DNA from: Cyclobacteriaceae bacterium
GTDB taxonomy: Bacteria; Bacteroidota; Bacteroidia; Cytophagales; Cyclobacteriaceae
Assembly: GCA_026003355.1 (NCBI GenBank)
Contig: BPHC01000007.1
Coordinates: forward strand, 1-64,000
Reading direction: 5' to 3'
Length of the DNA stretch: 64,000 nt
In this document: in pieces, positions 1-64,000 of the stretch
Layout: each line of letters starts with the position of its first letter
How positions within the stretch are numbered: position 1 is the first letter of the stretch
Translations under genes and position numbers: made by a program
The notes under the pieces: model-generated
Seen by the model: only the letters and a program-made list of their open reading frames with translations
Databases searched by the model: none
Told to the model about the DNA's origin: nothing

Positions 1-859
1 CCCCATGTAGTGGCTACTGTGTAGAGGCCCTCCCCGTACATTCCCAGATGGGGATAGGCCGCAAGGGCTGCCCGTGAGTGTCCGGGCATTTCTATTTCAG
101 GAATAATGGTGATATTCCGGGCAGCAGCATAGGCCACAATATCGCGTATTTCGTTCTGGGTGTAGTAGCCGCCATAACGTTTCCCATCGAACTGAGTGGA
201 ACTGCCTGCATGGCCGATAAGGGTTTCTTTTCGCCACGCTGCCACTTCCTGCAGTTTTGGGATATTTCTTTATTTCAACCCGCCACCCCCTGGTCTTCGG
301 TAAGATGCCAGTGAAAACCGGTTGAACTTAAACCGGGCCATAAGATCGATATAACGCCTGATAAATTCAGGGGAAAACATGTGCCGCCCCACATCCAGGT
401 GAAGACCACGGTAACGGAAACCGGGGGAAATCGGTAATTTCCAGTGCCGGCAGCCGGTTGCGGTGTACGGCTATAAGCTGAAGCAGCGACTGCACACCAT
501 AAAAACAAGCCGGCACCTGTGCGGGCATCAATGCTAACACCGGTTTTATCAATTCGCAGCACATAGCCTTCATCAGGAAGGGTTATGGAGGGATTTAGCG
601 CCAGCACAATGTGTGCATTTACCGTTGCTGCTGGCGGCCTCAAAGCCCAGTTCGTTCAGATAACCGCGAATGAGCTCAGACAGATTTTGGGCAGCAGCAG
701 GGGTCATTACGGTTACTTTCGGCAGGAAGGGTAAAAAAATCATCGTACAATTTTACCGCAACCCGGCTGCGGAATGATGCCTAAGGTTTCGGGCGTGATG
801 TTTTTATTTTCGTGCGAACACGCCATCAACAGGACGAAGATAAAAAGTAACAGCAGCAT
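1..859 (-). pseudogene. GH20 beta-N-acetylhexosaminidase, lipoprotein, frameshifted and cut by the window edge
   Basis: Family GH20 enzymes remove terminal beta-N-acetylglucosamine or galactosamine from glycans. The N-terminus (ATG at 859) is a lipoprotein signal with lipobox LMAC, so the product would be membrane anchored and exported. Pieces in different frames match the family in order: an N-terminal GH20b-like part containing TGAGLFYGVQSLLQL and PRFPYRG-type text near 370-560, then FHWHLTEDQG near 300, HAGSSTQFDGKRYGGYYTQ near 150-230 and PEIEMPGHSRAALAAYPHLG near 50-110. At least three frame changes are needed; the first, near 760, is explained by one surplus base in a G run (coding strand). 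The rest of the catalytic domain lies beyond base 1. Family identity is sure; whether the breaks are real decay or sequencing error is not. Confidence 0.8.
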
Positions 860-1004
860 ATTTCAGCGGCCGGAACATAAAGACACTTTTCATAGGCATG
901 TTGTATGTCTTAAAGTTGCAAAGCGATGGCTATACCGGCAAAAATAATTTTTTTTATCCGGACTCTGCCGGTCAACCACCTGGCTTACAGCTTACAGAAG
1001 TTAA

Positions 1005-4000
1005 TTACCTGAGCAACACCACACCGCCGCGTTGTTCCTTTACGCCATCCTGCGGACGGTATGAGCTGCGGGTAGCGCACCACATAGGTGTAGGTGCCGG
1101 CCGGCAGCAGCTGGGCGGGATTGTTGTTTGTAGCCTCCGTTCCAGCGGAAGTTCCGGTCGGTAGAGTGAAATACCAGTCCGCCCCAACGGTCGAATATGG
1201 CTACCTCAAAGCCGGCATCGTCAACAAAAGAAGGTAAAGATGTTAAACTCCCTGTTTTTCGTTCAGGCTGCTTCCGGGCCGGAAGGCATTGGGTGCCACA
1301 ATGCGCGGGTTACACTCTTCAATAACTTCGGTCTGGTCAGACGAAGGGCAGCCGAACACATTTACCAGATCCACACTGAATACACCCGGTTCGGTAACCA
1401 GCAGGGTTTGTCCGGTTTCGCCCGGAAGCAATACACCTCCCTGATACCATTGATAGCTGATGAAGTTGGCCCCCTGCGTTGAGCAACACTTCGCGCGTAC
1501 CCGGATCGGGGTTGGCGGGGTTGTTGCAAATAAGTGCGGTAAGCGGCAGCGCGCCGGGTGTTACCGGGAAAAGTACGATTTGCTGTTCGGTAAATTCTGT
1601 ACAGCCGGGAACACTCCCGGTAAGGCGATACAATCCGGGTTGTGGTTCGAACAATAGAGGCAGAGGTTCCACCTGGGATGTTCTGTCCGTCAACTGACCA
1701 TTGAAAAATTTGTTCCGGGCAGGTTGCTGGTACCGGTAAGCGTAAACTGCAGTCCTTCGCAGGGTGGTTGTGGTGGTAATGCTCAGTTGCAGGTCGCCTG
1801 CCACGAAACACCCGTTTTTGTGGCCGAACTAAACACGCACCCTGAAACATTGTTTACCACTTCTACCCGGTAGTTCACATTATTATCAGCCAGGCCGGCA
1901 AGAATTGACGAGCCGCCCGGAATGAGCACTCCGTTGCGATCCCAGCGGTAAGTATAGGTTCCTGAGGGTGTTGCCGTTTGCCGTTAATTGTAACCTGGTT
2001 TTCGCAGGCCATCGGTTTGCGAAAAGTCGGCTACTACATTGTTGTTTACAAACACGGTAACGGCTGTGTCAAGCGGGCAGAAGCCGGCCTCAGTTACCTG
2101 AACGGTGTAGGTCTGGTTGCCCTGCGGGGGATTGGCCGTTATGGTTTGCAGGGTGTTAGGCCCGGTAATGTTTGGCCCCGACCAGCTCCAGGCTGTTCCG
2201 CCCGATACGCCTATGCTTATGGGGCTGGTGCAGGCGTTCACGGTAAAGCCGGTTATGGCTACCTCGGGGTCCTGTGTAAAGGTTTGCGGAGCAGAAGTGC
2301 TTATACAGCCCCCTGAGGTCATTTCTATTAAATAAGTGCCGCCCGGAAACGCCTGGAGTGCTGAAGGGCGAGCTGCTGCCGCTGCCCGGAAGCAGCCACG
2401 GATCCGGTAATGGCGTTGATTACGCGGTAGGTAAAGGGCAGTAAGCTGGTGTGGGTTACCTCTAACACAAGGGGTTCGCAGGTGTTCTGGCGTATAACCG
2501 AGGTTATACTAAACGCGTTGTCGTTAATGCCCCACCACATCAATGGTACTGCACCCCGAAATCTGGTCAGTAACGGTTATTGCATACGATCCCGCACCCA
2601 GCCCGGTAAATGGAGGCAGCACCGGCCCAACGGAGCGATCGGTGCCCGAAAGAGAGGTTGAGGGCCCGGTAACAATGTAGGGTGAATAATCCCTGTGCAG
2701 GTGAATTGATGGTAAGGGCAATCTGGCCGCGTAAGGGTGACGCAGGCAGATGTGTTGGTAGCTATTGCGGTAAAGGCAGGCGATTCATTGAAGATAAAGG
2801 TTACCGTGTCGCGGGCTGAGCAGGTGTTAACCGGGTCGGTAACCAAAACGGTGTACTGGTATGTGCCGGGCACTGACGAGTCGACCGATTGCGTTTGGGC
2901 TGTTGCCTGCCGCAGCGCCATTGATAGTCCATTGATACACCGAGCCGGGATTCTGGGCATTGAGCGGGAATACAGGGGTATTCTGGCACAGCGTCTGGTC
3001 AGGGGCCCAGGTTTACCACGGGCCGGTTATCGGCAAACCAGAATACTGCCATTGGAAAAACATCCGTTGGTGGTGTTGGTAATGGTAACACTAACAATGC
3101 TTTGTTGTGTTACCACTATGGTTCGGGTGGTTTCGCCTGTGCTCCAGTTAAACGATAGCTGCGGTAACTCCGGATTGGTTGCCGGTGTTGCTTCCAGTGT
3201 AAGAGGGCCGTTGCAAATTACCGGCTGAGGCACGCCGGACGGAAGAAAAGTAGGGTTGGCCGGAGGAGGGTAAATGGTAATGGTTTGAAAGATAGTAGTA
3301 TCCAGGCCGCAGCGGTTGGTAATGCGCAAACTAACCAGATAGTTGGTCGCAACCCCTACCGTGGGATAAGTGTGTTCAACCTGCGCCTGTGTGGAGCCAA
3401 AACCATCGCCAAACCGACCACTGGAAGCTGTCGATCGGGTCGGTGCCAAATGCCAGAAAGGTGGTTGGCGAGCCTTCGCAAGAAGCCGGCTATCTGCATG
3501 CCGGGTGGTTGTAATGGGTGAAAACAATTTGCTGGATGAAGTTGGGCAATCCCAGGCGGCTCTGGGTGCCGGAGGCCAGCGCAAAGCCGTTGGCCACGAA
3601 GCCCGACAGCAGCGTGGTATCGGGATTGAACAATATGGTGCCCAGGTAGGGACGGTTGTTAACTGCCACGTAATATCTGGCCGTCAGGCCCCGGTTTGAA
3701 TGGCGCCAGCTCTTCGGCTATGGGTGCGGCAGGGTGGCGTTATCTGGCGGATGTTCCCCAGCGAATCAAAATACATTTCAATTATAGCCGACTGCCCGGG
3801 GGCAATATTCCGAACAGTAGCAAACAGCTTGTTAGAAACAAACTCCACGCCATATAACTGCCCTGCCGGGGCGCCGGTATAGGTGGGAGTAATGCTCCGG
3901 GTAGTTGGTAACTGCTCCGGTTGAGTCGACAAAAATCAAAAATCTCCAGGCCGGTTACTTCGTAACTTGTTGGGGGTGGTCTTTTTGCTGAGCGCCACCA

Positions 4001-6286
4001 CCAGGCGATTCAAGGCGCCCAGCTTCATGTAACCCTGTCCGTTTCCTTCATCGGTAATTATATGGTCAGACCCGATGGAAGAAATAACCGGGTTTTCAAT
4101 TCCGAAAGCGGTAATGCGATAAGCCCGGAATGAGTTATTGCCATATTCGTGTGCAATGAGCCAGTTGGCATTTCCGGTAAGACGCTCGGTTGACCGGCTA
4201 AAAAAGCAACTGGTTAACCTGGGCCAGTCCCGCCATTTACCACTATTCAATTTAACGTCGTAAAGTGAATAACGCACTTCGTAGGTGTTGGCGCCATGTA
4301 CTTCCTGTGTGGTAAAAATATAATACAGTGTTTTCATCGCCTGGCACGGGGATTATGAGGGCCGATTGGGTGGAACCGGGTTCGCCCCCTATTCCCGGTG
4401 GCACCGTAAGGGGCAGCTCGTTGTCATTCCGGTCGTACACGCGCTGTCCGTCTGTACTTAATATTACGTTGCCATTGCGGTCGCTTATTACCGATACGCC
4501 CTCCGGGCTGTTTACCGGGCCCGAAATGGCTACGGCCGGAATCTGGTTGAAGTCTATACCCGCATTTTGCCCGAAATACCAGATGTTGGCGCGTTGTTCC
4601 TGGGCACCATATTCGCGTATGTTTACACCGGCATAGGCGCTGCACCCGGTGGCATCGGTAACCACCACGTAGTAATAACCTGCCGAAATCGGGGGTAAGG
4701 GTGGGGCCCACATCGCCATTCGACCATATGGTCGAGACAGGGGTTCCGCCCCTGAATGCTAACCGTTACCCTGAAGCTCATCGGCCGTATTGTTCGGGCA
4801 GGGAGGAATGCCGTTGTTAACCGGGAGCTCGCATTTACAGGCTGTGGTGTCCTGCACCAGGTTAAGCTGCAGGTCGAATTGGGTGATGTTTACAGTAGAG
4901 GTGAAACGAAGCCGAACGGCCCTGCAGGAAGGCCGTAACCGTTACCGGGTAGGCCCCTCCCGACTGATAGGTATGGATGGGGGCTCCACTGGCCCGACCC
5001 GTTGCCGTCACCGAAATCCCCACACCAGGCTGTCGGCTGCAGGTGTTACCGATGGGTAGAAAGAGGTTGGGCGTAGCCGAACAGGTGCCGGATGAGACAA
5101 AACCTAACCGAAAGACTGAAAGGTGCCCCGGGAGAAAAAGAAGGGAACTGCCTGCCGTTAACATTCGGATTGGCGGCAAAAGCCGTGGCCTGATAACCGG
5201 CACTTGCCGCAACGCTGTCGGGATTGTTGATGCGGCCCAACCTAAAGATTCCCGGCGCTTTGTTCATAAAGGTGGTAGATGGCCGAATCGTGGGGCCAGT
5301 TGCAAACCGTAACATCTGAAAACGTTTGACGGGAGTACAGGCGTAAGGGTATTGAGGGGATTGAGCAGGTCGAATTGCAGCACCTGGGCATCCGTTCCGG
5401 AATTGTTAAGCCTTGAAAAATAGAGAAACCTTCCGCCAAGGCTCCATTCGGCATCATACAGGGCACCCGCCGTGTTGTGGGCTGAATTAAATACAAACTG
5501 GTTTGAACGACAATACACCCGAGGTGTTATCGAAATCAAGTATAACAATGTTGCGGTCGGGCTGTTTGTGGCACTACTGCCAGGTGGCCGTTCAGGGAGT
5601 CGTAGGCAAAGTTGCCGGCCGAGATATTCAAACCCCCTGTTATTCCGGTAAAAGTGGTATGATTAAACACTCCGCCGGGTTGAACGTGGGTAACGGTGTA
5701 ATTGTCGGTATTGTTTTCATGGGTTATCAGCCAGTAATCGTTACCGTTGGCATGCGGAATGATGATCATGGCTTCGGACCGGCTTGCGGGAGGCAAGCCG
5801 ATTGGCTGATTTTTTAGTATTACATCACCTACGGGCGGGGCCGGAAAAAACCGCATTACCGAAAGCGGTCATATCAACGGTGCTTACCTCCACGGTGCCT
5901 GCCGCCGGAAATGCGGCCGAATTGGTAAACAGGTAATACTGGCCCGAAGCCCCGGGTACCGGGCAAACCACTACAGGCTGATTACCAGAAGGGTTGCCGT
6001 TAAGCCCGAAGCCATTGGGCATTGCAGTGTGGGTAACATCGAACACCTGCGTTCCGTTGCTGTAAAAAAGCAGATTGCCGTTCGTGGCATCAGTGGCCAC
6101 AGCGCTGCCGCCCGTACCCAGGGCGTTGGGTTGGGTTACGAGTACAGGCGAGTTGTTAACACGGTTAAAGCGTATGCCCTGGCCACTGGTGCCGAAGTAC
6201 CAGTTATGTCTTGACAAATCCTGGGCTCCGAGGCCGGAAAGGCCCAATACCAGACAGATGAACCATCGCAAATGCCGCATGCGCAT
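1005..6286 (-). pseudogene. giant T9SS-exported surface protein with PKD-like repeats and type-B sorting domain, frameshifted
   Basis: A single ancestral reading of about 1,760 residues is spread over all three minus frames. It begins with a Sec signal peptide (ATG 6286, or 6280, ending LSGLGAQD). Two copies of a module starting NWYFG/IWYFG, with GNLLFYSNGTQVFD and GNVILSTDGQRVYD as matching motifs, lie at about 5.85-6.2 kb and 4.3-4.6 kb; many gliding-associated proteins have this module. Between 1.3 and 3.6 kb are PKD/SprB-like beta-sandwich repeats (GSYAITVTDQISGCS, YTVQVTEAGFCP). The C-terminus, around 1005-1240, reads IFDRWGGLVFHST..WNGGY..AGTYTYVVRYP and ends in GGVVLLR, the type-B gliding-motility CTD that directs type IX secretion. 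The porP/sprF-type gene beside it fits. At least eight frame changes are needed. Adhesion or gliding is inferred from the family; no enzymatic domain is seen. Confidence 0.78.
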
Positions 6287-6471
6287 TATTTTCTGTACCT
6301 TATCAGCCGTACGATTGCTTAACGAACGCATTGTGCTAAAGTATACAAATTGCCCAAAAATAGCGTTACACATTCTGTAAACTGCCGATTTTGAGTAATC
6401 CGTTGTTTTATACCAACTTTAGAACGTTTTATTTTGTTTGCATGTGGCGCTATCATTTGTACTTTTTTGGC

Positions 6472-7509
6472 ATGAGGCGGCTGTTTGCCGGTGTGTTTAT
6501 CCTTTTTACGGCGGTGTCGGTAACTGCACAGGATCCGCAATTCAGCCAGTTTTATGCTGCACCCCTGTATCTTAATCCTGCACTTACCGGCTCTACCGGT
6601 CAGGCGCGGGCAGGTATTAACTACCGCAACCAGTGGCCGGCCATTGATGCCAACTTTATAACCATGTCGGCATTCTTTGATTATTTTATTGAAGACAAGC
6701 GCAGCGGAGTAGGCCTTATTCTGAACCGCGATGAGGAGGGCCTTGCCGGTTTGCGCTCCACTTTTGCCGGATTGCAGTATTCGTACGAAGTGCAGCTGGC
6801 CAAAAACCTGGGCTTTCGCCCCGGAGCGCAGGTGGCCTTCTTTAACCGCGACATCAACTTTAACCGGCTTACTTTTGGCGACCAGTTCGATCCGGTTACC
6901 GGTCAGATCATCTCACCTCAAACAGCCGAGCAGTTTCGCACCAATTTCAGCAAAACCTTTATAGACCTGTCTTTGGGAGGGGTATTTTTTACTCGCACGG
7001 CCTACCTGGGTGTGGCGGCTTTTCACCTCAACCGGCCCAACCAATCCATAATAGACGAAAACAGCCCTCTGCCCGTAAAGTTATCAGTGCACGGTGGCTT
7101 TAAATACTACATGAAGCCCGGTGTTAAGGGATCTGGTATTTATGCCAAAGATGCGGAGCGCAGCCTGTCGCCTGCCTTTCAGTACCGGCATCAGGGCCAG
7201 TTCGACCAGCTCGATCTCGGTTTGTACTACACTGCCGAGCCGCTGGTGCTTGGCTTATGGTATCGCGGGGTTCCGTTTAAGCAAATCAACGGTATAGTAA
7301 ACAACGAGTCCATAGTATTGCTGGTAGGTTTTACCAACATTGGCGCAAAAGAGGCATTGAATATTGGCTACAGTTTTGACTATACCATTTCCAAGCTGGG
7401 AGCGGGGAGTGGCGGTGCCCATGAGTTTAGCCTGACCTACACCTGGCCTATGCGCAATCCGCGCAAACCCCCGCGCGACAAACTGGTAATTCCCTGCCCC
7501 GACTTTTAA
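6472..7509 (+). CDS. PorP/SprF family type IX secretion outer-membrane protein
   Basis: Members of this family are outer-membrane barrels that partner type-B T9SS cargo, as SprF does for SprB. The 345-residue product has a signal peptide (MRRLFAGVFILF..SVTAQ) followed at once by DPQFSQFYAAPLYLNPALTG, the hallmark N-terminus of the family. The rest is beta-rich with alternating aromatic residues (FEQLDLGLYY-like strands). ATG 6472 was chosen because it opens the signal peptide; in-frame starts at 6391 and 6442 would add a non-signal-like extension. It is divergent from the giant type-B protein at 1005-6286, the usual arrangement for a cargo and its dedicated PorP/SprF partner, so it probably helps secrete or anchor that protein. 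Confidence 0.93.
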   Translation: MRRLFAGVFILFTAVSVTAQDPQFSQFYAAPLYLNPALTGSTGQARAGINYRNQWPAIDANFITMSAFFDYFIEDKRSGVGLILNRDEEGLAGLRSTFAGLQYSYEVQLAKNLGFRPGAQVAFFNRDINFNRLTFGDQFDPVTGQIISPQTAEQFRTNFSKTFIDLSLGGVFFTRTAYLGVAAFHLNRPNQSIIDENSPLPVKLSVHGGFKYYMKPGVKGSGIYAKDAERSLSPAFQYRHQGQFDQLDLGLYYTAEPLVLGLWYRGVPFKQINGIVNNESIVLLVGFTNIGAKEALNIGYSFDYTISKLGAGSGGAHEFSLTYTWPMRNPRKPPRDKLVIPCPDF

Positions 7510-7537
7510 GGCCTGCACATAAAATACACCGGTTGAT

Positions 7538-8152
7538 ATGTCTTTGCAGTATGCTTTTGAACTGGCCGGCACGTTCTTTTTTGCCATTTCGGGAGCGCTG
7601 GCCATGCGCGATAAAAATCCCGACTGGTTTGGCGCAGCCTTTACCGGCTTTATCACGGCCATTGGCGGCGGTACCCTGCGCGATATGATGTTGGGCAGTT
7701 ATCCGCTGGTGTGGATTGGGGATATTCGTTTTTTATATGCTGTACTTGTCGGAGTATTTACAGCCATTTTGTTTCAGCATCGCCTTAGCGCCTGGCGCAA
7801 AACCTTTCTTTTGTTCGATACACTGGGCATAGCCTTCTTTACCATTCTGGGTACAGAAAAGGCGCTGGTACTGGGTGTAAAACCCGAAATAGCGGCAATT
7901 ATGGGCATGTTTACCGCTGTGATGGGAGGTGTGATTCGCGATACCCTGGCCAACGAACTGCCTGTGCTGCTGCGGCGCGAAATTTATGCTACCGCTTGCC
8001 TGGCCGGCGCTGCACTGTACCTGCTCCTTGCCCTGCACACCGAAACGCCCCGCAACCTTATCCTTGCACTTTCCATAGCACTTGTTATAGCCATACGGCT
8101 GGCAGCTGTAAAGTACGGATTGTCATGGCCGGCTATTGGCACAAAAGCCTAA
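7538..8152 (+). CDS. TRIC/UPF0126 family cation channel-like membrane protein (YadS type)
   Basis: This 204-residue polytopic protein has the internal repeat typical of bacterial TRIC channels: FAISGALAMRDKNPDWFGAA then TAIGGGTLRDMMLG in the first half, and MGMFTAVMGGVIRDTLANELP in the second. Glycine-rich GGGT/GGV..RD turns form the pore-lining kinks in the family. Bacterial homologues are trimeric monovalent-cation channels of the inner membrane, and some homologues have also been proposed as glycine transporters. It starts 28 bases after the PorP/SprF gene on the same strand and could be co-transcribed, although a functional link is not obvious. Length is normal for the family. Confidence 0.9.
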   Translation: MSLQYAFELAGTFFFAISGALAMRDKNPDWFGAAFTGFITAIGGGTLRDMMLGSYPLVWIGDIRFLYAVLVGVFTAILFQHRLSAWRKTFLLFDTLGIAFFTILGTEKALVLGVKPEIAAIMGMFTAVMGGVIRDTLANELPVLLRREIYATACLAGAALYLLLALHTETPRNLILALSIALVIAIRLAAVKYGLSWPAIGTKA

Positions 8153-8190
8153 CTTACGTTTGGAAAAAAATTTAAGTGCAGAAAAAAAAA

Positions 8191-8224
8191 TTTGCGATTG
8201 TGGTTTTGATTTCCGTTACTTTTG
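8191..8224 (+). promoter_or_regulatory. promoter of the arginine operon
   Basis: TTTG at 8191-8194 and TACTTTTG at 8217-8224 match the Bacteroidota -33 (TTTG) and -7 (TAnnTTTG) boxes with 22 bases between them, within the accepted range. Transcription would begin near 8231, leaving a leader of roughly 300 bases before the first enzyme gene, the segment that holds the Arg-rich leader ORF and hairpins. Confidence 0.6.
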
Positions 8225-8285
8225 CAGAACAAAAATTAAAACCAAAACTAATGCCTTTTCTGTAAACCTAACTCCCTAACAGAAA

Positions 8286-8411
8286 TTGAAAACCAAGACC
8301 ACTTTCGCTGCAACTACGGTTGCGCCTCTTCTCCGGGTGATTACCCGCATCACCGTTCCCGCCAGTCTGGTTTCCCGCCACTTCCGACCCGTCCGACCCG
8401 TCCGAATTTGA
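8286..8411 (+). CDS. arginine-rich leader peptide of the arg operon
   Basis: A 41-codon open frame starts with TTG at 8286 (an in-frame TAA lies three codons upstream) and stops at 8409-8411. It holds six arginines (residues 17, 21, 31, 34, 37, 40); three of the last eight codons are CGA, in two tandem copies of CGACCCGTC followed by CGA. It lies between the promoter and the first biosynthetic gene and is followed by mutually exclusive hairpins. This is the layout of an attenuation leader in which ribosomes short of Arg-tRNA stall before the hairpins. The TTG start and lack of a visible Shine-Dalgarno, usual in Bacteroidota, keep the call moderate. Confidence 0.6.
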   Translation: MKTKTTFAATTVAPLLRVITRITVPASLVSRHFRPVRPVRI

Positions 8412-8415
8412 TACT

Positions 8416-8485
8416 CCGGCAGTGTTAGCCTGCGTGGAGGGCAGCTTTTCCGGGTGAAAGGCTGCCAGCGGTGTATTCAGCACCG
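8416..8485 (+). promoter_or_regulatory. competing hairpins in the arg operon leader (candidate attenuator)
   Basis: GGCAGCTTTT (8440-8449) pairs with AAAGGCTGCC (8457-8466), ten pairs including one G-U, with a 7-base loop. The same 3' arm CTGCC can instead pair with GGCAG at 8418-8422, just after the leader stop, so the two hairpins exclude each other. A small stem CGGTG/CACCG follows (8469-8485). The T-rich stretch comes only at about 8508-8520, so a classical intrinsic terminator is not clear; control of translation start, or Rho access, is as likely. Confidence 0.45.
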
Positions 8486-8526
8486 GAATGGTTCTTATCA
8501 AATTCATAATTTTTTATTTTAAAAAA

Positions 8527-9279
8527 GTGGACAATTCCATCATTGTTCGCGTAGCCACATCTTCTGATGTGCACTACGCAGAAACCATAACCCATGAAAT
8601 GGCCGAATCGGCCAAAGCACGCGGTACGGGTATTGCCAAACGCTCGCCCGACTATGTTGCCGCCAAAATGTGCGAAGGCAAAGCCGTTATTGCCCATACG
8701 GCCGATGGCACGTGGGTAGGCTTTTGCTATATAGAAGCCTGGGAACATGAAAAGTATGTAGCCAATTCCGGGCTTATTGTTTCGCCTCCGTTTCGCAAAA
8801 GCGGTGTGGCCCGGGCAATAAAAAAGAAAATTTTTGAGCTGTCGCGCCAAAAATATCCCCATGCCAAAATATTTGGACTTACCACCGGACTGGCCGTAAT
8901 GAAAATAAACTCTGAACTGGGCTATGAACCCGTTACCTATTCTGAACTCACCAACGATGAGGAGTTCTGGAAGGGCTGTCAGAGCTGCGTGAATTACGAA
9001 ATACTTATGTCCAAACAACGCAAAAACTGCCTGTGCACGGCCATGCTGTACGACCCCGCTACTGCCCGGGTGCAGGTGCCGGTGGTACAAACGGTAGTTA
9101 CCCCGAAAGGAAAAATCAAGCGCAGGCGCAGACGCATGTTTAAAGGTAACCTTAAACTGTTTGAACGCTGGATACGGTTTAAACAATTCGTACTGCTGCG
9201 CAGCCGCAAAAACGGAGGCAACGCAGATGCGGCTAAACGCTCTGCAAAAGGCATTTTAACCTATTTCATATTCTGGTAA
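8527..9279 (+). CDS. GNAT family N-acetyltransferase, probable N-acetylglutamate synthase of the arg operon
   Basis: The 250-residue protein has a GNAT fold: the acetyl-CoA loop is near VSPPFRKSGVARAIKK, preceded by strands GTWVGFCYIEAW and YVANSGLIV. It is the first gene of an otherwise complete arginine operon that lacks argA and argJ, so it most likely makes N-acetylglutamate (or another N-acylglutamate) from glutamate. This is inference from context and from the same arrangement in other Bacteroidota. The C-terminal part after about residue 155 has several cysteines (CQSC, NCLC) and a basic tail. I prefer GTG 8527, which follows an A/T-rich stretch typical of initiation in this phylum; ATG 8488 in the same frame would start directly against a leader hairpin and add an unrelated hydrophobic stretch. 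The stop overlaps argG by one base (TAATG). Confidence 0.8.
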   Translation: MDNSIIVRVATSSDVHYAETITHEMAESAKARGTGIAKRSPDYVAAKMCEGKAVIAHTADGTWVGFCYIEAWEHEKYVANSGLIVSPPFRKSGVARAIKKKIFELSRQKYPHAKIFGLTTGLAVMKINSELGYEPVTYSELTNDEEFWKGCQSCVNYEILMSKQRKNCLCTAMLYDPATARVQVPVVQTVVTPKGKIKRRRRRMFKGNLKLFERWIRFKQFVLLRSRKNGGNADAAKRSAKGILTYFIFW

Positions 9280-10484
9280 TGAAGAAAAAAGTTGTACTGG
9301 CTTTTAGCGGAGGACTGGATACCTCGTACTGCGCCAAATACCTGAGTGATGACTGCGGCCTGGAGGTGCATACGCTTACCGTTGATACAGGCGGCTTTAC
9401 GCCTGCTGAACTGGAAGAAATAGCCCAAAGGGCCAAAAGTCTGGGCGTGGCTTCGCACACCACCCTGGATTATACCAAAACGTACTACGAAAAAGTTATC
9501 CGGTATCTTATCTATGGAAATGTGCTGAAAAACGGCACGTATCCGCTAAGTGTAAGTGCCGAACGCATGGTACAGGCACTGGCCACGGTTGAACATGCAC
9601 GCAGGCTGGGTGCCGATGCCGTAGCCCACGGCAGTACCGGTGCCGGCAACGACCAGGTGCGCTTCGATATGATGATATCGGTATTGCTGCCCGGCGCACA
9701 AATTATTACCCCCATACGCGATAAGCGGCTGTCGCGCGAAGAAGAGGTGGCTTATCTTGCCGCCAGGGGTGTTCAGATTAATGCAGAAAAAGCCCGGTAC
9801 TCCATTAATAAAGGGTTGTGGGGTACTTCGGTAGGAGGGAAAGAAACCCTGCACTCGCTGGGTACCCTGCCCGAAGAAGCCTGGCCGGCTTCGGTTACCA
9901 AAACAGGGACCGAAACCGTGCGCCTGTTTTTTGAAAGGGGAGAATTGCGCAAAATCAACGACCTTAGTTTTTCACACCCTGTGCAGGCCATCAGGTACCT
10001 GCAGGAATTGGCATCGCCATACGGAATTGGCCGCGACATCCATGTGGGCGATACCATAATAGGCATCAAGGGCCGTGTAGGGTTCGAAGCAGCAGCCCCG
10101 GTCTTAATCATCAAAGCGCATCATGCCCTGGAGAAACATGTGCTTACCAAATGGCAGTTGTACTGGAAAGACCAGTTATCGCAGTTTTATGGCAACTGGC
10201 TTCACGAAGGCCAGTACCTTGATCCGGTTATGCGCGATATGGAGGCTTTTCTTGACAGTTCGCAGCAGCGCGTTACCGGCGAGGTATATATTGCCCTGTT
10301 CCCTTACCGGTATGTTATCCAGGGTATTCAGTCGCCTTTCGATTTGATGTCGGCCGAATTCGGCACCTATGGTGAAATGAACAATGCGTGGACGGGCGAG
10401 GATATAAAGGGCTTCACCCGTATTTTCGGCAATCAAACCGCCATGTATTACCGTATCGGAGAAAAAGCCACTGAAAAAACATGA
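9279..10484 (+). CDS. argG: argininosuccinate synthase
   Basis: ArgG condenses citrulline with aspartate using ATP, the penultimate step of arginine synthesis. The 401-residue sequence opens with KKKVVLAFSGGLDTSYC, the N-type ATP pyrophosphatase loop SGGLDTS, and carries the citrulline/aspartate-binding text AHGSTGAGNDQVRF and the later segment YSINKGLWGTSVGG. Length is normal. It is the second cistron: its ATG overlaps the preceding stop by one base and its own stop overlaps the argC start (ATGA). A cytoplasmic tetramer is expected. In the N-acetylated ornithine route of Bacteroidota its substrate appears only after ArgF' and ArgE have acted. Confidence 0.97.
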   Translation: MKKKVVLAFSGGLDTSYCAKYLSDDCGLEVHTLTVDTGGFTPAELEEIAQRAKSLGVASHTTLDYTKTYYEKVIRYLIYGNVLKNGTYPLSVSAERMVQALATVEHARRLGADAVAHGSTGAGNDQVRFDMMISVLLPGAQIITPIRDKRLSREEEVAYLAARGVQINAEKARYSINKGLWGTSVGGKETLHSLGTLPEEAWPASVTKTGTETVRLFFERGELRKINDLSFSHPVQAIRYLQELASPYGIGRDIHVGDTIIGIKGRVGFEAAAPVLIIKAHHALEKHVLTKWQLYWKDQLSQFYGNWLHEGQYLDPVMRDMEAFLDSSQQRVTGEVYIALFPYRYVIQGIQSPFDLMSAEFGTYGEMNNAWTGEDIKGFTRIFGNQTAMYYRIGEKATEKT

Positions 10485-11455
10485 AAATACGAGCAGGTAT
10501 AACAGGAGGTTCGGGCTATACGGGAGGTGAGCTGCTGCGTTTGCTGCTGCGCCACCCGCAGGTAAGCGTTACCTGTGTGCACAGCCGGCAACATGCCGGT
10601 AAAAAGGTAACAGCAGTGCATAAAGATTTGTTGGGCGAAACCGATCTGATCTTTTCGGAAGAACCTCACTTTGAAGTTGATGTGCTGTTTCTGTGTCTGG
10701 GGCACGGAGAGAGCAGCCTGTTTCTGGAGCAACATGCCGTACCCGCCAGGGTAAAAATAATCGACCTGAGCCAGGACTTCCGCACCACCGCGCACGGTGC
10801 CGGCCGGAACTGGGTGTACGGACTGCCCGAGTTGTACCGCGGGCAAATACCAAATGCAGATTCTGTGGCCAACCCGGGATGTTTTGCCACGGCCATACAG
10901 CTCGCGCTGCTCCCGCTGGCCCGGGCAGGTGTACTGCATGATGTACATATTACCGGAATAACCGGTTCGACAGGCGCCGGCACCAGGCTTCAGGATACCC
11001 TTCATTTTTCGTGGCGTACGGCCAACATCTCGGCTTACAAAACACTTAGCCACCAGCATATTCATGAAGTTATGCAATCGCTCAACTACCTCCATCCATC
11101 AGAAAGCAAATCCATTTACTTTGTTCCGTGGCGTGGTGATTTTGCACGGGGCATATTTGTAACCGCAGTACTCAACCGCAAAGGTCTTTCGGGCAATGAG
11201 GTTAACCATCTGTTTGAAGATTTTTACAGATCCCATCCGTTTACGGTTGTAGCCAGTGAGATGATTGATCTGAAAATGGCGGTAAACACCAACAAATGTG
11301 TGGTTTATCCCGAAGTGGTGGGCGACAAAATAGCGGTTCATGCCGCGCTGGATAACCTGCTGAAAGGCGCATCGGGTCAGGCTGTTCAAAACCTCAATCT
11401 GATGTTCGGTCTGGAAGAGACTACGGGACTGCGGCTTAAAGCATCGGCATTTTAA
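10481..11455 (+). CDS. argC: N-acetyl-gamma-glutamyl-phosphate reductase
   Basis: ArgC reduces N-acyl-glutamyl phosphate to the semialdehyde with NADPH. Residues 4-16 (RAGITGGSGYTGG) form the Rossmann dinucleotide loop and the catalytic cysteine is Cys134 in VANPGCFATA; HVHE-like text around SHQHIHEV gives the conserved histidine region. At 324 residues it is of normal length for the short ArgC type. It overlaps argG by four bases and is followed after 11 bases by proC, so it belongs to the same transcript. Confidence 0.96.
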   Translation: MKIRAGITGGSGYTGGELLRLLLRHPQVSVTCVHSRQHAGKKVTAVHKDLLGETDLIFSEEPHFEVDVLFLCLGHGESSLFLEQHAVPARVKIIDLSQDFRTTAHGAGRNWVYGLPELYRGQIPNADSVANPGCFATAIQLALLPLARAGVLHDVHITGITGSTGAGTRLQDTLHFSWRTANISAYKTLSHQHIHEVMQSLNYLHPSESKSIYFVPWRGDFARGIFVTAVLNRKGLSGNEVNHLFEDFYRSHPFTVVASEMIDLKMAVNTNKCVVYPEVVGDKIAVHAALDNLLKGASGQAVQNLNLMFGLEETTGLRLKASAF

Positions 11456-11466
11456 CCATCCATACC

Positions 11467-12273
11467 ATGCATGCACAACTGGCCATAATCGGAGCGGGCA
11501 ACCTGGGACAGGCCCTTGCAAAGGGCGCTATAGAGAAGTGCGGAATTTCTCCGGCCGATGTGGTGCTTGCCCGCCGGAACTTGTCGAAAATTGAACATTG
11601 GCGCCACACCGGAGTAACCATTACCCAAAACAACCGGCAGGCAGCAGCTGCGGCCAACATGGTTATACTTTGTGTTCAGCCCAAGCAAATTGCAACCGTT
11701 CTGGGCGAAATAAACGAGGTGCTTACCGAAAGCAGGCATATCCTCATCTCTGTTGCTACAGGCGTAACCACTGGCGAAATAGCTGCCTGCCTGGGCGGTA
11801 AACCTGTTCCGGTTGTGCGGGCCATGCCCAACACGGCTGTGGCCATTGGCCAGTCCATGACCTGTTTATGTGCCAGCCAGGGCCATGAGCATGCATTGCT
11901 GCCGGCTAAACAACTTTTTGATGCCCTTGGGCAAACCCTCATTATCGAAGAGCGCCTCATGAAGGCGGCCACCGTTTTGGCTGCCAGTGGCGTGGCCTTT
12001 TTTATGAGGTACATCCGCGCGGCTACCCAGGGAGGTATTCAGCTGGGCTTCGATGCCGATGATGCACAGGCAATTGCCATACAAACCGCCAAAGGCGCAG
12101 CTACCCTGTTGCAAACAAACAAATCGCATCCCGAGCTGGAAATTGACCGGGTAACCACACCCGAAGGTTGCACAATTGCCGGCCTGAATGAAATGGAACA
12201 TCAGGGGCTTAGCCCGGCTCTCATTAAAGGCATAATTACCTCATACGAAAAAATAAACAACATCCGTCAATGA
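11467..12273 (+). CDS. proC: pyrroline-5-carboxylate reductase
   Basis: ProC reduces pyrroline-5-carboxylate to proline. The N-terminal Rossmann motif IIGAGNLGQALAKG and the C-terminal signature region TTPEGCTIAGLNEME identify it, and the 268-residue length is typical. The start ATG at 11467 follows ATGCATGC-rich sequence and is the first in frame. It sits between argC and argD, sharing a four-base overlap with argD. Its place inside the arginine operon ties proline to the ornithine/glutamate-semialdehyde branch and is common in Bacteroidota. Confidence 0.95.
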   Translation: MHAQLAIIGAGNLGQALAKGAIEKCGISPADVVLARRNLSKIEHWRHTGVTITQNNRQAAAAANMVILCVQPKQIATVLGEINEVLTESRHILISVATGVTTGEIAACLGGKPVPVVRAMPNTAVAIGQSMTCLCASQGHEHALLPAKQLFDALGQTLIIEERLMKAATVLAASGVAFFMRYIRAATQGGIQLGFDADDAQAIAIQTAKGAATLLQTNKSHPELEIDRVTTPEGCTIAGLNEMEHQGLSPALIKGIITSYEKINNIRQ

Positions 12274-13418
12274 AGCTTTTTGATGTCTATCCGCTGCTCA
12301 ATATTCATCCGGTAAAAGCTCAGGGCGCCTGGCTTTGGGATGATGCCGGAAACCGCTATCTTGATTTGTATGGCGGGCATGCGGTTATTTCTATAGGGCA
12401 CTCGCATCCGCGCTTCATCAAACGCATCAGCGAGCAGCTTAACCGCATTGCTTTTTATTCAAACAGCGTGCAAAATCATCTGCAGCAGCAGCTGGCCGGC
12501 CTGCTGGGCGAACTTTCAGGCTATGCCGATTATCAGCTTTTCATGGTTAACTCAGGTGCCGAAGCAGTAGAAAATGCTCTGAAAATTGCCTCGTTCGTAA
12601 CGGGCCGCAAAAAGGTAGTGGCCTTCAGGCGGTCCTTTCATGGCCGCACGTCGGGTGCGGTAGCCGTTACCGATAATCCGAAGATTGCAGCGCCTTTCAA
12701 CGAAGGGCATGTTGTTGAGTTTGTTTTGCTGAACGATATAGCCGGCCTCCGGGCTGCCATAACCCCTGAGGTAGCCGCAGTAATCATTGAGGGTATTCAG
12801 GGGCTGGGCGGCATTTTCGAACCCGAACCGCACTTTCTGGAAGAAGCCGAACGGCTTTGCCATGAAAATAATGCCCTGCTGATTGTTGATGAAATCCAGT
12901 CGGGATACGGCAGAACAGGAAAGTTTTTTGCCCACCAGCACACAACGGTAAGGCCACACCTCGTCACCATTGCCAAGGGCATGGGCAACGGCTTTCCGGT
13001 TGGCGGAGTGTTGGTTCACCCCGGCATCAAGCCCTGGCCGGGCATGCTGGGCACTACTTTCGGAGGCAGCCACCTGGCCTGCGCTGCTGCACTGGCCGTG
13101 CTGGAAGTAATTCGCGATGAACAACTGGTGCTGCATGCGCAACAAACAGGTGACTACCTGCTTGGCCGTTTAAAAGAAATACCGGGCCTTTCTGAAGTTC
13201 GTGGCAAAGGCCTGATGATTGGCCTGGATGTTCCCGGCAGGATGAATATCCTGCGGCAGCACCTTGTTTACAATAAAAGAGTTTTTACGGGCGAATCGAA
13301 ACCCGATACCATAAGACTGCTGCCGCCCCTTTCGCTTTCACGCGAACAGGCCGATTTGTTTCTGGACGCATTCGCTGAAAGCCTTGTAGAAACCGCTAAA
13401 ATTCCGTTAGGTTCATGA
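12270..13418 (+). CDS. argD: acetylornithine aminotransferase
   Basis: ArgD transfers an amino group from glutamate to N-acyl-glutamate semialdehyde, giving N-acylornithine. It is a fold-type I PLP enzyme: NSGAEAVENALK near residues 94-105, RSFHGRTSGA at 121-130, IVDEIQSGYGRTG from 205 and the PLP lysine Lys236 in TIAKGMGNGFPVGG. The 382-residue length is normal. Both ends overlap their neighbours by four bases (proC upstream, argF' downstream), which implies translational coupling. The family is close to ornithine aminotransferase, but the operon makes the biosynthetic role clear. Confidence 0.95.
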   Translation: MKLFDVYPLLNIHPVKAQGAWLWDDAGNRYLDLYGGHAVISIGHSHPRFIKRISEQLNRIAFYSNSVQNHLQQQLAGLLGELSGYADYQLFMVNSGAEAVENALKIASFVTGRKKVVAFRRSFHGRTSGAVAVTDNPKIAAPFNEGHVVEFVLLNDIAGLRAAITPEVAAVIIEGIQGLGGIFEPEPHFLEEAERLCHENNALLIVDEIQSGYGRTGKFFAHQHTTVRPHLVTIAKGMGNGFPVGGVLVHPGIKPWPGMLGTTFGGSHLACAAALAVLEVIRDEQLVLHAQQTGDYLLGRLKEIPGLSEVRGKGLMIGLDVPGRMNILRQHLVYNKRVFTGESKPDTIRLLPPLSLSREQADLFLDAFAESLVETAKIPLGS

Positions 13419-14368
13419 AGCATTTTTTATCCGTAAACGATGTTACCCATCCGGATGAGCTCATTAACCGGGCGCTTGCCTTTAAACAACAACCGGTGCC
13501 GCCCCATCACCCCGGAAAGGGCAGGCGGCTGGGCCTGCTGTTTTTTAATCCCAGCCTGCGCACGCGCCTGAGCACCCAGCTGGCGGCTCAGAATCTGGGC
13601 ATGGAGGTGATTGTGCTGAATGCCGGTCGCGAAAACTGGACGCTTGAATTTACCGATGGCGCAGTAATGGACGGTGAAACGGTTGAACACGTAAAGGATG
13701 CTGCGCGGGTACTGGGTCGCTACTTCGATGTATTGGGCATACGCACTTTTCCGAAACTGCAAAGCCGCGATGAAGATTACGCTGAGCACGTGCTGAATCA
13801 GTTTGTGCGCCATGCAGGCGTGCCCGTGATAAGTCTGGAAAGCGCCACCCTGCACCCCCTTCAAAGTCTTGCCGACCTGATAACCATTACCGAACACCGG
13901 CCGCATAGCCGCAAACCCAAAGTGGTGCTTACCTGGGCTCCGCATATCAAACCCCTGCCGCAGTGCGTGGCCAACAGTTTTGCCCAGTGGATGCTCGCAT
14001 GGAATAAGGCACATCTGGTGGTGGCACATCCGCCCGGATATGAGCTCGATGAACAGTTTACAAGGGGTGCCGACATTCTTACCAGCCAGATGGAGGCCTT
14101 ACAGGATGCCGACTTTGTATATGTAAAGAACTGGAGCAGCCTGAATCCATACGGCACCACGCCTGCCGTAGGCGAAAACTGGATGCTTACTTCAGCGAAG
14201 CTGCAGGTTACACGCAACGCCCGCGTAATGCACTGTTTGCCCGTGCGCAGAAACGTGGAGCTGAGCGATGAGGTACTCGACTCACCGGCAAGTCTGGTAA
14301 CCGAACAGGCTGCCAACCGCATTTGGGCAGCACAGGCGGCTTTGGCCAGCCTGATTGAATCAATTTGA
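13415..14368 (+). CDS. argF': N-acyl-ornithine (acetyl- or succinylornithine) carbamoyltransferase
   Basis: This is the Bacteroidota/Xanthomonas-type transcarbamylase that acts on acylated ornithine instead of free ornithine, giving N-acylcitrulline. It has the carbamoyl-phosphate loop FFNPSLRTR (residues 44-52), ESATLHPLQSLAD for the second phosphate/substrate site and MHCLPVRRNVELSDEV near the C-terminus. The text VMDGETVEH (residues 84-92) lies where acetyl- and succinyl-specific enzymes differ by one residue; I cannot place that residue securely, so the acyl group stays open. The presence of argE downstream, and no ordinary argF here, agree with the acylated route. It overlaps argD by four bases. 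Confidence 0.93.
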   Translation: MKHFLSVNDVTHPDELINRALAFKQQPVPPHHPGKGRRLGLLFFNPSLRTRLSTQLAAQNLGMEVIVLNAGRENWTLEFTDGAVMDGETVEHVKDAARVLGRYFDVLGIRTFPKLQSRDEDYAEHVLNQFVRHAGVPVISLESATLHPLQSLADLITITEHRPHSRKPKVVLTWAPHIKPLPQCVANSFAQWMLAWNKAHLVVAHPPGYELDEQFTRGADILTSQMEALQDADFVYVKNWSSLNPYGTTPAVGENWMLTSAKLQVTRNARVMHCLPVRRNVELSDEVLDSPASLVTEQAANRIWAAQAALASLIESI

Positions 14369-14401
14369 ATGAACGTTTGATTTTTTGATATACATAAACC
14401 G

Positions 14402-15193
14402 ATGAACACCCGGCTGAATATTGTAAAAATAGGAGGGCACGTACTGGACGATGATGCCGCACTCGAAAAATTTCTGCACCATTTTGCACTGCTTGATGAA
14501 CCCAAAATTCTGGTGCATGGAGGCGGAAAGCAGGCTTCACAGCTTAGCAGGCAACTGGGTATTGAACCCAAATTAATCAACGGAAGGCGCATTACCGATG
14601 CCTCTACGCTGGAAGTAGTAACCATGGTATATGGTGGATTGATAAATAAAAAGGTGGTTACCCGGCTGCAGCAATTCGGCTGCAATGCCCTGGGTCTTAC
14701 CGGAGCCGACGGAAACCTGATACGTGCCACGCGAAGACCGCCGGATGAAGTGGATTATGGCTTTGCAGGCGATGTTACGCCCAAAGGTATAAATACATCG
14801 TTGTTGTATTTTTTGCTCAGGCAAAACACGGTTCCGGTTATTGCACCCCTTACCCATGAAAACGGAACACTCCTCAACACCAATGCCGACACCCTGGCCT
14901 CGGTGCTCGCTATAGCCCTGTGCATGCACTTTCACATCCGCCTGGTGTATTGCTTCGAGAAGAGGGGCGTGTTGCACAATCCAAATGACGATCAATCGGT
15001 TATACCGGTAATAAATACCGCCTCCTACCACCAGTTACTTGCCGAAGGCGTTATCAATAACGGCATGTTGCCAAAACTTCAAACGGCCTTTGCTGCCGCT
15101 CAGCAGGGCGTTCCCGAAGTAATCATAACCCATGCCGCCAACTTTACAGCAAAACACCATGCCGAAATTGAGGGCACGCGCATCATGAAGTAA
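14402..15193 (+). CDS. argB: acetylglutamate kinase
   Basis: ArgB phosphorylates N-acylglutamate. Residues 7-12 give KIGGHV (phosphate loop), LVHGGGKQAS follows, then the substrate segment KLINGRRITDASTLEVV and GLTGADGNLI. The 263-residue length is that of the unfused kinase. A 33-base gap separates it from argF', the widest gap inside the operon, and argE starts five bases after its stop. No separate arginine-binding N-terminal helix is visible, so the enzyme may lack the arginine-sensitive hexamer form; that is inference from length. Confidence 0.95.
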   Translation: MNTRLNIVKIGGHVLDDDAALEKFLHHFALLDEPKILVHGGGKQASQLSRQLGIEPKLINGRRITDASTLEVVTMVYGGLINKKVVTRLQQFGCNALGLTGADGNLIRATRRPPDEVDYGFAGDVTPKGINTSLLYFLLRQNTVPVIAPLTHENGTLLNTNADTLASVLAIALCMHFHIRLVYCFEKRGVLHNPNDDQSVIPVINTASYHQLLAEGVINNGMLPKLQTAFAAAQQGVPEVIITHAANFTAKHHAEIEGTRIMK

Positions 15194-15197
15194 TTGC

Positions 15198-16265
15198 ATG
15201 CACGACTGCCAACCCTATATCGACCTGCTATGCCACCTGGTGGCCACACCCTCGTTTAGCGGTAAGGAAGATAAGACGGCCGGCCTTATAGCCTCATTCC
15301 TGGCAGCCCGCAACATACCGGTGCAGCAGGTGGGCAACAACGTATGGGCCATAAACCGCCATTTTGCTGCTGGTAAGCCTACTGTTCTGCTTAACTCACA
15401 TCACGATACCGTAAAGCCCAATGCGGCATATACGCGCAATCCCTTTGAACCCGTAATTGAGCATAACAAGCTGTTTGGGTTGGGCAGCAACGATGCTGGC
15501 GGTGCGCTGGTGGCGCTGCTGGCAGCCTTTATACATTTTTATGACCAGCCTTTGCACTTTAATCTGGTTTATTCGGCAACGGCAGAAGAAGAAATCTCCG
15601 GCAAGGGCGGCATTGAAAGCCTCTGGCCTTACCTGCCACCGATAGATATGGCCATCGTAGGCGAACCTACCCTTTGCCAAATGGCCGTGGCCGAAAAAGG
15701 CCTGCTGGTTCTGGATTGCACTGCACATGGAACAGCCGGGCATGCGGCACATCACCGCAGCGATAATGCCATCTATACGGCAGTTAAAGACATTGAATGG
15801 TTTAGCAACTACCGGTTCGAAAAAATTTCGCCCTGGCTGGGCGAAGTAAAGATGACGGTTACAGCCATTCATGCAGGCGATGCCCACAACATGGTGCCGC
15901 CTGAGTGCCTCTATACCGTAGATGTGCGTGTAACCGATGCCTATACGCTCGAAGAAGTGCTGCACGAAATAAAGCGACACGTAAATTCGGTTGTTGTTCC
16001 GCGTTCGGTAAGGCTCCGTCCTTCGGGCATTGACCCCGGCCATCCCCTTGTACGGGCAGCAACCGACCTGGGAATAGAGCAATATGGTTCGCCCACCACC
16101 TCCGACCAGGCGCTTATTCCCGTACCCTCGGTAAAAATTGGTCCCGGTGACTCGCAGCGTTCGCACACGGCCGATGAATACATTGAGCTGGACGAGTTCA
16201 GCGAAGGTATCAATACGTATATTCGCCTTCTTGGCCGCCTGAACGAACTATTGAAAAATCCATGA
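15198..16265 (+). CDS. argE: acetylornithine deacetylase (M20 metallopeptidase family)
   Basis: In the ArgF' pathway this hydrolase frees citrulline from N-acylcitrulline. M20 zinc ligands and catalytic residues are visible: LNSHHDTVKPN (H-x-D), SNDAGGALVALLAAF (bridging Asp), TAEEEISGKGG (catalytic Glu pair) and VGEPT. The 355-residue length fits ArgE/DapE enzymes; the operon favours ArgE. The small dimerisation domain lies between about residues 170 and 285. Its stop overlaps the argH start by four bases. Confidence 0.93.
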   Translation: MHDCQPYIDLLCHLVATPSFSGKEDKTAGLIASFLAARNIPVQQVGNNVWAINRHFAAGKPTVLLNSHHDTVKPNAAYTRNPFEPVIEHNKLFGLGSNDAGGALVALLAAFIHFYDQPLHFNLVYSATAEEEISGKGGIESLWPYLPPIDMAIVGEPTLCQMAVAEKGLLVLDCTAHGTAGHAAHHRSDNAIYTAVKDIEWFSNYRFEKISPWLGEVKMTVTAIHAGDAHNMVPPECLYTVDVRVTDAYTLEEVLHEIKRHVNSVVVPRSVRLRPSGIDPGHPLVRAATDLGIEQYGSPTTSDQALIPVPSVKIGPGDSQRSHTADEYIELDEFSEGINTYIRLLGRLNELLKNP

Positions 16266-17602
16266 AACTCTGGCAACAGCAATCTTCCCTGCATCCGGAT
16301 GTGGAGCGGTTCACCACCGGCCGCGATCGCGAATTCGATCTGTGGCTTGCACCTTTTGATGTACTGGGCTCCATTGCCCATGCCATCATGCTGGGTGAGG
16401 CGGGCCTGCTTGCGGCACACGAAGCTACGCAGCTTGCTGAAGCCCTGCGCGAAATATACCGCATGGCCGAAAGCGGAAATTTCCGGATCGAAGAAGGCGT
16501 GGAAGATGTGCACTCACAGGTTGAGCTCATGCTAACCCGTAAACTGGGCGATGCCGGAAAGAAAATTCACACCGGGCGTTCGCGCAACGACCAGGTGTTA
16601 ACCGACATCCGGTTGCTGATTCGGCATGAAATTGAAAACATAGTTACCGAAACCCGGCAGCTGTTCGACCTGCTGCTTGCACGCGCCAGGCAGCATCAGC
16701 AGGTGTTAATACCCGGCTACACACACAGCCAGCCGGCCATGCCTTCTTCATTTGGTCTTTGGTTTGGCGCATGGGCAGAGAGCCTGGTTGACGATATGAT
16801 TCTGATGGGAGCAGCCTGGCAAATTGCAAACAAAAATCCGCTGGGTTCGGCCGCGGGGTACGGATCTTCCTTCCCGCTTAACCGCAGGCGAACCACCGAG
16901 CTTCTGGGTTTTGATGACCTGAACTACAATGTGGTATATGCCCAGATGGGCCGGGGCAAAACCGAGCGTATCGTGGCGTATGCGCTGGCAGCCCTGGGCA
17001 GCACCCTTGCGCGACTGGCCACCGATGTGTGCATGTTTGTTAATCCCCAATTTGGGTTTTTGCGCCTGCCCGACTCGTTTACGACCGGCTCAAGCATTAT
17101 GCCCCATAAAAAAAATCCTGACGTGTTTGAGCTGGTAAGGGCCTATGGCAATCAGCTTCAGGCGCTGCCTAATACCATTGCCATAATTGGCACCAATTTA
17201 ATGTCAGGCTATCATCGCGATTATCAGATAGTAAAGGAGCAATTGTTTCCGGCGCTCCGTCAAATAACCGAATGTCTTAAAATAACGCGGCTTGGGCTGG
17301 AACAAAGCCAGGTGTTGACCGGGGTTATTGATGAACAGCAATTTGACTATATCTTTAGTGTGGAAGAAGTGAACCGCCTGGTCGTAAAGGGTGTTCCGTT
17401 CCGCGATGCCTATATGAAAATCAAAGAAGCCATATCCGCAGGAACATTTACCCCTGACAGGCGCATCAGTCATAGCCACGAAGGAAGCATAGGTAATTTA
17501 TGCCTGCCCGATATACAACGGATGATGGATACAGTCATCGCCCGGTTTGCGTTCGAAAAGGTAAACCGCGCACTGGCTGCTTTGCTGGCCGGCCCGAACT
17601 AA
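16262..17602 (+). CDS. argH: argininosuccinate lyase
   Basis: ArgH splits argininosuccinate into arginine and fumarate and closes the pathway. The fumarase/aspartase superfamily signature GSSIMPHKKNPD is intact, with IHTGRSRNDQVLTD and YTHSQPAMPSSFG upstream as the other two conserved regions. The 446-residue length is normal. It is the last arginine gene of the operon; an M48 protease gene starts only 10 bases after the stop and may be read through. Confidence 0.97.
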   Translation: MKLWQQQSSLHPDVERFTTGRDREFDLWLAPFDVLGSIAHAIMLGEAGLLAAHEATQLAEALREIYRMAESGNFRIEEGVEDVHSQVELMLTRKLGDAGKKIHTGRSRNDQVLTDIRLLIRHEIENIVTETRQLFDLLLARARQHQQVLIPGYTHSQPAMPSSFGLWFGAWAESLVDDMILMGAAWQIANKNPLGSAAGYGSSFPLNRRRTTELLGFDDLNYNVVYAQMGRGKTERIVAYALAALGSTLARLATDVCMFVNPQFGFLRLPDSFTTGSSIMPHKKNPDVFELVRAYGNQLQALPNTIAIIGTNLMSGYHRDYQIVKEQLFPALRQITECLKITRLGLEQSQVLTGVIDEQQFDYIFSVEEVNRLVVKGVPFRDAYMKIKEAISAGTFTPDRRISHSHEGSIGNLCLPDIQRMMDTVIARFAFEKVNRALAALLAGPN

Positions 17603-17612
17603 ACACCCTGCT

Positions 17613-18858
17613 ATGAGTTCCCAGGCTTTGCTCCATCTTATTACCGGCCTTGTGGTGGTCGGCTTTGTTGCCGAAGAGGTGCTGGCCTGGCTAAACCTCA
17701 GGCACATGCGCACCGGCATTCCGGATGAAATAGCCGGGTTTTATGATCCTGAAAAATACCAAAAATCGTTGCTGTATCACCGCGAAACCAACAGAGCAGG
17801 CCTGATTCAGTCGTTGTTTGGTTTTGCGTTAACACTTACTGTACTTCTTACCGGCGCATTGGGCCTGCTCGATGCTGCCTTAAGGCAGGTTACACAACAC
17901 CCGGTCTACCTGCCTTTGTTGTTTTTTGCTGCGCTGGCGCTCATGTCTGATGTATTGTCGCTGCCCTTTCAGCTTTATCATACTTTTGTGATAGAGGAAA
18001 AATACGGCTTTAACCGCACCACTTTCAAAACCTTTGTAACCGATAAACTTAAAGGCTATATGCTGGGAGCCGTTTTAGGGGGCAGTTTGCTGGCTGTGTT
18101 TTTGATTCTGGTACAACATATTGGTGCGGCTTTCTGGGTTCTGTTTCTAGTGGTGGCAGCTGTCTTCATGCTGTTTATACATATTTTTTACGCTTCGCTC
18201 ATATTGCCCCTCTTTAACAAGCTAACGCCGCTTGAAGATGGCGAACTGAAAACGGCTATTGAACAGCTTGCCGGCCAGATAGGTTTTCCGGTGAAGAATA
18301 TTCTGGTTATGGATGGCTCGAGGCGGTCGGGTAAGGCAAATGCTTTTTTTACCGGTCTGGGCAAGCGGAAAAAGATTGTACTGTACGACACGCTGATTAA
18401 CAAACATACGGTTGATGAACTGCTGGCTGTGCTGGCTCATGAAATCGGGCACTATAAAAAAGTGCCATATTGTAATGGGCTATGTGCTGTCGGTACTGCA
18501 AACGGCTGTTATTCTGTTTGTCCTGTCGCGTATGGTGTTTATAGAAGAATTGTCGTATGCCCTGGGCGGCCAGGTATTTGCCGTCCATCTTAATCTGGTA
18601 GCCTCTGTGCTGCTTATTTCGCCTGTATCGGCTCTGGCGGGTATAGCGCTTAATGCCCTTAGCCGCAGGCATGAATATGAAGCCGACCGGTTTGCAGCAT
18701 CCCATGCCGGTGCCGGCGCACTGGCGGCGGCTCTTAAAAAACTATCGGTCGACAACCTGGCGAACCTTTACCCGCACCCCCTGTATGTAATGGCGTACTA
18801 TTCACATCCTCCGCTGCTAAGCCGTTTGAAGCGGCTTGAGGCCAATATGCCGCGTTAA
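17613..18858 (+). CDS. M48 family metallopeptidase (Ste24/CAAX prenyl protease type), one-base frameshift
   Basis: The joined reading gives about 415 residues of a polytopic inner-membrane zinc protease. The active site is LAVLAHEIGHYKK (HEIGH) near 18440, and the third ligand sits in SRRHEYEADRFAASHAG near 18670. The N-terminus has Ste24-like text EKYGFNRTTFKTFVTDKLKG, and the C-terminus SHPPLLSRLKRLEA is typical. The frame changes immediately after HEIGHYKK in a run of six A at 18456-18461; with five A the reading continues as KKCHIVMGYVLSVLQ, so a one-base homopolymer insertion explains the break. Likely role: processing or quality control of membrane proteins. Confidence 0.85.
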
Positions 18859-18878
18859 GGACCGGCATGTTTGTAATA

Positions 18879-19712
18879 TTATTTCAGGGTAGATTTATTG
18901 AAGGCAAGTATGGGTACCCGGATGTGGTAAACCATTTTTCTGGTCATGCCCCGTTCGAATAATTTTTCAAAGAAACCAAGCTTATGGGTAAATGTTGTTA
19001 ACAAACGGGCGTTTTGCTTTTTGACAAAATTTTCCACGGCCTGAGGTATGTTGTCGCTCTTTGCAATGGTGAATCCTATTTTTTGGTATTTCGCTATCTG
19101 CCGCAGCATTTTGGCATAATCTTTCTCATCGGGTATGGAGGTTGCTTTAATCCCGGCTACATAAAACACCTCAACACGTGCTGCCAGTATTTCTGCAAAC
19201 GCCGCAACGGTTTTTATTTCTTCTTCTGTATGCTTCAGGTTGGTGGCATAAACTATTTTGGTGGGTTTTGTGTAAAGGGCTTTTGGCGGAACCGCCAGTA
19301 CCGGCACAGTGGCGGTATTTATCATGGCGGCTGCGTTGCTGCCAAGCAATATTTTTTTCAGCCCGCTGGCACCCGTGGTGCCCATCACAATCAGGTCGGC
19401 TCCTTCTCCTTCACAAAATTGGTTTACGGTACGGGTAAAATCAGTACCGTGTTTAATGTGGATGCCAAGTTCAGGTCTTTTTCCCCGCAGGCTTTTTCTG
19501 ACTTCATTGAAAAACAGTTCCCCGTCATGACGGGCAATTTCCACAAGCTGTTCCTGCAGTTTCGATAACTTTAACAATGCTTTGCCCGAAGTATTGGCCT
19601 GTACAACGTGAAGCATTTTTATATCTGCCCCCAGTTGTTTGGCCAGGCCGGCAGCGTAGTGTACCGCTGTTTTAGATGCTTTTGAATAATCAACAGGAAC
19701 AAGGATAGTCAT
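18879..19712 (-). CDS. tandem universal stress protein (UspA family)
   Basis: The 277-residue protein contains two Usp domains. The first (about 1-145) opens MTILVPVDYSKAS and contains GTTGASGLKKILLGS, the G-2x-G-9x-G(S) ATP-binding pattern. The second (about 150-277) opens with KIVYATNLKHTEEE but lacks a clear copy of that pattern. Such proteins are cytoplasmic stress modulators. ATG 19712 was chosen, not the in-frame ATG at 19736: the -7 box at 19734-19741 puts transcription start near 19728, downstream of the longer start. The promoter has the CRP/FNR-type site found at the sulfur genes, suggesting shared control. Confidence 0.92.
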   Translation of the reverse strand: MTILVPVDYSKASKTAVHYAAGLAKQLGADIKMLHVVQANTSGKALLKLSKLQEQLVEIARHDGELFFNEVRKSLRGKRPELGIHIKHGTDFTRTVNQFCEGEGADLIVMGTTGASGLKKILLGSNAAAMINTATVPVLAVPPKALYTKPTKIVYATNLKHTEEEIKTVAAFAEILAARVEVFYVAGIKATSIPDEKDYAKMLRQIAKYQKIGFTIAKSDNIPQAVENFVKKQNARLLTTFTHKLGFFEKLFERGMTRKMVYHIRVPILAFNKSTLK

Positions 19713-19733
19713 AACCCAGGGATTGCTTTTGTA

Positions 19734-19778
19734 CAAAGGTCACGCAATCCGGCCACTTTTTGTCTGACTATTGTCAGG
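19734..19778 (-). promoter_or_regulatory. UspA promoter: CRP/FNR-type site plus -7 box
   Basis: On the coding strand an inverted repeat TGAC-AATA-GTCA (core 19765-19776, frame of the 16-bp site 19763-19778) is followed by GACCTTTG at 19741-19734. The centre of the site is 29.5 bp from the 5' edge of that -7 box, the same spacing as in four sulfur-gene promoters at 54.2, 58.0, 61.7 and 62.6 kb. The site outer bases are weaker than in the others. No -33 box is visible, as expected for activator-dependent transcription. Confidence 0.5.
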
Positions 19779-19795
19779 AAACAGCGCGATATTAA

Positions 19796-22232
19796 TCAGG
19801 AATTAGTCTTTTGCTGTGTCCGTAAATCCAGAGCAACGCTTATTGCAAACATCAAAATTACCAGCCAGGCGCTGATGCGGGTAATGGTATTGCCAACGGC
19901 ATAAGGTTTTGGTTTAAACCGGAATTCTATTACATGATTACCCGCAGGAATATGCAGCGCCCGCAACACATAATTGGCTCGCAGGATATCAACCGGTTTC
20001 CCGTCCAGCGTTACCTCCCAGCCCTCCGGATAAAAAATTTCCGAGAATACAGCCAGTGAAGGCACTGTGGCGCTGCTGCTATACACCATGTGGTTTGGTT
20101 TATGGCGGGTAAGCGTAATTGTGGCTGTACTGTCGTATGAAAATGCAGGTACCTGGAACTGCTGCACATTCACTACGGCTGTGTAGCGGGTGTTAACACG
20201 GCAGGTTGAAGCGAGTTCTTCATCAGGTGAATTTACGGCTTCCAGCTGGCGGACGAACCAGGCCGCCCCGTTTGCGTACGGGTTAACAAGCACATTGCTG
20301 CGGTTGTATCCATAAAAAATGTAGCGGGTATTCAGCATGTTGAGTGCATGGAGATTTTTAAAATCGGGTTCGCCCTGTTGTGCACTGCTTATCAGCTGGT
20401 TTATGTTTTTCGATATGCAGGAGTCATACAGCTCCTGGTAACGCCTGAGCTTTGCTCCGTGGTAGCCGCCTACCGAGTTATGGTAGTACGAAGTGGTGGC
20501 ATCGTTCATGGGGGCGCTCAGGTTCAGTACACGGTAGTAGGCAGTGTCGGCCAGTACCTGCCTGTCGGCCTGACTCATTTCAATCTGCTGATGGCGCCTG
20601 CTCACATAGTTGGTTTTGGTGAGGTAGCGCCTGTTCACGACAATCAGGTCGGCTGCCATCAGCAAAATCAGAATACTGAAGAACAGCGCGCGGTTATTTC
20701 TTATAAAATTAAAGTACAACACACCGAAGGCCAGCGCCATGAATACCAGCGAACGGAAAGCATCATTTCGCAACATACTGCGACGGTCGGCCTGCAGCGC
20801 CTGCATGAACCATACCGGAAGGTTTTCTTCTCCGTCGCGGAGAAAAGAGAACAGACCTGCACCTGCAATTAACAAAAGGCATAGCCCGCCCGAAATGGCA
20901 AAGGCTGTTAACAGTTTTTTCTTAAGGACTGCATCAGGGCCCTGCTGCAGTATTTTTTCGGCTGCTATGAAACCCAGCAGAGGGAATGACAGAATGGGTA
21001 TGATGAGGGCAAATGTTACCGACCGGAATTTATTGTACCCGGGCAGGTAATGGAAAACAAAATAATTGAATGAAGGAAAATTACTGCCCCAGCTCAATAC
21101 AATGGCCAGCACCGATACGGGTACAAGCCACCAAACATATCGTTTATCAGCCACCAATAAACCGGCAATGAAAAGAAATACCACAATGGCCCCGGCATAG
21201 TAGGGGGCCGACAGAGGTTGGCTGCCCCAGTAAGCCGGTTGATACATTTGCTGCGGGTTGTACGGAATACCCTGTTCCTGCAGGGCTTTGCGCACATGGC
21301 TTTGTTCTTCTTCGAAAAGATTTTTCATACTGGAACCACCCAGTATGTTCGGCACCACCAGGGTTAGGGGTTCAGCTATGCCGTTGCTGTATTCAAATGC
21401 GTATTCCATGGTCAGGCCTTCGGCAGGGGCGCTGGCCTGTCCTGGTAAGGTCCGATTTTCCGCGGATGCTGTATTTGGAATATTCGTTTATGGCCCATAG
21501 GGGTCCGAAAAAACTGCCGACTGCCAGGAGGGCCGCAGGCACCAGCGTGGCCACCGTTTTGATAAAATTAACTATCTGTTTGTTTTTTATGGCATAAATC
21601 AGTTCAACAAGGCCATACACCAATACTATAATCAGCAGGTAGTAAGTAATTTGCAGGTGGTTTTCGCGCAAGTGGAGCGCCAGCCCCAGAGCGGTAAGCC
21701 CGAAGCCCAGCCATTTGCGGTTTCTGAATGCCAGGTGAATGCCCGCGATTACCAGGGGCATGAAGGCAATGGCACCGATGCGTGCGTTGTGTCCGGCCGT
21801 AAGGCCTATGATAAGATAGGTAGAAAGACCAAAACCCAGCGCTCCGGCAATAGCCAGGCCCGGCCGTATCCCGAAAGCTAGCAGCAAAATATAATAGCAT
21901 AAAAAGGCCAGGAAAACATTGTGCACAGGCGCCGGCAGGTTGAGCGACAAAATGCGCTTGCACCACCCCAGCGCCTCGTGCCCCCATTGTACGCTGATAA
22001 GATAGGCCGGCATGCCGCTGAACATGGAAGGACTCCACAGCCCTTCTTCACCGGTTTGATCGCGAAAGTCGCGAAGGGCTTTGGAAGCGCCAACCGACTG
22101 AATGATGTCGTGCTGGCTTATGGTTTTGTTTTCGAAGAATACCGGATGAAACATCACCACGGTTACACCAAGAAAAACAGCTACCGCTAACAGATGCGGC
22201 AGCACGTGCTGGTTAAATGATAGGCTTTTCAT
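19796..22232 (-). CDS. YfhO family membrane protein, one frameshift
   Basis: The joined frames give a product of about 810 residues with a dozen or so membrane helices followed by a C-terminal extracytoplasmic beta domain (AVFSEIFYPEGWEVTLDGKPV.. RALHIPAGNHVIEFRFKP), the standard YfhO layout. The first part starts at ATG 22232 (MKSLSFNQHVLPHLLAV); the second resumes at GQASAPAEGLTMEYAFEYS. The frame changes around 21440-21460, between SIRGKSDLT and GQASAP, consistent with a one-base indel. YfhO of Gram-positives is needed for teichoic-acid glycosylation; in Bacteroidota the role is unknown, perhaps sugar transfer outside the membrane. Confidence 0.85.
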
Positions 22233-22290
22233 GCTGTTATTATGGCGCAAAATAGCAGATAATGGCAAATGCGCGGTTTGCGGCTCCGTA

Positions 22291-23280
22291 TTATCCGCCA
22301 ATCATGGCCATAGATTCGCGCACAGGCGCAGTGTTTCGGTTGGCTTCGGCATCGAAGCCATTGCGCGGACGCTGCGAAAAGGCGCTTAAAAGCACAGAAA
22401 CAAGTTGCTCATCGCTGTACCCGCTGCGCATCAGGTCGCGCAGGCTCAGCACACCGTTATCGTACAGGCAGGTTTTAAGCATACCCTGGGCAGTAACCCG
22501 AATGCGGTTGCAGGTGCCGCAAAATGTACGGCTAAAGGCAGCAATTATGCCCACACTACCCTTATGGCCGGGAATTTCAAAAACCGTGGCGGTGGCCCCC
22601 GGTCCGGTGGGAAGCGGCTTCATATCAGGCCATGCAGCCTGCAGGTGCTCCCGTATCTTTTTGTAATTCCAGGTTAGCATGGCGTAATGAGAGCCCCTAC
22701 CGTTAAAGGGCATTTCCTCAATAAACCTTACGCTTACGGGGTAATTTCGGGTAAGCCCGGCCATGGGGTAAATATCTTCTGTATTTTTGCCCTCCATTAC
22801 TACGGTGTTGATTTTTACCGGAATGCCGTGCTGCAACAGGCTATCGAGCGTGTTTAACACCCTTTTCAGTTCATCCCGGTGTGCAATGGCTTTGAAACGC
22901 CCGGCATCCAGCGTGTCCAGGCTCAGGTTTACCGAGGCTATGCCCAGTTTTTTCAGCTCCGGAACATAAGGGGCTGTAAGCACCCCGTTGGTGGTGAGAT
23001 GCAACTCGTTTACCCCGGGTATTTCCGACAGCCGGTACAAAAGCTTCATCAGGTCAGCACGTACAAAGGGTTCGCCTCCTGTTATGCGTACCTTACTTAT
23101 GCCCAGGGAGGCCAGCAATCGCACCAGCCGGATAATTTCCTCGAAGGTAAGCAGATAAGATTTGGGCAGCCAGTTTAAACCTTCTGGGGGCATGCAGTAA
23201 AAACAGCGCAGGTTGCATCGGTCGGTTACCGACAACCGCAGGTAGGTAAGGGGCCGGTTATGGTTGTCGTACAACGCCAT
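22291..23280 (-). CDS. moaA: GTP 3',8-cyclase, radical SAM
   Basis: MoaA starts molybdenum cofactor synthesis by turning GTP into 3',8-cH2GTP. The radical-SAM cluster motif is RLSVTDRCNLRCFYCMPPEG (C-x3-C-x2-C near residue 22-30). The C-terminal second cluster is seen in SRTFCGTCNRIRVTAQGMLKTCLY, and the protein ends in the essential GG dipeptide. It has 329 residues, normal length. It is separated by 58 bases from the yfhO-like gene downstream and stands divergent from moaD, 162 bases away. Confidence 0.97.
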   Translation of the reverse strand: MALYDNHNRPLTYLRLSVTDRCNLRCFYCMPPEGLNWLPKSYLLTFEEIIRLVRLLASLGISKVRITGGEPFVRADLMKLLYRLSEIPGVNELHLTTNGVLTAPYVPELKKLGIASVNLSLDTLDAGRFKAIAHRDELKRVLNTLDSLLQHGIPVKINTVVMEGKNTEDIYPMAGLTRNYPVSVRFIEEMPFNGRGSHYAMLTWNYKKIREHLQAAWPDMKPLPTGPGATATVFEIPGHKGSVGIIAAFSRTFCGTCNRIRVTAQGMLKTCLYDNGVLSLRDLMRSGYSDEQLVSVLLSAFSQRPRNGFDAEANRNTAPVRESMAMIGG

Positions 23281-23442
23281 GAGCCATTAAAGATAAGTAT
23301 TTTCTGTTTCATGGCTGGCAAGGCATTTTTGGCAGGCCGGCGCAATAAAAATAATGTGCGGTTAAGGGATTGCCATGGCATGTTTTGAAAAGCCCGGCCG
23401 CTTAACATAGCCAATTTGGGCATGAAAAATTACCTTTACCCC

Positions 23443-23685
23443 ATGAAATGTCGCATCAAGGCATTTGGTATTACCCGCGAGATACTGAACGGGAATGAAC
23501 TGGTAATAGAACTGCCCCAGGGGGCTACGGTTGCAGATTTAAAACGCGAGCTTTTTGGCCGTTATCCGCGGCTTACCCGGCTGAGCTCGCTGTTTGTGGC
23601 GGTCAATACCGAATATGCCCCGGAAGACCAAAGGCTGACAGAAGACTGTGAAATTGCCCTTATTCCCCCGGTAAGCGGGGGCTGA
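23443..23685 (+). CDS. moaD: molybdopterin synthase small subunit
   Basis: This 80-residue ubiquitin-like sulfur carrier ends PPVSGG; the terminal glycine is adenylated and thiocarboxylated, then donates sulfur to precursor Z with MoaE. The fold is supported by IKAFGITREILNG, VADLKRELFGRYP and ALIPPVSGG. ATG 23443 gives the usual length; ATG 23416 in frame would add nine residues. moaE follows 87 bases downstream, so the two subunits are probably made from one transcript. Confidence 0.93.
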   Translation: MKCRIKAFGITREILNGNELVIELPQGATVADLKRELFGRYPRLTRLSSLFVAVNTEYAPEDQRLTEDCEIALIPPVSGG

Positions 23686-23772
23686 AGTTTTTGCTTTGTT
23701 TTTACTTGTGCATTAGCGGCAGGTTCTTTACTTTCAACCATTATTCCGGTTGTTTCACCAAACCTTACAGCC

Positions 23773-24204
23773 ATGATTAAAATTACCGAAAAACCCATCG
23801 ACATTCAGAAAGTGATTGACGCCACCTCCAGCCTTGGTGCAGGTGCCATTAACGTATTTGTGGGTACTGTGCGCAACACTGCCCACGGCAAGAATGTGGT
23901 TTGGCTGGAATACGAGGCCTACGAAGGCATGGCTGTAGCCGAAATACGCAAAATAATGGACGAAGCCCACTCGCGCTGGCCCCTGCTGGGAGCGGCGGTG
24001 TGCCACAGGGTAGGCACATTAAAGCCCGGTGAAGCCTCCATTGCCATTGCCGTATCGGCTCCGCACAGAAAAGAATCTTTCGAAGCCTGCGAATTCATAC
24101 TCAATCAGATAAAAACCAAGGTGCCCATCTGGAAGAAAGAGATTTTTGAAGATGGAGAAGAGTGGATTTCTGCCCACCCCACAACTTCCGGCTCCTACAA
24201 CTGA
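23773..24204 (+). CDS. moaE: molybdopterin synthase catalytic subunit
   Basis: MoaE binds MoaD and inserts two sulfurs into precursor Z. Family text: GAINVFVGTVRN near residue 22, WLEYEAYEGMA, VCHRVGTLKPGEASIAIAVSAPHRKESFEAC, and the catalytic KTKVPIWKKEIFEDG with the conserved lysines. Its length, 143 residues, is typical. It follows moaD on the same strand. Its last ten bases overlap a small convergent open frame on the other strand. Confidence 0.96.
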   Translation: MIKITEKPIDIQKVIDATSSLGAGAINVFVGTVRNTAHGKNVVWLEYEAYEGMAVAEIRKIMDEAHSRWPLLGAAVCHRVGTLKPGEASIAIAVSAPHRKESFEACEFILNQIKTKVPIWKKEIFEDGEEWISAHPTTSGSYN

Positions 24205-24320
24205 TGCAGCGCCATAACGGTTAGCGTTACCAGGGTTACGGCTACTATAAAAGTGCCAATGGCGATGAGCAACAAATCGCGGCTAATGGGATTGAGATGG
24301 GTGCGACTAACGGATTTCAT
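24195..24320 (-). CDS. small single-pass membrane protein, 41 residues, unknown
   Basis: An ATG at 24320 opens a 41-codon frame ending TAG at 24195. The first 17 residues are polar and basic (KSVSRTHLNPISRD), followed by one hydrophobic helix (LLLIAIGTFIVAVTLVTLTVMAL) ending HQL. An imperfect -7 box (TACCTTAG) lies upstream on the coding strand. It overlaps the 3' end of moaE by ten bases. Positive-inside topology and a clean helix favour a real small protein, but a chance frame cannot be excluded. I do not recognise a family. Confidence 0.4.
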   Translation of the reverse strand: MKSVSRTHLNPISRDLLLIAIGTFIVAVTLVTLTVMALHQL

Positions 24321-24607
24321 AAGCCAACCTTTTTATTGTTAAGACAATGCTAAGGTAAAAATTGTTCCGCCTAAGATGAACAGGATGTAAGAATTTGTTT
24401 TTATTGATTTTGAAATTTTCTTTTTGATTCTGATTTTAAAAAAGTTAACGCTTTCGGTTTAAGTAATTGCTGGATGGTGCTGCGTATCCTGCTATGAAAT
24501 AGGTACTTACCATCGTCCATCTTTTTAAACACTGCCGCCAAACAGGCTGACATTCGGTAAAATTCGCTGTATAAACGATACACTCTTCCGGTTTTCTGGA
24601 TGTAAGG
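24321..24607. other. A/T-rich intergenic stretch between the small membrane ORF and mobA
   Basis: About 290 bases, richer in A/T than the flanking genes, with several T and A runs near 24400-24440. I see no convincing gene, RNA or terminator hairpin. Short minus-strand frames here have no recognisable protein features. Confidence 0.5.
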
Positions 24608-25194
24608 TTATTCTGCTTTATTAAGTTTTTTAGCCAGGAACGCTTCCCGTTCGGCCGGGGTGTTGATATTAACAATGGTTCGCGCATCAGGCGGGTTTAA
24701 TACAACTGCAGAAATGCTCTCAATAAATCTTCTTACGCTGCGCCCGCCCCGGTTGTAATAGGTAAGCAGGTCGGGCAGCACGTGGCCCTGCCATATCCCC
24801 AGTAAAGGCTCGGGCCGATGGTCGTCCGGATGCCGAAAGCAGGTAACGGAATGTGCCGGGCTGTGATGCCGAACCAGAAAGTCAACAGTCGGGTAATCCA
24901 GTGCCGGCATATCAACCGGGGCAATAAGCCAGGCAGCCCCGGGGTGTTCGGTTAAGGCCGAGAGTATTCCGGCAAGGGGTCCTTCCGATGGGAAGCGGTC
25001 GGCTATTACCGGAAAAGATAAAGCTGGCAATGGTTTCCGGACAGAAATAAAAACCTGCCGGCAAAACAATTCCAGGAGCCGGGCAACCTGTTCGTATTGA
25101 GGCAGGTTTTGATACACCAGCTGCGATTTATCGCTGCCCATACGAATGCTTAAGCCACCGGCCAGAACCAGGCCCAAAAAACCGGGTTAGTCAT
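24608..25194 (-). CDS. mobA: molybdenum cofactor guanylyltransferase, apparent one-base deletion near the start
   Basis: MobA attaches GMP to molybdopterin to make the MGD cofactor of DMSO-reductase type enzymes. The nucleotide loop GLVLAGGLSIRMGSDKSQL is near the N-terminus, with SEGPLAGILSAL and LIAPVDMPAL following. The in-frame start is a TTG at 25177. An ATG at 25194 overlapping the stop of the channel gene (ATGA) would give MTNPVFLGLVLAGG if the run of six T (coding strand; A at 25176-25181) had seven. I therefore take 25194 as the true start and the run as a sequencing deletion. About 195 residues. Confidence 0.85.
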
Positions 25195-25987
25195 GAAATT
25201 CTTTTCCGCAATGCGGGCAAACGTGTCTTTTTTTGTCGGGTTTATGCAGCAGTTCAAAAAAACCGGAGCTGAGAATACCGGCTGGCAAAGCCAGTATAGC
25301 CACCCCTGAAATGGCAAAAAGCCCACCCAGAAATTTGCCCAACGGAGTTATGGGCACTACATCGCCATAACCCACGGTGGTAAGCGTGGCCATGCCCCAC
25401 CACATGGCATCGGGAATGGAGCCAAATTTATCGGGCTGGGCTTGGCGCTCTGCGTAGTACATAAAAAACGAAATGATAATGAGCACAAACAGAATAAACA
25501 CAAAACTTAATACCAGTTGCTCTTTCCGCTCCTTTATAACCTGCCTGAAAATAGACATGGCCTGCATATAGCGGGTAATTTTGAACATGCGGAACAATGC
25601 CATGAGCCTGAATACCCGCATAAATCTCAGGTCCAGCGGCAGAAAGGTGAGGTAAAACGGCAGAAAAGCCATTAAATCAACAATGGCCATTCCGGTGCTC
25701 AGGTATCGAAGCCGTCCCTTAACGGGATCTTTGAATTTGGGATGTTCCACACTGGCATATACCCGGGCCAGGTATTCCAGTGTAAAGAACACGACAGAAA
25801 AAACTTCAAAGCGGTAGAAGAAGAGATGCCACTTCCGGTCGAAAGCCGAAACCGACTGCAGGATTACAGCTAAGATGTTCAGCAGGATTACGGAAATAAG
25901 TACGATTTCAAAAATCCGTTCCGGCAAGCCGCCTTTTTCGGTGGGTTCAAGTGTTAGGTACAGGCGCCTGCGAAAGGTATATTTCAT
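25187..25987 (-). CDS. voltage-gated-like potassium channel (ion transporter) with C-terminal zinc-knuckle tail
   Basis: This 266-residue six-helix channel has a Kv-like plan: helices from about 24-44 and 57-77, an arginine-bearing S4-like segment (RFMRVFRLMALFRMFKITR, residues 121-139), and a pore loop TLTTVGYGD (filter TVGYGD, 204-209). The tail ends HVCPHCGKEFHD, one CxxC plus histidine, half of a zinc ribbon. Potassium selectivity is inferred from the filter. ATG 25987 overlaps the moaC stop by four bases, and its own stop overlaps the mobA start, so the channel is translated within a Moco gene block. A similar channel, with a complete zinc ribbon, lies at 51.3 kb. Confidence 0.88.
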   Translation of the reverse strand: MKYTFRRRLYLTLEPTEKGGLPERIFEIVLISVILLNILAVILQSVSAFDRKWHLFFYRFEVFSVVFFTLEYLARVYASVEHPKFKDPVKGRLRYLSTGMAIVDLMAFLPFYLTFLPLDLRFMRVFRLMALFRMFKITRYMQAMSIFRQVIKERKEQLVLSFVFILFVLIIISFFMYYAERQAQPDKFGSIPDAMWWGMATLTTVGYGDVVPITPLGKFLGGLFAISGVAILALPAGILSSGFFELLHKPDKKRHVCPHCGKEFHD

Positions 25988-26466
25988 GGCTGGGCAGTGT
26001 AATTGCTTTTGCCCCCGGTTTTTTCCAGCAGCCTTATGTCGCGTATAACGATTTCGTGCGAAACCGCCTTGCACATATCGTAAATAGTCAGCGCGGCTAT
26101 TGCGGCTGCTGTCAGGGCTTCCATTTCCACACCGGTTCTCCCGTGCACCGAAACCTGTGTTTCTATAAAAATCCTGTTTTGTTCTGCGCGGATATCAATA
26201 TGCACGTGGTTAAGGGGCAGGGGATGCGCCAGCGGTATGAGGGCCGAAGTGTTCTTGGCGGCCATCGTGCCGGCCAGAATAGCGGTTTGAAATACCGGTC
26301 CTTTGGGAGTTTGTATCTCGTTGTGGTGCAGCAGGGCAGTTAGGCTATCGGGCACCACCAACTCGGCCCGTGCCCGGGCTGTGCGCAGGGTTGCGGCCTT
26401 ATGGCTTACATCAACCATTTGCGGCCTTCCGCTTTCATCCAGGTGTGATAATTTCATATCTTTCAT
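25984..26466 (-). CDS. moaC: cyclic pyranopterin monophosphate synthase
   Basis: MoaC converts 3',8-cH2GTP into cyclic pyranopterin monophosphate. Diagnostic text: LSHLDESGRPQMVDVSHK at the N-terminus, AILAGTMAAKNTSALIPLAHPLPLNHVHI in the middle, and TGVEMEALTAAAIAALTIYDMCKA with the catalytic region near the end. Length is 160 residues, as usual. It is divergent from moeA with 33 bases between starts, so the two promoters must overlap or lie inside that gap. The stop overlaps the channel gene. Confidence 0.96.
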   Translation of the reverse strand: MKDMKLSHLDESGRPQMVDVSHKAATLRTARARAELVVPDSLTALLHHNEIQTPKGPVFQTAILAGTMAAKNTSALIPLAHPLPLNHVHIDIRAEQNRIFIETQVSVHGRTGVEMEALTAAAIAALTIYDMCKAVSHEIVIRDIRLLEKTGGKSNYTAQP

Positions 26467-26499
26467 TCACCGTCCAAATTCAAAGTTACATAAAAGCCT

Positions 26500-27699
26500 A
26501 TGGTAAGCGTACAGCAAGCGGAGGAAATTATACAATCTGTACCGGCAGTGGTGCGCCCGGAAACCGTACCCCTCAACCATGCTGTAAACCGGGTGCTGGC
26601 CGAGGAAGTAACGGCCGACCGCGACCTGCCACCCTTTAACCGCGTGGCCATGGATGGCTTTGCGGTTGACTCACGCGGGTTTTCGCCCGGAAAACGCTAC
26701 ACTGTTGCCGGTATGCAGGCTGCCGGAGACGACCCCCTGCTTTTGGCACATCCTGATACGTGTATTGAAATAATGACCGGTGCTGTGCTGCCAGGCGGTG
26801 CTGATGCCGTTATTCCCTATGAGTGGGGCACGGCTAACGAAACTACATTTACACCACACCCGCACATAACCATAACACCCTGGATGAATGTGCACCGCAA
26901 AGGTACCGATGCCCGGCAGGGGGAAGCCATACTCGCCACAGGAACGGTTATTTCACCGGCCGAAGTGGCTGTACTGGCCTCAGTGGGCAAAGCATCGGTT
27001 AACGTATACGCCTTTCCGGCCACGGCACTCGTTTCTACCGGTAATGAACTGGTGCCCGTGCAGGCAAGGCCTCTGGCCCATCAAATCCGGCAGTCGAATA
27101 CGCCGGCACTTCAGGCTGCCATGGCAACCATGGGCTGGAAGGTTGACCTGTTTCATTTTAAAGATGATTATAACCACCTATACACTTCAATTGAAAATTT
27201 GCTTGGGCAATACGATGTGCTGATAGTTACAGGAGGCGTTTCGAAAGGTAAATTCGATTATCTGCCTCAGGTTCTTGAAAAACTTAAAGTTAAAAAACTG
27301 TTTCACAGCGTTGCCCAGAAGCCTGGCAAGCCTTTCTGGTATGGCCACCGGCCCGATGGAAAGGTGGTGTTTGCCCTGCCCGGTAACCCGGTTTCGGCCC
27401 ATTTGTGCTTTTACCGGTACATCCGGCCATGGATACTGCGCTCCATGAAAGTAACAGTGCCCGGGGTACAGGCCATGCTGGCATCGGAAGTGCGTTTTGA
27501 ACCTCCCCTTACTTATTTCTTACAGGTGCAGATAAGAACGGAGCAGGGCGTGCTTCGGGCTTTTCCGGTGGCCGGCCATGGCTCGGGCGACTTTATAAAC
27601 CTGAAAAACGTACATGGCTTCCTTGAACTGCCGGCTAACCAAAATGAATTTAAAAGCGGAGAGGCCTACACCTTTATACCGTTCCGTACGCCATTTTAA
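26500..27699 (+). CDS. moeA: molybdopterin molybdenumtransferase
   Basis: MoeA inserts molybdate into adenylated molybdopterin. Motifs in order: RVLAEEVTADRDLPPFNRVAMDGFA in domain 1, MTGAVLPGGADAVIPYE, LVSTGNELV, then VLIVTGGVSKGKFDYLP and ALPGNPVSAHLCF in the MPT-binding MoeA/MogA-like domain. The 399-residue length is typical. Mo-dependent enzymes themselves are not seen in the window. Confidence 0.96.
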   Translation: MVSVQQAEEIIQSVPAVVRPETVPLNHAVNRVLAEEVTADRDLPPFNRVAMDGFAVDSRGFSPGKRYTVAGMQAAGDDPLLLAHPDTCIEIMTGAVLPGGADAVIPYEWGTANETTFTPHPHITITPWMNVHRKGTDARQGEAILATGTVISPAEVAVLASVGKASVNVYAFPATALVSTGNELVPVQARPLAHQIRQSNTPALQAAMATMGWKVDLFHFKDDYNHLYTSIENLLGQYDVLIVTGGVSKGKFDYLPQVLEKLKVKKLFHSVAQKPGKPFWYGHRPDGKVVFALPGNPVSAHLCFYRYIRPWILRSMKVTVPGVQAMLASEVRFEPPLTYFLQVQIRTEQGVLRAFPVAGHGSGDFINLKNVHGFLELPANQNEFKSGEAYTFIPFRTPF

Positions 27700-27777
27700 T
27701 ACTGTTAACCGAAAATGCCATAGAAGCCGGCTTCGGCTGGAAATTATCGCTTAACTTTGCCCTTCTTTGCATAAATC

Positions 27778-29108
27778 ATGTTCGAAAGCTTAAGTCTGAA
27801 ACTCGAAAAGGCCTTTCAAACCCTGAAAGGCCAGGGGCGCATTACCGAAATAAACGTTGCCTCCACCATTAAGGAAATACGCAAGGCGCTTATTGATGCC
27901 GATGTAAACTACAAGATAGCCAAAGAGGTTACCGATGAAATTAAACAAAAGGCTCTGGGCCAGAATGTGCTCACTTCGGTTTCGCCCGGGCAGTTGCTGG
28001 TAAAAATTACCAACGATGAGCTTACTGCGCTGATGGGTGGCCAGAGTGAAGATCTGACCCTTACCGGAAACCCGGCTGTGGTGCTTATTGCGGGTTTGCA
28101 GGGTTCGGGTAAAACTACCTTTTCCGGAAAACTGGCCAACTATCTTAAACGCCAGGGGAGGCAGGTGCTGCTGGCAGCCTGCGACATTTACCGGCCAGCT
28201 GCCATTGAACAGTTAAAAACACTTGGCGCGCAGGTGGGTGTTGAGGTCTATGTCGAGCCCGGCAACACCAACGCTGTGGCCATTGCGCTTGCGGCGGTTG
28301 AATATGCCCGGAAACATAATTACCGTGTGGTAATTGCCGATACGGCCGGGCGCCTGGCGGTTGACGAGGAAATGATGAATGAAATTGCCCGGCTGAAAGA
28401 CGCTCTGCAACCTGCAGAAACGTTGTTTGTGGTAGACGCCATGACCGGCCAGGATGCCGTGAACACCGCAAAGGTTTTTAACGAACGCCTGGATTTTACC
28501 GGGGTGGTACTTACCAAACTCGATGGCGATGCCCGGGGCGGTGCCGCCCTTTCCATCAGAAGGGTAGTGAACAAACCCATTAAGTTTATCAGCACCGGTG
28601 AAAAGATGGATGCGCTGGAGCGCTTCTATCCCGAGCGTATGGCTGGCCGCATTCTGGGCATGGGCGATGTGGTTACCCTGGTGGAAAAAGCCCAGCAGGC
28701 ATTCGATGAGGAAGAAACCCGCCGGCTCAATAAAAAAATAAGAAAAAACCAGTTCGACTTTAATGACTTTTTGAGCCAGCTGGAGCAGATTAAAAAAATG
28801 GGTAATATGAAAGATTTGCTGGGCATGATTCCCGGCATGGGCAAGGCCTTGAAGAACGTGGATGTGGATGATGAGGCCTTTAAACCCGTTGAAGCCATTA
28901 TTCGATCGATGACACCCCATGAACGCGAAAATCCGGATATAATAAACGGCAGCCGAAAAAACCGTATAGCCAGAGGAAGTGGCACCACTGTGCAGCAGGT
29001 TAATCAGCTTCTCAAGCAATTTAACGACATGCGAAAATGATGCGTACCATGAACAAAATGAGCGGAGGGAAAAAGGCGCTCTCATCCCTGAATCCCTTTA
29101 ACCGTTAA
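27778..29108 (+). CDS. ffh: signal recognition particle protein Ffh, one-base deletion near the C-terminus
   Basis: Ffh binds signal peptides and SRP RNA and targets membrane proteins with FtsY. The N domain is followed by the G domain: GLQGSGKTTFSGKLA (P-loop), DTAGRL, TKLDGDARGGAALS; the methionine-rich M domain starts near residue 320 (MGNMKDLLGMIPGMGKALK). The open frame stops at 29040 after FNDMRK, but with one more A in the run at 29034-29037 it continues MMRTMNKMSGGKK..NPFNR to TAA at 29108, the usual methionine-rich end. I give the extended coordinate. A possible -7 box TAACTTTG lies at 27752-27759. A strong terminator follows. Confidence 0.93.
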
Positions 29109-29171
29109 GAAACCTTTTGGGCTAGGCTTGCGTTTATAGCTTTAGTTTACAGGTTTTGTAAAATAATTTTA

Positions 29172-29201
29172 ATGCCCTGCCTGTTCAGGGCATTTTTTTT
29201 T
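29172..29201 (+). terminator. intrinsic terminator after ffh
   Basis: ATGCCCTG (29172-29179) and CAGGGCAT (29186-29193) form a perfect 8-bp stem with a 6-base loop, followed by nine T. It separates ffh from the DUF2911 lipoprotein gene. Confidence 0.9.
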
Positions 29202-29227
29202 AAACCATAACCTAAATTTTAAACAGT

Positions 29228-29740
29228 ATGCAACACAAATTAATGTACATCGTTCTGCTTGCCGGCTTTTTTGTAGCCTGCGCACAAGACAAATCCAAAC
29301 GTCCCAGTCCGCCGGCTACGGCTACGGGCACCATTAACGGTATAAACGTTACCGTTGAGTACAGTCGTCCCTCAGTTAAAGGTCGTAAAATTATGGGCGG
29401 CCTGGTGCCTTATGGCGAGGTGTGGCGCACGGGCGCCAACGAAGCCACCACCATTTCGTTCGATAAGGACGTTAAAATAGAAGGGCAGACATTGCCCGCC
29501 GGAAAATACACCCTGTTTACTATTCCGGGCGAACAGGAGTGGAGCATTATCTTCAATAAAAAACTCGGGCAATGGGGCGCTTATGACTACGAAAAAAACA
29601 AAGACCAGAATGCCCTCGTGGTAAAAGTTAAACCCACCGCAACCGAATTTACCGAAATGTTTACAATAGATGTGGGCGCAGGAGCCGTTACCCTGAAATG
29701 GGAAAATACGGCCGTTTCTTTTAAAATAACCGCAAACTAA
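29228..29740 (+). CDS. DUF2911 domain lipoprotein
   Basis: The 170-residue product has a lipoprotein signal (LLAGFFVAC, Cys18) and one DUF2911 domain: VEYSRPSVKGRKIMGGLVPYGEVWRTGANEATTI, then LPAGKYTLFTIPGEQEWSIIFNK and a final beta strand VSFKITAN. The family is common in Bacteroidota and has no established function. It stands alone between two terminators, so it is a monocistronic unit. Confidence 0.92.
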   Translation: MQHKLMYIVLLAGFFVACAQDKSKRPSPPATATGTINGINVTVEYSRPSVKGRKIMGGLVPYGEVWRTGANEATTISFDKDVKIEGQTLPAGKYTLFTIPGEQEWSIIFNKKLGQWGAYDYEKNKDQNALVVKVKPTATEFTEMFTIDVGAGAVTLKWENTAVSFKITAN

Positions 29741-29760
29741 GCGTAAGACTTTTTATTTTT

Positions 29761-29823
29761 CAGGGGGACACCTTAAAAGCCCAAAAATTTTGCTCCGGGC
29801 TTTGGGATGTTCCCCTGTTTTTT
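29761..29823 (+). terminator. long-stem intrinsic terminator after the DUF2911 gene
   Basis: CAGGGGGACA (29761-29770) pairs with TGTTCCCCTG (29808-29817) with one G-U pair, and inside it AAAGCCC (29776-29782) pairs with GGGCTTT (29797-29803). A run of seven T follows at the 3' side. Confidence 0.85.
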
Positions 29824-29846
29824 TGCATCTTAGATTAAAATCAGAT

Positions 29847-30308
29847 ATGGAAACGCTTGGCCGTTACGACCGTGTTGACCTGCCCGGCCTGGGTCTGTAT
29901 AATCTTCATGCTAAAATTGATACAGGAGCCTACACCAGCAGCCTGCATTGTGCCCGGGCCGAAGTAGTAAACGGCCGGCTGGAGTTTGTGTTGCTGGATG
30001 AAGAGCATCCCGAATTTACCGGCATGAAATTCGTGGTAAATGAATTTGATGAGCGAAACATTAAAAACTCATTTGGTGAGGTAGAACGCAGATTTCTTAT
30101 AAAGACTGAGGTAGTTATATACGGTCAGACAATCGAAACAGAATTTTCACTCAGCAACCGGGGTTCGCTTAAATTTCCGATTTTGCTGGGAAGGAAAGTA
30201 CTGCGGGGCCGCTTCATAATTGATGTAAAGCAGAAAAACCTTTCTTACAAACAAAAACGGGCAAAAAGGGTAAACCAAAAAAAAATTAAGCTACCGGAAA
30301 GAGGCTGA
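29847..30308 (+). CDS. RimB-like ATP-dependent zinc protease family (retropepsin-like) protein
   Basis: This 153-residue protein belongs to the family called putative ATP-dependent zinc protease (PF05618), a retropepsin-like fold; the motif is AKIDTGAYTSSLHC near residue 23. A RimB member trims or controls glutamate tails on ribosomal protein S6 in Pseudomonas. The next gene is rimK, and an aspartoacylase-like gene follows. ATG 29847 is used because the upstream in-frame ATG at 29790 lies inside the preceding terminator hairpin. The C-terminus is very lysine rich (YKQKRAKRVNQKKIK). Confidence 0.88.
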   Translation: METLGRYDRVDLPGLGLYNLHAKIDTGAYTSSLHCARAEVVNGRLEFVLLDEEHPEFTGMKFVVNEFDERNIKNSFGEVERRFLIKTEVVIYGQTIETEFSLSNRGSLKFPILLGRKVLRGRFIIDVKQKNLSYKQKRAKRVNQKKIKLPERG

Positions 30309-30347
30309 AACTACCTGTTTTGTTTAATCCGGCATCATCCTTTTATT

Positions 30348-31256
30348 ATGAATATTGCTATTCTTTCGCGCGAGCCCAAACTGTACTCCACCAGGCGTCT
30401 TAAAGAAGCCGGGGAGCAGCGGGGGCATCATGTGGAAATCATCGACCACATGAAATGCGTATTGTTTATTGAAAAGAAAAACCCCATGGTGCTCTACAAT
30501 GGCCGTAAACTGGATTACTTCGATGCCATCATACCGCGTATAGGCGCCTCGGTTACTTTTTACGGAGCCGCAGTGGTGCGCCAGTTCGAAATGATGAAGG
30601 TATTTACGGCCATCGAGTCGCAGGCGCTTATCCGTTCACGCGATAAGCTCCGCAGCCTGCAGATTCTGTCGCGTGCCGGCCTGGGTTTGCCCAAAACCAT
30701 CTTTATGGATTACTCGCGCGACACCGAAGGTATTGTGGAAATGGTAGGCGGAGCACCTGTGGTGATAAAGCTGCTGGAAGGCACGCAGGGGCTGGGCGTG
30801 GTGCTTGCCGAAAACAAAAAAGCTGCCCAGTCGGTAATCGAGGCCTTTCACGGCATCCATGCGCGCATTATTGTACAGGAATTTATTAAAGAAGCCAAAG
30901 GGGCCGATATCCGCGCTTTTGTGGTGGACGGTGAAGTGGTAGGCGCCATGAGGCGGCAGGCCCGGCCAGGCGAGTTCCGGTCAAACCTGCACCGCGGTGG
31001 CTCGGCATCGCTCGTTAAGCTAAGCCGAGCCGAAAAGGCTACCGCTGTTGCGGCTGCCAGAAAACTGGGCCTGGGGGTTGCAGGCGTGGATATGCTTCCC
31101 TCAAACCGGGGCCCGCTTATTGTAGAGGTAAACTCCTCACCCGGACTGGAGGGAATTGAAGGAGCCACAAAGGTGGATATTGCCGGCAAGATTATTGAAT
31201 ACCTGGAGCGCAACGCCATGAAAAAGAAAATACAGAAGGATAAGATAAATGCTTAA
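30348..31256 (+). CDS. rimK: RimK family alpha-L-glutamate ligase
   Basis: RimK adds glutamates to the C-terminus of ribosomal protein S6, or makes poly-alpha-glutamate. ATP-grasp features: [19 protein letters not shown] in the nucleotide-binding half, [31 protein letters not shown], then [28 protein letters not shown] carrying the Mg ligands (E..N). The 302-residue length is typical. It follows the RimB-like gene after 39 bases and precedes the aspartoacylase-like gene by 60, suggesting a modification/demodification unit. Confidence 0.93.
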
Positions 31257-31316
31257 TTTGCTAACCGGCCTAAAAGCCTCTGTCGGTTTGCATCAGGAAA
31301 CCCAAAGTTATTAGTC

Positions 31317-32288
31317 TTGCGAAACATTCAGTTTGCCGGCCACGAAATAAAGCCGGGCGAGTTCAGGGAAATAAAAATTAACATTGCGCGGCTGCCCTCG
31401 CATACGCTTATAGACACGCCTGTTTATATATCGCGCGGGCTGGATGACGGCCCTGTTCTGGCACTGATGGCCGGCATGCATGGTGACGAAATAAACGGGC
31501 TGGAAATTGTGCGCAGAATACTCGACAGCGACCTGCACCGCCCCAGACGCGGCACGGTGGTATGCATGCCCATTATTAATGTGTATGGTTTTTTAAATTT
31601 CTCACGCGAAGTGCCCGATGGCAAAGATGTAAACCGGTCTTTCCCCGGCAGCAAAAGCGGCTCGCTGGCCAGCCGTGTAGCCTGGCATGTAACACACGAA
31701 GTAATACCCTATATTGACTATGGTGTTGACTTTCATACCGGCGGAGCCATGCGCACCAACTATCCGCAGGTGCGGGCTGTGCTGGCCGATGAAAAAAATG
31801 CCGAACTGGCCCGGGCCTTTTGTGCGCCCTTCACACTCGATGCACCCTTCCGTCCCAAATCGCTGCGCAAGGAAGCTGCCAAAAAAGGCAAAAATATTAT
31901 TGTGTACGAAGGGGGCGAATCGCTGCGGTTCGACCTGCAGGCCATTGAAGAGGGCATTGCCGGCACTCTTCGCTTAATGAAACACCTGCGCATGATTGAC
32001 TGGGCCCCTGAACCAAAGGAAAAAAACCGCGTCATCTGGAGCACAGCGTGGGTTCGCGCCAAATATGCCGGCTTGTTTCAGGCGGCTGTAAAATGCGGGC
32101 AAATGGTGCACAAGGGCGAGTGGCTGGGTACCATAACCGATCCGTTCGGGGAATTCAAACACAAAGTGGTGTCGCCATATACCGCCTATATTATTGGCCT
32201 GAACAACTGCCCGGTGGTAAATGCCGGAGACGCCCTCTTTCATCTGGGTCTGGATAATGTTTGCCGCCTTCAGGGAGAGATAGAATAA
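31317..32288 (+). CDS. succinylglutamate desuccinylase/aspartoacylase family zinc carboxypeptidase
   Basis: The protein is 323 residues of the AstE/ASPA (M14-like) family: zinc ligands in LMAGMHGDEINGLE (H-x2-E) and VDFHTGG, with arginine NRSFPGSK for the substrate carboxylate. The last third (VHKGEWLGTITDPFG) is the usual beta domain. The frame opens with TTG at 31317; no ATG precedes the conserved start, so TTG is taken. In this neighbourhood with RimK and a RimB-like protease it may cleave acyl-glutamate or a glutamate tail, but the substrate is not evident from sequence. Confidence 0.88.
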   Translation: MRNIQFAGHEIKPGEFREIKINIARLPSHTLIDTPVYISRGLDDGPVLALMAGMHGDEINGLEIVRRILDSDLHRPRRGTVVCMPIINVYGFLNFSREVPDGKDVNRSFPGSKSGSLASRVAWHVTHEVIPYIDYGVDFHTGGAMRTNYPQVRAVLADEKNAELARAFCAPFTLDAPFRPKSLRKEAAKKGKNIIVYEGGESLRFDLQAIEEGIAGTLRLMKHLRMIDWAPEPKEKNRVIWSTAWVRAKYAGLFQAAVKCGQMVHKGEWLGTITDPFGEFKHKVVSPYTAYIIGLNNCPVVNAGDALFHLGLDNVCRLQGEIE

Positions 32289-32491
32289 AGCAATCTACTT
32301 TTTTGTAATGGTTTGGGTGGGGTAAATTCTTTTGCAAGCTTTGTTTTTTATATTGCTGGCTAAGGTAGCCGGGTCGGGCAGCTTGTCCGGGTTGGTTGTA
32401 AGTTATTATTTTATCAGATGGTGTTATGGCAAAAAAGTAGCTCTTTTGATTTTGCGAAACCCGGCCTTACATACGTGTGGTTTAACAAACA

Positions 32492-32860
32492 CTAAAGCAC
32501 CTCTTTTTTCACTACCAGCAGGTACTGGTGGTTATCCAGTTCCAGGTAGCCCTGGTCGTAGCAGTAGTGGTACACGGCTCCTTCGCGGGTTTTGTACTGG
32601 CTGGTAAAGTAGCTAAAATCAAATCCTTTCTCCAGAAGCTTTTCGCGCGAAACGCGGGTTTTGCCGGTGGGGTTTAGCCCCTGCAGAATGCGCCGGTTTC
32701 TGCGCAAAATGGTGTTTACACTGCGCATGTAGCTGGTATCATCGCTGTTCAGCCGGTTGTTATAGGCAATGCGGCAGGCATCGGAGCAGAACTTCTTGTC
32801 GGCCCGGCCTGCCAGCTTTTCACCGCACTCCAGGCAGGTGCGAACGCTGTTTTCGGGCAT
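32492..32860 (-). CDS. small zinc-ribbon protein, DUF2116-like
   Basis: The 122-residue protein starts with a treble-clef style zinc ribbon, TCLECGEKLAGRADKKFCSDACRIAYNN (four Cys at about residues 9, 12, 25 and 29), the form found in DUF2116 and related proteins. The remaining part is basic then beta-rich (KGFDFSYFTSQYKTREGAVYHYC). A nucleic-acid contact is plausible but not shown. It is divergent from ssb, sharing a 172-base intergenic region with a CGTTTGCAAACG palindrome near 32886. Confidence 0.75.
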   Translation of the reverse strand: MPENSVRTCLECGEKLAGRADKKFCSDACRIAYNNRLNSDDTSYMRSVNTILRRNRRILQGLNPTGKTRVSREKLLEKGFDFSYFTSQYKTREGAVYHYCYDQGYLELDNHQYLLVVKKEVL

Positions 32861-32964
32861 TTTTAAGGGGTTTATCCGTTTTTAAACGTTTGCAAACGAA
32901 TATAACCGATTGTAACTGATTATCATACAAGTAACCTCAAAATCCCGCTGCACCTTTGCATCGT

Positions 32965-32994
32965 CTGCCGGGCGGTCCGGAACGCAGCCGGCAG
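32965..32994 (+). promoter_or_regulatory. hairpin in the ssb 5' leader
   Basis: CTGCCGG (32965-32971) and CCGGCAG (32988-32994) form a 7-bp stem just downstream of a -7-like box CACCTTTG (32951-32958... region). It lies about 50 bases before the ssb ATG, so it is probably transcribed. No T-run follows; it may be an RNA-level control element or a chance stem. Confidence 0.35.
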
Positions 32995-33044
32995 GTAAAA
33001 GCTAAAATAAATGTTGTGTGTTTAACCTTTAAATGATTGGTGTT

Positions 33045-33380
33045 ATGAAAAGTTTGCGTAACAGTGTTCAGCTCATCGGACGTTTGGGCAAAGACCCCGA
33101 AGTAAAAGTGTTTGGCGAAAAAAGGCGGGCCTCCTTCCCGATTGCCACCACCGAGGTTTATAAAAACCAGAAGGGTGAAAAAGTGCAGGACACCCAGTGG
33201 CATAACGTGGTGATATGGGGACGGTTGGCCGGCATAGCCGAAAAGTACCTGCGCAAGGGTGCCGAGGTGGCCGTAGAAGGACGGCTTATCCACCGCATGT
33301 ACGAAACCAGCGGCGGGGAAAAGCGCTACATAACCGAAATAAGTGTAAACGACCTGGTGATGCTGGGCAGTAAGCAATAA
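33045..33380 (+). CDS. ssb: single-stranded DNA-binding protein, short form without acidic tail
   Basis: The 111-residue OB-fold matches SSB: NSVQLIGRLGKDPEVKVFGEK, TEVYKNQKGEKVQDTQWHNVVIWG, AEKYLRKGAEVAVEGRL. It ends MLGSKQ and lacks the flexible linker and acidic DDDIPF-like tail that recruits partner proteins. ATG 33045 gives the conserved start; 33033 adds four residues. It is monocistronic with a strong terminator. The missing tail suggests an accessory paralogue and not the main replication SSB; that is inference. Confidence 0.9.
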   Translation: MKSLRNSVQLIGRLGKDPEVKVFGEKRRASFPIATTEVYKNQKGEKVQDTQWHNVVIWGRLAGIAEKYLRKGAEVAVEGRLIHRMYETSGGEKRYITEISVNDLVMLGSKQ

Positions 33381-33398
33381 CCTGCCAGAGCTTCCTGC

Positions 33399-33428
33399 AA
33401 AGCCCGGCTCCGGCCGGGCTTTTTTTTT
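33399..33428 (+). terminator. intrinsic terminator after ssb
   Basis: AAAGCCCGGC (33399-33408) pairs perfectly with GCCGGGCTTT (33413-33422) around a 4-base TCCG loop; the T run extends to 33428. Confidence 0.92.
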
Positions 33429-33543
33429 CACAATGAAAACGAAAAAATAATTTTTAAGCTGGGCGTTTTATGCTGGGCGTTTGCTTCATTCAATTTAATT
33501 TGATATCGTTGTACTCGAAAATTTAAGTTAAACCTGTTTAGCT

Positions 33544-34293
33544 ATGAAGATTAACATCCTGCGATTTTTTATGCCACTGCTTTGCCTGGGTTTTTCGGCC
33601 GCAATCCTGCATTCCTGTAGTCAGGATGATGCAGGGCCCGGCAATCCTACCAATGGCAAAACCACAGCTGTTTTTAAACCCATCGGTAACATACGGTTCA
33701 CTTACCGACCAGGAGGGTAATACCTACAAAACCATAACTGTTAACGGGAAAACCTGGGATGGCCGAAAACCTGAGGACCACCCGGTATAACGATGGTACG
33801 CCTATAACCCTGATAACCGATAACATTTCCTGGGGTGATATAACTGCAGGAGCATACAGCAATCATTTTAATACCGAAAACATCGATACTATAGCTACGT
33901 ACGGCAGGCTTTATAACTGGTATGCTGTTAATACGGGCAAATTGTGCCCTCTTGGCTGGCATGTACCTGATATAAATGAATGGTCTGCCCTTGCCGATGC
34001 TTTTGGTGGTGCTGGTGAGGCAGGGGGAGCTTTGAAGGAGGTCGGCACTACCCATTGGGCATCTCCCAATACCGGTGCCACCAACGAATCAGGCCTTTAC
34101 TGCCATTCCGGGCGGCTACCGCGATATTGATGGCACTTTTCACTCCATGAGTATAAGTGCCAACTGGTGGGGAACCACTGAGTTCGATGATGCAAACGCC
34201 ACATTTGCCGACGTTGGCTTCAGTGTCGTACTGTTCTACCTTTATCCGGCCAATAAAAAAGTAGGTGCTTGCGTGCGTTGCGTTAAAGATTAA
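33544..34293 (+). CDS. FISUMP-domain lipoprotein, three one-base insertions
   Basis: Joined across frames, the 247 or so residues start with a lipoprotein signal (FSAAILHSC) and contain a FISUMP (Fibrobacter succinogenes major paralogous) domain: GNTYKTITVNGKTWMAENLRTT, YGRLYNWYAVNTGKLCPLGWHVPDINEW, ESGFTAIPGGYRDIDG, ending GACVRCVKD. Frame changes lie near 33673 (T run), 33759 (GGG before ATGG) and 34096 (GGCC); each is repaired by removing one base. The ATG at 33544 opens the signal peptide. The domain is extracellular, of unknown function, often found with T9SS proteins. Confidence 0.8.
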
Positions 34294-34304
34294 ATCAGTA
34301 TAGG

Positions 34305-35213
34305 TTAACCGGCAAACTGCTCATTGATATACTTAAGCAAGGCCTCGGCAAAAAGCTGCGCCGCAGGCGGGTACATCCTGAACCACAATTCGGGCTCAAT
34401 AAGCTCCAGCTCCGAAACACAGGGTTCTCCGTGGTTGCTCCATAGTATATCTACCCTGGCATAAACGGGCACAGGCTGGCAAACGGAAACCACACGTTCG
34501 GCTAAGGCTACTTCTTCTGGTGTTGGTGTGCAGGGATGTACGCTGCCGCCAAAGTCATCCTGTACACGGAAATCGCCTGGCCGGGCACGCTTAAGTACGG
34601 CATGCGTAAACTTTCCGCCAAAAACCATAAAGGCAACTTCGCCTTTATGTAAAACGTTTTGTTGGAACTCCTGCAGCAACATGCTCTCGTTTTCTATTAG
34701 CTGCCTGTAAATACTTTCATATTCCGGTGCAGCTGTGCTGCGAAACCGGTAGGTGTGTCGTGCGGCCCCGGATACGGCCGGTTTAAGAATACACTCACTC
34801 CAGCCGGTAGCCCGGACAATTTCGGTTAGGGGGCGCTCATCGCCCGGCTCCAGGAAAAGGGTAGGAGGTATGGCAATGCCGAGGCGGCGCAGGTCGTGGA
34901 GGTAGTGCTTGTCGAGGTTCCATAAAATAAGCTCACAGGGGTTAATAAGGTGGGTTTGTTTGCGCACTTTTTGCAGCCATTCCGAAAACTCGGGAAAGCG
35001 GTTAAAATAATCCCACGTGGTACGAAACAGCGCGAAGCGTGTGGCTTTCCAGTTATATGATGGGTCATCCCAGTTAATTCGGTTGATTTTAAGGCCGTGT
35101 TGTTCAAGAGCCTGGCGCAGCAGGCGGTCTTCTTCCAGTATGTTTTGCACATACCAGTCGGGATTGGACGGATTCACATAACGGCTATCGGTAAGGAGGG
35201 TAATATCAGTCAT
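34305..35213 (-). CDS. ATP-grasp domain protein (RimK/glutathione-synthetase-like ligase)
   Basis: The 302-residue protein has ATP-grasp features: SECILKPAVSGAARHTYRF (ATP lysine region), SMLLQEFQQNVLHKGEVAFMVFGGKFTHAVLKRARPGDFRVQ, and a late metal-binding segment YARVDILWS..CVSELELIEPELWF. It resembles prokaryotic glutathione-synthetase-like enzymes with unknown acid and amine substrates. ATG 35213 overlaps the stop of the TSUP permease gene (ATGA), so the two are co-translated. The ligase substrate cannot be read from sequence. Confidence 0.85.
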   Translation of the reverse strand: MTDITLLTDSRYVNPSNPDWYVQNILEEDRLLRQALEQHGLKINRINWDDPSYNWKATRFALFRTTWDYFNRFPEFSEWLQKVRKQTHLINPCELILWNLDKHYLHDLRRLGIAIPPTLFLEPGDERPLTEIVRATGWSECILKPAVSGAARHTYRFRSTAAPEYESIYRQLIENESMLLQEFQQNVLHKGEVAFMVFGGKFTHAVLKRARPGDFRVQDDFGGSVHPCTPTPEEVALAERVVSVCQPVPVYARVDILWSNHGEPCVSELELIEPELWFRMYPPAAQLFAEALLKYINEQFAG

Positions 35214-35968
35214 GAGTTGAAGAACCAAAGTTTGATGGCCAGCACCGTAACGGCTGCCACCATTACGCGTTTAATCCATACATCGCCTTTATTTACGCTC
35301 CATCGGCTGGCATACCATCCGCCCAGGCCCTGTCCAATGGCTAGTACCAGTCCGGTGGTCCAGATTATTTTGTTTTCAAGCGCGAATACCACAATGGCTA
35401 CACCGGTATAGAGCAGTGCTGCAAATACCTTGATGTAATTGGTTTTAACCAGGCTTAGCCGGTTAATACGGGTTAGCACGGCAATAACCAGAAAGCCTAT
35501 ACCGGCCTGGATAAAACCTCCGTAAACACCCAGGAGAAAGAAGGCCAGGATGCCGGCAATTTGAGCCGGCAGGGTAAGGCGTTCGGCCGGTGCACCGGAT
35601 GTGTGCCGTTTTTCCAATACAATACTTGCCACCACGGCAACCATAATAACCGCCAGTATGCGGTTAAAGAGCGCATCGTTAATGTTAACAGCCAGGCGTG
35701 CACCCAGAAAGCCTCCTGCCAGCGATGCTCCTGCCAGAAACAGGCTGTAGGGCATAGGCAGCTTTACACCCTTGCTGTTAAAACCCGTTACAGCCGAAAT
35801 GTTTTGCGCCATAATGGCAACACGGTTGGTGGCATTGGCCACGGCTCCGGGCAGACCCATGAAAATAAGTATGGGCAGGGTGATAAGTGATCCTCCTCCG
35901 GCTATGGTATTGAGGAATCCGGCTGCAAAGCCTACACCAACCACCAGAATATGTTTAAGGATATCCAT
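35210..35968 (-). CDS. TSUP family permease (TauE/SafE type)
   Basis: A 252-residue polytopic protein with the two half-repeats of sulfite exporter TauE/SafE permeases: GFAAGFLNTIAGGGSLITLPIL at the N-terminus and LGVYGGFIQAGIGFLVIAVLT in the second half. Substrates in the family include sulfite, sulfonates and sulfoacetate; nothing nearby fixes it here. It lies 5 bases from the SDR gene upstream and overlaps the ATP-grasp gene downstream, so a three-gene unit is likely. A second TSUP gene is in the sulfur island at 61.8 kb. Confidence 0.9.
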   Translation of the reverse strand: MDILKHILVVGVGFAAGFLNTIAGGGSLITLPILIFMGLPGAVANATNRVAIMAQNISAVTGFNSKGVKLPMPYSLFLAGASLAGGFLGARLAVNINDALFNRILAVIMVAVVASIVLEKRHTSGAPAERLTLPAQIAGILAFFLLGVYGGFIQAGIGFLVIAVLTRINRLSLVKTNYIKVFAALLYTGVAIVVFALENKIIWTTGLVLAIGQGLGGWYASRWSVNKGDVWIKRVMVAAVTVLAIKLWFFNS

Positions 35969-35973
35969 ACCAA

Positions 35974-36783
35974 CTACCGCACACGTGCTTTGCGCACAAT
36001 ACGCGAGAACAGGGAGGGGAAAAAGCGTTTCAGGTAAACGGCCAGCACTTCCTTCATGCCGCCAATATAAACTTCTTCTTTTCGTTTTTCTATGGCCCGA
36101 ATCATGTGCTGCACAAAACGATTGGGGTCCATACCGGTATGGGTGGCCCGGTCCATTTTGTTAAGGGGGGTGCCATCGCCCGTAAGGGCATGAAGGGTTA
36201 TGGGTGTGCGCACCCATCCCGGGCATATTAATGTAACGTGTATATCGGGGCATGATTTCCACAGCTCAGCGCGCAGCGAATCGTAAAAGCCGTGCAGGGC
36301 GTGCTTGGAGGCGGCATATCCCGATCGCCACGGGGTACCGAACTTGCCCATAACACTGCTAACCACCACCAGGTGACCGGATTTGCGCTGCAGAAAGTGA
36401 GGTAAAAGAAATTTGGTAAGCGCTACGTTGCCGAAATAGTTTACCTCCATAAGCATGCGGTCTACTTCGGTTTGGGTTTCCATAGCCAGGCTGCGCTGGC
36501 TGATGCCCCCGTTAAGGATTACCACATCGATGTTGCCGAATAGCTGAAGTGCTGCTTCGGTAGTGAGGCTGAGGGTTTCGGGCTTGCTGAGGTCGAGCGG
36601 AAGGATGCGGATATTGGCCTGGGCCTGTGGGGGGCAGTTGCCTTTTACGCGTTCCAGTTCTTCTTTTCTGCGGGCCGACAGGATAAGGCGGTTGCCCCGG
36701 GCGGCCAATGCATAGGCAAGCGCTTCGCCTATGCCCGATGAGGCGCCCGTTATCCAGATTGTCCGGTTACGAAGCGGGGGCAG
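35974..36783 (-). CDS. short-chain dehydrogenase/reductase
   Basis: An SDR of about 269 residues: [18 protein letters not shown] (TGxxxGIG cofactor motif), [34 protein letters not shown] (Ser-Tyr-Lys catalytic set) and [11 protein letters not shown]. It resembles DhrS7-type enzymes. The start is a problem: the frame is open up to 36801 but contains no ATG or GTG; TTG at 36708 would delete the cofactor motif. CTG at 36783 is the nearest candidate and is used here; a one-base error overlapping the folA stop is equally possible. Confidence 0.88.
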
Positions 36784-37294
36784 GTTCGGGTGGGTTTTTG
36801 CGGTGGTATATTACAAAGTCGAAGGCAAAGGCATGGCGGTCATCGGCTGCATGGTGTTTGCGCGATATTTCCTTCCATTCGCTTTTATTGAACACCGGAA
36901 AAAACGTATCGCCTTCAGGCTCAGCATGTATTTCGGTAAGGTAAAGGCGGTTGGCCAGGGGAAGGGCCATGCGGTAAATCTGTGCACCACCAATAACAAA
37001 CACTTCGTTTTCGCCTGCCTGGCGGGCCACCTGCAGGGCTTCGGCAAGCGAGTGCACCACTTTGCAGCCCGCAGCAGCGTAGTGGGGCTGCCGGGTAACG
37101 ATTATGTTGGTGCGCTGCGGCAGTGGCCGGTATTTGGGGGGTATTGATTCGTAGTTTTTCCTCCCCATAATAACATGATGTCCGCGGGTAGTGTGCATAA
37201 AGTACTGCATGTCATCGGGCAGGTGCCAGGGCAGGTCGTTGTTCTTTCCGATTACGCGGTTACGGGCAAGTGCGGCAATCAATGATATAATCAT
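36767..37294 (-). CDS. folA: dihydrofolate reductase
   Basis: FolA reduces dihydrofolate with NADPH. The 175-residue protein begins [29 protein letters not shown], with the catalytic acid in LPDDM, then [12 protein letters not shown] and [26 protein letters not shown]. Normal length. The C-terminus overlaps the extended SDR frame by 17 bases. fmt ends 14 bases before its start on the same strand. Confidence 0.95.
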
Positions 37295-37307
37295 GGTGGG
37301 CCCGAAA

Positions 37308-38225
37308 TTACAGTTTATTTCCCCTGAAGAACTCCTGTACCGACATTCTTTTTTTTCCTTCGGGCTGCAGTTCCAGCACGGCTATGCTGCCCGAAGCAGT
37401 TTGTACATGCAACCATGTTTTATGGTCGGTTTGAATGGTGCCGGGTTCGCTGCTGAAAGACCGGGGCAGCACAAGGGTTTTAAAAATCTTATAGGTTTTC
37501 CCGTTCCAGGTGGTCCATGCGGCCGGGTAAGGGCTCAGGCCGCGTACCAGATTGTGGATGCTGGCAGCAGGCTGTTGCCAGTTAATGCGGCAGGTGTTGC
37601 GAAAAATTTTGGGTGCGGTTTTAAGCGGTGCTGCAGTTGTCTGGGGCTGGGAGGGGCAATTGCCGGCCTCTATGGCCTGAACGGTTTTCAGCACCAGGTG
37701 CGCGCCTTTTAGGCGAAGGCGTTCATACAGGGTGCCGGCATCATCGGTATCGAAAATGGGTTCCTTTTCCTGAAATATAATGTTGCCGGTGTCTATTTCC
37801 TGCTGCAGGAAGAAAGTGGTAACACCGGTTTCGTGTTCACCGTTTATGATGGCCCAGTTAATGGGGGCCGCTCCGCGATACTGCGGCAGCAGCGAGGCGT
37901 GCAGGTTAAACGTGCCTAAGGCCGGCATGGCCCACACCGCTTCGGGCAGCATGCGAAAAGCCACTACTACCTGAAGGTTGGCTTTAAGGTTTCGCAGTTC
38001 GGCCTGGAATTGGGGATCTTTGAGGTTGGCCGGCTGAAGCACCTGCAGGCCATGGCTTAGTGCGTATTGTTTTACCGGCGGGGGCGTAACTTCGAGGCCT
38101 CGGCCCCGGGGTTTATCGGGGGCGGTAATTACGGCTGCAACGGTATAACCATGCTGTACCAGAATATCAAGGCTGGGCACGGCAAAGTCGGGCGTGCCCA
38201 TAAATACAATGCGCAGGGAAGGCAT
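37308..38225 (-). CDS. fmt: methionyl-tRNA formyltransferase
   Basis: Fmt formylates initiator Met-tRNA. The 305-residue protein carries [17 protein letters not shown] at the start, the folate/catalytic text [24 protein letters not shown] (Asn-His) and [21 protein letters not shown] with the catalytic Asp, plus the C-terminal domain [24 protein letters not shown] 38225 is the conserved start. No def gene is nearby. Confidence 0.95.
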
Positions 38226-38334
38226 GTGCAAAGATGGTATTAAAAAATGCCCGCGCCAAGATTAGGCGCTGAGCGGTTCCAGTCCATCGAATCGGGTGGT
38301 GAGTTTTTTTATCCTTTTTGTGCTACCCGAAAAA

Positions 38335-38979
38335 CTATACTTCTTTATTGCGAAGTTCCTTGCGCAGGTATTTGGCGCAGATGGGGCATGCTGTCCACCG
38401 GTGGCCACGTGCAGGGCAATACCGGCGGCCGTAGTAAATCATTTGCAGGTGTACGCGTGCCCATGCCTCAGGTGCAAAAAGGCGTTTCAGGTCTTTTTCG
38501 GTTTGCTGTACGCTTTTGCCATTCGACAGTCCCCAGCGGTAAGCCAGCCGGTGGATGTGGGTATCGACCGGAAAGGCCGGCTTGCCGAAGCCCTGCACCA
38601 TTACCACCGAAGCGGTTTTATGCCCCACTCCCGGCAATGCCTCCAGCTCTTCAAAAGTTTCGGGCACATGTCCGTTGTATTTTTCAACCAGTATTTTCGA
38701 AAGTTCCGATATGGCCTTCGACTTCATGGGTGACAGGCCGCAGGGTTTTATGATTTCGCGTATTTCATCCACGGGCAACCGTGCCATATCGAAAGGGTTA
38801 TCGGCACGGGCAAACAGCAGGGGCGTAGTTTTATTTACGCGCTCATCTGTGCACTGGGCCGAAAGCAGCACGGCAATAAGCAGCGTGTAGGTGTCCTTAT
38901 GATGCAGCGGTACAGGCGCCTCGGGCACGTAGCGGTTAAGCAGGCGCAGAATGTCGTTTGCTTTTTCTGATTTTTTCAT
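38335..38979 (-). CDS. nth: endonuclease III (DNA glycosylase/AP lyase)
   Basis: Nth removes oxidised pyrimidines. HhH-GPD features are intact: LLIAVLLSAQCTDERVN, EALPGVGHKTASVVM (catalytic Lys in the hairpin) and FPVDTHIHRLAYRWG (catalytic Asp). The iron-sulfur region reads YCPARGHRWTACPICAKYL: three cysteines spaced 10 and 3, with no fourth cysteine after them, unlike the usual C-x6-C-x2-C-x5-C loop. The cluster may be absent or have a different ligand. Length 214. Confidence 0.93.
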   Translation of the reverse strand: MKKSEKANDILRLLNRYVPEAPVPLHHKDTYTLLIAVLLSAQCTDERVNKTTPLLFARADNPFDMARLPVDEIREIIKPCGLSPMKSKAISELSKILVEKYNGHVPETFEELEALPGVGHKTASVVMVQGFGKPAFPVDTHIHRLAYRWGLSNGKSVQQTEKDLKRLFAPEAWARVHLQMIYYGRRYCPARGHRWTACPICAKYLRKELRNKEV

Positions 38980-38985
38980 GATGCT

Positions 38986-40138
38986 TTAATCGTACAGCAA
39001 ATACTTCTTTCGCTTTTCAAGAAAAGCCTGCAGCGCGGGTTCCCAGCTTTTGCGTATGCTTTCTTCGTCCATGCCCTGTATAATCTGTTGGCGCAGGCTG
39101 GCGGTGCCGGCCAGTTTTTCGAAATAAGAATTAAAGAATTTATCGCGATCGGGGAAAACCCGATAAAGGGAAATGAGGTAGCTCAGGTCGAGTGCAGGTT
39201 TTACTTTAGTCTGGCGCAGGTCCAGGCCATAACACACCTGGTTTTCGTATGGCGGATTTGCGGCAACGCCCTTAATGCTTACGGGCGTGAAGCGGTAAGG
39301 CATGTTATGCAGTGCCGGGTGGCCCGCGACCTGAAAAGGCGTGTTCGTAGCCCCGGCCCACGCTTATTGCGGTTCCCTCAAAGAGGCACAGGCTGGGGTA
39401 CAGGGCAACAGCCTGCGCGTTGGGTAAATTTGGCGATGGCTTAACCGGCAGTACATAGGGTGTATTGTGGGTATAATTTTTTACCGGTATTACCTCAAGG
39501 GAACATTTGCGTCCGCCTTCCAGCCAGCCTTCACCGTTAATCATAAGGGCCAGTTCGCCCACCGTCATGCCATGCACTATGGGTATGGGATGCATACCAA
39601 CAAATGAACGATATTCGCTTTCCAGCACGGGGCCATCTACATAATGCCCGTTGGGGTTGGGGCGGTCCAGCACCAACACAGCTTTGTTGTTTTCGGCACA
39701 GGCCTCCATAATATAATGCAGCGTGCTGATGTAGGTATAAAATCGTGCGCCTACATCCTGTATATCGAAAACCACCAGGTCTATATCCTGCAACATGGCA
39801 GGAGTAGGTTTTTTCAGGTTGCCGTAGAGCGAAATTACAGGCAGGCCGGTTTTTATATCCTTTCCGTCTTGAATGGTTTCACCGGCTTCGGCCTCACCGC
39901 GAAAGCCGTGTTCAGGGGCAAAAATCTTCTTAACGGCAACGCCGGCTTTAAGCAGGGTATCGGCCAGGTGGGAGGTACCCACGCGCGAGGTGTGGTTTAC
40001 GGCCAGAGCTACACGGTAGCCGGCAAGCTTCTGTATTACCAGGTCGGTTTGTTCGGCACCGGTAATAATGGATGTTTGCGTGGTGTGCGGACTGCCGGCA
40101 CAACACAGCATTATGAGCAAAACAGTGGTGCGTATCAT
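38986..40138 (-). CDS. NamZ-type exo-beta-N-acetylmuramidase (DUF1343), one-base insertion
   Basis: The DUF1343 family includes the exo-muramidase NamZ (GH171), which takes N-acetylmuramic acid from peptidoglycan fragments. The N-terminus (ATG 40138) is a signal peptide with a CC pair, probably a lipoprotein. Core text: VALAVNHTSRVG, IFAPEHGFRGEAEAGE, VFDIQDVGARFYTYISTLHYIMEA, LDRPNPNGHYVDGPVLE, ISVGRGYEHAFQVAGHPAL. The frame changes at A4 39334-39337; with three A, EHAF runs into QVAGHP and the rest of the domain to 38986. Joined length about 384. The position next to a LolE-like permease is probably incidental. Confidence 0.9.
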
Positions 40139-40164
40139 TTCGTGCTGTATCTTGGCCTGAAGAT

Positions 40165-41386
40165 ATGAACCTTTTGCGTTTTGTTGCGGCCCGGTTGGTA
40201 CGGCCGGAAGGCGGGAGCTTTTCGGCAACGATTCACGGCATTGCGGTGGCCAGTGTGGCCATAGGTCTGGCGGCTTCCATTATTTCTTTTCTTATTATGG
40301 AGGGTTTTCGCGATACTGTGGTGGGAAAAATTTACGGCTTTAGCGGACACTTGCTGGTTACCCGGCTTAGTTTGAATAACTCGGTTGAAGAACCACCCTT
40401 TGACATTACACAACAGCTTCGCAACGTAGCTGCAAGGGCTGCCCAACATAAGGCATTACCAGGAATATGCCCACCAGGCCGGGCTTATTAAAACCGAAGA
40501 AGCTACACTGGGTGTGCTGGTAAAGGGCGTGACCAGCCGGTTCGACACCACCGCCTTTGCCGGTAACCTGGTAGAGGGAAGGTTTCTTCATTTTCCCGAT
40601 TCGGGATATGCGCATGAAGTGGTGCTTAGCAAAACCATAGCCGACAAGCTTGACCTGAAAACCGGAGATGATGTGATAGTTCATTTTTTTCAAAACCCGC
40701 CGCGGTTCCGGCGCCTGCGCGTAACAGGTATTTACGAAACCAACCTGACTGATTACTTCGACAGCAAGGTGGTGCTGGCCGATCTGCGCCTGTTGTCCAG
40801 GCTGAACAACTGGCGCGACAGCGTTGCCGGCGGTATTGAAATTTTTGTGAACGACCTGAACCGGATAGATGAGACCGGTTATGAGCTGGCCGAACAGATT
40901 GACTACGACCTGAATGTTACGGCTGTTCGCGATAAATACATTCAGGTGTTTGAATGGCTGCAACTGCTTAGCCGGCAGGTAAACATACTGCTGGGCATTA
41001 TTTTGTTTATTGTATCGGTAAACATGATTTCGATTGTAATTATTCTGGTAATGGAGCGTACCCCCATGATTGGCGTGCTGAAAGCGCTGGGTGCCCGCAA
41101 TACTTTTATCCGGGGCATTTTCTTAATGAACGGGGCACGCCTGCTGGGTCGCGGCATGTTGCTGGGTAATGCCATTGGGCTGGGGTTCTGTTATCTGCAA
41201 CACACGTTTAAGCTTATTTCGCTTAACCCGCATGATTATTATATGAGCTATGTGCCCGTAGGCTGGTCGTGGCAAACGGTGCTGGCGCTGAATATCATAA
41301 CCTTCGTAATTGTGTTTGCCGTGTTGCTTGTGCCCACAGCTCTGGTTATGCGCATAAGTCCGGTTAAGGCTATTCGTTTCGATTAA
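40165..41386 (+). CDS. FtsX/LolE-type ABC transporter permease, one frameshift
   Basis: A four-helix MacB/FtsX-fold permease of about 406 residues, closest in plan to LolC/LolE that release lipoproteins from the inner membrane. First helix ATIHGIAVASVAIGLAASIISFLIM; a periplasmic domain of about 200 residues; three C-terminal helices with IILVMERTPMIGVLKALGARN and VLLVPTALVMRISPVKAIRFD. The frame changes at about 40440-40452: LRNVAARAAQ in the first frame, NIRHYQEYAHQAGLIKTEE in the second. No ATPase gene is adjacent. It overlaps the GT2 gene end by 17 bases, tail to tail. Confidence 0.87.
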
Positions 41387-42164
41387 GCTGGGGCTGGCTT
41401 ACGCTTTCGTTTACTTGGGTGGTTTCTTTTCTATACTTTGTAAACCAGCTTTGCATCTCCATTTGCAGCACTCCGAAAAAAGCTTCCTTGAAAATACCTG
41501 CCGACATTTTGGACTGACCGCGTGTGCGTTCGGTAAACACAATGGGCACTTCGGCCAGTTTAAATCCGTATTTCCATGCCTTGAATTTCATTTCAATTTG
41601 AAAGGCATAGCCTATGAATTTCACCTTGTCGAGTGGTATGGTTTCTAGCACGCTGCGGTGGTAGCAAACAAAACCTGCGGTGGTATCGAATACGGGCATG
41701 CCGGTAATGAGGCGCACGTACAGGCTGGCAAAATACGAAAGCAGCACGCGGCCTATGGGCCAGTTAACAACGTTAACACCTGTTATATATCGCGAACCTA
41801 TTGCTACCTGCGCACCGTTTTCCATGCAGGCGCGCAACAGGCGCGGCAGGTCTTTGGGGTCGTGCGAGAAGTCGGCATCCATTTCCAGTATGTAGTCGTA
41901 CCCGTATTGAAGTGCATATTTAAAGCCGGCAATGTAGGCGGTGCCCAGTCCCAGTTTGCCGCTGCGCTTCAGCAGGTGCAGGCGTACTTCGCTGCGGTTA
42001 TATACGGCTTTAAGTTCTTCTACAGCCTGTGCGGTGCCATCGGGTGAATTATCGTCAACTACCAGCATGTGGAGAGGCAGGGGCAGATTCATTACCGCAT
42101 CAATTATTTCGGTAATGTTTTCCCTTTCGTTATAGGTAGGGATAATAACGATAGCCTTGCTCAC
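41370..42164 (-). CDS. polyprenol monophosphomannose synthase-like glycosyltransferase (GT2)
   Basis: The 264-residue enzyme matches the DPM1 branch of GT2: AIVIIPTYNERENITEII, VVDDNSPDGTA, LGTAYIAGFKYAL, YILEMDADFSHDPKDLPRLL (DAD metal motif) and VNVVNWPIGRVLLSYFASLYVR. It should transfer a hexose from a nucleotide sugar to undecaprenyl phosphate on the cytoplasmic face. No C-terminal GtrA-like membrane domain is present. Start ATG 42164. Confidence 0.93.
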   Translation of the reverse strand: MSKAIVIIPTYNERENITEIIDAVMNLPLPLHMLVVDDNSPDGTAQAVEELKAVYNRSEVRLHLLKRSGKLGLGTAYIAGFKYALQYGYDYILEMDADFSHDPKDLPRLLRACMENGAQVAIGSRYITGVNVVNWPIGRVLLSYFASLYVRLITGMPVFDTTAGFVCYHRSVLETIPLDKVKFIGYAFQIEMKFKAWKYGFKLAEVPIVFTERTRGQSKMSAGIFKEAFFGVLQMEMQSWFTKYRKETTQVNESVSQPQLNRNE

Positions 42165-42218
42165 GTGGGGTGGTTAAAGGGCAAAGGTAATATTTTCTGT
42201 GCTGGTGGTGGGGAGGCG

Positions 42219-44345
42219 TCAGGCCACCTCCATTTCCTGCGACTGTTTGGCCAGCTTTTGTTGTATTTCAAACGGCACCTGCACGTATTCGGCAAAGCGT
42301 TGTGTAAAGCTGGCCCGTCCCTGTGTAAGCGACCGCAGGGTGGTAGAATAGCGGTCCAGCTCGGCCAGCGGGGTGCGGGCCCGTATTACCTGATAGTTGC
42401 CCCGGGCATCAATGCCCATTATTATAGATCTGCGGGTCTGCAGGTCGCCCATTACATCGCCCAGCATTTCTTCGGGCACCAATACTTCAAGGTCGTAAAT
42501 AGGTTCCAGTACCACGGGGTTGGCCTGGAGAAAAGCCTCTTTAAAGGCCATCATGCCGGCAATTTTGAATGATATGTCGTTGGAGTCAACCGGGTGCATT
42601 TTGCCATCAAAAACGCACACGCGCACATCGCGCACGTACGAACCGGTAATGGGTCCTTCTTCCATTTTTTCCAGAATGCCTTTCAGGATGGAGGGGATGA
42701 AGCGGGCATCGATAACACCGCCTACAATGCAGTTGTAGAAGACCAGCTTTCCGCCCCATTCAAGGTCTATTATTTCCTTTCCGCGCACGGAGTATTCGGA
42801 AGGTTCGGGCATGCCTTCGTACCACGGTTCTACTTTAAGGTGAACTTCACCAAACTGCCCGGCTCCGCCCGACTGCTTTTTGTGGCGGTACATAGCCACT
42901 GCGGGTTTGCGTATGGTTTCGCGGTACGATATGCGCGGGGGTTTGTACTCCACATGCAGTTTGTATACATGTTCCAGCAGCCATTTGCATACGGCCAGGT
43001 GCATTTCGCCCTGGCCGGCAATAATAAGCTGCCGGAGTTCGCGCGAGTAGCCCACCTCCAGGGTAGGGTCTTCCTGATGGATTTTCTGCAGTACCTCGCC
43101 AATTTTTTCATCATCGGTTTTGGTTTGGGCCACAACGGCCGTACGGATGCGCGGTTCCGGATAGGTTATGTGTTCAATTGTAATTTCGGCACCTTTGGCA
43201 CAAAGTGTTTGATTGGTATAGGTGTCTTTTAATTTTAAGGTTGCCCCGATATCACCGGCTACAAGCTGATCGACCGGGTTTCGGGTTTTACCATCCATTA
43301 TAAACAACTGGTTAAGCTTTTCGATGGAGCCTGTTTGGCTGTTTATAAGTTCATCGCCTGCTTTTACCTGTCCTGATATTACTTTGAAGAAAGTTAGTTT
43401 TCCCAGGTTGGGTTCCAGGTGCGATTTGAACACAAACAACACGGCAGGTCCTTTGGGGTCGTAGGGAACTTCTTTACCATCGGTTGTGCGTTCGGGTATG
43501 GCTTCCTGAGGTGAGGGTGCAACATTGTCGATGAAGCCCATCATGCGGCCGGTGCCCATGTTTTTTCGGGCCGACATGACGAATACCGGAAACACATCGT
43601 GATGGATCATGCCCAGCTTTAGGCCCTGACGCATTTCGTCTTCGTCGAGGGTGCCCTTTTCAAAATACTTTTCCATGAGTTTTTCATCGTTCTCGGCAGC
43701 TTTTTCTACCAGTTCGTTGTGCAGGCGGGCGGCTTTTTCTTTTTCATTATCGGGTATGGGCAGCTTTTGGGGTTTGCCGCCTTCGGGCGGGAACTTGTAC
43801 ATTACCATTTTCAACAGGTCGATTATGGCGTCAAAGCCTTCGCCCGTGTTAACGGGGTATTGCATTTGTGTTACGGCTTTGCCGAAGGTATGTTTCAGCG
43901 ATTCCAGCGCGGCATCGAAATCGGCTTTGGGATGGTCGGCCTGGTTAATGGCAAAGATTACGGGTTTACGAAATTTTTCGGCATAGTTCCAGATTAGTTC
44001 TGTGCCTACTTCAACACCATGTTGTGCGTTGATAACCATTACACAGGTGTCGGCTACGCGCATGGACGAGATCATCTCACCGGTAAAGTCGTCAAATCCT
44101 GGGGTGTCGATGATGTTGATTTTGTAGTCGCGCCACTCGGTGTGGAGTACGGTGGCGAAAATGGAGTTACCCCGTTCCTGTTCTATTTCGTGGTAGTCGC
44201 TAACGGTGTTTTTTCCTTCAATGGTTCCCCTCCGGTGAATAAGACCTGCCTCAAAAAGCATATCTTCGGCCAGCAGGGTTTTGCCGCTTTTGGGGGCGCC
44301 CAGTAAAACAATGTTTTTAATGTGTTTGTCGTCATACACTTTCAT
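42219..44345 (-). CDS. fusA2: elongation factor G paralogue with altered GTPase residues (EF-G2)
   Basis: The 708-residue protein has all EF-G domains (G at 1-270, then II-V; domain IV and V in the last 300). Several G-domain residues differ from canonical EF-G: P-loop GAPKSGKT (16-23) in place of AHIDAGKT; switch I ERGNSI in place of ERGITI; DTPGFDD (80-86), where the catalytic histidine of DTPGHVDF is phenylalanine; and NQAD (134-137) in place of NKxD. A Bacteroides EF-G2 lacking GTPase activity is known to support translation in starvation; this protein probably belongs with it. It is a lone gene. Confidence 0.92.
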   Translation of the reverse strand: MKVYDDKHIKNIVLLGAPKSGKTLLAEDMLFEAGLIHRRGTIEGKNTVSDYHEIEQERGNSIFATVLHTEWRDYKINIIDTPGFDDFTGEMISSMRVADTCVMVINAQHGVEVGTELIWNYAEKFRKPVIFAINQADHPKADFDAALESLKHTFGKAVTQMQYPVNTGEGFDAIIDLLKMVMYKFPPEGGKPQKLPIPDNEKEKAARLHNELVEKAAENDEKLMEKYFEKGTLDEDEMRQGLKLGMIHHDVFPVFVMSARKNMGTGRMMGFIDNVAPSPQEAIPERTTDGKEVPYDPKGPAVLFVFKSHLEPNLGKLTFFKVISGQVKAGDELINSQTGSIEKLNQLFIMDGKTRNPVDQLVAGDIGATLKLKDTYTNQTLCAKGAEITIEHITYPEPRIRTAVVAQTKTDDEKIGEVLQKIHQEDPTLEVGYSRELRQLIIAGQGEMHLAVCKWLLEHVYKLHVEYKPPRISYRETIRKPAVAMYRHKKQSGGAGQFGEVHLKVEPWYEGMPEPSEYSVRGKEIIDLEWGGKLVFYNCIVGGVIDARFIPSILKGILEKMEEGPITGSYVRDVRVCVFDGKMHPVDSNDISFKIAGMMAFKEAFLQANPVVLEPIYDLEVLVPEEMLGDVMGDLQTRRSIIMGIDARGNYQVIRARTPLAELDRYSTTLRSLTQGRASFTQRFAEYVQVPFEIQQKLAKQSQEMEVA

Positions 44346-44462
44346 AGCCGGAAGGGGTTAGATGGAACAAAGAACAACAGCCGGCGGGTACCGGGTTAGA
44401 AATATAAGGCAAACCCCTTCAATAGTCAAGCCGGAAGGTGGGGCGGGAACAGGCAGGTGATG

Positions 44463-45884
44463 TCAGGAGGCTGTTTGCCGTATTATTTCGGTGCGGGTGG
44501 CGTAACCCAGGGTGCGCATCATGCTTTCTTCAGATTGTTCGGGGGCGAACAGGTGGGTGGAAATTTCACCATCTTCGTTGCGGTCAATAAGCACGTGTTT
44601 GGGCGCCGGAATAAGGCAATGCTGAATGCCGCCATAGCCGCCCAGCGATTCCTGGTAGGCGCCGGTGTGGAAGAAGCCGATGTAAAGGGGTTCTTCGTCA
44701 TTGATCATGGGCAGAAATACTTCGCTGGTGTGGGCTTCGGAGTTGTAGTAATCGTGGCTGTCGCAGGTAAGTCCGCCCAGGTTCACTTTATGAAAAGGAT
44801 CATCCCATTTGTTTACTGCCAGCAGCACATATTTCTGGTTTAGGCCCCAGGTGTCGGGCAGGTGGGTTATAAACGAGCCGTCAATCATATACCAAAGCTC
44901 TTTGTCGTTTTGCAGTTTCTGGCTGGTAATCTGATACAGTACAGCTCCGCTTTCGCCTACGGTGTATGACCCAAACTCGGTGAAAATGTGGGGCACGGGT
45001 ACGTTGTTCTTATCGCATATCCACTTTATGTTTTCCACAATCTGCTCGATCATGTATTTGTAGTCGTACTGAAAGGTGAGCGATGTTTTGATAGGAAAAC
45101 CTCCGCCTATGTCAATGCTGTCAAGGGTGGGGCATATTTTTTTCAGCTCGCAGTATTTAAAGATAAAGCGGCTGAGTTCGCTCCAGTAATAGGCTGTGTC
45201 TTTAATGCCGGTGTTGATGAAAAAGTGCAGCATTTTTAGACTGGCCTTATTGCTGGTGGCAATTTTTTGCTGATAGAACGGAGTGATGTCGCTGTAGCGG
45301 ATGCCAAGGCGTGAAGTGTAAAACTCGAAGTTAGGTTCTTCATCGGCTGCTACGCGAATGCCGATGCGGTAGGGTCCCTGTATGTTGCTTTCGTATGTCT
45401 GCAGTTCGTCCATGTTATCAAGTATGGGTATGCAGTTAAAACCGTCATTCACCAGTTCGGTAATGTAACGGGTGTATAGGGGCATTTTGTAGCCGTTGCA
45501 TATAATGTAGGTGTCTTTTGATATGCGCCCTTTGTCGTACAGGGCACGCACTATGGGGATATCGAAGGCAGAAGAGGTTTCGATATGGATGTTGTTTTTC
45601 AGCGCTTCTTCCATCACAAAGCTGAAGTGCGAAGACTTGGTGCAGTAACAGTAGGTATAAGAGGCGTTGTACCTGAATTTCTCGATGGCATTGTTGAACG
45701 TGGCAATGGCGTACCGGATGTTTTCGCTTATGCGGGGCAGGTAAGTAAGCTTAAGCGGTGTGCCGTACTGGCGGATGATGTCCATAAGCGGCACATCGTT
45801 AAACAACAGCTCGTGGTCGCGTACCTTAAATTCCTTTTGCGGAAATTCGAAAGTCTGCTCTATCAGTTCTCGGTAGCTTTTCAT
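44463..45884 (-). CDS. biosynthetic arginine decarboxylase, fold-type III (short Bacteroidota form)
   Basis: The 473-residue PLP enzyme would turn arginine into agmatine for polyamine synthesis. The barrel starts with the PLP lysine in YTYCYCTKSSHFSFVMEEAL (near residue 80), followed by ETSSAFDIPIVRALYDKG, LDSIDIGGGFPIKTS (phosphate-binding glycines) and the C-terminal beta domain with GGLTCDSHDYY, the Cys-Asp pair of the active site. Substrate is inferred from close likeness to Bacteroidota arginine decarboxylases; carboxynorspermidine or lysine use is less likely. It is divergent from the arginase gene, so both arginine-degrading steps share one control region. Confidence 0.87.
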   Translation of the reverse strand: MKSYRELIEQTFEFPQKEFKVRDHELLFNDVPLMDIIRQYGTPLKLTYLPRISENIRYAIATFNNAIEKFRYNASYTYCYCTKSSHFSFVMEEALKNNIHIETSSAFDIPIVRALYDKGRISKDTYIICNGYKMPLYTRYITELVNDGFNCIPILDNMDELQTYESNIQGPYRIGIRVAADEEPNFEFYTSRLGIRYSDITPFYQQKIATSNKASLKMLHFFINTGIKDTAYYWSELSRFIFKYCELKKICPTLDSIDIGGGFPIKTSLTFQYDYKYMIEQIVENIKWICDKNNVPVPHIFTEFGSYTVGESGAVLYQITSQKLQNDKELWYMIDGSFITHLPDTWGLNQKYVLLAVNKWDDPFHKVNLGGLTCDSHDYYNSEAHTSEVFLPMINDEEPLYIGFFHTGAYQESLGGYGGIQHCLIPAPKHVLIDRNEDGEISTHLFAPEQSEESMMRTLGYATRTEIIRQTAS

Positions 45885-45994
45885 GGTTCGGTTGGCGGTT
45901 TTTATGGCCGGGCCCAGGCACTTGGCGATAACACCTTAATTTTAAAAGTGCAATATTCACATAAATTCACCATCTTTGCAACGCTTCCATTTGT

Positions 45995-46066
45995 ATGGCA
46001 CCCTGGCGTCCATATACGCTGAAACCCGCGTTTTACCGCGGTTTAAACCCTATGCCCGACTACTAA
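45995..46066 (+). CDS. leader peptide upstream of arginase, 23 residues
   Basis: ATG 45995 opens a frame reading MAPWRPYTLKPAFYRGLNPM then PDY, stop at 46064. A -7-like box CATCTTTG (45971-45978) precedes it closely, so transcription would begin just ahead of the ORF. The stop lies inside the loop of a terminator-like hairpin (46054-46073), the relation expected for translation-coupled attenuation. The two Arg, three Tyr and five Pro residues do not point to one sensed amino acid. Confidence 0.45.
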   Translation: MAPWRPYTLKPAFYRGLNPMPDY

Positions 46067-46092
46067 ACCGGGCTGCTTTTTCTTTTCTTTTT
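46026..46092 (+). promoter_or_regulatory. terminator-like hairpin and alternative stems in the arginase leader
   Basis: GCCCG (46054-46058) pairs with CGGGC (46069-46073), followed by a T-rich stretch to about 46093, forming an intrinsic-terminator-like element 50-70 bases before the arginase start. A stem CCGCG (46026-46030)/CGCGG (46037-46041) lies upstream. CGGTTTA (46039-46045) can also pair with TAAACCG (46064-46070), which would disrupt both stems, so an antiterminator is possible. Confidence 0.45.
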
Positions 46093-46142
46093 TAATTGGA
46101 GGGCGCATCGCTCTGTTGTTTAACCTGCTGAACTGTTGTATT

Positions 46143-47105
46143 GTGAAAAAAATAAAAATCATAGAAGTAAAATCCGAAATAGGCGCTGGCACCCGTGGGG
46201 CCAGCCTGGGTGTAGAGGCCATTAAAATTGCAAGCCTCGATATGAAATCGGATTTTTTCAAAAAACACGAGTCGGTAGAAGTTGAACACGTAAACGAACT
46301 TTTGTTTGACGGAGCCAAACACGCCTATGCCAAGTTTATTGACGGTGTGATGATAATGGAAGAGCGTGTTTGCCTGGAGGTTTACGAGACCCTGTGGAAC
46401 GACTATTTTCCGTTGGTAATTGCTGGAGACCACAGTACGGCATACGGTACCATTGCAGGCATTAAAAAGTCCAATCCAGGCGGGCGGCTGGGTGTGGTAT
46501 GGATTGACGCCCATGCCGATATTCACACTCCGTTTACTACACCATCGGGCAACATGCACGGTATGCCACTGGCTATGGCCTGTGGTATTGATAACCTGGA
46601 ATGCAAGGTAAACGATCCGCGGGGCGAAACGCTGGAATACTGGGAGCAGATAAAAAATGTAGGCATGCCCGGGCCTAAAATTTATCCCGAAGATATTGTG
46701 TACATAGCTGTACGCGATTTGGAAAAAGCCGAAAACTACCTGATAAACAAATACAACATTAATTTTATTGAGGCCGAAGAGGTGCGCAAAGACGGACCTG
46801 CTCAAACGGCAGCACGTGTACTGGAAATGCTGGACCACTGTGATATGATTTATGTGTCGTTTGATGTGGACAGCCTGGACAGCCGCATCTCGGTCGGTAC
46901 GGGTACTCCTGTGCCCAATGGTCTTACCGTTGAGGAAGCCAAAATTCTGAATGCCGAGCTGGCCAAAAGCCCCAGGCTGGTAGCCTGGGAAATTGTTGAG
47001 GTTAATCCCACACTCGACACCGAAAACCGCATGGCCGAAAACGCCTTCGAAATTCTGGAAGCCACGGCTCAGTCGATTATGAACCAGCCGGTGGTAGTGG
47101 AGTAG
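46143..47105 (+). CDS. arginase (ureohydrolase family)
   Basis: The 320-residue ureohydrolase has both manganese sites: IAGDHSTAYGT, VVWIDAHADIHTP and VSFDVDSLD. The loop TPSGNMHGMPLA matches arginases (PSGNxHGMP); agmatinases lack it, so arginine to ornithine plus urea is the likely reaction. GTG 46143 is chosen because conserved sequence (KKIKIIEVKSEIGAGTRGA) begins there; an upstream in-frame ATG at 46116 would add nine unrelated residues. Divergent from arginine decarboxylase and preceded by a leader peptide and hairpins. Confidence 0.88.
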   Translation: MKKIKIIEVKSEIGAGTRGASLGVEAIKIASLDMKSDFFKKHESVEVEHVNELLFDGAKHAYAKFIDGVMIMEERVCLEVYETLWNDYFPLVIAGDHSTAYGTIAGIKKSNPGGRLGVVWIDAHADIHTPFTTPSGNMHGMPLAMACGIDNLECKVNDPRGETLEYWEQIKNVGMPGPKIYPEDIVYIAVRDLEKAENYLINKYNINFIEAEEVRKDGPAQTAARVLEMLDHCDMIYVSFDVDSLDSRISVGTGTPVPNGLTVEEAKILNAELAKSPRLVAWEIVEVNPTLDTENRMAENAFEILEATAQSIMNQPVVVE

Positions 47106-47142
47106 CGGCTAAACCGGCATTTTTTTATTTTGCCCCGTTTCG

Positions 47143-47940
47143 ATGAATAGACTAAATCAAATCCGGGCATTGTTAGGCTGCTTTATCAGCTTCTTATGCG
47201 TTGCTAAGGCTTACGGTCAGTTTCATGAAACTATTCGCTCGGGCCGGCCGGGCCAGTCTATCGGTGCCTTTACGGTAGGCCGCGGCATTCTGCAGGTGCA
47301 AAGCGGTATAGACTGGTTTGGTTATAAGAATGAAGGTACGGGGCTTTTGGGGCGCGGAGGCCTGAGCAATACGGTAGTGCGGTTTGGATTAACCGAACCC
47401 TTTGAGGTGAGCGCACTGATTGAGTACCGGTTTGAGCGGCAAACCGAAGAAGGTATGAGTGTTCCGCTCAGCGGATGGAGCGCTTTGGATGTAGGCATGC
47501 GCTATCATATTTTTACAGGAAAAGGCCTGGTGCCGAATGTGGGGTTTCAAAGCAGGTGGCGCATACCTGGTATGGGTGGTGATTACTCCATCGATCAATG
47601 GGCACCCAGGTTTCTGCTGGTATCGAGCCAGCAGATTACTGATAAGGTAACCCTCATTACCAATTGGGGTGCCTCGTGGAATGGTAACTCAGCAGTTCCG
47701 CAGGGCAACTATACGGCTAACCTGAGTTATGCCATTACTTCTAAACTGGGCATATTTATAGAAAATTATGGCAGTGTATTTAGAAATGATTTTGATACTT
47801 ATGTAGATAGTGGACTAGCCTGGCTGGTAAACCCTGATTTGCAGCTCGACCTGCTGGCAGGGTACGGAAAAAATGAGGGCATAGAAGAGTACTTTATTAG
47901 CGGAGGAATTTCGGTGCGCACCAAACGCAAATCCAGATAA
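47143..47940 (+). CDS. outer-membrane beta-barrel protein (MetA-pathway-of-phenol-degradation/transporter type)
   Basis: The 265-residue product has a signal peptide (FISFLCVAKAYGQ) followed by amphipathic beta strands (GILQVQSGIDWFGYK, RFGLTEPFEVSALIEYRF, GRYHIF-like turns) with the plan of the Phenol_MetA_deg/transporter family. It ends with a strand EYFISGGISVRTK. Substrate unknown. It starts 37 bases after arginase and one base before the MscS gene (stop 47940, ATG 47942), so it may be made together with the channel genes. Confidence 0.75.
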   Translation: MNRLNQIRALLGCFISFLCVAKAYGQFHETIRSGRPGQSIGAFTVGRGILQVQSGIDWFGYKNEGTGLLGRGGLSNTVVRFGLTEPFEVSALIEYRFERQTEEGMSVPLSGWSALDVGMRYHIFTGKGLVPNVGFQSRWRIPGMGGDYSIDQWAPRFLLVSSQQITDKVTLITNWGASWNGNSAVPQGNYTANLSYAITSKLGIFIENYGSVFRNDFDTYVDSGLAWLVNPDLQLDLLAGYGKNEGIEEYFISGGISVRTKRKSR

Positions 47941-47941
47941 T

Positions 47942-49570
47942 ATGCAAAGGCTCATCGTATCGGTACTTTTCCTTCTCAGCCTGGCAACCTGGGCGCAGGA
48001 TACCCTGCTCCAACACGAGGACGTTCATTATGTTTTGGTTAAGAGCGATACAGTATTTCGGGTGTACGGACAGTTAGGCCCATACCAACCTGCCGAACGC
48101 GTGGCCATTATAAACCAAAGGCTGGAACGGCTTTTGGACGAGCCCCCTTTTAAAACCGATAGCCTCCGGGTATTTGAAGGTGAAGCGACATCCGATATTT
48201 TGTATGGTGACCAGATTATTCTTAGCGTAACCGAAGCCGATGCACGGCCGTTGGCAAAAACACGTAAACAGGTAGCTGAAGAAACCCTGCTTCGCATAAA
48301 GGATGCAGTTAACAAAGAGCGAAAATCGCGCAGCATTCTTACTATTCTTTTACAAATTGGGCTTACCCTGCTTGAAGTAGCAATACTTTACCTGTTTTTC
48401 AGGTACATTAACCGCCTGTTTAGTTTTACGAAAAACTGGCTGATAAACTCACGCCATAAAATTCTGAAGGGAATCCGGTTCAGGGGTTATGAACTGCTGG
48501 ATACCGAACGCGAGCTGCAGGCAGCATTATTTTTAAACAACCTGTTGCGATGGGTCGTCATCATTTTGGTGCTGTACCTGGCCATTCCTGTTTTGTTTAG
48601 CATATTTCCGTGGACACGCGGCCTGGCCGATAAGCTTTTTAACTACGTGTTTACACCGGTAAAGCGTATTTTCGCAGCCGTTATTAACTACATTCCCAAC
48701 CTGTTTACCATAGCGGTAATTTATTTTGCAACCCGCTATACGGTAAGATTTATCCGTTTTCTTGCCATAGAAATTGAGCGGGGCGCGTTGCGCCTGGAGG
48801 GCTTCTATCCCGACTGGGCCATGCCTACCTACAATATTATCAAAACACTGCTGTACGTGTTTATGTTCATTGTTATCTTCCCCTATCTTCCCGGTTCGGA
48901 TTCGCCTGTTTTTCAGGGGGTTTCTGTATTTTTAGGTATTTTATTCTCATTGGGGTCATCATCTGCTATTTCTAATGCTGTTGCAGGAATTGTTATTACC
49001 TACATGCGTCCTTTTAAAGTAGGTGACAGGATCAAAATTGGCGATGTAACGGGCGATGTTATCGAAAAGTCGCTATTGGTAACCCGCATTCGCACCATTA
49101 AGAATGAAGATATAACAATTCCCAATTCATCAGTTCTTTCCGGTCACACGGTAAACTATTCTACCACGGCCGAAAACGCAGGCCTTATCCTGCACACTAC
49201 CGTAACCATAGGCTATGATGTTCCCTGGCGAAAGGTGCATAACCTGCTTATTGAAGCAGCCAAAGCAACCGAAGGTATCTTACAAGGCGAAGAAAAGAAG
49301 CCCTTTGTTTTGCAAACCAGCCTGGACGACTTTTATGTTTCATACCAGCTGAATGCCTATACCAACCAGCCAAAACGTATGGCAATAATATATTCATTGT
49401 TACACCAGAATATTCAGGATAAATTTAATGAGGCCGGAGTCGAAATTCTTTCGCCCCACTACCGCGCTGCCCGCGATGGAAATATGACTACTATTCCTGC
49501 CGATTACCTTCCCGGTGACTACAAAGCACCACCTTTTGTTGTACAGGTGAAAAAGGAAGATAAAGGTTAA
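47942..49570 (+). CDS. MscS family mechanosensitive channel with periplasmic N-terminal domain
   Basis: The 542-residue protein starts with a signal peptide (MQRLIVSVLFLLSLATWAQ), a periplasmic segment of about 110 residues, then five membrane helices. The MscS pore helix and beta domain are seen in GVSVFLGILFSLGSSSAISNAVAGIVI followed by RPFKVGDRIKIGDVTGDVIEKSLLVTRIRT and NEDITIPNSSVLSG. It resembles the larger YbiO/YnaI-type channels. The first of three consecutive MscS genes. Confidence 0.93.
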   Translation: MQRLIVSVLFLLSLATWAQDTLLQHEDVHYVLVKSDTVFRVYGQLGPYQPAERVAIINQRLERLLDEPPFKTDSLRVFEGEATSDILYGDQIILSVTEADARPLAKTRKQVAEETLLRIKDAVNKERKSRSILTILLQIGLTLLEVAILYLFFRYINRLFSFTKNWLINSRHKILKGIRFRGYELLDTERELQAALFLNNLLRWVVIILVLYLAIPVLFSIFPWTRGLADKLFNYVFTPVKRIFAAVINYIPNLFTIAVIYFATRYTVRFIRFLAIEIERGALRLEGFYPDWAMPTYNIIKTLLYVFMFIVIFPYLPGSDSPVFQGVSVFLGILFSLGSSSAISNAVAGIVITYMRPFKVGDRIKIGDVTGDVIEKSLLVTRIRTIKNEDITIPNSSVLSGHTVNYSTTAENAGLILHTTVTIGYDVPWRKVHNLLIEAAKATEGILQGEEKKPFVLQTSLDDFYVSYQLNAYTNQPKRMAIIYSLLHQNIQDKFNEAGVEILSPHYRAARDGNMTTIPADYLPGDYKAPPFVVQVKKEDKG

Positions 49571-49580
49571 CGAATTAAAT

Positions 49581-50486
49581 ATGGAGTATTTACCGGAAAA
49601 GCTGCATCTACCTGCTTACATGGTCAAACCCTTTATACTGGCGCTGGTTCTGGTATTGTTATGGATTGCTTTGAGAATACTCAAATCGAGAATTTCCAGG
49701 AGTGATTTGGATTATCAAATAAAGTACCGCACAAAAAAGGCTGTTTCTTTTTTGGCATACCTTGTGTTTATGCTTTTTGTTGTTTCGCTTTACAGTGATT
49801 CGCTGGGCGGATTAAATGTGGCGCTGGGTGTTGCAGGAGCAGGTATTGCATTTGCTTTGCAAGAAGTAATAGCCAGTGTGGCAGGCTGGATGGCGCTTTT
49901 GTTTGGAAATTTCTACAAAACAGGCGACCGGGTTCAACTGGGCGGCATTAAAGGTGATGTGATTGATATTGGCGTGTTGCGTACAACCCTTATGGAGTTA
50001 GGCTCGTGGGTAGATGGCGATTTGTACAACGGAAGAATTGTACGCATAGCCAACAGTTTCGTTTTTAAAGAACCGGTTTTTAATTACTCTGCCGACTTTC
50101 CATTTCTCTGGGACGAAATTAAAATACCTGTAAGGTTTGGAAGCGACTATAATAAAGCCCGCAACATTATATTGGAAGTTGCAAACAAGCTGCTTTCTGA
50201 CTTTAGCCAACAGGCCAATGAAACATGGGCAGCTATGAAAGAAAAATACATGATTGAGCATGCCACAACAGAACCTATGGTTACTATTGTTGTTACCGAT
50301 AATTGGGTAGAGTACACCCTTCGATATACTGTAGACTTTAAAAGAAGAAGAATTACAAAAGATCAGCTTTTTACGGAAATACTTACTGCATTCAGCCAAA
50401 GCGAAGGCTCTGTGCAATTTGCCAGTGCGACTTTCGACATAGTAGGATTGCCCAGGATTGATGTAAAAATTCAAAGAGATGAGTGA
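49581..50486 (+). CDS. MscS family mechanosensitive channel, 301 residues
   Basis: Helices at about residues 14-32 and 50-68 are followed by the MscS pore segment LGGLNVALGVAGAGIAFALQEVIASVAGW and the beta domain FYKTGDRVQLGGIKGDVIDIGVLRTTLMEL. The C-terminal part includes VTIVVTDNWVEYTLRYTVDF. The order of glycines and alanines in the pore helix matches MscS. It follows the first MscS gene by 10 bases and its stop overlaps the third by eight. Confidence 0.92.
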   Translation: MEYLPEKLHLPAYMVKPFILALVLVLLWIALRILKSRISRSDLDYQIKYRTKKAVSFLAYLVFMLFVVSLYSDSLGGLNVALGVAGAGIAFALQEVIASVAGWMALLFGNFYKTGDRVQLGGIKGDVIDIGVLRTTLMELGSWVDGDLYNGRIVRIANSFVFKEPVFNYSADFPFLWDEIKIPVRFGSDYNKARNIILEVANKLLSDFSQQANETWAAMKEKYMIEHATTEPMVTIVVTDNWVEYTLRYTVDFKRRRITKDQLFTEILTAFSQSEGSVQFASATFDIVGLPRIDVKIQRDE

Positions 50487-51312
50487 CCTGCTTGATTATA
50501 ACCTGCTGCAGGTAGCCGGGGTAAAAATTACAGTGTTTACTGTAATTAGCAGCAGCGCTATTGTTTTCTTTACCTGGCTGGTACTTAAAGTTCTGTCAGC
50601 CATTTCAGCTGCCTATTTCAGACGTAAAGGAATTGAAGAGGGTCGTCAGTACGCGTTTCTTCAGCTGGTAAAATATTTTGTATGGACACTGGCAATTCTT
50701 TGGGTGCTGGACAACATGGGCGTAAAGATTACCATTTTGCTGGCAGGCTCAGCTGCCCTGTTGGTAGGGTTGGGTCTTGGCTTGCAGCAAATATTTCAAG
50801 ATCTGGTTTCCGGAATATTTATCCTGTTTGAAGGAACCATAAGGGTGAACGATGTGATAGAAATAGAAGGACTGATAGGTAAAATTCTGAATATCAACCT
50901 GCGCACTTCAAGGGTTTTAACCCGCGATGGGATAATAATTATTGTACCGAATCACAGGTTTGTAGTAGATAAAATAATTAACTGGAGTCACAATACGGTT
51001 GCAACCCGGTTTAAAGTAAGAGTAGGTGTTGCCTATGGCAGTGACGTGGAAAAGGTACGTAAAATTCTTATGGAATGCGCCCTCCAACATGCCGATTGTA
51101 TTACCGATCCAGGGTTAAAACAGTATCATCCTTTTGCAAGGTTTGTTGATTTTGGAGAAAGCAGCCTTGAATTTGAACTTTACTTCTGGAGCAATAATAT
51201 TTTTTACATTGAAAATACAAAAAGCGATTTGCGATTTATGATTAACCAACGCTTTCGGGAAGAAGGCATTGTTATTCCATTTCCTCAACGTGATGTTCAT
51301 ATTAAAAGGTAA
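50479..51312 (+). CDS. MscS family mechanosensitive channel, 277 residues
   Basis: This third channel has helices near 12-36 and 55-80, then the pore text ILLAGSAALLVGLGLGLQQIFQDLVSGIFI and the beta domain GTIRVNDVIEIEGLIGKILNINLRTSRVLTRDGIIIIVPN. The C-terminal MscS alpha/beta domain (GSDVEKVRKILMECALQHADC) is complete and ends FPQRDVHIKR. Base composition of genes from 49.6 to 52.1 kb looks more A/T-rich than in the arginine operon. Overlaps its upstream neighbour by eight bases. Confidence 0.93.
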   Translation: MSDLLDYNLLQVAGVKITVFTVISSSAIVFFTWLVLKVLSAISAAYFRRKGIEEGRQYAFLQLVKYFVWTLAILWVLDNMGVKITILLAGSAALLVGLGLGLQQIFQDLVSGIFILFEGTIRVNDVIEIEGLIGKILNINLRTSRVLTRDGIIIIVPNHRFVVDKIINWSHNTVATRFKVRVGVAYGSDVEKVRKILMECALQHADCITDPGLKQYHPFARFVDFGESSLEFELYFWSNNIFYIENTKSDLRFMINQRFREEGIVIPFPQRDVHIKR

Positions 51313-51318
51313 TTGTAC

Positions 51319-52170
51319 ATGTCCAAAAACCATATTTCGCTGGTAAAAGACAGGCTTCATCGCATAATCTTTGGAGTTGATACACCGGCAGGGCAGGCTT
51401 TCGATATGGTGCTGTTGTTTATGATATTGTCGGGAGTTGCTGTGTTGATGCTGGAAAGCGTTGATTCCATACGGCAACAGTGGGGAATGACACTGTATTT
51501 GGCCGAATGGGCCATAACTCTTTTGTTTACTATCGAATACCTTCTCAGAGTATGGGTTGTTAAAGATAAAGCCAGGTATATACTTAGTTTTTATGGAATA
51601 ATCGACCTGTTTTCTGTGCTGCCAACTTACCTCAGTATGGTGTTTGCGGGATCGCACATGCTGGCAGTTATTCGGGTGTTGCGCCTGTTGCGAATATTCA
51701 GGGTGTTAAAGCTCGTTCAGTTTATGGGTGAGGCCAATAAGCTTAAAATGGCACTCAGGCATAGCTCTCGCAAAATTGTTGTGTTTATTTATTTTGTCCT
51801 TATCATCAGCATTTTTGTGGGATCGCTTATGTTTGTTATTGAAGGTAAAGAAAATGGGTTTACCAGTATCCCACGGAGTGTATACTGGGCTATTGTTACG
51901 CTAACCACGGTCGGTTATGGCGATATTGTGCCGCAAACTTCCATAGGGCAAATTTTGGCTACGCTTTTAATGATTACGGGCTACGGGGTAATTGCCGTAC
52001 CTACCGGCCTGGTAACGGCTGAACTTGTAAGGAGTTCTGCGTCTGGCAATACGCCTGTGGCCTGCCGGCATTGTAACCACCATAACCCGATCCATGCCAA
52101 TTACTGTATGCAATGCGGTAGGCCCATTGACATGCAAACGGTAAGCGAAGAAACAAATAACCCGGATTAA
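51319..52170 (+). CDS. voltage-gated-like potassium channel with C-terminal zinc ribbon
   Basis: The 283-residue protein is a six-helix channel: helix segments at about 28-46, 60-80, 90-108; an S4-like arginine helix VIRVLRLLRIFRVLKLV (118-133); pore loop TLTTVGYGD (filter 197-202). The tail carries a full zinc ribbon (Cys249, 252, 263, 266). ATG 51319 is used; a TTG two codons earlier is possible. It directly follows three MscS genes, so four channel genes lie in one run. The same channel type with a half zinc ribbon sits in the Moco block. Confidence 0.92.
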   Translation: MSKNHISLVKDRLHRIIFGVDTPAGQAFDMVLLFMILSGVAVLMLESVDSIRQQWGMTLYLAEWAITLLFTIEYLLRVWVVKDKARYILSFYGIIDLFSVLPTYLSMVFAGSHMLAVIRVLRLLRIFRVLKLVQFMGEANKLKMALRHSSRKIVVFIYFVLIISIFVGSLMFVIEGKENGFTSIPRSVYWAIVTLTTVGYGDIVPQTSIGQILATLLMITGYGVIAVPTGLVTAELVRSSASGNTPVACRHCNHHNPIHANYCMQCGRPIDMQTVSEETNNPD

Positions 52171-52406
52171 TAACAGTTATATGGCAATATAACCGGCGTG
52201 CCGATAAAAGTTTGCACAGGTGGCATGTTGCTTTAGCAAAACATCGTTGCATTTTAGCAAGCACACTTTCCTGGCTCCAGTTCAGTTGGTTGTCGCGTCA
52301 TTGTCTCCACAGCTACGCGTGTTTACAAAGAGCTGCTGCACCGAACCCGGTGAGGTGCTAAGAGGCAATGTAAATAATGAATGAATTGCGGCCTGGTTTA
52401 CACAGG

Positions 52407-52733
52407 TTAATTGTACGGCCATGCAACGATTCCGCCTTTCAGGTTGTATACCTCGTAGCCTTCTTTTGCCAAAAGGGCGCAGGCATGAGCGCTGCGGTTG
52501 CCGCTGCGGCAAAACAGAAAGTAGGGGCGGTCTTTTGGCAGTTTTAGAAACTCCGTTTTAAAGTTTGGCGACATATAGTCTATGTTCACGGCTCCCGGAA
52601 TGGTTCCCGACCGGTGCTCGCCTGGTGTACGTACATCTACCAGTACTGCATGCCGGCTTTCGCTGAATTTCTGCCTAAAGGCCGGGCCCGTGAGGTTTTC
52701 ATAAAGCTGGTCTCTTGAGAATAATCCAAACAT
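52407..52733 (-). CDS. single-domain rhodanese-like protein
   Basis: A 108-residue rhodanese domain without signal peptide: AVLVDVRTPGEHRSGTIPGAVNIDY, then the active loop FLFCRSGNRSAHACALL with the catalytic Cys in CRSGNRS, and VYNLKGGIVAWPYN at the end. Such proteins accept sulfane sulfur in the cytoplasm. It is the last gene of the sulfur island, 22 bases after the dioxygenase-rhodanese gene, and is most likely co-transcribed from the promoter at 54.2 kb. Confidence 0.93.
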   Translation of the reverse strand: MFGLFSRDQLYENLTGPAFRQKFSESRHAVLVDVRTPGEHRSGTIPGAVNIDYMSPNFKTEFLKLPKDRPYFLFCRSGNRSAHACALLAKEGYEVYNLKGGIVAWPYN

Positions 52734-52754
52734 GTTTTCAGAATTAAATTTAAA

Positions 52755-54152
52755 TTACCTTACCACCTCAAGTCCTTTTCCGAACCATTCGCTGTAACCG
52801 CCTGCATAGTTTTTCACATTGCGGTAACCGTGTTTTGCCAGAATGGAGTAGCCTATGGCCGAGCGGTCGCCTGCCTGGCAATGGATTATTACCGGCTCTG
52901 CTTTTTTGATTTTGTTTAGGTTTTTCTCCAGTGTTCCGATAAATATGTTCTCTGCACCTTTAATGTGGCCAGCCTTGTATTCGGCTGCTCCGCGCAGGTC
53001 AACTATTTGGGTATGGTTGGTTTCCATTGTTTTTTTCAGCTCATCGGTTGATATGAGCTGTACCTTGTCGAGCTGGCGCCCGGCACGGGTCCATACCGAA
53101 ACATCGGGTATGTAGCCGTATATATTGTCCAGGCCTATGCGCATCAGCTTGCGTACCAGGTCATCGTGCTGGCTTTCAGCAGCAATAAGCACAAATGGTT
53201 CGTTATAGTCCATAAACCAGCCCATCCATGTAGCAAACGAGTTGTTGCCCTGAATATTGAGCGTACCGGGTATGAAGCCCTCAGCAAAAGCCTGTTTGGG
53301 GCGGGTATCTACCACCTTCATGCCTTTTTCCAGTGCCGTAATGAATTCTTCATCAGTAAGTTTTTTAAGCCGCGGCACTTCGGTAAGCAGGCTACGGTTT
53401 ACCTTGTTGAGTTTTTTCATCATGGCAAAATAGCGGGGCGGTTCGGGCTGGTCTTCCAGCAGGTATTTCACAAAGCTTTCTTCGTCTTTATAACGAAGCG
53501 CCCAGTTGGCAATTTTTTCGTAGCCAACGGTTGAGCTGGGAACGGCTCCCAGGGCCTTGCCGCAGGCAGAGCCGGCTCCATGGCCGGGCCAAACCTGAAC
53601 GTAATCGGGCAGGGCGTAGAATTTTTTAAGTGATTGATACATCTGCCGGGCCCCTGCCTCTTTGGTACCTGCGAAACCGGCTGCTTCTTCCAGCAGGTCC
53701 GGCCGCCCGACGTCGCCCACAAAAACAAAGTCACCGGTAAAAATCATAACCGGTTTATCGCTGGCCGGCGTGTCGGTAAGCAAGTACGAAATGCTTTCGG
53801 GCGTGTGGCCGGGTGTATGCATTACTTCGAATTTCAGGTTTCCAACCATAAAAGTGGAGCCGTCTTTAAGCCCCACATGGGTAAATTCGTATTGCCAGTC
53901 TTTGCCGCCTTCATCCGACAGATAAAGCTGGCCTCCGGTAAGGGCAGCCAGTTCGCGGGCACCGCTAAGAAAGTCGGCATGGATATGTGTTTCGGCAATG
54001 TGGGTAATGCGCATCTTGTTTTGTTGCGCAATTTCAAGATAGGTATCCACATCGCGCTTGGGGTCAATTACAATGGCTTCGCCTGTGGCCTGGCAACCGA
54101 TGAAATAGCTGGCCTGGGCGAGGGTTTTGTCGTATACGTGCTGGAAGTACAT
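52755..54152 (-). CDS. persulfide dioxygenase-type MBL hydrolase fused to two rhodanese domains
   Basis: The 465-residue protein has a beta-lactamase-fold ETHE1/BlhA-type domain (about 1-240; AETHIHADFLSGARELA for the iron site, VMHTPGHTPESISYLL, GDFVFVGDVGRPDLL), which oxidises glutathione-like persulfides to sulfite. Two rhodanese domains follow. The first (about 255-360) lacks the catalytic cysteine: the loop reads VLIAAESQHDDL. The second (about 370-465) is active in form, with IHCQAGDRSAIGYSIL. ATG 54152 lies just downstream of the CRP/FNR-type promoter. Cytoplasmic; probably clears or uses sulfane sulfur from thiosulfate. Confidence 0.94.
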   Translation of the reverse strand: MYFQHVYDKTLAQASYFIGCQATGEAIVIDPKRDVDTYLEIAQQNKMRITHIAETHIHADFLSGARELAALTGGQLYLSDEGGKDWQYEFTHVGLKDGSTFMVGNLKFEVMHTPGHTPESISYLLTDTPASDKPVMIFTGDFVFVGDVGRPDLLEEAAGFAGTKEAGARQMYQSLKKFYALPDYVQVWPGHGAGSACGKALGAVPSSTVGYEKIANWALRYKDEESFVKYLLEDQPEPPRYFAMMKKLNKVNRSLLTEVPRLKKLTDEEFITALEKGMKVVDTRPKQAFAEGFIPGTLNIQGNNSFATWMGWFMDYNEPFVLIAAESQHDDLVRKLMRIGLDNIYGYIPDVSVWTRAGRQLDKVQLISTDELKKTMETNHTQIVDLRGAAEYKAGHIKGAENIFIGTLEKNLNKIKKAEPVIIHCQAGDRSAIGYSILAKHGYRNVKNYAGGYSEWFGKGLEVVR

Positions 54153-54175
54153 AAGTAATGTGGTTTAATGCGATA

Positions 54176-54220
54176 CAAAGGTCATAATAAATACACAATC
54201 TGTCCGTGACAGTCGTCACA
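54176..54220 (-). promoter_or_regulatory. promoter of the dioxygenase-rhodanese genes: CRP/FNR-type site plus -7 box
   Basis: The inverted repeat GTGAC-AGTC-GTCAC (54206-54219; full site 54205-54220, coding strand TGTGACGACTGTCACG) is centred 29.5 bp from the 5' edge of the box GACCTTTG (54183-54176). The same spacing occurs at the four other sites of this kind in the window. Start of transcription is predicted near 54170, 18 bases before the ATG. The -7 box equals that of the UspA promoter. Confidence 0.65.
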
Positions 54221-54284
54221 TTATATAAAAAGTTTGCCAGCGAAACCGGTGGAATGGACGTCTTACCGGCAGAACTTTTCAGTT

Positions 54285-54695
54285 TTAGCCTTTGGAATGT
54301 TGCCCGGTTACCGGCTTTTTGAATTGGGCCCACTCAGGCTTGTAGCTGTAGAAAAAGTTGATGTAAATAGCTCTTGAAAGCCGCAGGGTTACGGGAGCCA
54401 GCAATACCGGTATGCTGATCATGGCCATAAGGTACACTGCCATGGCAGGATTGAACAACACGCGCATTGCTACGTATAGGGTTGCAAATAAGGCTACCTG
54501 TAGGGCATAGCTTACGTACATGGCCCCGGTATAAAAGGCTGGCTCGGGCTCATAATTAAGTTTACACACCGGGCATCGTTTGTGCATTTCCATAAATTTT
54601 TTGCTGTATGCTTTCGAGGTAAACAGGCTCCCCTGGTGGCAACGCGGACATTTAAGGTAGAGGACGCTGTACAGTTTTGTTCCACGGTGTATCAT
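54285..54695 (-). CDS. DUF983 membrane protein with N-terminal zinc-ribbon cysteines
   Basis: The 136-residue protein starts with two CxxC pairs (KCPRCHQGSLF and KRCPVCKLNYE) on a short cytoplasmic part, then two helices (about 55-80 and 85-105). This is the DUF983 plan, common in Bacteroidota and alphaproteobacteria; function unknown. It lies between the LysE-like gene (8 bases) and the dioxygenase gene, within the sulfur island and on its strand. Confidence 0.88.
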   Translation of the reverse strand: MIHRGTKLYSVLYLKCPRCHQGSLFTSKAYSKKFMEMHKRCPVCKLNYEPEPAFYTGAMYVSYALQVALFATLYVAMRVLFNPAMAVYLMAMISIPVLLAPVTLRLSRAIYINFFYSYKPEWAQFKKPVTGQHSKG

Positions 54696-54703
54696 AGCGG
54701 TAA

Positions 54704-55318
54704 TTATACATTAAACAAATATCTTAGTAAGCCGATCAGGCCCAAAAGCAGGAGTACTGCTCCGGGCAGAAACTGATATAACCGGTTTTTGGTCATTAGG
54801 TCGGACATGCGGTTGGCCATAGTAGCCAGTAGGCTAAGTAACACCAACACTCCAACCGATGTTCCGAATACATAGCTGTGCACCTGCAAAGAAGTGTTGA
54901 GTTCAATCCAGCTCTGTAACTTGAGGTAGGAGGTTACCGCCACCCAGAAGGGTATGGCCTGGGGGTTGAGCAGGCTAAGGATTAAGCCCTTTACAAAGCC
55001 GCTTTCCTGAAATTTAATTGAAAAGGTTGTAGGCCTGCGGGCCGACCACAAACTAAACATACCAATAAACATCATGACAACGGCTCCGATAAGCCGGAAG
55101 TGTTTAACCAGCATCGGAGAAGCGCTGATGTAGTGCTCAAATTCAACAGCAATCCAGGCATAAGGATATTCTACCAACGCTACGGCCAGGGCAAACCGAA
55201 GGGCTTGGCTCACTTTTTTCTGTAAGCCCATCTGCAACACCAGCACGTTTAACGTTCCGGGCGGAATGGACCCTATAAAACTAATTACAGCACCAATAAC
55301 AAAAGCCTGTAGCAGCAT
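54704..55318 (-). CDS. LysE family translocator-like membrane protein
   Basis: This 204-residue polytopic protein carries LysE/RhtB-family signs: FIGSIPPGTLNVLVLQMGLQKKVSQALRFALAVAL, then FVKGLILSLLNPQAIPFWVAVTSYL. Homologues export amino acids. In this island it may export a sulfur-containing amino acid or similar compound, but nothing in the sequence shows it. It starts 11 bases after the SoxB-like gene's stop. Confidence 0.9.
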   Translation of the reverse strand: MLLQAFVIGAVISFIGSIPPGTLNVLVLQMGLQKKVSQALRFALAVALVEYPYAWIAVEFEHYISASPMLVKHFRLIGAVVMMFIGMFSLWSARRPTTFSIKFQESGFVKGLILSLLNPQAIPFWVAVTSYLKLQSWIELNTSLQVHSYVFGTSVGVLVLLSLLATMANRMSDLMTKNRLYQFLPGAVLLLLGLIGLLRYLFNV

Positions 55319-55329
55319 TACCGGTTTAA

Positions 55330-57138
55330 TTATCTGAACTCATATCCATATCCCATAAGTTGGGTAAGCAGCGTAGCGGGGGCATCGGTAGCTGTGGCGC
55401 GTCCTTCAAGTTTTGGGGCAACCGGAGAATGTTTGGCCAGGTATTCCTCCATAACGCTGTGCAGGGTAATACCCAGGCGTTCGGGCTTGGCAACATCTTC
55501 CATGCGGCAAATGGTGGTGTCGGGGTCGCCTTCGCGTTCACAGGCCACAAAGGTATATAGTTGATCGGGCGCTATTGGTTTGCCTTTTACTTTTATATAA
55601 TTCACTCTTTTGCCGGCTTCGTTGTTAATGGTAAAATTAACTTCCATACCTTTGAACCGTACCACCCAGCCGCCAAAACGCCGGGCCGGATCTTTGGCAA
55701 AAGCATTTTCCAGTTCTCTCTCCATCCAGTCTTTCAATTGCTTACCGGTAACCGTGCCGCGTTTGGCTTCGCTGTCAACCGGCAGCATGCTCCATAGAAA
55801 ATCCATGGTAATATCGGCTACCCCTGTTTTGGGATCGGGCACCAGAGGCGGACAAAAGCGAAAGCCATTGCTCAGCGCAATGTCGGGTTTAAATTTCCAC
55901 ATAATGGCATCGGTTATAAGGTTGTCCATGGGCGTTTCAATTACATAGTAGCGCACCAGTGGGGTTTTGGTTTTGCCAATTACGCGGTCCAGTTCTTCGC
56001 GGTAGGGGGCGCGGGCTTTCTCAACCAGTGCTTTCATCTCTTCGTCTTCGGGGTACTGCTCGGGATCTACATCCAGCAGTGCATACGATTGGTCTTTTAT
56101 TTCACCGTCTTCTACAACCAGATCAAGTTTGGCGATAAATGATCCGAAGGCCCCCGGCTCGGTTACTTTGGTGTACACGCCTGCAACAGGCTCGCGCACG
56201 CGTTCGTGCGTATCAGCACCCAGAATATAGTCAACACCTTTAACAAGGGCCTTATTGGCTAACCCAATTTGCTGGGCAAGTCCCATGTGCGTTAGCAATA
56301 TGATGATATGACAGCCTTCATATTCGCGCAGCAGCCGGATGTATTTGGCAACATTTTTTTCCGGAGGCGTAAACGAAATACCCTCGCTGTAGGCGGGCGA
56401 CTGTCGTTTTGGTGTGAGCGGGTCGTTGTACCCGATGAAGCCCACTTTTACATTGCCGAATCGCCTTATGTAATAGGGCGGAAAAATCAGATCACCGTTA
56501 AACGCATCGTTGGTTTGATGAAACATATTGGCGCAAACCTTGGGACAGTTGTATGAAAACATATCCTTCATCATCATTTCCTTGCCGTACACTACTTCCC
56601 AGTTGCCGGGCAACATAAGGTCATAGCCCATGTTGTTCATCAACTGCACAATAGCTTTTCCCTGGCTGAGGGCGGCTACGCCACTGCCCTGAAAGCAGTC
56701 GCCTCCGTCAATCAGCATGGTGTGCTGAGGGTTTTGTGCACGCAGGCTTTTGATCATGGATTTCAGTACCGCAAAACCCCCGCGTTTTTTGTACACCACC
56801 TGGTTGTTTTCAATAAAAAATTCATCGTGGGTTAACAATTGGGCGTGTATGTCGGCCGTGTGAAGTAAAGTAATATGTGTGGCTTTGCCTTGCCGAACGG
56901 TATTGCTAAGTTTTATTTCGCGGCTGTGCGCGGCAGCATCGGCCTCAAGCAGGGCCGATGCCGGTACCGGTGTTATTAAGCTGCCCGCGCCAAGCGCCAG
57001 AGTTGTTTTTCCTGCCTGGCGTAAAAATTCTCTCCGCGAGCTGCCGGAAGTTAAAATATGCTTTTGCTGGTCTTCGGGTTTTGATTCGATTTGCCTGCAG
57101 GTGTGGCATTTGCAGGTAGTATGGTGTTCGTATAACAT
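55330..57138 (-). CDS. SoxB-like metallophosphatase-family protein (thiosulfohydrolase/5'-nucleotidase superfamily), Tat-exported
   Basis: The 602-residue protein has a twin-arginine signal (SRREFL, residues 34-39, then a hydrophobic stretch to about 60) and a calcineurin-like domain with two-metal motifs: LLHTADIHAQLL, DGGDCFQGSGVAAL, LPGNWEVVYG, LLTHMGL, GADTHE. The GNWE-YG text and the exported form are SoxB-like; C-terminal 5'-nucleotidase domain text (DNLITDAIMWKFKPDIALSN) is also present. SoxB cuts sulfate from cysteine-bound sulfur on SoxY. No soxYZ, soxXA or soxCD is in the window. Odd: a CKCHTC cysteine cluster (9, 11, 14) lies ahead of the Tat motif. A plain nucleotidase is the alternative. 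Confidence 0.8.
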   Translation of the reverse strand: MLYEHHTTCKCHTCRQIESKPEDQQKHILTSGSSRREFLRQAGKTTLALGAGSLITPVPASALLEADAAAHSREIKLSNTVRQGKATHITLLHTADIHAQLLTHDEFFIENNQVVYKKRGGFAVLKSMIKSLRAQNPQHTMLIDGGDCFQGSGVAALSQGKAIVQLMNNMGYDLMLPGNWEVVYGKEMMMKDMFSYNCPKVCANMFHQTNDAFNGDLIFPPYYIRRFGNVKVGFIGYNDPLTPKRQSPAYSEGISFTPPEKNVAKYIRLLREYEGCHIIILLTHMGLAQQIGLANKALVKGVDYILGADTHERVREPVAGVYTKVTEPGAFGSFIAKLDLVVEDGEIKDQSYALLDVDPEQYPEDEEMKALVEKARAPYREELDRVIGKTKTPLVRYYVIETPMDNLITDAIMWKFKPDIALSNGFRFCPPLVPDPKTGVADITMDFLWSMLPVDSEAKRGTVTGKQLKDWMERELENAFAKDPARRFGGWVVRFKGMEVNFTINNEAGKRVNYIKVKGKPIAPDQLYTFVACEREGDPDTTICRMEDVAKPERLGITLHSVMEEYLAKHSPVAPKLEGRATATDAPATLLTQLMGYGYEFR

Positions 57139-57155
57139 GTGCCGGGAGCGATGCT

Positions 57156-57539
57156 TTATTTGTTTACAGGCTTGCCGGCTTTTTTCCAGGCATTAAAGCC
57201 TCCTTCCAGATTATAAACACGTGTAAAGCCCGAAGCAGCAAGTATTTTGGCGGCCGAGCTGCTGCGACCACCGGCAGCACAGTACACATATACCGGCCTG
57301 GTTTTGTCCAATTTTTGAATTTGCTGCCGGAAGTCGCTGCTGTAGTAATCAATTAGAATGGCCCCGGGTATGTAGCCACCTGCAAATTCTTCGGGTGTCC
57401 GTACGTCTAAAATAATTTTACTGGTGTTGTCCTGAAGTTGTTTTTCAAAACGGTTTACATCCAGGTTAACCGTACTTTGCGATGTAGAACATTGGGCGGT
57501 GAGCAGCAGGAGCAGAAGGGGCAGGGTATATCGCATCAT
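57156..57539 (-). CDS. rhodanese-domain lipoprotein
   Basis: The 127-residue product has a lipoprotein signal (LLLLLLTAQC) and one rhodanese domain: KIILDVRTPEEFAGGYIPGAILIDYY, active loop VYVYCAAGGRSSSAAKIL with the catalytic Cys, then VYNLEGGFNAWKKAG. It therefore handles sulfane sulfur in the periplasm. It lies 17 bases from the SoxB-like gene and 12 from the DsrE gene, in one transcript. Confidence 0.93.
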   Translation of the reverse strand: MMRYTLPLLLLLLTAQCSTSQSTVNLDVNRFEKQLQDNTSKIILDVRTPEEFAGGYIPGAILIDYYSSDFRQQIQKLDKTRPVYVYCAAGGRSSSAAKILAASGFTRVYNLEGGFNAWKKAGKPVNK

Positions 57540-57551
57540 AATGCTGAAAAT

Positions 57552-57959
57552 TTAAAAACCAAGTTTGATGTACAGCCATCCGTTTTGCTGCTTGCGAACA
57601 ATTTCGGCCAGCGCATGCGGAACAGTACGTGCAAAAGGAACCAGGTCTGCATGCTTTACATTGCGTTGCGACATGGTGAACTCGCAGGCAGTAAACGTTA
57701 TGCCGGTAAGGCCTTTATGCTGAATGCGCCGCGCATACACCGAATTGTTCTTTAAAAATTCCAGACCCGGACCGTGACAGATTACATCCAATTCGGCATC
57801 GGGAAATTCTTTTTTAAGATTGGTTACCTGGTTGATAACCGATTTGTGCACAAGCGTATCGGCCGACTGGAGATGAAGCACCATGCGGGGTGCCTGTTGT
57901 GCCGTTGCGCACATAGTTATCCAAGCCATTAAACCAAGGAAAAGTATGTATCTTTTCAT
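57552..57959 (-). CDS. exported DsrE-like protein
   Basis: The 135-residue product has a Sec signal (MKRYILFLGLMAWITMCATAQ) then a DsrE/DsrF-like alpha/beta domain: MVLHLQSADTLVHKSVINQVTNLKKEF, LDVICHGPGLEFL, and a cysteine in GITFTACEFTM at the usual position of the sulfur-carrying Cys. DsrE proteins move persulfide sulfur. The signal peptide places it in the periplasm, unlike most DsrE proteins. It is first behind the promoter at 58.0 kb. ATG 57959 or 57968. Confidence 0.87.
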   Translation of the reverse strand: MKRYILFLGLMAWITMCATAQQAPRMVLHLQSADTLVHKSVINQVTNLKKEFPDAELDVICHGPGLEFLKNNSVYARRIQHKGLTGITFTACEFTMSQRNVKHADLVPFARTVPHALAEIVRKQQNGWLYIKLGF

Positions 57960-57973
57960 GGGATTCATGAGTT

Positions 57974-58018
57974 TAAAGATATGAAATTTTTACCCGCAGT
58001 CGTGTGACTTAAATCACA
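57974..58018 (-). promoter_or_regulatory. promoter of the DsrE-rhodanese-SoxB genes: perfect CRP/FNR-type site plus -7 box
   Basis: TGTGA-N6-TCACA at 58003-58018 (coding strand TGTGATTTAAGTCACA) is a perfect consensus CRP/FNR-family site. Its centre is 29.5 bp from the 5' edge of TATCTTTA (57981-57974), a -7 box with one mismatch. Transcription should begin near 57968, which makes ATG 57959 the likelier start. Confidence 0.7.
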
Positions 58019-58024
58019 AATGGT

Positions 58025-59452
58025 TCAGAAGTAATAATCCAGAACAACAGAAAACAGGTGCGTGTAAACCTTATTGTGATAATTGGCGGGCGAAATTTCG
58101 GTATTCCGGTTTAATGGTCCTTTCCAGGTGTATAGTAGATCGGCCTTAAGGCCATGCAAAAATCCACCAAAGCTGTAGCCTGCCCGTAAATTTAGGTGGT
58201 AATAAGAGGGCATGTTGTATTTGTTAAGCCTGTAATTATTAAGAGAAGGCATTTTTGTTATTCCTGACTGTGCGTGGAGGCTTATGGTATGGCGTTTGTT
58301 GAGATAACGAACGTGTTCAAACATAACTGCATGTACGCCTCCGGCTCCTTCAATGCGTTCGCGCCACATAAATGTGTAAAAAGGTTCTACGCCCCACTCG
58401 CGCGGAAACAGGAAACGTCCCTGGCGGGTAATGTGGGTATAGTTTATAAACCACTTTTCGTTGTGTAACAGTTGTGTAAAACCGGTGCGCAGACTTATTG
58501 CAACAGACTTGCTGTTTGAATCAAAATACTGTTCAGAAACCGGCAGGGTGGCAGGGGTAAGTGAGTGCTGACGGATGAACTGCAGGCCGGCAATCCACTC
58601 TTTCAACCGGTATTGTTTTTTCCATTGGGTTTGCATAAATACCGTGTTAAACATATTTTCTGCCAGGTAATTCCATGCCTGCACTTCAATATGGTTGACC
58701 GGCATGCTGGTTAGATTAAGAATAATTATGCCGTTTGAGTTGGCCCTGCCGGCATAGTCGGCCGGTGAGCCGTCAACGGCCCGGCCTTGCGGATATACTC
58801 CTGCCGACTGGCTAATGGTGTACCATCTTACCGTTCCGCGGGGTGAGGTGCGCCATAAATATCCGCCCTTCAGCTTAATTTTCTTCAATTCGTTCCACTC
58901 CGCCCACAGGCCTTCCTGCAGATTGGGTCGCATTCGTCCGTCCTGCAGGTTTATTAGGGGTGTTTTCAGGTGGAACTTTCCTAACTGTATAAAACTTTTG
59001 GTGTTTTCCGACAGGTAATAACGCAGATAGAGGTCTTCCAGGCGGTCCAGATCGGAATGATTATCCGGATTGGTTATATCGAACAGTTGAATTTCGTATC
59101 GGTTCGAAAAAGGTGGGCCGGGATGGAGTACCGAGGAAGACAGGTTGTAAATGGTGAAGCCGGATAAGCCCGCCTGAAAGTTCTTTATTACCGGAGAAAA
59201 GTACGCCAGCCCGGCTCCGGTTGCCAGCGCATAGTAATCGGGGTAATCGGCATAATTAACCGTGCCCATAAAGAACGTGCGAAGGTGGCCTTCGAAAACG
59301 CCCATGCCATGCAGTATGTTGCACAGGCTGTCGTTTTGCAGACATTGTTTGTGAAGGATAGTTCGCCTTACTGACCATGATGGATCCTGGTGCTGGGCTG
59401 CTGCCATCTTAAAGAGAATCATCATTCCCGGTATCAACAGGGATTTCTTCAT
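58025..59452 (-). CDS. outer-membrane porin-like beta-barrel (OprD-like)
   Basis: The 475-residue product has a short signal peptide (to about MAAAQ) and a barrel with many amphipathic strands ending LFSVVLDYYF, a terminal Phe as in outer-membrane barrels. Segments such as YLSENTKSFIQLGKFHLKTPLINLQDGRM and GGYLWRTSPRGTVRWY recall OprD-family porins. It stands between the TsdA-like gene and the DsrE promoter. A role in thiosulfate or other anion entry is inferred only from position. Confidence 0.78.
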   Translation of the reverse strand: MKKSLLIPGMMILFKMAAAQHQDPSWSVRRTILHKQCLQNDSLCNILHGMGVFEGHLRTFFMGTVNYADYPDYYALATGAGLAYFSPVIKNFQAGLSGFTIYNLSSSVLHPGPPFSNRYEIQLFDITNPDNHSDLDRLEDLYLRYYLSENTKSFIQLGKFHLKTPLINLQDGRMRPNLQEGLWAEWNELKKIKLKGGYLWRTSPRGTVRWYTISQSAGVYPQGRAVDGSPADYAGRANSNGIIILNLTSMPVNHIEVQAWNYLAENMFNTVFMQTQWKKQYRLKEWIAGLQFIRQHSLTPATLPVSEQYFDSNSKSVAISLRTGFTQLLHNEKWFINYTHITRQGRFLFPREWGVEPFYTFMWRERIEGAGGVHAVMFEHVRYLNKRHTISLHAQSGITKMPSLNNYRLNKYNMPSYYHLNLRAGYSFGGFLHGLKADLLYTWKGPLNRNTEISPANYHNKVYTHLFSVVLDYYF

Positions 59453-59484
59453 TTTTTAACTTGGATTTACGGGTTGTTTATTGG

Positions 59485-60531
59485 TTAATGATTAGATAGG
59501 GCCCTGCGTTTTTTAAGTATGGGCTTAAAGGGGCCATACTTGTGCTGCACTTCGCTGAAGCCATCGGTATATGGCCCGAAGGGATGATCAACGGGCTTTT
59601 GCGAAATGTCGGGCCAGTCGTGGGTAATATCCATCTGCGGGCGCGGCATGGAGTTTACATAGGCGGCAATGTGCCAGGCCTCTTCGTCAGTAAGCTGCGG
59701 TTGCCGGTAGGTGGCGCCTAACGGCATGTTAGCCTTAATATAGCCGGCAAAGCGCGACAGCCGGTACAGGCCGGCCCCGTTGTTATAACTGTGCTTTCCC
59801 CACAAGGGGGGGTAAACATATCCGGCAAAATCCGTGGCCGCTACTCCTTCGCCATCTGCACCATGGCAAACGGTGCATTTTTGCTCATACAAGAGTTTGC
59901 CCTTCACCGGGTCGGCCGGAAAATCCATATAAGCCAGTTCAACCAGTCCTGCTCCTTTGGGGGTTGTACCTTTGGGCACGTCTTTGCCCAGCCACATCAG
60001 GTAGGCCACAATGGCCTTCATTTCGCGAGAGTCTTTGGGAAGGGGTTTACCATTCAGGCTTCGCTCAAAGCAGTCGTTAACTCTCTTTTCAATGGACTCG
60101 ATGGTTCCTGAACGCGCACGGAATTTAGGATAGGTAGAAGCCACGGCACTATAGTTGTTGCCAAACGGTTTGGTGCCGGCATCCAAATGGCAGTTTTGGC
60201 AGTTCATGCCATTACTTATGGGCATTACCTTTCCTTGAGGGCCGAGGTAACCGGCTGTATGCACAATCAGTTCCCGTCCATAACGAATCAGCGCGCCTTC
60301 TTCATTATCCGGGATGGTTGAAGGGTTGGGAGCAAGCCAAACGTCAGGAGCAGGTGCTTCCGGAGGCGGCTTTTGAGCAGAGTTTTTTTTCGATAGGCGA
60401 GCCATAACTTTTTCAGGTCCGTAAACGGAAATAACCATTACTGCTCCGATAAAACCAACCAGCAGCAGCATGAGTGCCACCAGCAGGTTAATAGCCCTGA
60501 TAAAAGGCCTTATGGTAAGCTGTTTTTCCAT
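59485..60531 (-). CDS. tsdA: TsdA-like dihaem c-type cytochrome, probable thiosulfate dehydrogenase
   Basis: TsdA oxidises two thiosulfates to tetrathionate (or the reverse) in the periplasm. The 348-residue protein has one N-terminal membrane helix (about 11-37) and two haem c sites: Cys111-Cys114-His115 and Cys219-Cys222-His223. Text between them, DAGTKPFGNNYSAVASTYPKFRARSG and KRVNDCFERSLNG, is diagnostic; Cys154 is the expected axial haem-1 ligand. The helix anchors it to the inner membrane facing out. It lies between the YeeE pair and the porin gene. Electron acceptor not seen. Confidence 0.88.
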   Translation of the reverse strand: MEKQLTIRPFIRAINLLVALMLLLVGFIGAVMVISVYGPEKVMARLSKKNSAQKPPPEAPAPDVWLAPNPSTIPDNEEGALIRYGRELIVHTAGYLGPQGKVMPISNGMNCQNCHLDAGTKPFGNNYSAVASTYPKFRARSGTIESIEKRVNDCFERSLNGKPLPKDSREMKAIVAYLMWLGKDVPKGTTPKGAGLVELAYMDFPADPVKGKLLYEQKCTVCHGADGEGVAATDFAGYVYPPLWGKHSYNNGAGLYRLSRFAGYIKANMPLGATYRQPQLTDEEAWHIAAYVNSMPRPQMDITHDWPDISQKPVDHPFGPYTDGFSEVQHKYGPFKPILKKRRALSNH

Positions 60532-60555
60532 TGTTGGAAGAACGGCCTGCTTACA

Positions 60556-61089
60556 TTAATGCGGAAGTTTTTCACGTAACCGTCCGTACACCCAGGTGCC
60601 TGTTATGGCACTCAGCAAAGTGATGATTACTGCCAGAAAACCACTACCAATCTGCGCAAAGAGTGGGCCCGGACAGGCACCGGTAAGGGCCCAGCCCAAG
60701 CCAAACAACAGGCCACCGATTACATTGCCCCAGTGAAATTCCTTTTTATGAAATACCACCGTTTCTCCCTGCAGGGTTTTCAGGTTGAAACGTTTAATTA
60801 TCCATACAGATATGATTCCTGTTATTACTGCCGTTCCGATTACTCCGTACATGTGGAAGGAATGCAGACGGAACATTTCCTGTATGCGGTACCATGAAAT
60901 AATCTCGGCCTTAACAAATACAATTCCGAAAAGAATGCCCACCACGGTATATTTAAGATTGCTTGTCCAGTTTTCCCGTGCAAGCTGGTCGTTAGGTGCC
61001 TCGCACTCCAGCGGATGCTGAACCACAACGGGTTGCTCTTCGGTGGTGGTAATGAGTTCTATATTTTCTTTCGTTAGCGTTTTCATCAT
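60556..61089 (-). CDS. YeeE/YedE family protein, C-terminal half (DUF6691 type)
   Basis: This 177-residue protein has four helices and one YeeE/YedE repeat: GGLLFGLGWALTGACPGPLFAQIGSG, with the conserved Cys in TGACPGP that passes thiosulfate through the pore in YeeE. A 55-residue polar N-terminus is not part of the family domain. With the adjacent protein at 61103-61669 it makes a two-subunit equivalent of full-length YeeE, so the pair is a probable thiosulfate (or sulfur compound) importer. Confidence 0.9.
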   Translation of the reverse strand: MMKTLTKENIELITTTEEQPVVVQHPLECEAPNDQLARENWTSNLKYTVVGILFGIVFVKAEIISWYRIQEMFRLHSFHMYGVIGTAVITGIISVWIIKRFNLKTLQGETVVFHKKEFHWGNVIGGLLFGLGWALTGACPGPLFAQIGSGFLAVIITLLSAITGTWVYGRLREKLPH

Positions 61090-61102
61090 TCAAGTAAATT
61101 AT

Positions 61103-61669
61103 TCAGATGAGTTTCATTAACCAGGGAAAGATGAGGTGAACCATAATAAAGCCTCCGGCCATAAAGCAACAGGTGGCCACCAACGAGGGCCATTGCAGTG
61201 CAGACAGCCCCATAATGGAATGGCCCGAAGTGCAGCCGCCCGCATAACGCGTGCCGAAGCCCACCAGAAAACCGCCAACAACCAAAAACACCAAACCTTT
61301 AAGCGAGAACAGGTGCTCTGTACTGAAAATGGAAGCCGGCATAAGCTGATGGTCAGTTTCAATATTTAATGCGCGCAGGTCGTTAACAGTTTGCTCGGCA
61401 ACCTGTATCGGTTCGGGGTTGCTCAAAAACTGCGTGGCCATAAAGCCACCTATAAATATACCTCCTGCAAAGAAGAGGTTCCAGGCTTCCCTGCGCCAGT
61501 CGTACTGAAAGAAAGGAATACGGGCCGGAAAGCAGGCAGCACAAATATGCCTAAGGGACGAGGAAATGCCGAAATGTTTGTTGCCTAGCAGCAGCAGTGC
61601 CGGCACGGTTAATCCTATAAGCACTCCGGCCACATACCATGGCCATGGTTGCCTGATGGTTTCTATCAT
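61103..61669 (-). CDS. YeeE/YedE family protein, N-terminal half
   Basis: The 188-residue product starts [20 protein letters not shown] and has the family motif [24 protein letters not shown] (Cys in GGCTSG) near the C-terminal third. ATG 61669 is chosen because ATG 61699 lies close behind the -7 box (61697-61704) and the sequence in between is not family-like. It precedes the DUF6691-type half by 13 bases. Confidence 0.92.
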
Positions 61670-61696
61670 ACTATCGGGGGTTAGTTTATTACAGAG

Positions 61697-61741
61697 CAAA
61701 TTTCAAATCCTGATTTTTGTCAGTCGGTAACTTTAATCACA
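61697..61741 (-). promoter_or_regulatory. promoter of the YeeE-TsdA genes: CRP/FNR-type site plus -7 box
   Basis: TGTGATTAAAGTTACC on the coding strand (61741-61726) matches the TGTGAY-N4-GTYACA pattern with one outer mismatch. Its centre is 29.5 bp from the 5' edge of GAAATTTG (61704-61697), whose TTTG falls at the same place as in the other four. Transcription start near 61691, which excludes ATG 61699 for the first gene. Confidence 0.6.
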
Positions 61742-61761
61742 CTTCCCATCGGGTGTTTGGT

Positions 61762-62553
61762 TTAGAAAAATACCTCTTTAATAACAATGTACGCACCCAT
61801 AACCAGCACAAACCAGCCAAAGGCGGGCTTTAGCTTTTCGTTGGATATAAAACGGCTCAGGTAACTGCCGGCCAGGATGCCGGCAATTGAAAATGCCGAA
61901 AAAAGCAGCATAAAGCCGTAATCAATGGGCTGTCCGGCTCCCAGGTCACCGGTAAAGCCAATGAGCGATTTGAGGGCGATGATGACCAGAGAAGTTCCTA
62001 CGGCCTGTTTCATGGGCAAACCGGCCAGCAACACCAGGGCAGGAATAATCAGAAAACCTCCGCCGGCCCCCACCAATCCGGTCAAGCCACCCACCAGCAG
62101 TCCTTCGGCAAATATCAACGGGTAATTCTGTTTATTTCCTGCTCTTTCTCTGCCCGGGCGGCCAGGGCGTATCATGGAGTAACTGGCGCCCAGCATAAGC
62201 AGGGCAAAGAGCAACATGAGCAGCGTGCCTTTTGCTACCTCCACCTGCCCGGCCTGAAAAACCGGGTCTGGAATATGGGGTACAGCAAACTTGCGCACGG
62301 CATAAACCGCTGCAATGGAAGGTAACCCAAAAACAAGAGCGGTCTTAAGCCTTACATTGCCTGCCCGGAAATGGCTGAATGAACCTATAAGGCTGGTGAG
62401 GCCAACCACAAACAAAGAATAGGCCGTAGCCAGCACCGGGTCCACACCAAATAAATAAACCAATATAGGAACCGTTAAAATGGAGCCTCCTCCGCCAATT
62501 AAACCCAGAGAAAGGCCCATTATTACAGATGCTGCGTATCCCAATACTTCCAT
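61762..62553 (-). CDS. TSUP family permease (TauE/SafE), putative sulfite/sulfur compound exporter
   Basis: The 263-residue polytopic protein has both TSUP half-repeats: [19 protein letters not shown] and [22 protein letters not shown]. It heads the sulfur island. With a dioxygenase that makes sulfite downstream, sulfite export is a fair inference. Preceded by its own CRP/FNR-type promoter; the YeeE promoter lies between it and the next gene. Confidence 0.92.
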
Positions 62554-62587
62554 CGGTAAGTTAGCTTTAATTTAACAAATAAAGCTG

Positions 62588-62632
62588 CAAAGCTACCAGC
62601 GTTCCCGTTCGGGCTCTGTAACCTGAGTCACA
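62588..62632 (-). promoter_or_regulatory. promoter of the TauE gene: CRP/FNR-type site plus -7 box
   Basis: TGTGACTCAGGTTACA on the coding strand (62632-62617) sits inside an 18-bp inverted repeat (62616-62633) with one mismatch. TAGCTTTG at 62595-62588 matches TAnnTTTG in full, and its 5' edge is 29.5 bp from the site centre. Predicted start near 62582, so the site centre is near -42, the class II activator position. No -33 box is seen. Confidence 0.72.
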
Positions 62633-62633
62633 G

Positions 62634-62903
62634 CCCGCTTTGCACATTGCCTTTTTGTAATGCCAGAACCTTTATGAAAGCAGTATATAACGCATCTTAC
62701 CATGCCGGGATATTTCGATGGATTGGCAACAACCACCAATGCCTTAAAACGATGAATGGGTTTGATTGGCCGATTTACAGGTGTTGAATTTTTACTAAGG
62801 TTGATGTGAACAGTTGTTCTGCTACCTAACATTTGTTAACAAAAAATTTTCACCAACATTTGATAAATCAAATTCAGATTAAGATAATTGTAACACACAA
62901 GTC
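62634..62903. other. intergenic region between the TauE promoter and the ilv leader
   Basis: About 270 bases without a convincing gene. It contains a 12-bp perfect palindrome TTTGTTAACAAA (62832-62843), a plausible operator, and two nearby AACATTTG sequences (62829 and 62855 regions) resembling parts of -7 boxes. The ilv promoter should lie here but I cannot assign it. Confidence 0.45.
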
Positions 62904-63008
62904 ATGAGCCATTCACTAACAGGATTTATGCTGCTAAAGGGTTTAGTTACCATTACTATTCTGGTGGTGAATATTATCGTCATTGGTAAACAACCGGGGC
63001 GATGCTGA
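62904..63008 (+). CDS. branched-chain amino acid leader peptide of the ilv gene(s)
   Basis: ATG 62904 opens a 34-codon frame ending TGA at 63006. Residues 5-27 hold 14 branched-chain residues (5 Leu, 4 Val, 5 Ile or nearly so), including ILVVNIIVI. It ends GKQPGRC. The CCG GGG CG of the last codons is the antiterminator arm for the hairpin that follows. Placement just before a branched-chain aminotransferase makes this a classical ribosome-mediated attenuation leader. Confidence 0.85.
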   Translation: MSHSLTGFMLLKGLVTITILVVNIIVIGKQPGRC

Positions 63009-63066
63009 TGGCTTTTGGTACATGCAGTCAAAACCGCCCCGGTAAAAGCCGGGGCGGTTTTGTTTT
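62994..63066 (+). terminator. transcription attenuator of ilvE (terminator with competing antiterminator arm)
   Basis: AAAACCGCCCCGG (63030-63042) pairs perfectly with CCGGGGCGGTTTT (63049-63061), a 13-bp stem with a 6-base loop, then TTTT after one G. The sequence CCGGGGCG at 62994-63001, in the last codons of the leader peptide, is the same as the 3' arm and can pair with CGCCCCGG instead. A ribosome stalled upstream on Leu/Val/Ile codons leaves this arm free and favours readthrough; one at the stop codon covers it and favours termination. Confidence 0.85.
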
Positions 63067-63097
63067 GTAAAAGGGCAAACAAACTAACAATTGTTAT

Positions 63098-63985
63098 ATG
63101 TATTATAATGATCGCACTATTCTTTATCTCAACGGAAAATTTATTCCTGCTGCTGATGCCGGCATTGACCTGTACAGCCAAACGTTGCATTATGGCTACG
63201 GGGCATTTGAAGGCATACGGTCGTACCAAACCGCAAATGGCACAAAAATCTTCAGGGCCCGGGAGCATTACGAACGCCTGCGCCACAGCTGCGTGTCGGT
63301 AGGCATTCCGTTCCGGTATGATACCGATGAGTTGATACAGGTTACCTACCGGCTGCTTCGCGAAAACAACCTGAAAGATGCCTACATCCGTCCGCTGGTT
63401 TACTGCAGCCCGAATATGTCGCTTACTGCGCCCCGCGAGGTTTACATTATGATAGCCGTGTGGGAGTGGGGCAAATACCTGGGCGATAATCTGCTGCGGT
63501 TGTGCATATCGCCTTATCAGCGACCTAACCCGCACTCGGTTAAGGTAGATGCCAAAATTACCGGGCACTATGTTAACTCCATCCTGGCCACCAGCGATGC
63601 CAAGGTGCGTGGATTTGACGAAGCCCTGATGACCGACATGAACGGTAACGTGGCCGAAGCCCCCGGTGCCAATTTCTTTTTCGAAAAAAACGGAACACTG
63701 TACACGCCACCGGCAGGCCACATCCTGCCCGGAATTACAAGGGCTACCATCCTGTCTATTTGCCGCGAGCTCGACATACCCGTTCAGGAAAAATTTTTTA
63801 AACCCGAAGAAGTTTTCGAAGCCGACAGCGCATTTCTGTGCGGCACAGCCGCAGAAGTGGTGGGGGTTGAATCGGTCGATGCCCATACCTTCCGCAAAGA
63901 CTGGAAAGACAGCCTCGGCAGGGTACTTCAGGAGGCCTATAAAGCGCAGGTGCTTGAGAAATCTTTTCAGCATGTAATTATCTGA
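63098..63985 (+). CDS. ilvE: branched-chain amino acid aminotransferase
   Basis: The 295-residue fold-type IV PLP enzyme makes valine, leucine and isoleucine from their keto acids. Motifs: LHYGYGAFEGIRSY (31-44), AYIRPLVY, PLP lysine Lys153 in KVDAKITGHYVNS, ALMTDMNGNVAEAPGANFFF and PAGHILPGITRATIL. A D-amino acid transaminase or aminodeoxychorismate lyase would look alike in part, but the EGIR motif and leader fix the role. The ATG follows the attenuator by 37 bases. Probably the first gene of an ilv/leu operon continuing beyond the window. Confidence 0.95.
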   Translation: MYYNDRTILYLNGKFIPAADAGIDLYSQTLHYGYGAFEGIRSYQTANGTKIFRAREHYERLRHSCVSVGIPFRYDTDELIQVTYRLLRENNLKDAYIRPLVYCSPNMSLTAPREVYIMIAVWEWGKYLGDNLLRLCISPYQRPNPHSVKVDAKITGHYVNSILATSDAKVRGFDEALMTDMNGNVAEAPGANFFFEKNGTLYTPPAGHILPGITRATILSICRELDIPVQEKFFKPEEVFEADSAFLCGTAAEVVGVESVDAHTFRKDWKDSLGRVLQEAYKAQVLEKSFQHVII

Positions 63986-64000
63986 GTGCATCAGCATGCT

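Follow-up and report, generated by a model that had tools for sequence, protein, structure and literature searches.

Four promoters of a sulfur-gene island in the window, the 64,000-nucleotide stretch of Cyclobacteriaceae contig BPHC01000007.1 analysed here, share a CRP-type palindrome placed at one fixed distance from a -7 box. We consider it likely that these are class II CRP-type promoters switched by a CRP-fold activator of thiosulfate and persulfide metabolism, and that this activator is a protein encoded on contig C4 of the same genome (the C4 protein). The sites, boxes and downstream genes are listed below in the direction of transcription.

62617..62632, minus strand: CRP-type site 1, TGTGACTCAGGTTACA, upstream of the TauE/SafE gene (direct sequence match)
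62588..62595, minus strand: -7 box TAGCTTTG, 21 bp past site 1 (direct sequence match)
61762..62553, minus strand: TauE/SafE-family permease (Pfam TauE, 1.4e-42)
61726..61741, minus strand: CRP-type site 2, TGTGATTAAAGTTACC, upstream of the YeeE-YeeE-TsdA-porin gene run (direct sequence match)
61697..61704, minus strand: -7 box GAAATTTG, 21 bp past site 2 (direct sequence match)
61103..61669, minus strand: YeeE/YedE-type sulfur (thiosulfate) transporter, half 1 (Pfam Sulf_transp, 8.4e-16)
60556..61089, minus strand: YeeE/YedE-type transporter, half 2 (Pfam Sulf_transp/DUF6691)
59485..60531, minus strand: TsdA/SoxA-type di-haem cytochrome c (Pfam SoxA-TsdA_cyt-c, 1.1e-11, and Cytochrom_C)
58025..59452, minus strand: OprD-like outer-membrane porin (Pfam OprD, 2.8e-7)
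58003..58018, minus strand: CRP-type site 3, TGTGATTTAAGTCACA, upstream of DsrE-rhodanese-SoxB (0 mismatches to TGTGAYN4RTCACA)
57974..57981, minus strand: -7 box TATCTTTA, 21 bp past site 3 (direct sequence match)
57552..57968, minus strand: DsrE-like protein (Pfam DsrE, 8.8e-4, under its cut-off)
57156..57539, minus strand: rhodanese-domain protein (Pfam Rhodanese, 3e-24)
55330..57138, minus strand: SoxB-like protein (NCBIfam SoxB, 1.4e-86, 291 bits, under the cut-off of 550 bits)
54205..54220, minus strand: CRP-type site 4, TGTGACGACTGTCACG, upstream of the persulfide dioxygenase-rhodanese gene (direct sequence match)
54176..54183, minus strand: -7 box GACCTTTG, 21 bp past site 4 (direct sequence match)
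52755..54152, minus strand: persulfide-dioxygenase-like (PDO) protein, MBL-fold plus rhodanese (Pfam Lactamase_B, 1.8e-13; Rhodanese, 1.7e-30)

The initial annotation had described four such sites, each centred 29.5 bp from the 5' edge of an 8-bp box, and all of them were recovered, with a gap of 21 bp at 4/4 promoters and boxes ending in TTTG or TTTA. The half-sites are CRP-type (TGTGA-N6-TYACA), without FNR-type character; all four sites agree with the 16-bp palindrome TGTGA-N6-TCACA, carrying 0, 1, 1 and 2 mismatches to TGTGAYN4RTCACA. The full Bacteroidota box consensus TANNTTTG is matched by only one window box (TAGCTTTG) and missed by the other three. The motif TGTGAY-N4-GTYAC (TGTGAYNNNNGTYAC) occurs four times in the window against a shuffle mean of 0.06, a count that 0 of 100 shuffles reached, and the composite of site and box with at most one mismatch occurs four times against 0.01 expected. 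A common TTTR offset arose in 1 of 200,000 draws of four positions lying 60-150 bp upstream of the 18 minus-strand ORFs, and in 0 of 200,000 draws of four random positions. At the DsrE gene the box ends just 5 nt before the first ATG, so the real start is probably the second ATG, at 57959, which opens a signal-peptide-like stretch as judged by eye.

According to extracts of a study in F. psychrophilum, the -7 box TAnnTTTG maps to -12 to -5 (PMC9723704). Because the gap is 21 bp and the flavobacterial box occupies these positions, the site centre would lie at -41.5 relative to the predicted starts, as in class II CRP promoters. A centre at -41.5 is classical activator geometry. A dimeric CRP-fold regulator would thus bind TGTGAY-N4-RTYACA centred at this position and sit directly upstream of RNA polymerase at the TAnnTTTG-like -7 box, making good the missing -33 contact of the Bacteroidota sigma factor. 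Its binding would jointly switch on thiosulfate uptake and oxidation (TauE, YeeE, TsdA and porin), DsrE/rhodanese/SoxB and the persulfide dioxygenase. The sites might instead be operators of a repressor, as the persulfide regulators SqrR, CstR, BigR and SoxR are repressors in the portions of the literature covered (PMC9774590, PMC10451225), yet with the centre at -41.5 both the -7 box and the start stay free, and the offset is exact to a single base, a precision that repression does not need; we regard repression as quite improbable.

The possibility, raised in the initial annotation, that the composite is as common in coding DNA did not hold: the exact form has four matches in the whole genome of 2.76 Mb, solely at the four window promoters, against 0 for the reversed control. 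The looser 15-mer TGTGAYNNNNRTYAC gives nine matches at eight places, four of which are the window sites; three of the other four lie inside open frames of 216-618 aa, and a TTTR at the correct distance is absent from all four. When up to two mismatches were allowed, 47 composites were found genome-wide against 52 for the control, so there is no excess; the signal therefore sits in the exact form, and a larger regulon sought by such relaxed matching is unsupported in this genome. Downstream of two of the 47 relaxed matches lie a thioredoxin-like frame and the gene of a small membrane protein, kinds of genes that exact composites precede in relatives (loci L177 and L178).

Across 196 same-family genomes, the composite was found 276 times, compared with 40 for the reversed pattern (41 in a second count, by eye) and, counted by eye from the full listings, 73 when the gap was lengthened by 5 bp. 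A phylum sample yielded 45 strict matches (likewise counted by eye from the full listings) in 37 of 395 genomes and 0 for the control, with island-type downstream genes at only 12 of 28. The relaxed count in the genome would suit an origin in chance palindromes and a shared upstream composition bias. Against it stand the exact counts in the genome, the family and the phylum sample and the conservation of the composites in orthologous promoters, which leave chance an extremely improbable explanation.

This conservation extends to each of the four promoters. The site 1 arrangement of site, 21-bp gap and box is kept before TauE in L136, L140, L141 and L142, and site 3 is kept before DsrE in L140 and L142. 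A counterpart of site 2, TGTAAC-N4-GTTACG followed after 21 bp by TATCTTTG, is present at the orthologous position of L140 and of L142, and none was seen there in L136. Site 4 and its box precede, at equal gap, a 72-75%-identical PDO gene in L136, L142 and genome G033 (L064), and a site of this type with its box precedes, again at equal gap, a rhodanese-PDO pair in L141. Within the family, sulfur, thiol or regulator genes lie downstream of 27 of 31 inspected composite instances (30 loci, one per genome, drawn from the 276). Among the gene labels at these and other loci, SQR in L044 and thioredoxin in L039 and L040 are backed by this analysis, the SQR label in L056 comes from a Pyr_redox_2 match alone, and 'porin' denotes 34-39% identity to the island porin. 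Going in part by N-termini, we tentatively take the products to be SQR in L046 and L051, thioredoxin in L050, L053 and L064, and DUF2892-like proteins in L067, L167 and L178. The distance from the box to the start of the gene is 181-282 bp in L050, L051 and L060. An annotated Pontibacter plasmid stretch carries five sites, each followed after 21 bp by a TTTG box; the genes downstream of them are two rhodanese genes, trxB, TauE and the MBL gene, and the cluster also includes a 50%-identical regulator. The recurrence of the same layout before sulfur genes in many related bacteria points to one dedicated sulfur-metabolism switch.

The initial annotation had predicted one CRP/FNR-family activator that works from near -42 and is encoded outside the window. 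The prediction is supported by the geometry kept in orthologous islands, the enrichment over reversed and re-spaced controls, and the finding of one such gene in the genome, at G000:C4:19361-19981 (-), outside the window. It encodes 206 aa with a cNMP-binding domain (PF00027) and a Crp-type HTH (PF13545), both over cut-off. A weak second HTH match in C5 (below cut-off) and a 1070-aa frame with a cNMP domain in C1 were also noted (L020, L021). Of the 176 genomes that have a regulator match, 117 contain the exact composite, against 2 of the 20 that have none, in Fisher tests that ignore kinship. Among the 59 of 176 that lack the exact composite are G177 and G194, with regulators of 65% and 52% identity; G194, of the same genus, does carry a site with one mismatch, followed after 21 bp by TAGGTTTG (L135). 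Counted by eye among the matches listed, the composite lies within 100 bp of the regulator gene in 17 genomes. In loci picked by the regulator protein alone, TTTG stands at the predicted offset in 7/26 arms and one base further in 2/26, against a mean of 0.16 for other offsets.

The family label itself can be narrowed, since the CRP-type part is upheld by site and recognition helix and the FNR-type part is not. The residues R180, E181 and R185, all present in the C4 protein, are kept in 55, 52 and 55 of 55 distinct homologues; together, site and helix point to CRP-type DNA recognition. FNR is characterized by a [4Fe-4S] cysteine set and TTGAT-type sites, and an FNR-type regulator was rejected on the presence of two cysteines only and TGTGA sites. 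E72 and R82 are the cAMP-contact residues of CRP; in an alignment with 4bh9 these columns are changed, with A and E there in the profile. A cAMP-CRP orthologue was rejected on these cAMP-cassette residues, although R180/E181/R185 are present. The promoters resemble E. coli cAMP-CRP class II promoters in the TGTGA-N6-TCACA half-sites, in R180/E181/R185 and in the centre, which in E. coli is likewise -41.5; they differ in that a Bacteroidota -7 box replaces -10/-35, the cAMP-contact residues are missing and the targets are sulfur genes. An excerpted study of the family links R180 with G3 and E181 with A6 of the site; Desulfovibrio HcpR, described there, is alike in its site, wTGTGAnnnnnnTCACAw, and in R180, and differs in its targets, hcp/frdX plus sulfate-reduction loci in Desulfovibrio (PMC1274295). 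HcpR2, described there with GTAACnnnnGTTAC and Pro181, was rejected on TGTGA and E181 in their place.

A different CRP/FNR protein, lost from the assembly or in its gaps, might control the island, with the C4 protein serving other genes. With completeness at 95.4%, the assembly could lack a second regulator, and in L140-L142, the islands most like that of the window, the CRP gene beside TauE comes from a different subfamily that shares 36-37% identity with the C4 protein; the C4 regulator is therefore unlinked to the island here. Its closest relative, in L022, has no site with at most one mismatch in 18.6 kb and no adjacent sulfur gene. However, the genome yielded just one gene that combines the two CRP domains, and the recognition residues are identical in both subfamilies. 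Of 17 named loci, 11 have a relative of the C4 protein next to a gene for TauE, PDO, rhodanese or YeeE, and C4-type relatives beside TauE or PDO have site and box at equal gap in L023, L028, L033 and L132 and with one extra base in L024 and L031. Control by another protein is accordingly improbable, and we retain the C4 protein as the candidate activator.

We infer the dimeric state, DNA binding, activation and ligand of the C4 protein, as well as the start sites of the four promoters. A structure model of the L022 protein (76% identical) resembles structures of the CRP family, most closely 4ev0 (TM 0.75); the best 50 Foldseek rows against the PDB are CRP/FNR-type proteins, with no ligand singled out. 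The C4 protein has just two cysteines, and both fall within the cNMP domain, where CRP holds cAMP. The first is found in 55/55 homologues and the second, at +6, in 49/55; it is missing there in L033, L141, L142, L144, L145 and L146, of which L141 and L142 are island-linked, and is shifted to +9 in L141 and L142 and to +7 in L145. It is plausible that the C4 regulator, which would be no cAMP receptor, senses sulfane sulfur (persulfide) via these cysteines in the former cAMP cassette.

With the same promoters and regulator family, the signal could be one other than persulfide, the protein being a haem, redox, NO or oxygen sensor that turns on the sulfur genes within a respiratory or redox response, as for PgRsp of Porphyromonas gingivalis. 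Available extracts describe PgRsp as a haem-binding, autoregulated Bacteroidota Crp/Fnr protein of a 'novel family', modelled on 3DV8, with a Cys76-x-Met78 that fits the C-x-[LM] motif of the C4 regulator (PMC6955866). The nearest solved sequence to the C4 regulator is also 3DV8, and the two proteins, likened by description and not by sequence, perhaps belong to one family. No autoregulatory site with at most two mismatches was found in the 500 bp upstream of the C4 regulator gene. Some composites outside the window's family lie ahead of genes for hemerythrin/ScdA and cytochrome assembly (L173, L174). PgRsp differs in having been studied as a sensor of haem and redox state whose targets are hmu and bcp, and the extracts describe no sulfur regulon for it; moreover, in the same extracts, single changes of Cys76, Met78 or His85 kept haem and its DNA shift was unaltered by haem (PMC6955866). 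Set against the 27 of 31 family instances preceding sulfur, thiol or regulator genes, this makes a haem or redox signal rather unlikely, and persulfide is preferred.

Further parallels to the C4 regulator come from partial accounts of other systems. SqrR/BigR/SoxR (ArsR), CstR (CsoR) and FisR control sulfide- and sulfur-oxidation genes through cysteine chemistry, and differ in belonging to other protein families and, except for FisR, in being repressors (PMC9774590, PMC10451225). A1S_1182 of Acinetobacter baumannii is a Crp-like protein persulfidated in sulfide-exposed cells at a conserved Cys opposite the ligand pocket, and differs in being close to cAMP-type Crp/Vfr and in having no sulfur regulon ascribed to it in the account covered (PMC7315123). 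CrpPg of P. gingivalis, alike by description and not by sequence or site, is a cAMP-independent Crp homologue whose mutant has trxA among its most strongly down-regulated genes (PMC12040651). We tentatively propose that in Bacteroidota, and with different binding sites in some Alphaproteobacteria, a CRP-fold protein whose cAMP cassette turned into a cysteine-based sulfane-sulfur sensor may serve as a one-component class II activator that responds to persulfide, the lineage's counterpart of SqrR, CstR and FisR.

A search of the open-access literature, covering titles and abstract openings with subscription papers mostly outside its scope, found no description of this sulfur regulon. If correct, the model would define a base-exact sulfur regulon and its control protein for Bacteroidota, show that class II CRP-type activation works with their unusual -7 box, and make sulfide, thiosulfate and persulfide sensing in the phylum testable with one protein and four promoters. 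Among alphaproteobacterial relatives, the L183 stretch contains no site with at most one mismatch, and L181 contains one, which lies 3 kb off beside a different Crp/Fnr gene and lacks a TTTG box. A repeat, GTGAC-ATT-GTCAC, lies before YeeE in L181.

The initial annotation had described a CRP/FNR-type palindrome at a fixed distance from the -7 box of four sulfur-island promoters in the window; all positions proved exact, and in 4 of 4 cases the 16-bp site and the 8-bp box are separated by 21 bp. The sites precede the following genes:

Site 1, minus strand: upstream of a TauE/SafE permease gene
Site 2, minus strand: upstream of a YeeE-YeeE-TsdA-porin run
Site 3, minus strand: upstream of a DsrE-rhodanese-SoxB run
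Site 4, minus strand: upstream of a metallo-beta-lactamase-fold (MBL)-rhodanese gene resembling persulfide dioxygenase (PDO)

SoxB and DsrE are family-level names, because the SoxB match (291 bits) lies under the curated 550-bit cut-off and the DsrE match slightly under its own. The motif TGTGAYNNNNGTYAC has 4 matches in the 64-kb window versus a mean of 0.06 in shuffles, and a TTTR offset shared by four positions upstream of minus-strand ORFs arose in 1 of 200,000 random draws. Across the genome (2.76 Mb in 15 contigs, 95.4% complete), a looser 15-mer occurred at 8 places, half of them the window sites, and the exact composite of site, 21-bp gap and box ending in TTTG or TTTA was found only at the four window promoters. 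When up to two mismatches were allowed, the genome yielded 47 matches versus 52 for the reversed control, with no excess, so it is the exact composite that carries the claim. A full fit to TANNTTTG is seen in just one window box out of the four.

E. coli CRP acts at class II promoters from a site centred at -41.5. In Flavobacterium psychrophilum the -7 box, TAnnTTTG, occupies positions -12 to -5 (PMC9723704), which would place the window sites at -49 to -34 and their predicted centre likewise at -41.5. The 21 bp separating site 2 from its box hold a further short inverted repeat (TGAC-N4-ATCA, 61711-61722), which has a counterpart (TGAC-N4-GTCA) in the orthologous promoters of the related islands L140 and L142 and could be an additional, weaker site that overlaps the promoter.

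L140 and L142 carry orthologues of TauE, YeeE1/2, TsdA (72 and 75%), porin, DsrE, SoxB (74 and 75%) and PDO; the 13-kb locus L136 carries TauE, YeeE1/2, TsdA, porin and PDO, and genome G033 has a PDO gene (72%) in locus L064. The site, 21-bp gap and box recur before TauE in L136, L140, L142 and a further island, L141. L140 and L142 share this arrangement before YeeE1, where L136 lacks it, and also before DsrE. It precedes PDO in L136, G033 (L064/L140) and L142, and in L141 a rhodanese-PDO pair. An extra CRP-type site with a box lies between YeeE2 and TsdA in L140 and L142; the window has none. An annotated Pontibacter akesuensis plasmid (L180) contains five sites, none with more than one mismatch, within 12.5 kb. 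Each of the five has TTTG at this same spacing, and the genes downstream are two rhodanese genes, trxB, TauE/SafE and an MBL-fold gene. Such sites and sulfur neighbours were both absent from a Persicobacter plasmid stretch (L182); two stretches from Alphaproteobacteria (L181, L183) had sulfur neighbours and no such sites.

Among 196 same-family genomes, TGTGAYN4RTYAC-N26-TTTR gave 276 matches in 119 genomes, versus 40 in 35 for the reversed control. Lengthening the gap by 5 bp gave 73 matches in 64 genomes (counted by eye; own reversed control, 41), a number of which resemble one conserved coding sequence. A stricter form with TANNTTTG gave 45 matches in 37 of 395 phylum genomes, versus none for its control.

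A search with two Pfam families found one gene in the genome combining a CRP-type effector domain with an HTH, located outside the window:

G000:C4:19361-19981, minus strand: candidate CRP/FNR-type regulator, 206 aa, GTG start

The GTG start was chosen because the longer open frame begins within a tRNA-Leu (caa) gene (L014:8022-8106 on the same contig), 39 bp past the end of which the regulator gene (L014:7362-7982) starts. The other cNMP-domain match in the genome falls within a 1070-aa frame, and the other HTH match is weak and below cut-off. In this genome the regulator is unlinked to the island. In named genomes, a TauE, PDO, rhodanese or YeeE gene lies no more than about 400 bp from a relative of the regulator at 11 of 17 loci; none of these genes was found within that distance in L022, L026, L029, L034, L035 and L036. 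Among the matches listed, inspected by eye, a composite lies no more than 100 bp from the regulator gene in at least 17 genomes, either before that gene or between it and its neighbour. The composite is present in 117 of 176 genomes with a regulator match versus 2 of 20 without; the latter, G132 (99% complete) and G157 (58% complete), have two composites each.

The 17 named loci, picked solely for encoding a regulator relative, provided 13 sites (26 arms, at most one mismatch), with TTTG at the predicted offset in 7 arms, one base further in 2, and at a mean of 0.16 elsewhere. Adding 20 fetched regions raised this to 29 of 90 arms, and no other offset had more than 3, although these regions were partly picked for having composites and only the 17 loci give an unbiased figure. 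The first two box letters, which lie outside the offset test, were TA in 14, GA in 10, CA in 4 and CT in 1 of those 29 arms.

Classification of 31 composite instances (30 loci from the same-family search, some genes labelled by eye) revealed a sulfur or island-type gene downstream in 20: rhodanese (5), SQR (4), porin (4), PDO (3), TauE (2), YeeE (1) and DUF2892-like (1). The remainder precede a thioredoxin-type gene (5), the regulator itself (2), or other or unrecognised sequence (4). The phylum sample of 28 new loci was less specific, with PDO (3), porin (3), TauE, SulP and DUF2892-like (1 each) at 9, a DUF983 gene resembling that of the window's island at 3, and peroxiredoxin, DoxX, outer-membrane efflux, Pyr_redox, carbonic anhydrase, hemerythrin/ScdA, cytochrome-assembly or unrecognised genes at 16; outside the family, other CRP-type proteins probably share the composite's site. 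The conserved composite, its sulfur targets and a named candidate regulator support and extend the initial interpretation, and the sequence comparisons support a sulfur-metabolism regulon of the class II CRP type, conserved in Bacteroidota, with putative binding and activation by the candidate regulator.

Elsewhere in the genome, on contig C10 (L177:3498-3751), a thioredoxin-like frame ending after 66 aa follows a degenerate site, GGTAACCAAAGTCACG, whose spacing to TTTG is the expected one. On contig C12 (L178:2907-3273), the site CGTGACTAAAGTTACC, followed after 21 bp by TAATTTAG, lies upstream of a 31-aa frame and of a gene for a 69-aa membrane protein, a kind also encoded after exact composites in loci L067 and L167. 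A 45-base stretch found at both G000:C3:21962-22006 and G000:C5:172366-172410 is a repeated element, as the two copies are identical.

Of 55 distinct homologues, 55 retain the equivalent of R180, 52 that of E181 and 55 that of R185. PMC1274295 associates R180 with G3 and E181 with A6 of the site, a pairing that fits the TGTGA half-site. Alignment to 4bh9 revealed an effector domain without the cAMP contacts; the regulator's only two cysteines form a C-x5-C motif inside the former cAMP cassette. In the model (pLDDT 85.8) of its closest relative (L022, 76% identical), the first cysteine lies just before a short helix and the second inside it. The first is present in 55 and the second in 49 of the 55 homologues, and both occur in the nearest solved sequence, 3dv8. 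Given the sulfur target genes, the simplest guess is that the regulator senses sulfane sulfur as a putative ligand, which is chemically reasonable since a Crp-like protein of Acinetobacter was found persulfidated (PMC7315123). As a warning against this guess, the Porphyromonas gingivalis Crp/Fnr protein PgRsp, whose Cys-x-Met arrangement fits that of the regulator, binds haem (PMC6955866).

In L181 and L183 (Ruegeria and Paracoccus plasmids), a Crp/Fnr gene whose product is 30-31% identical directly precedes sulfur genes in the order YeeE-DUF6691-MBL-sulfurtransferase-SulP, with a DUF2892 gene first in Paracoccus, and these proteins have a similar C-x5-C motif.
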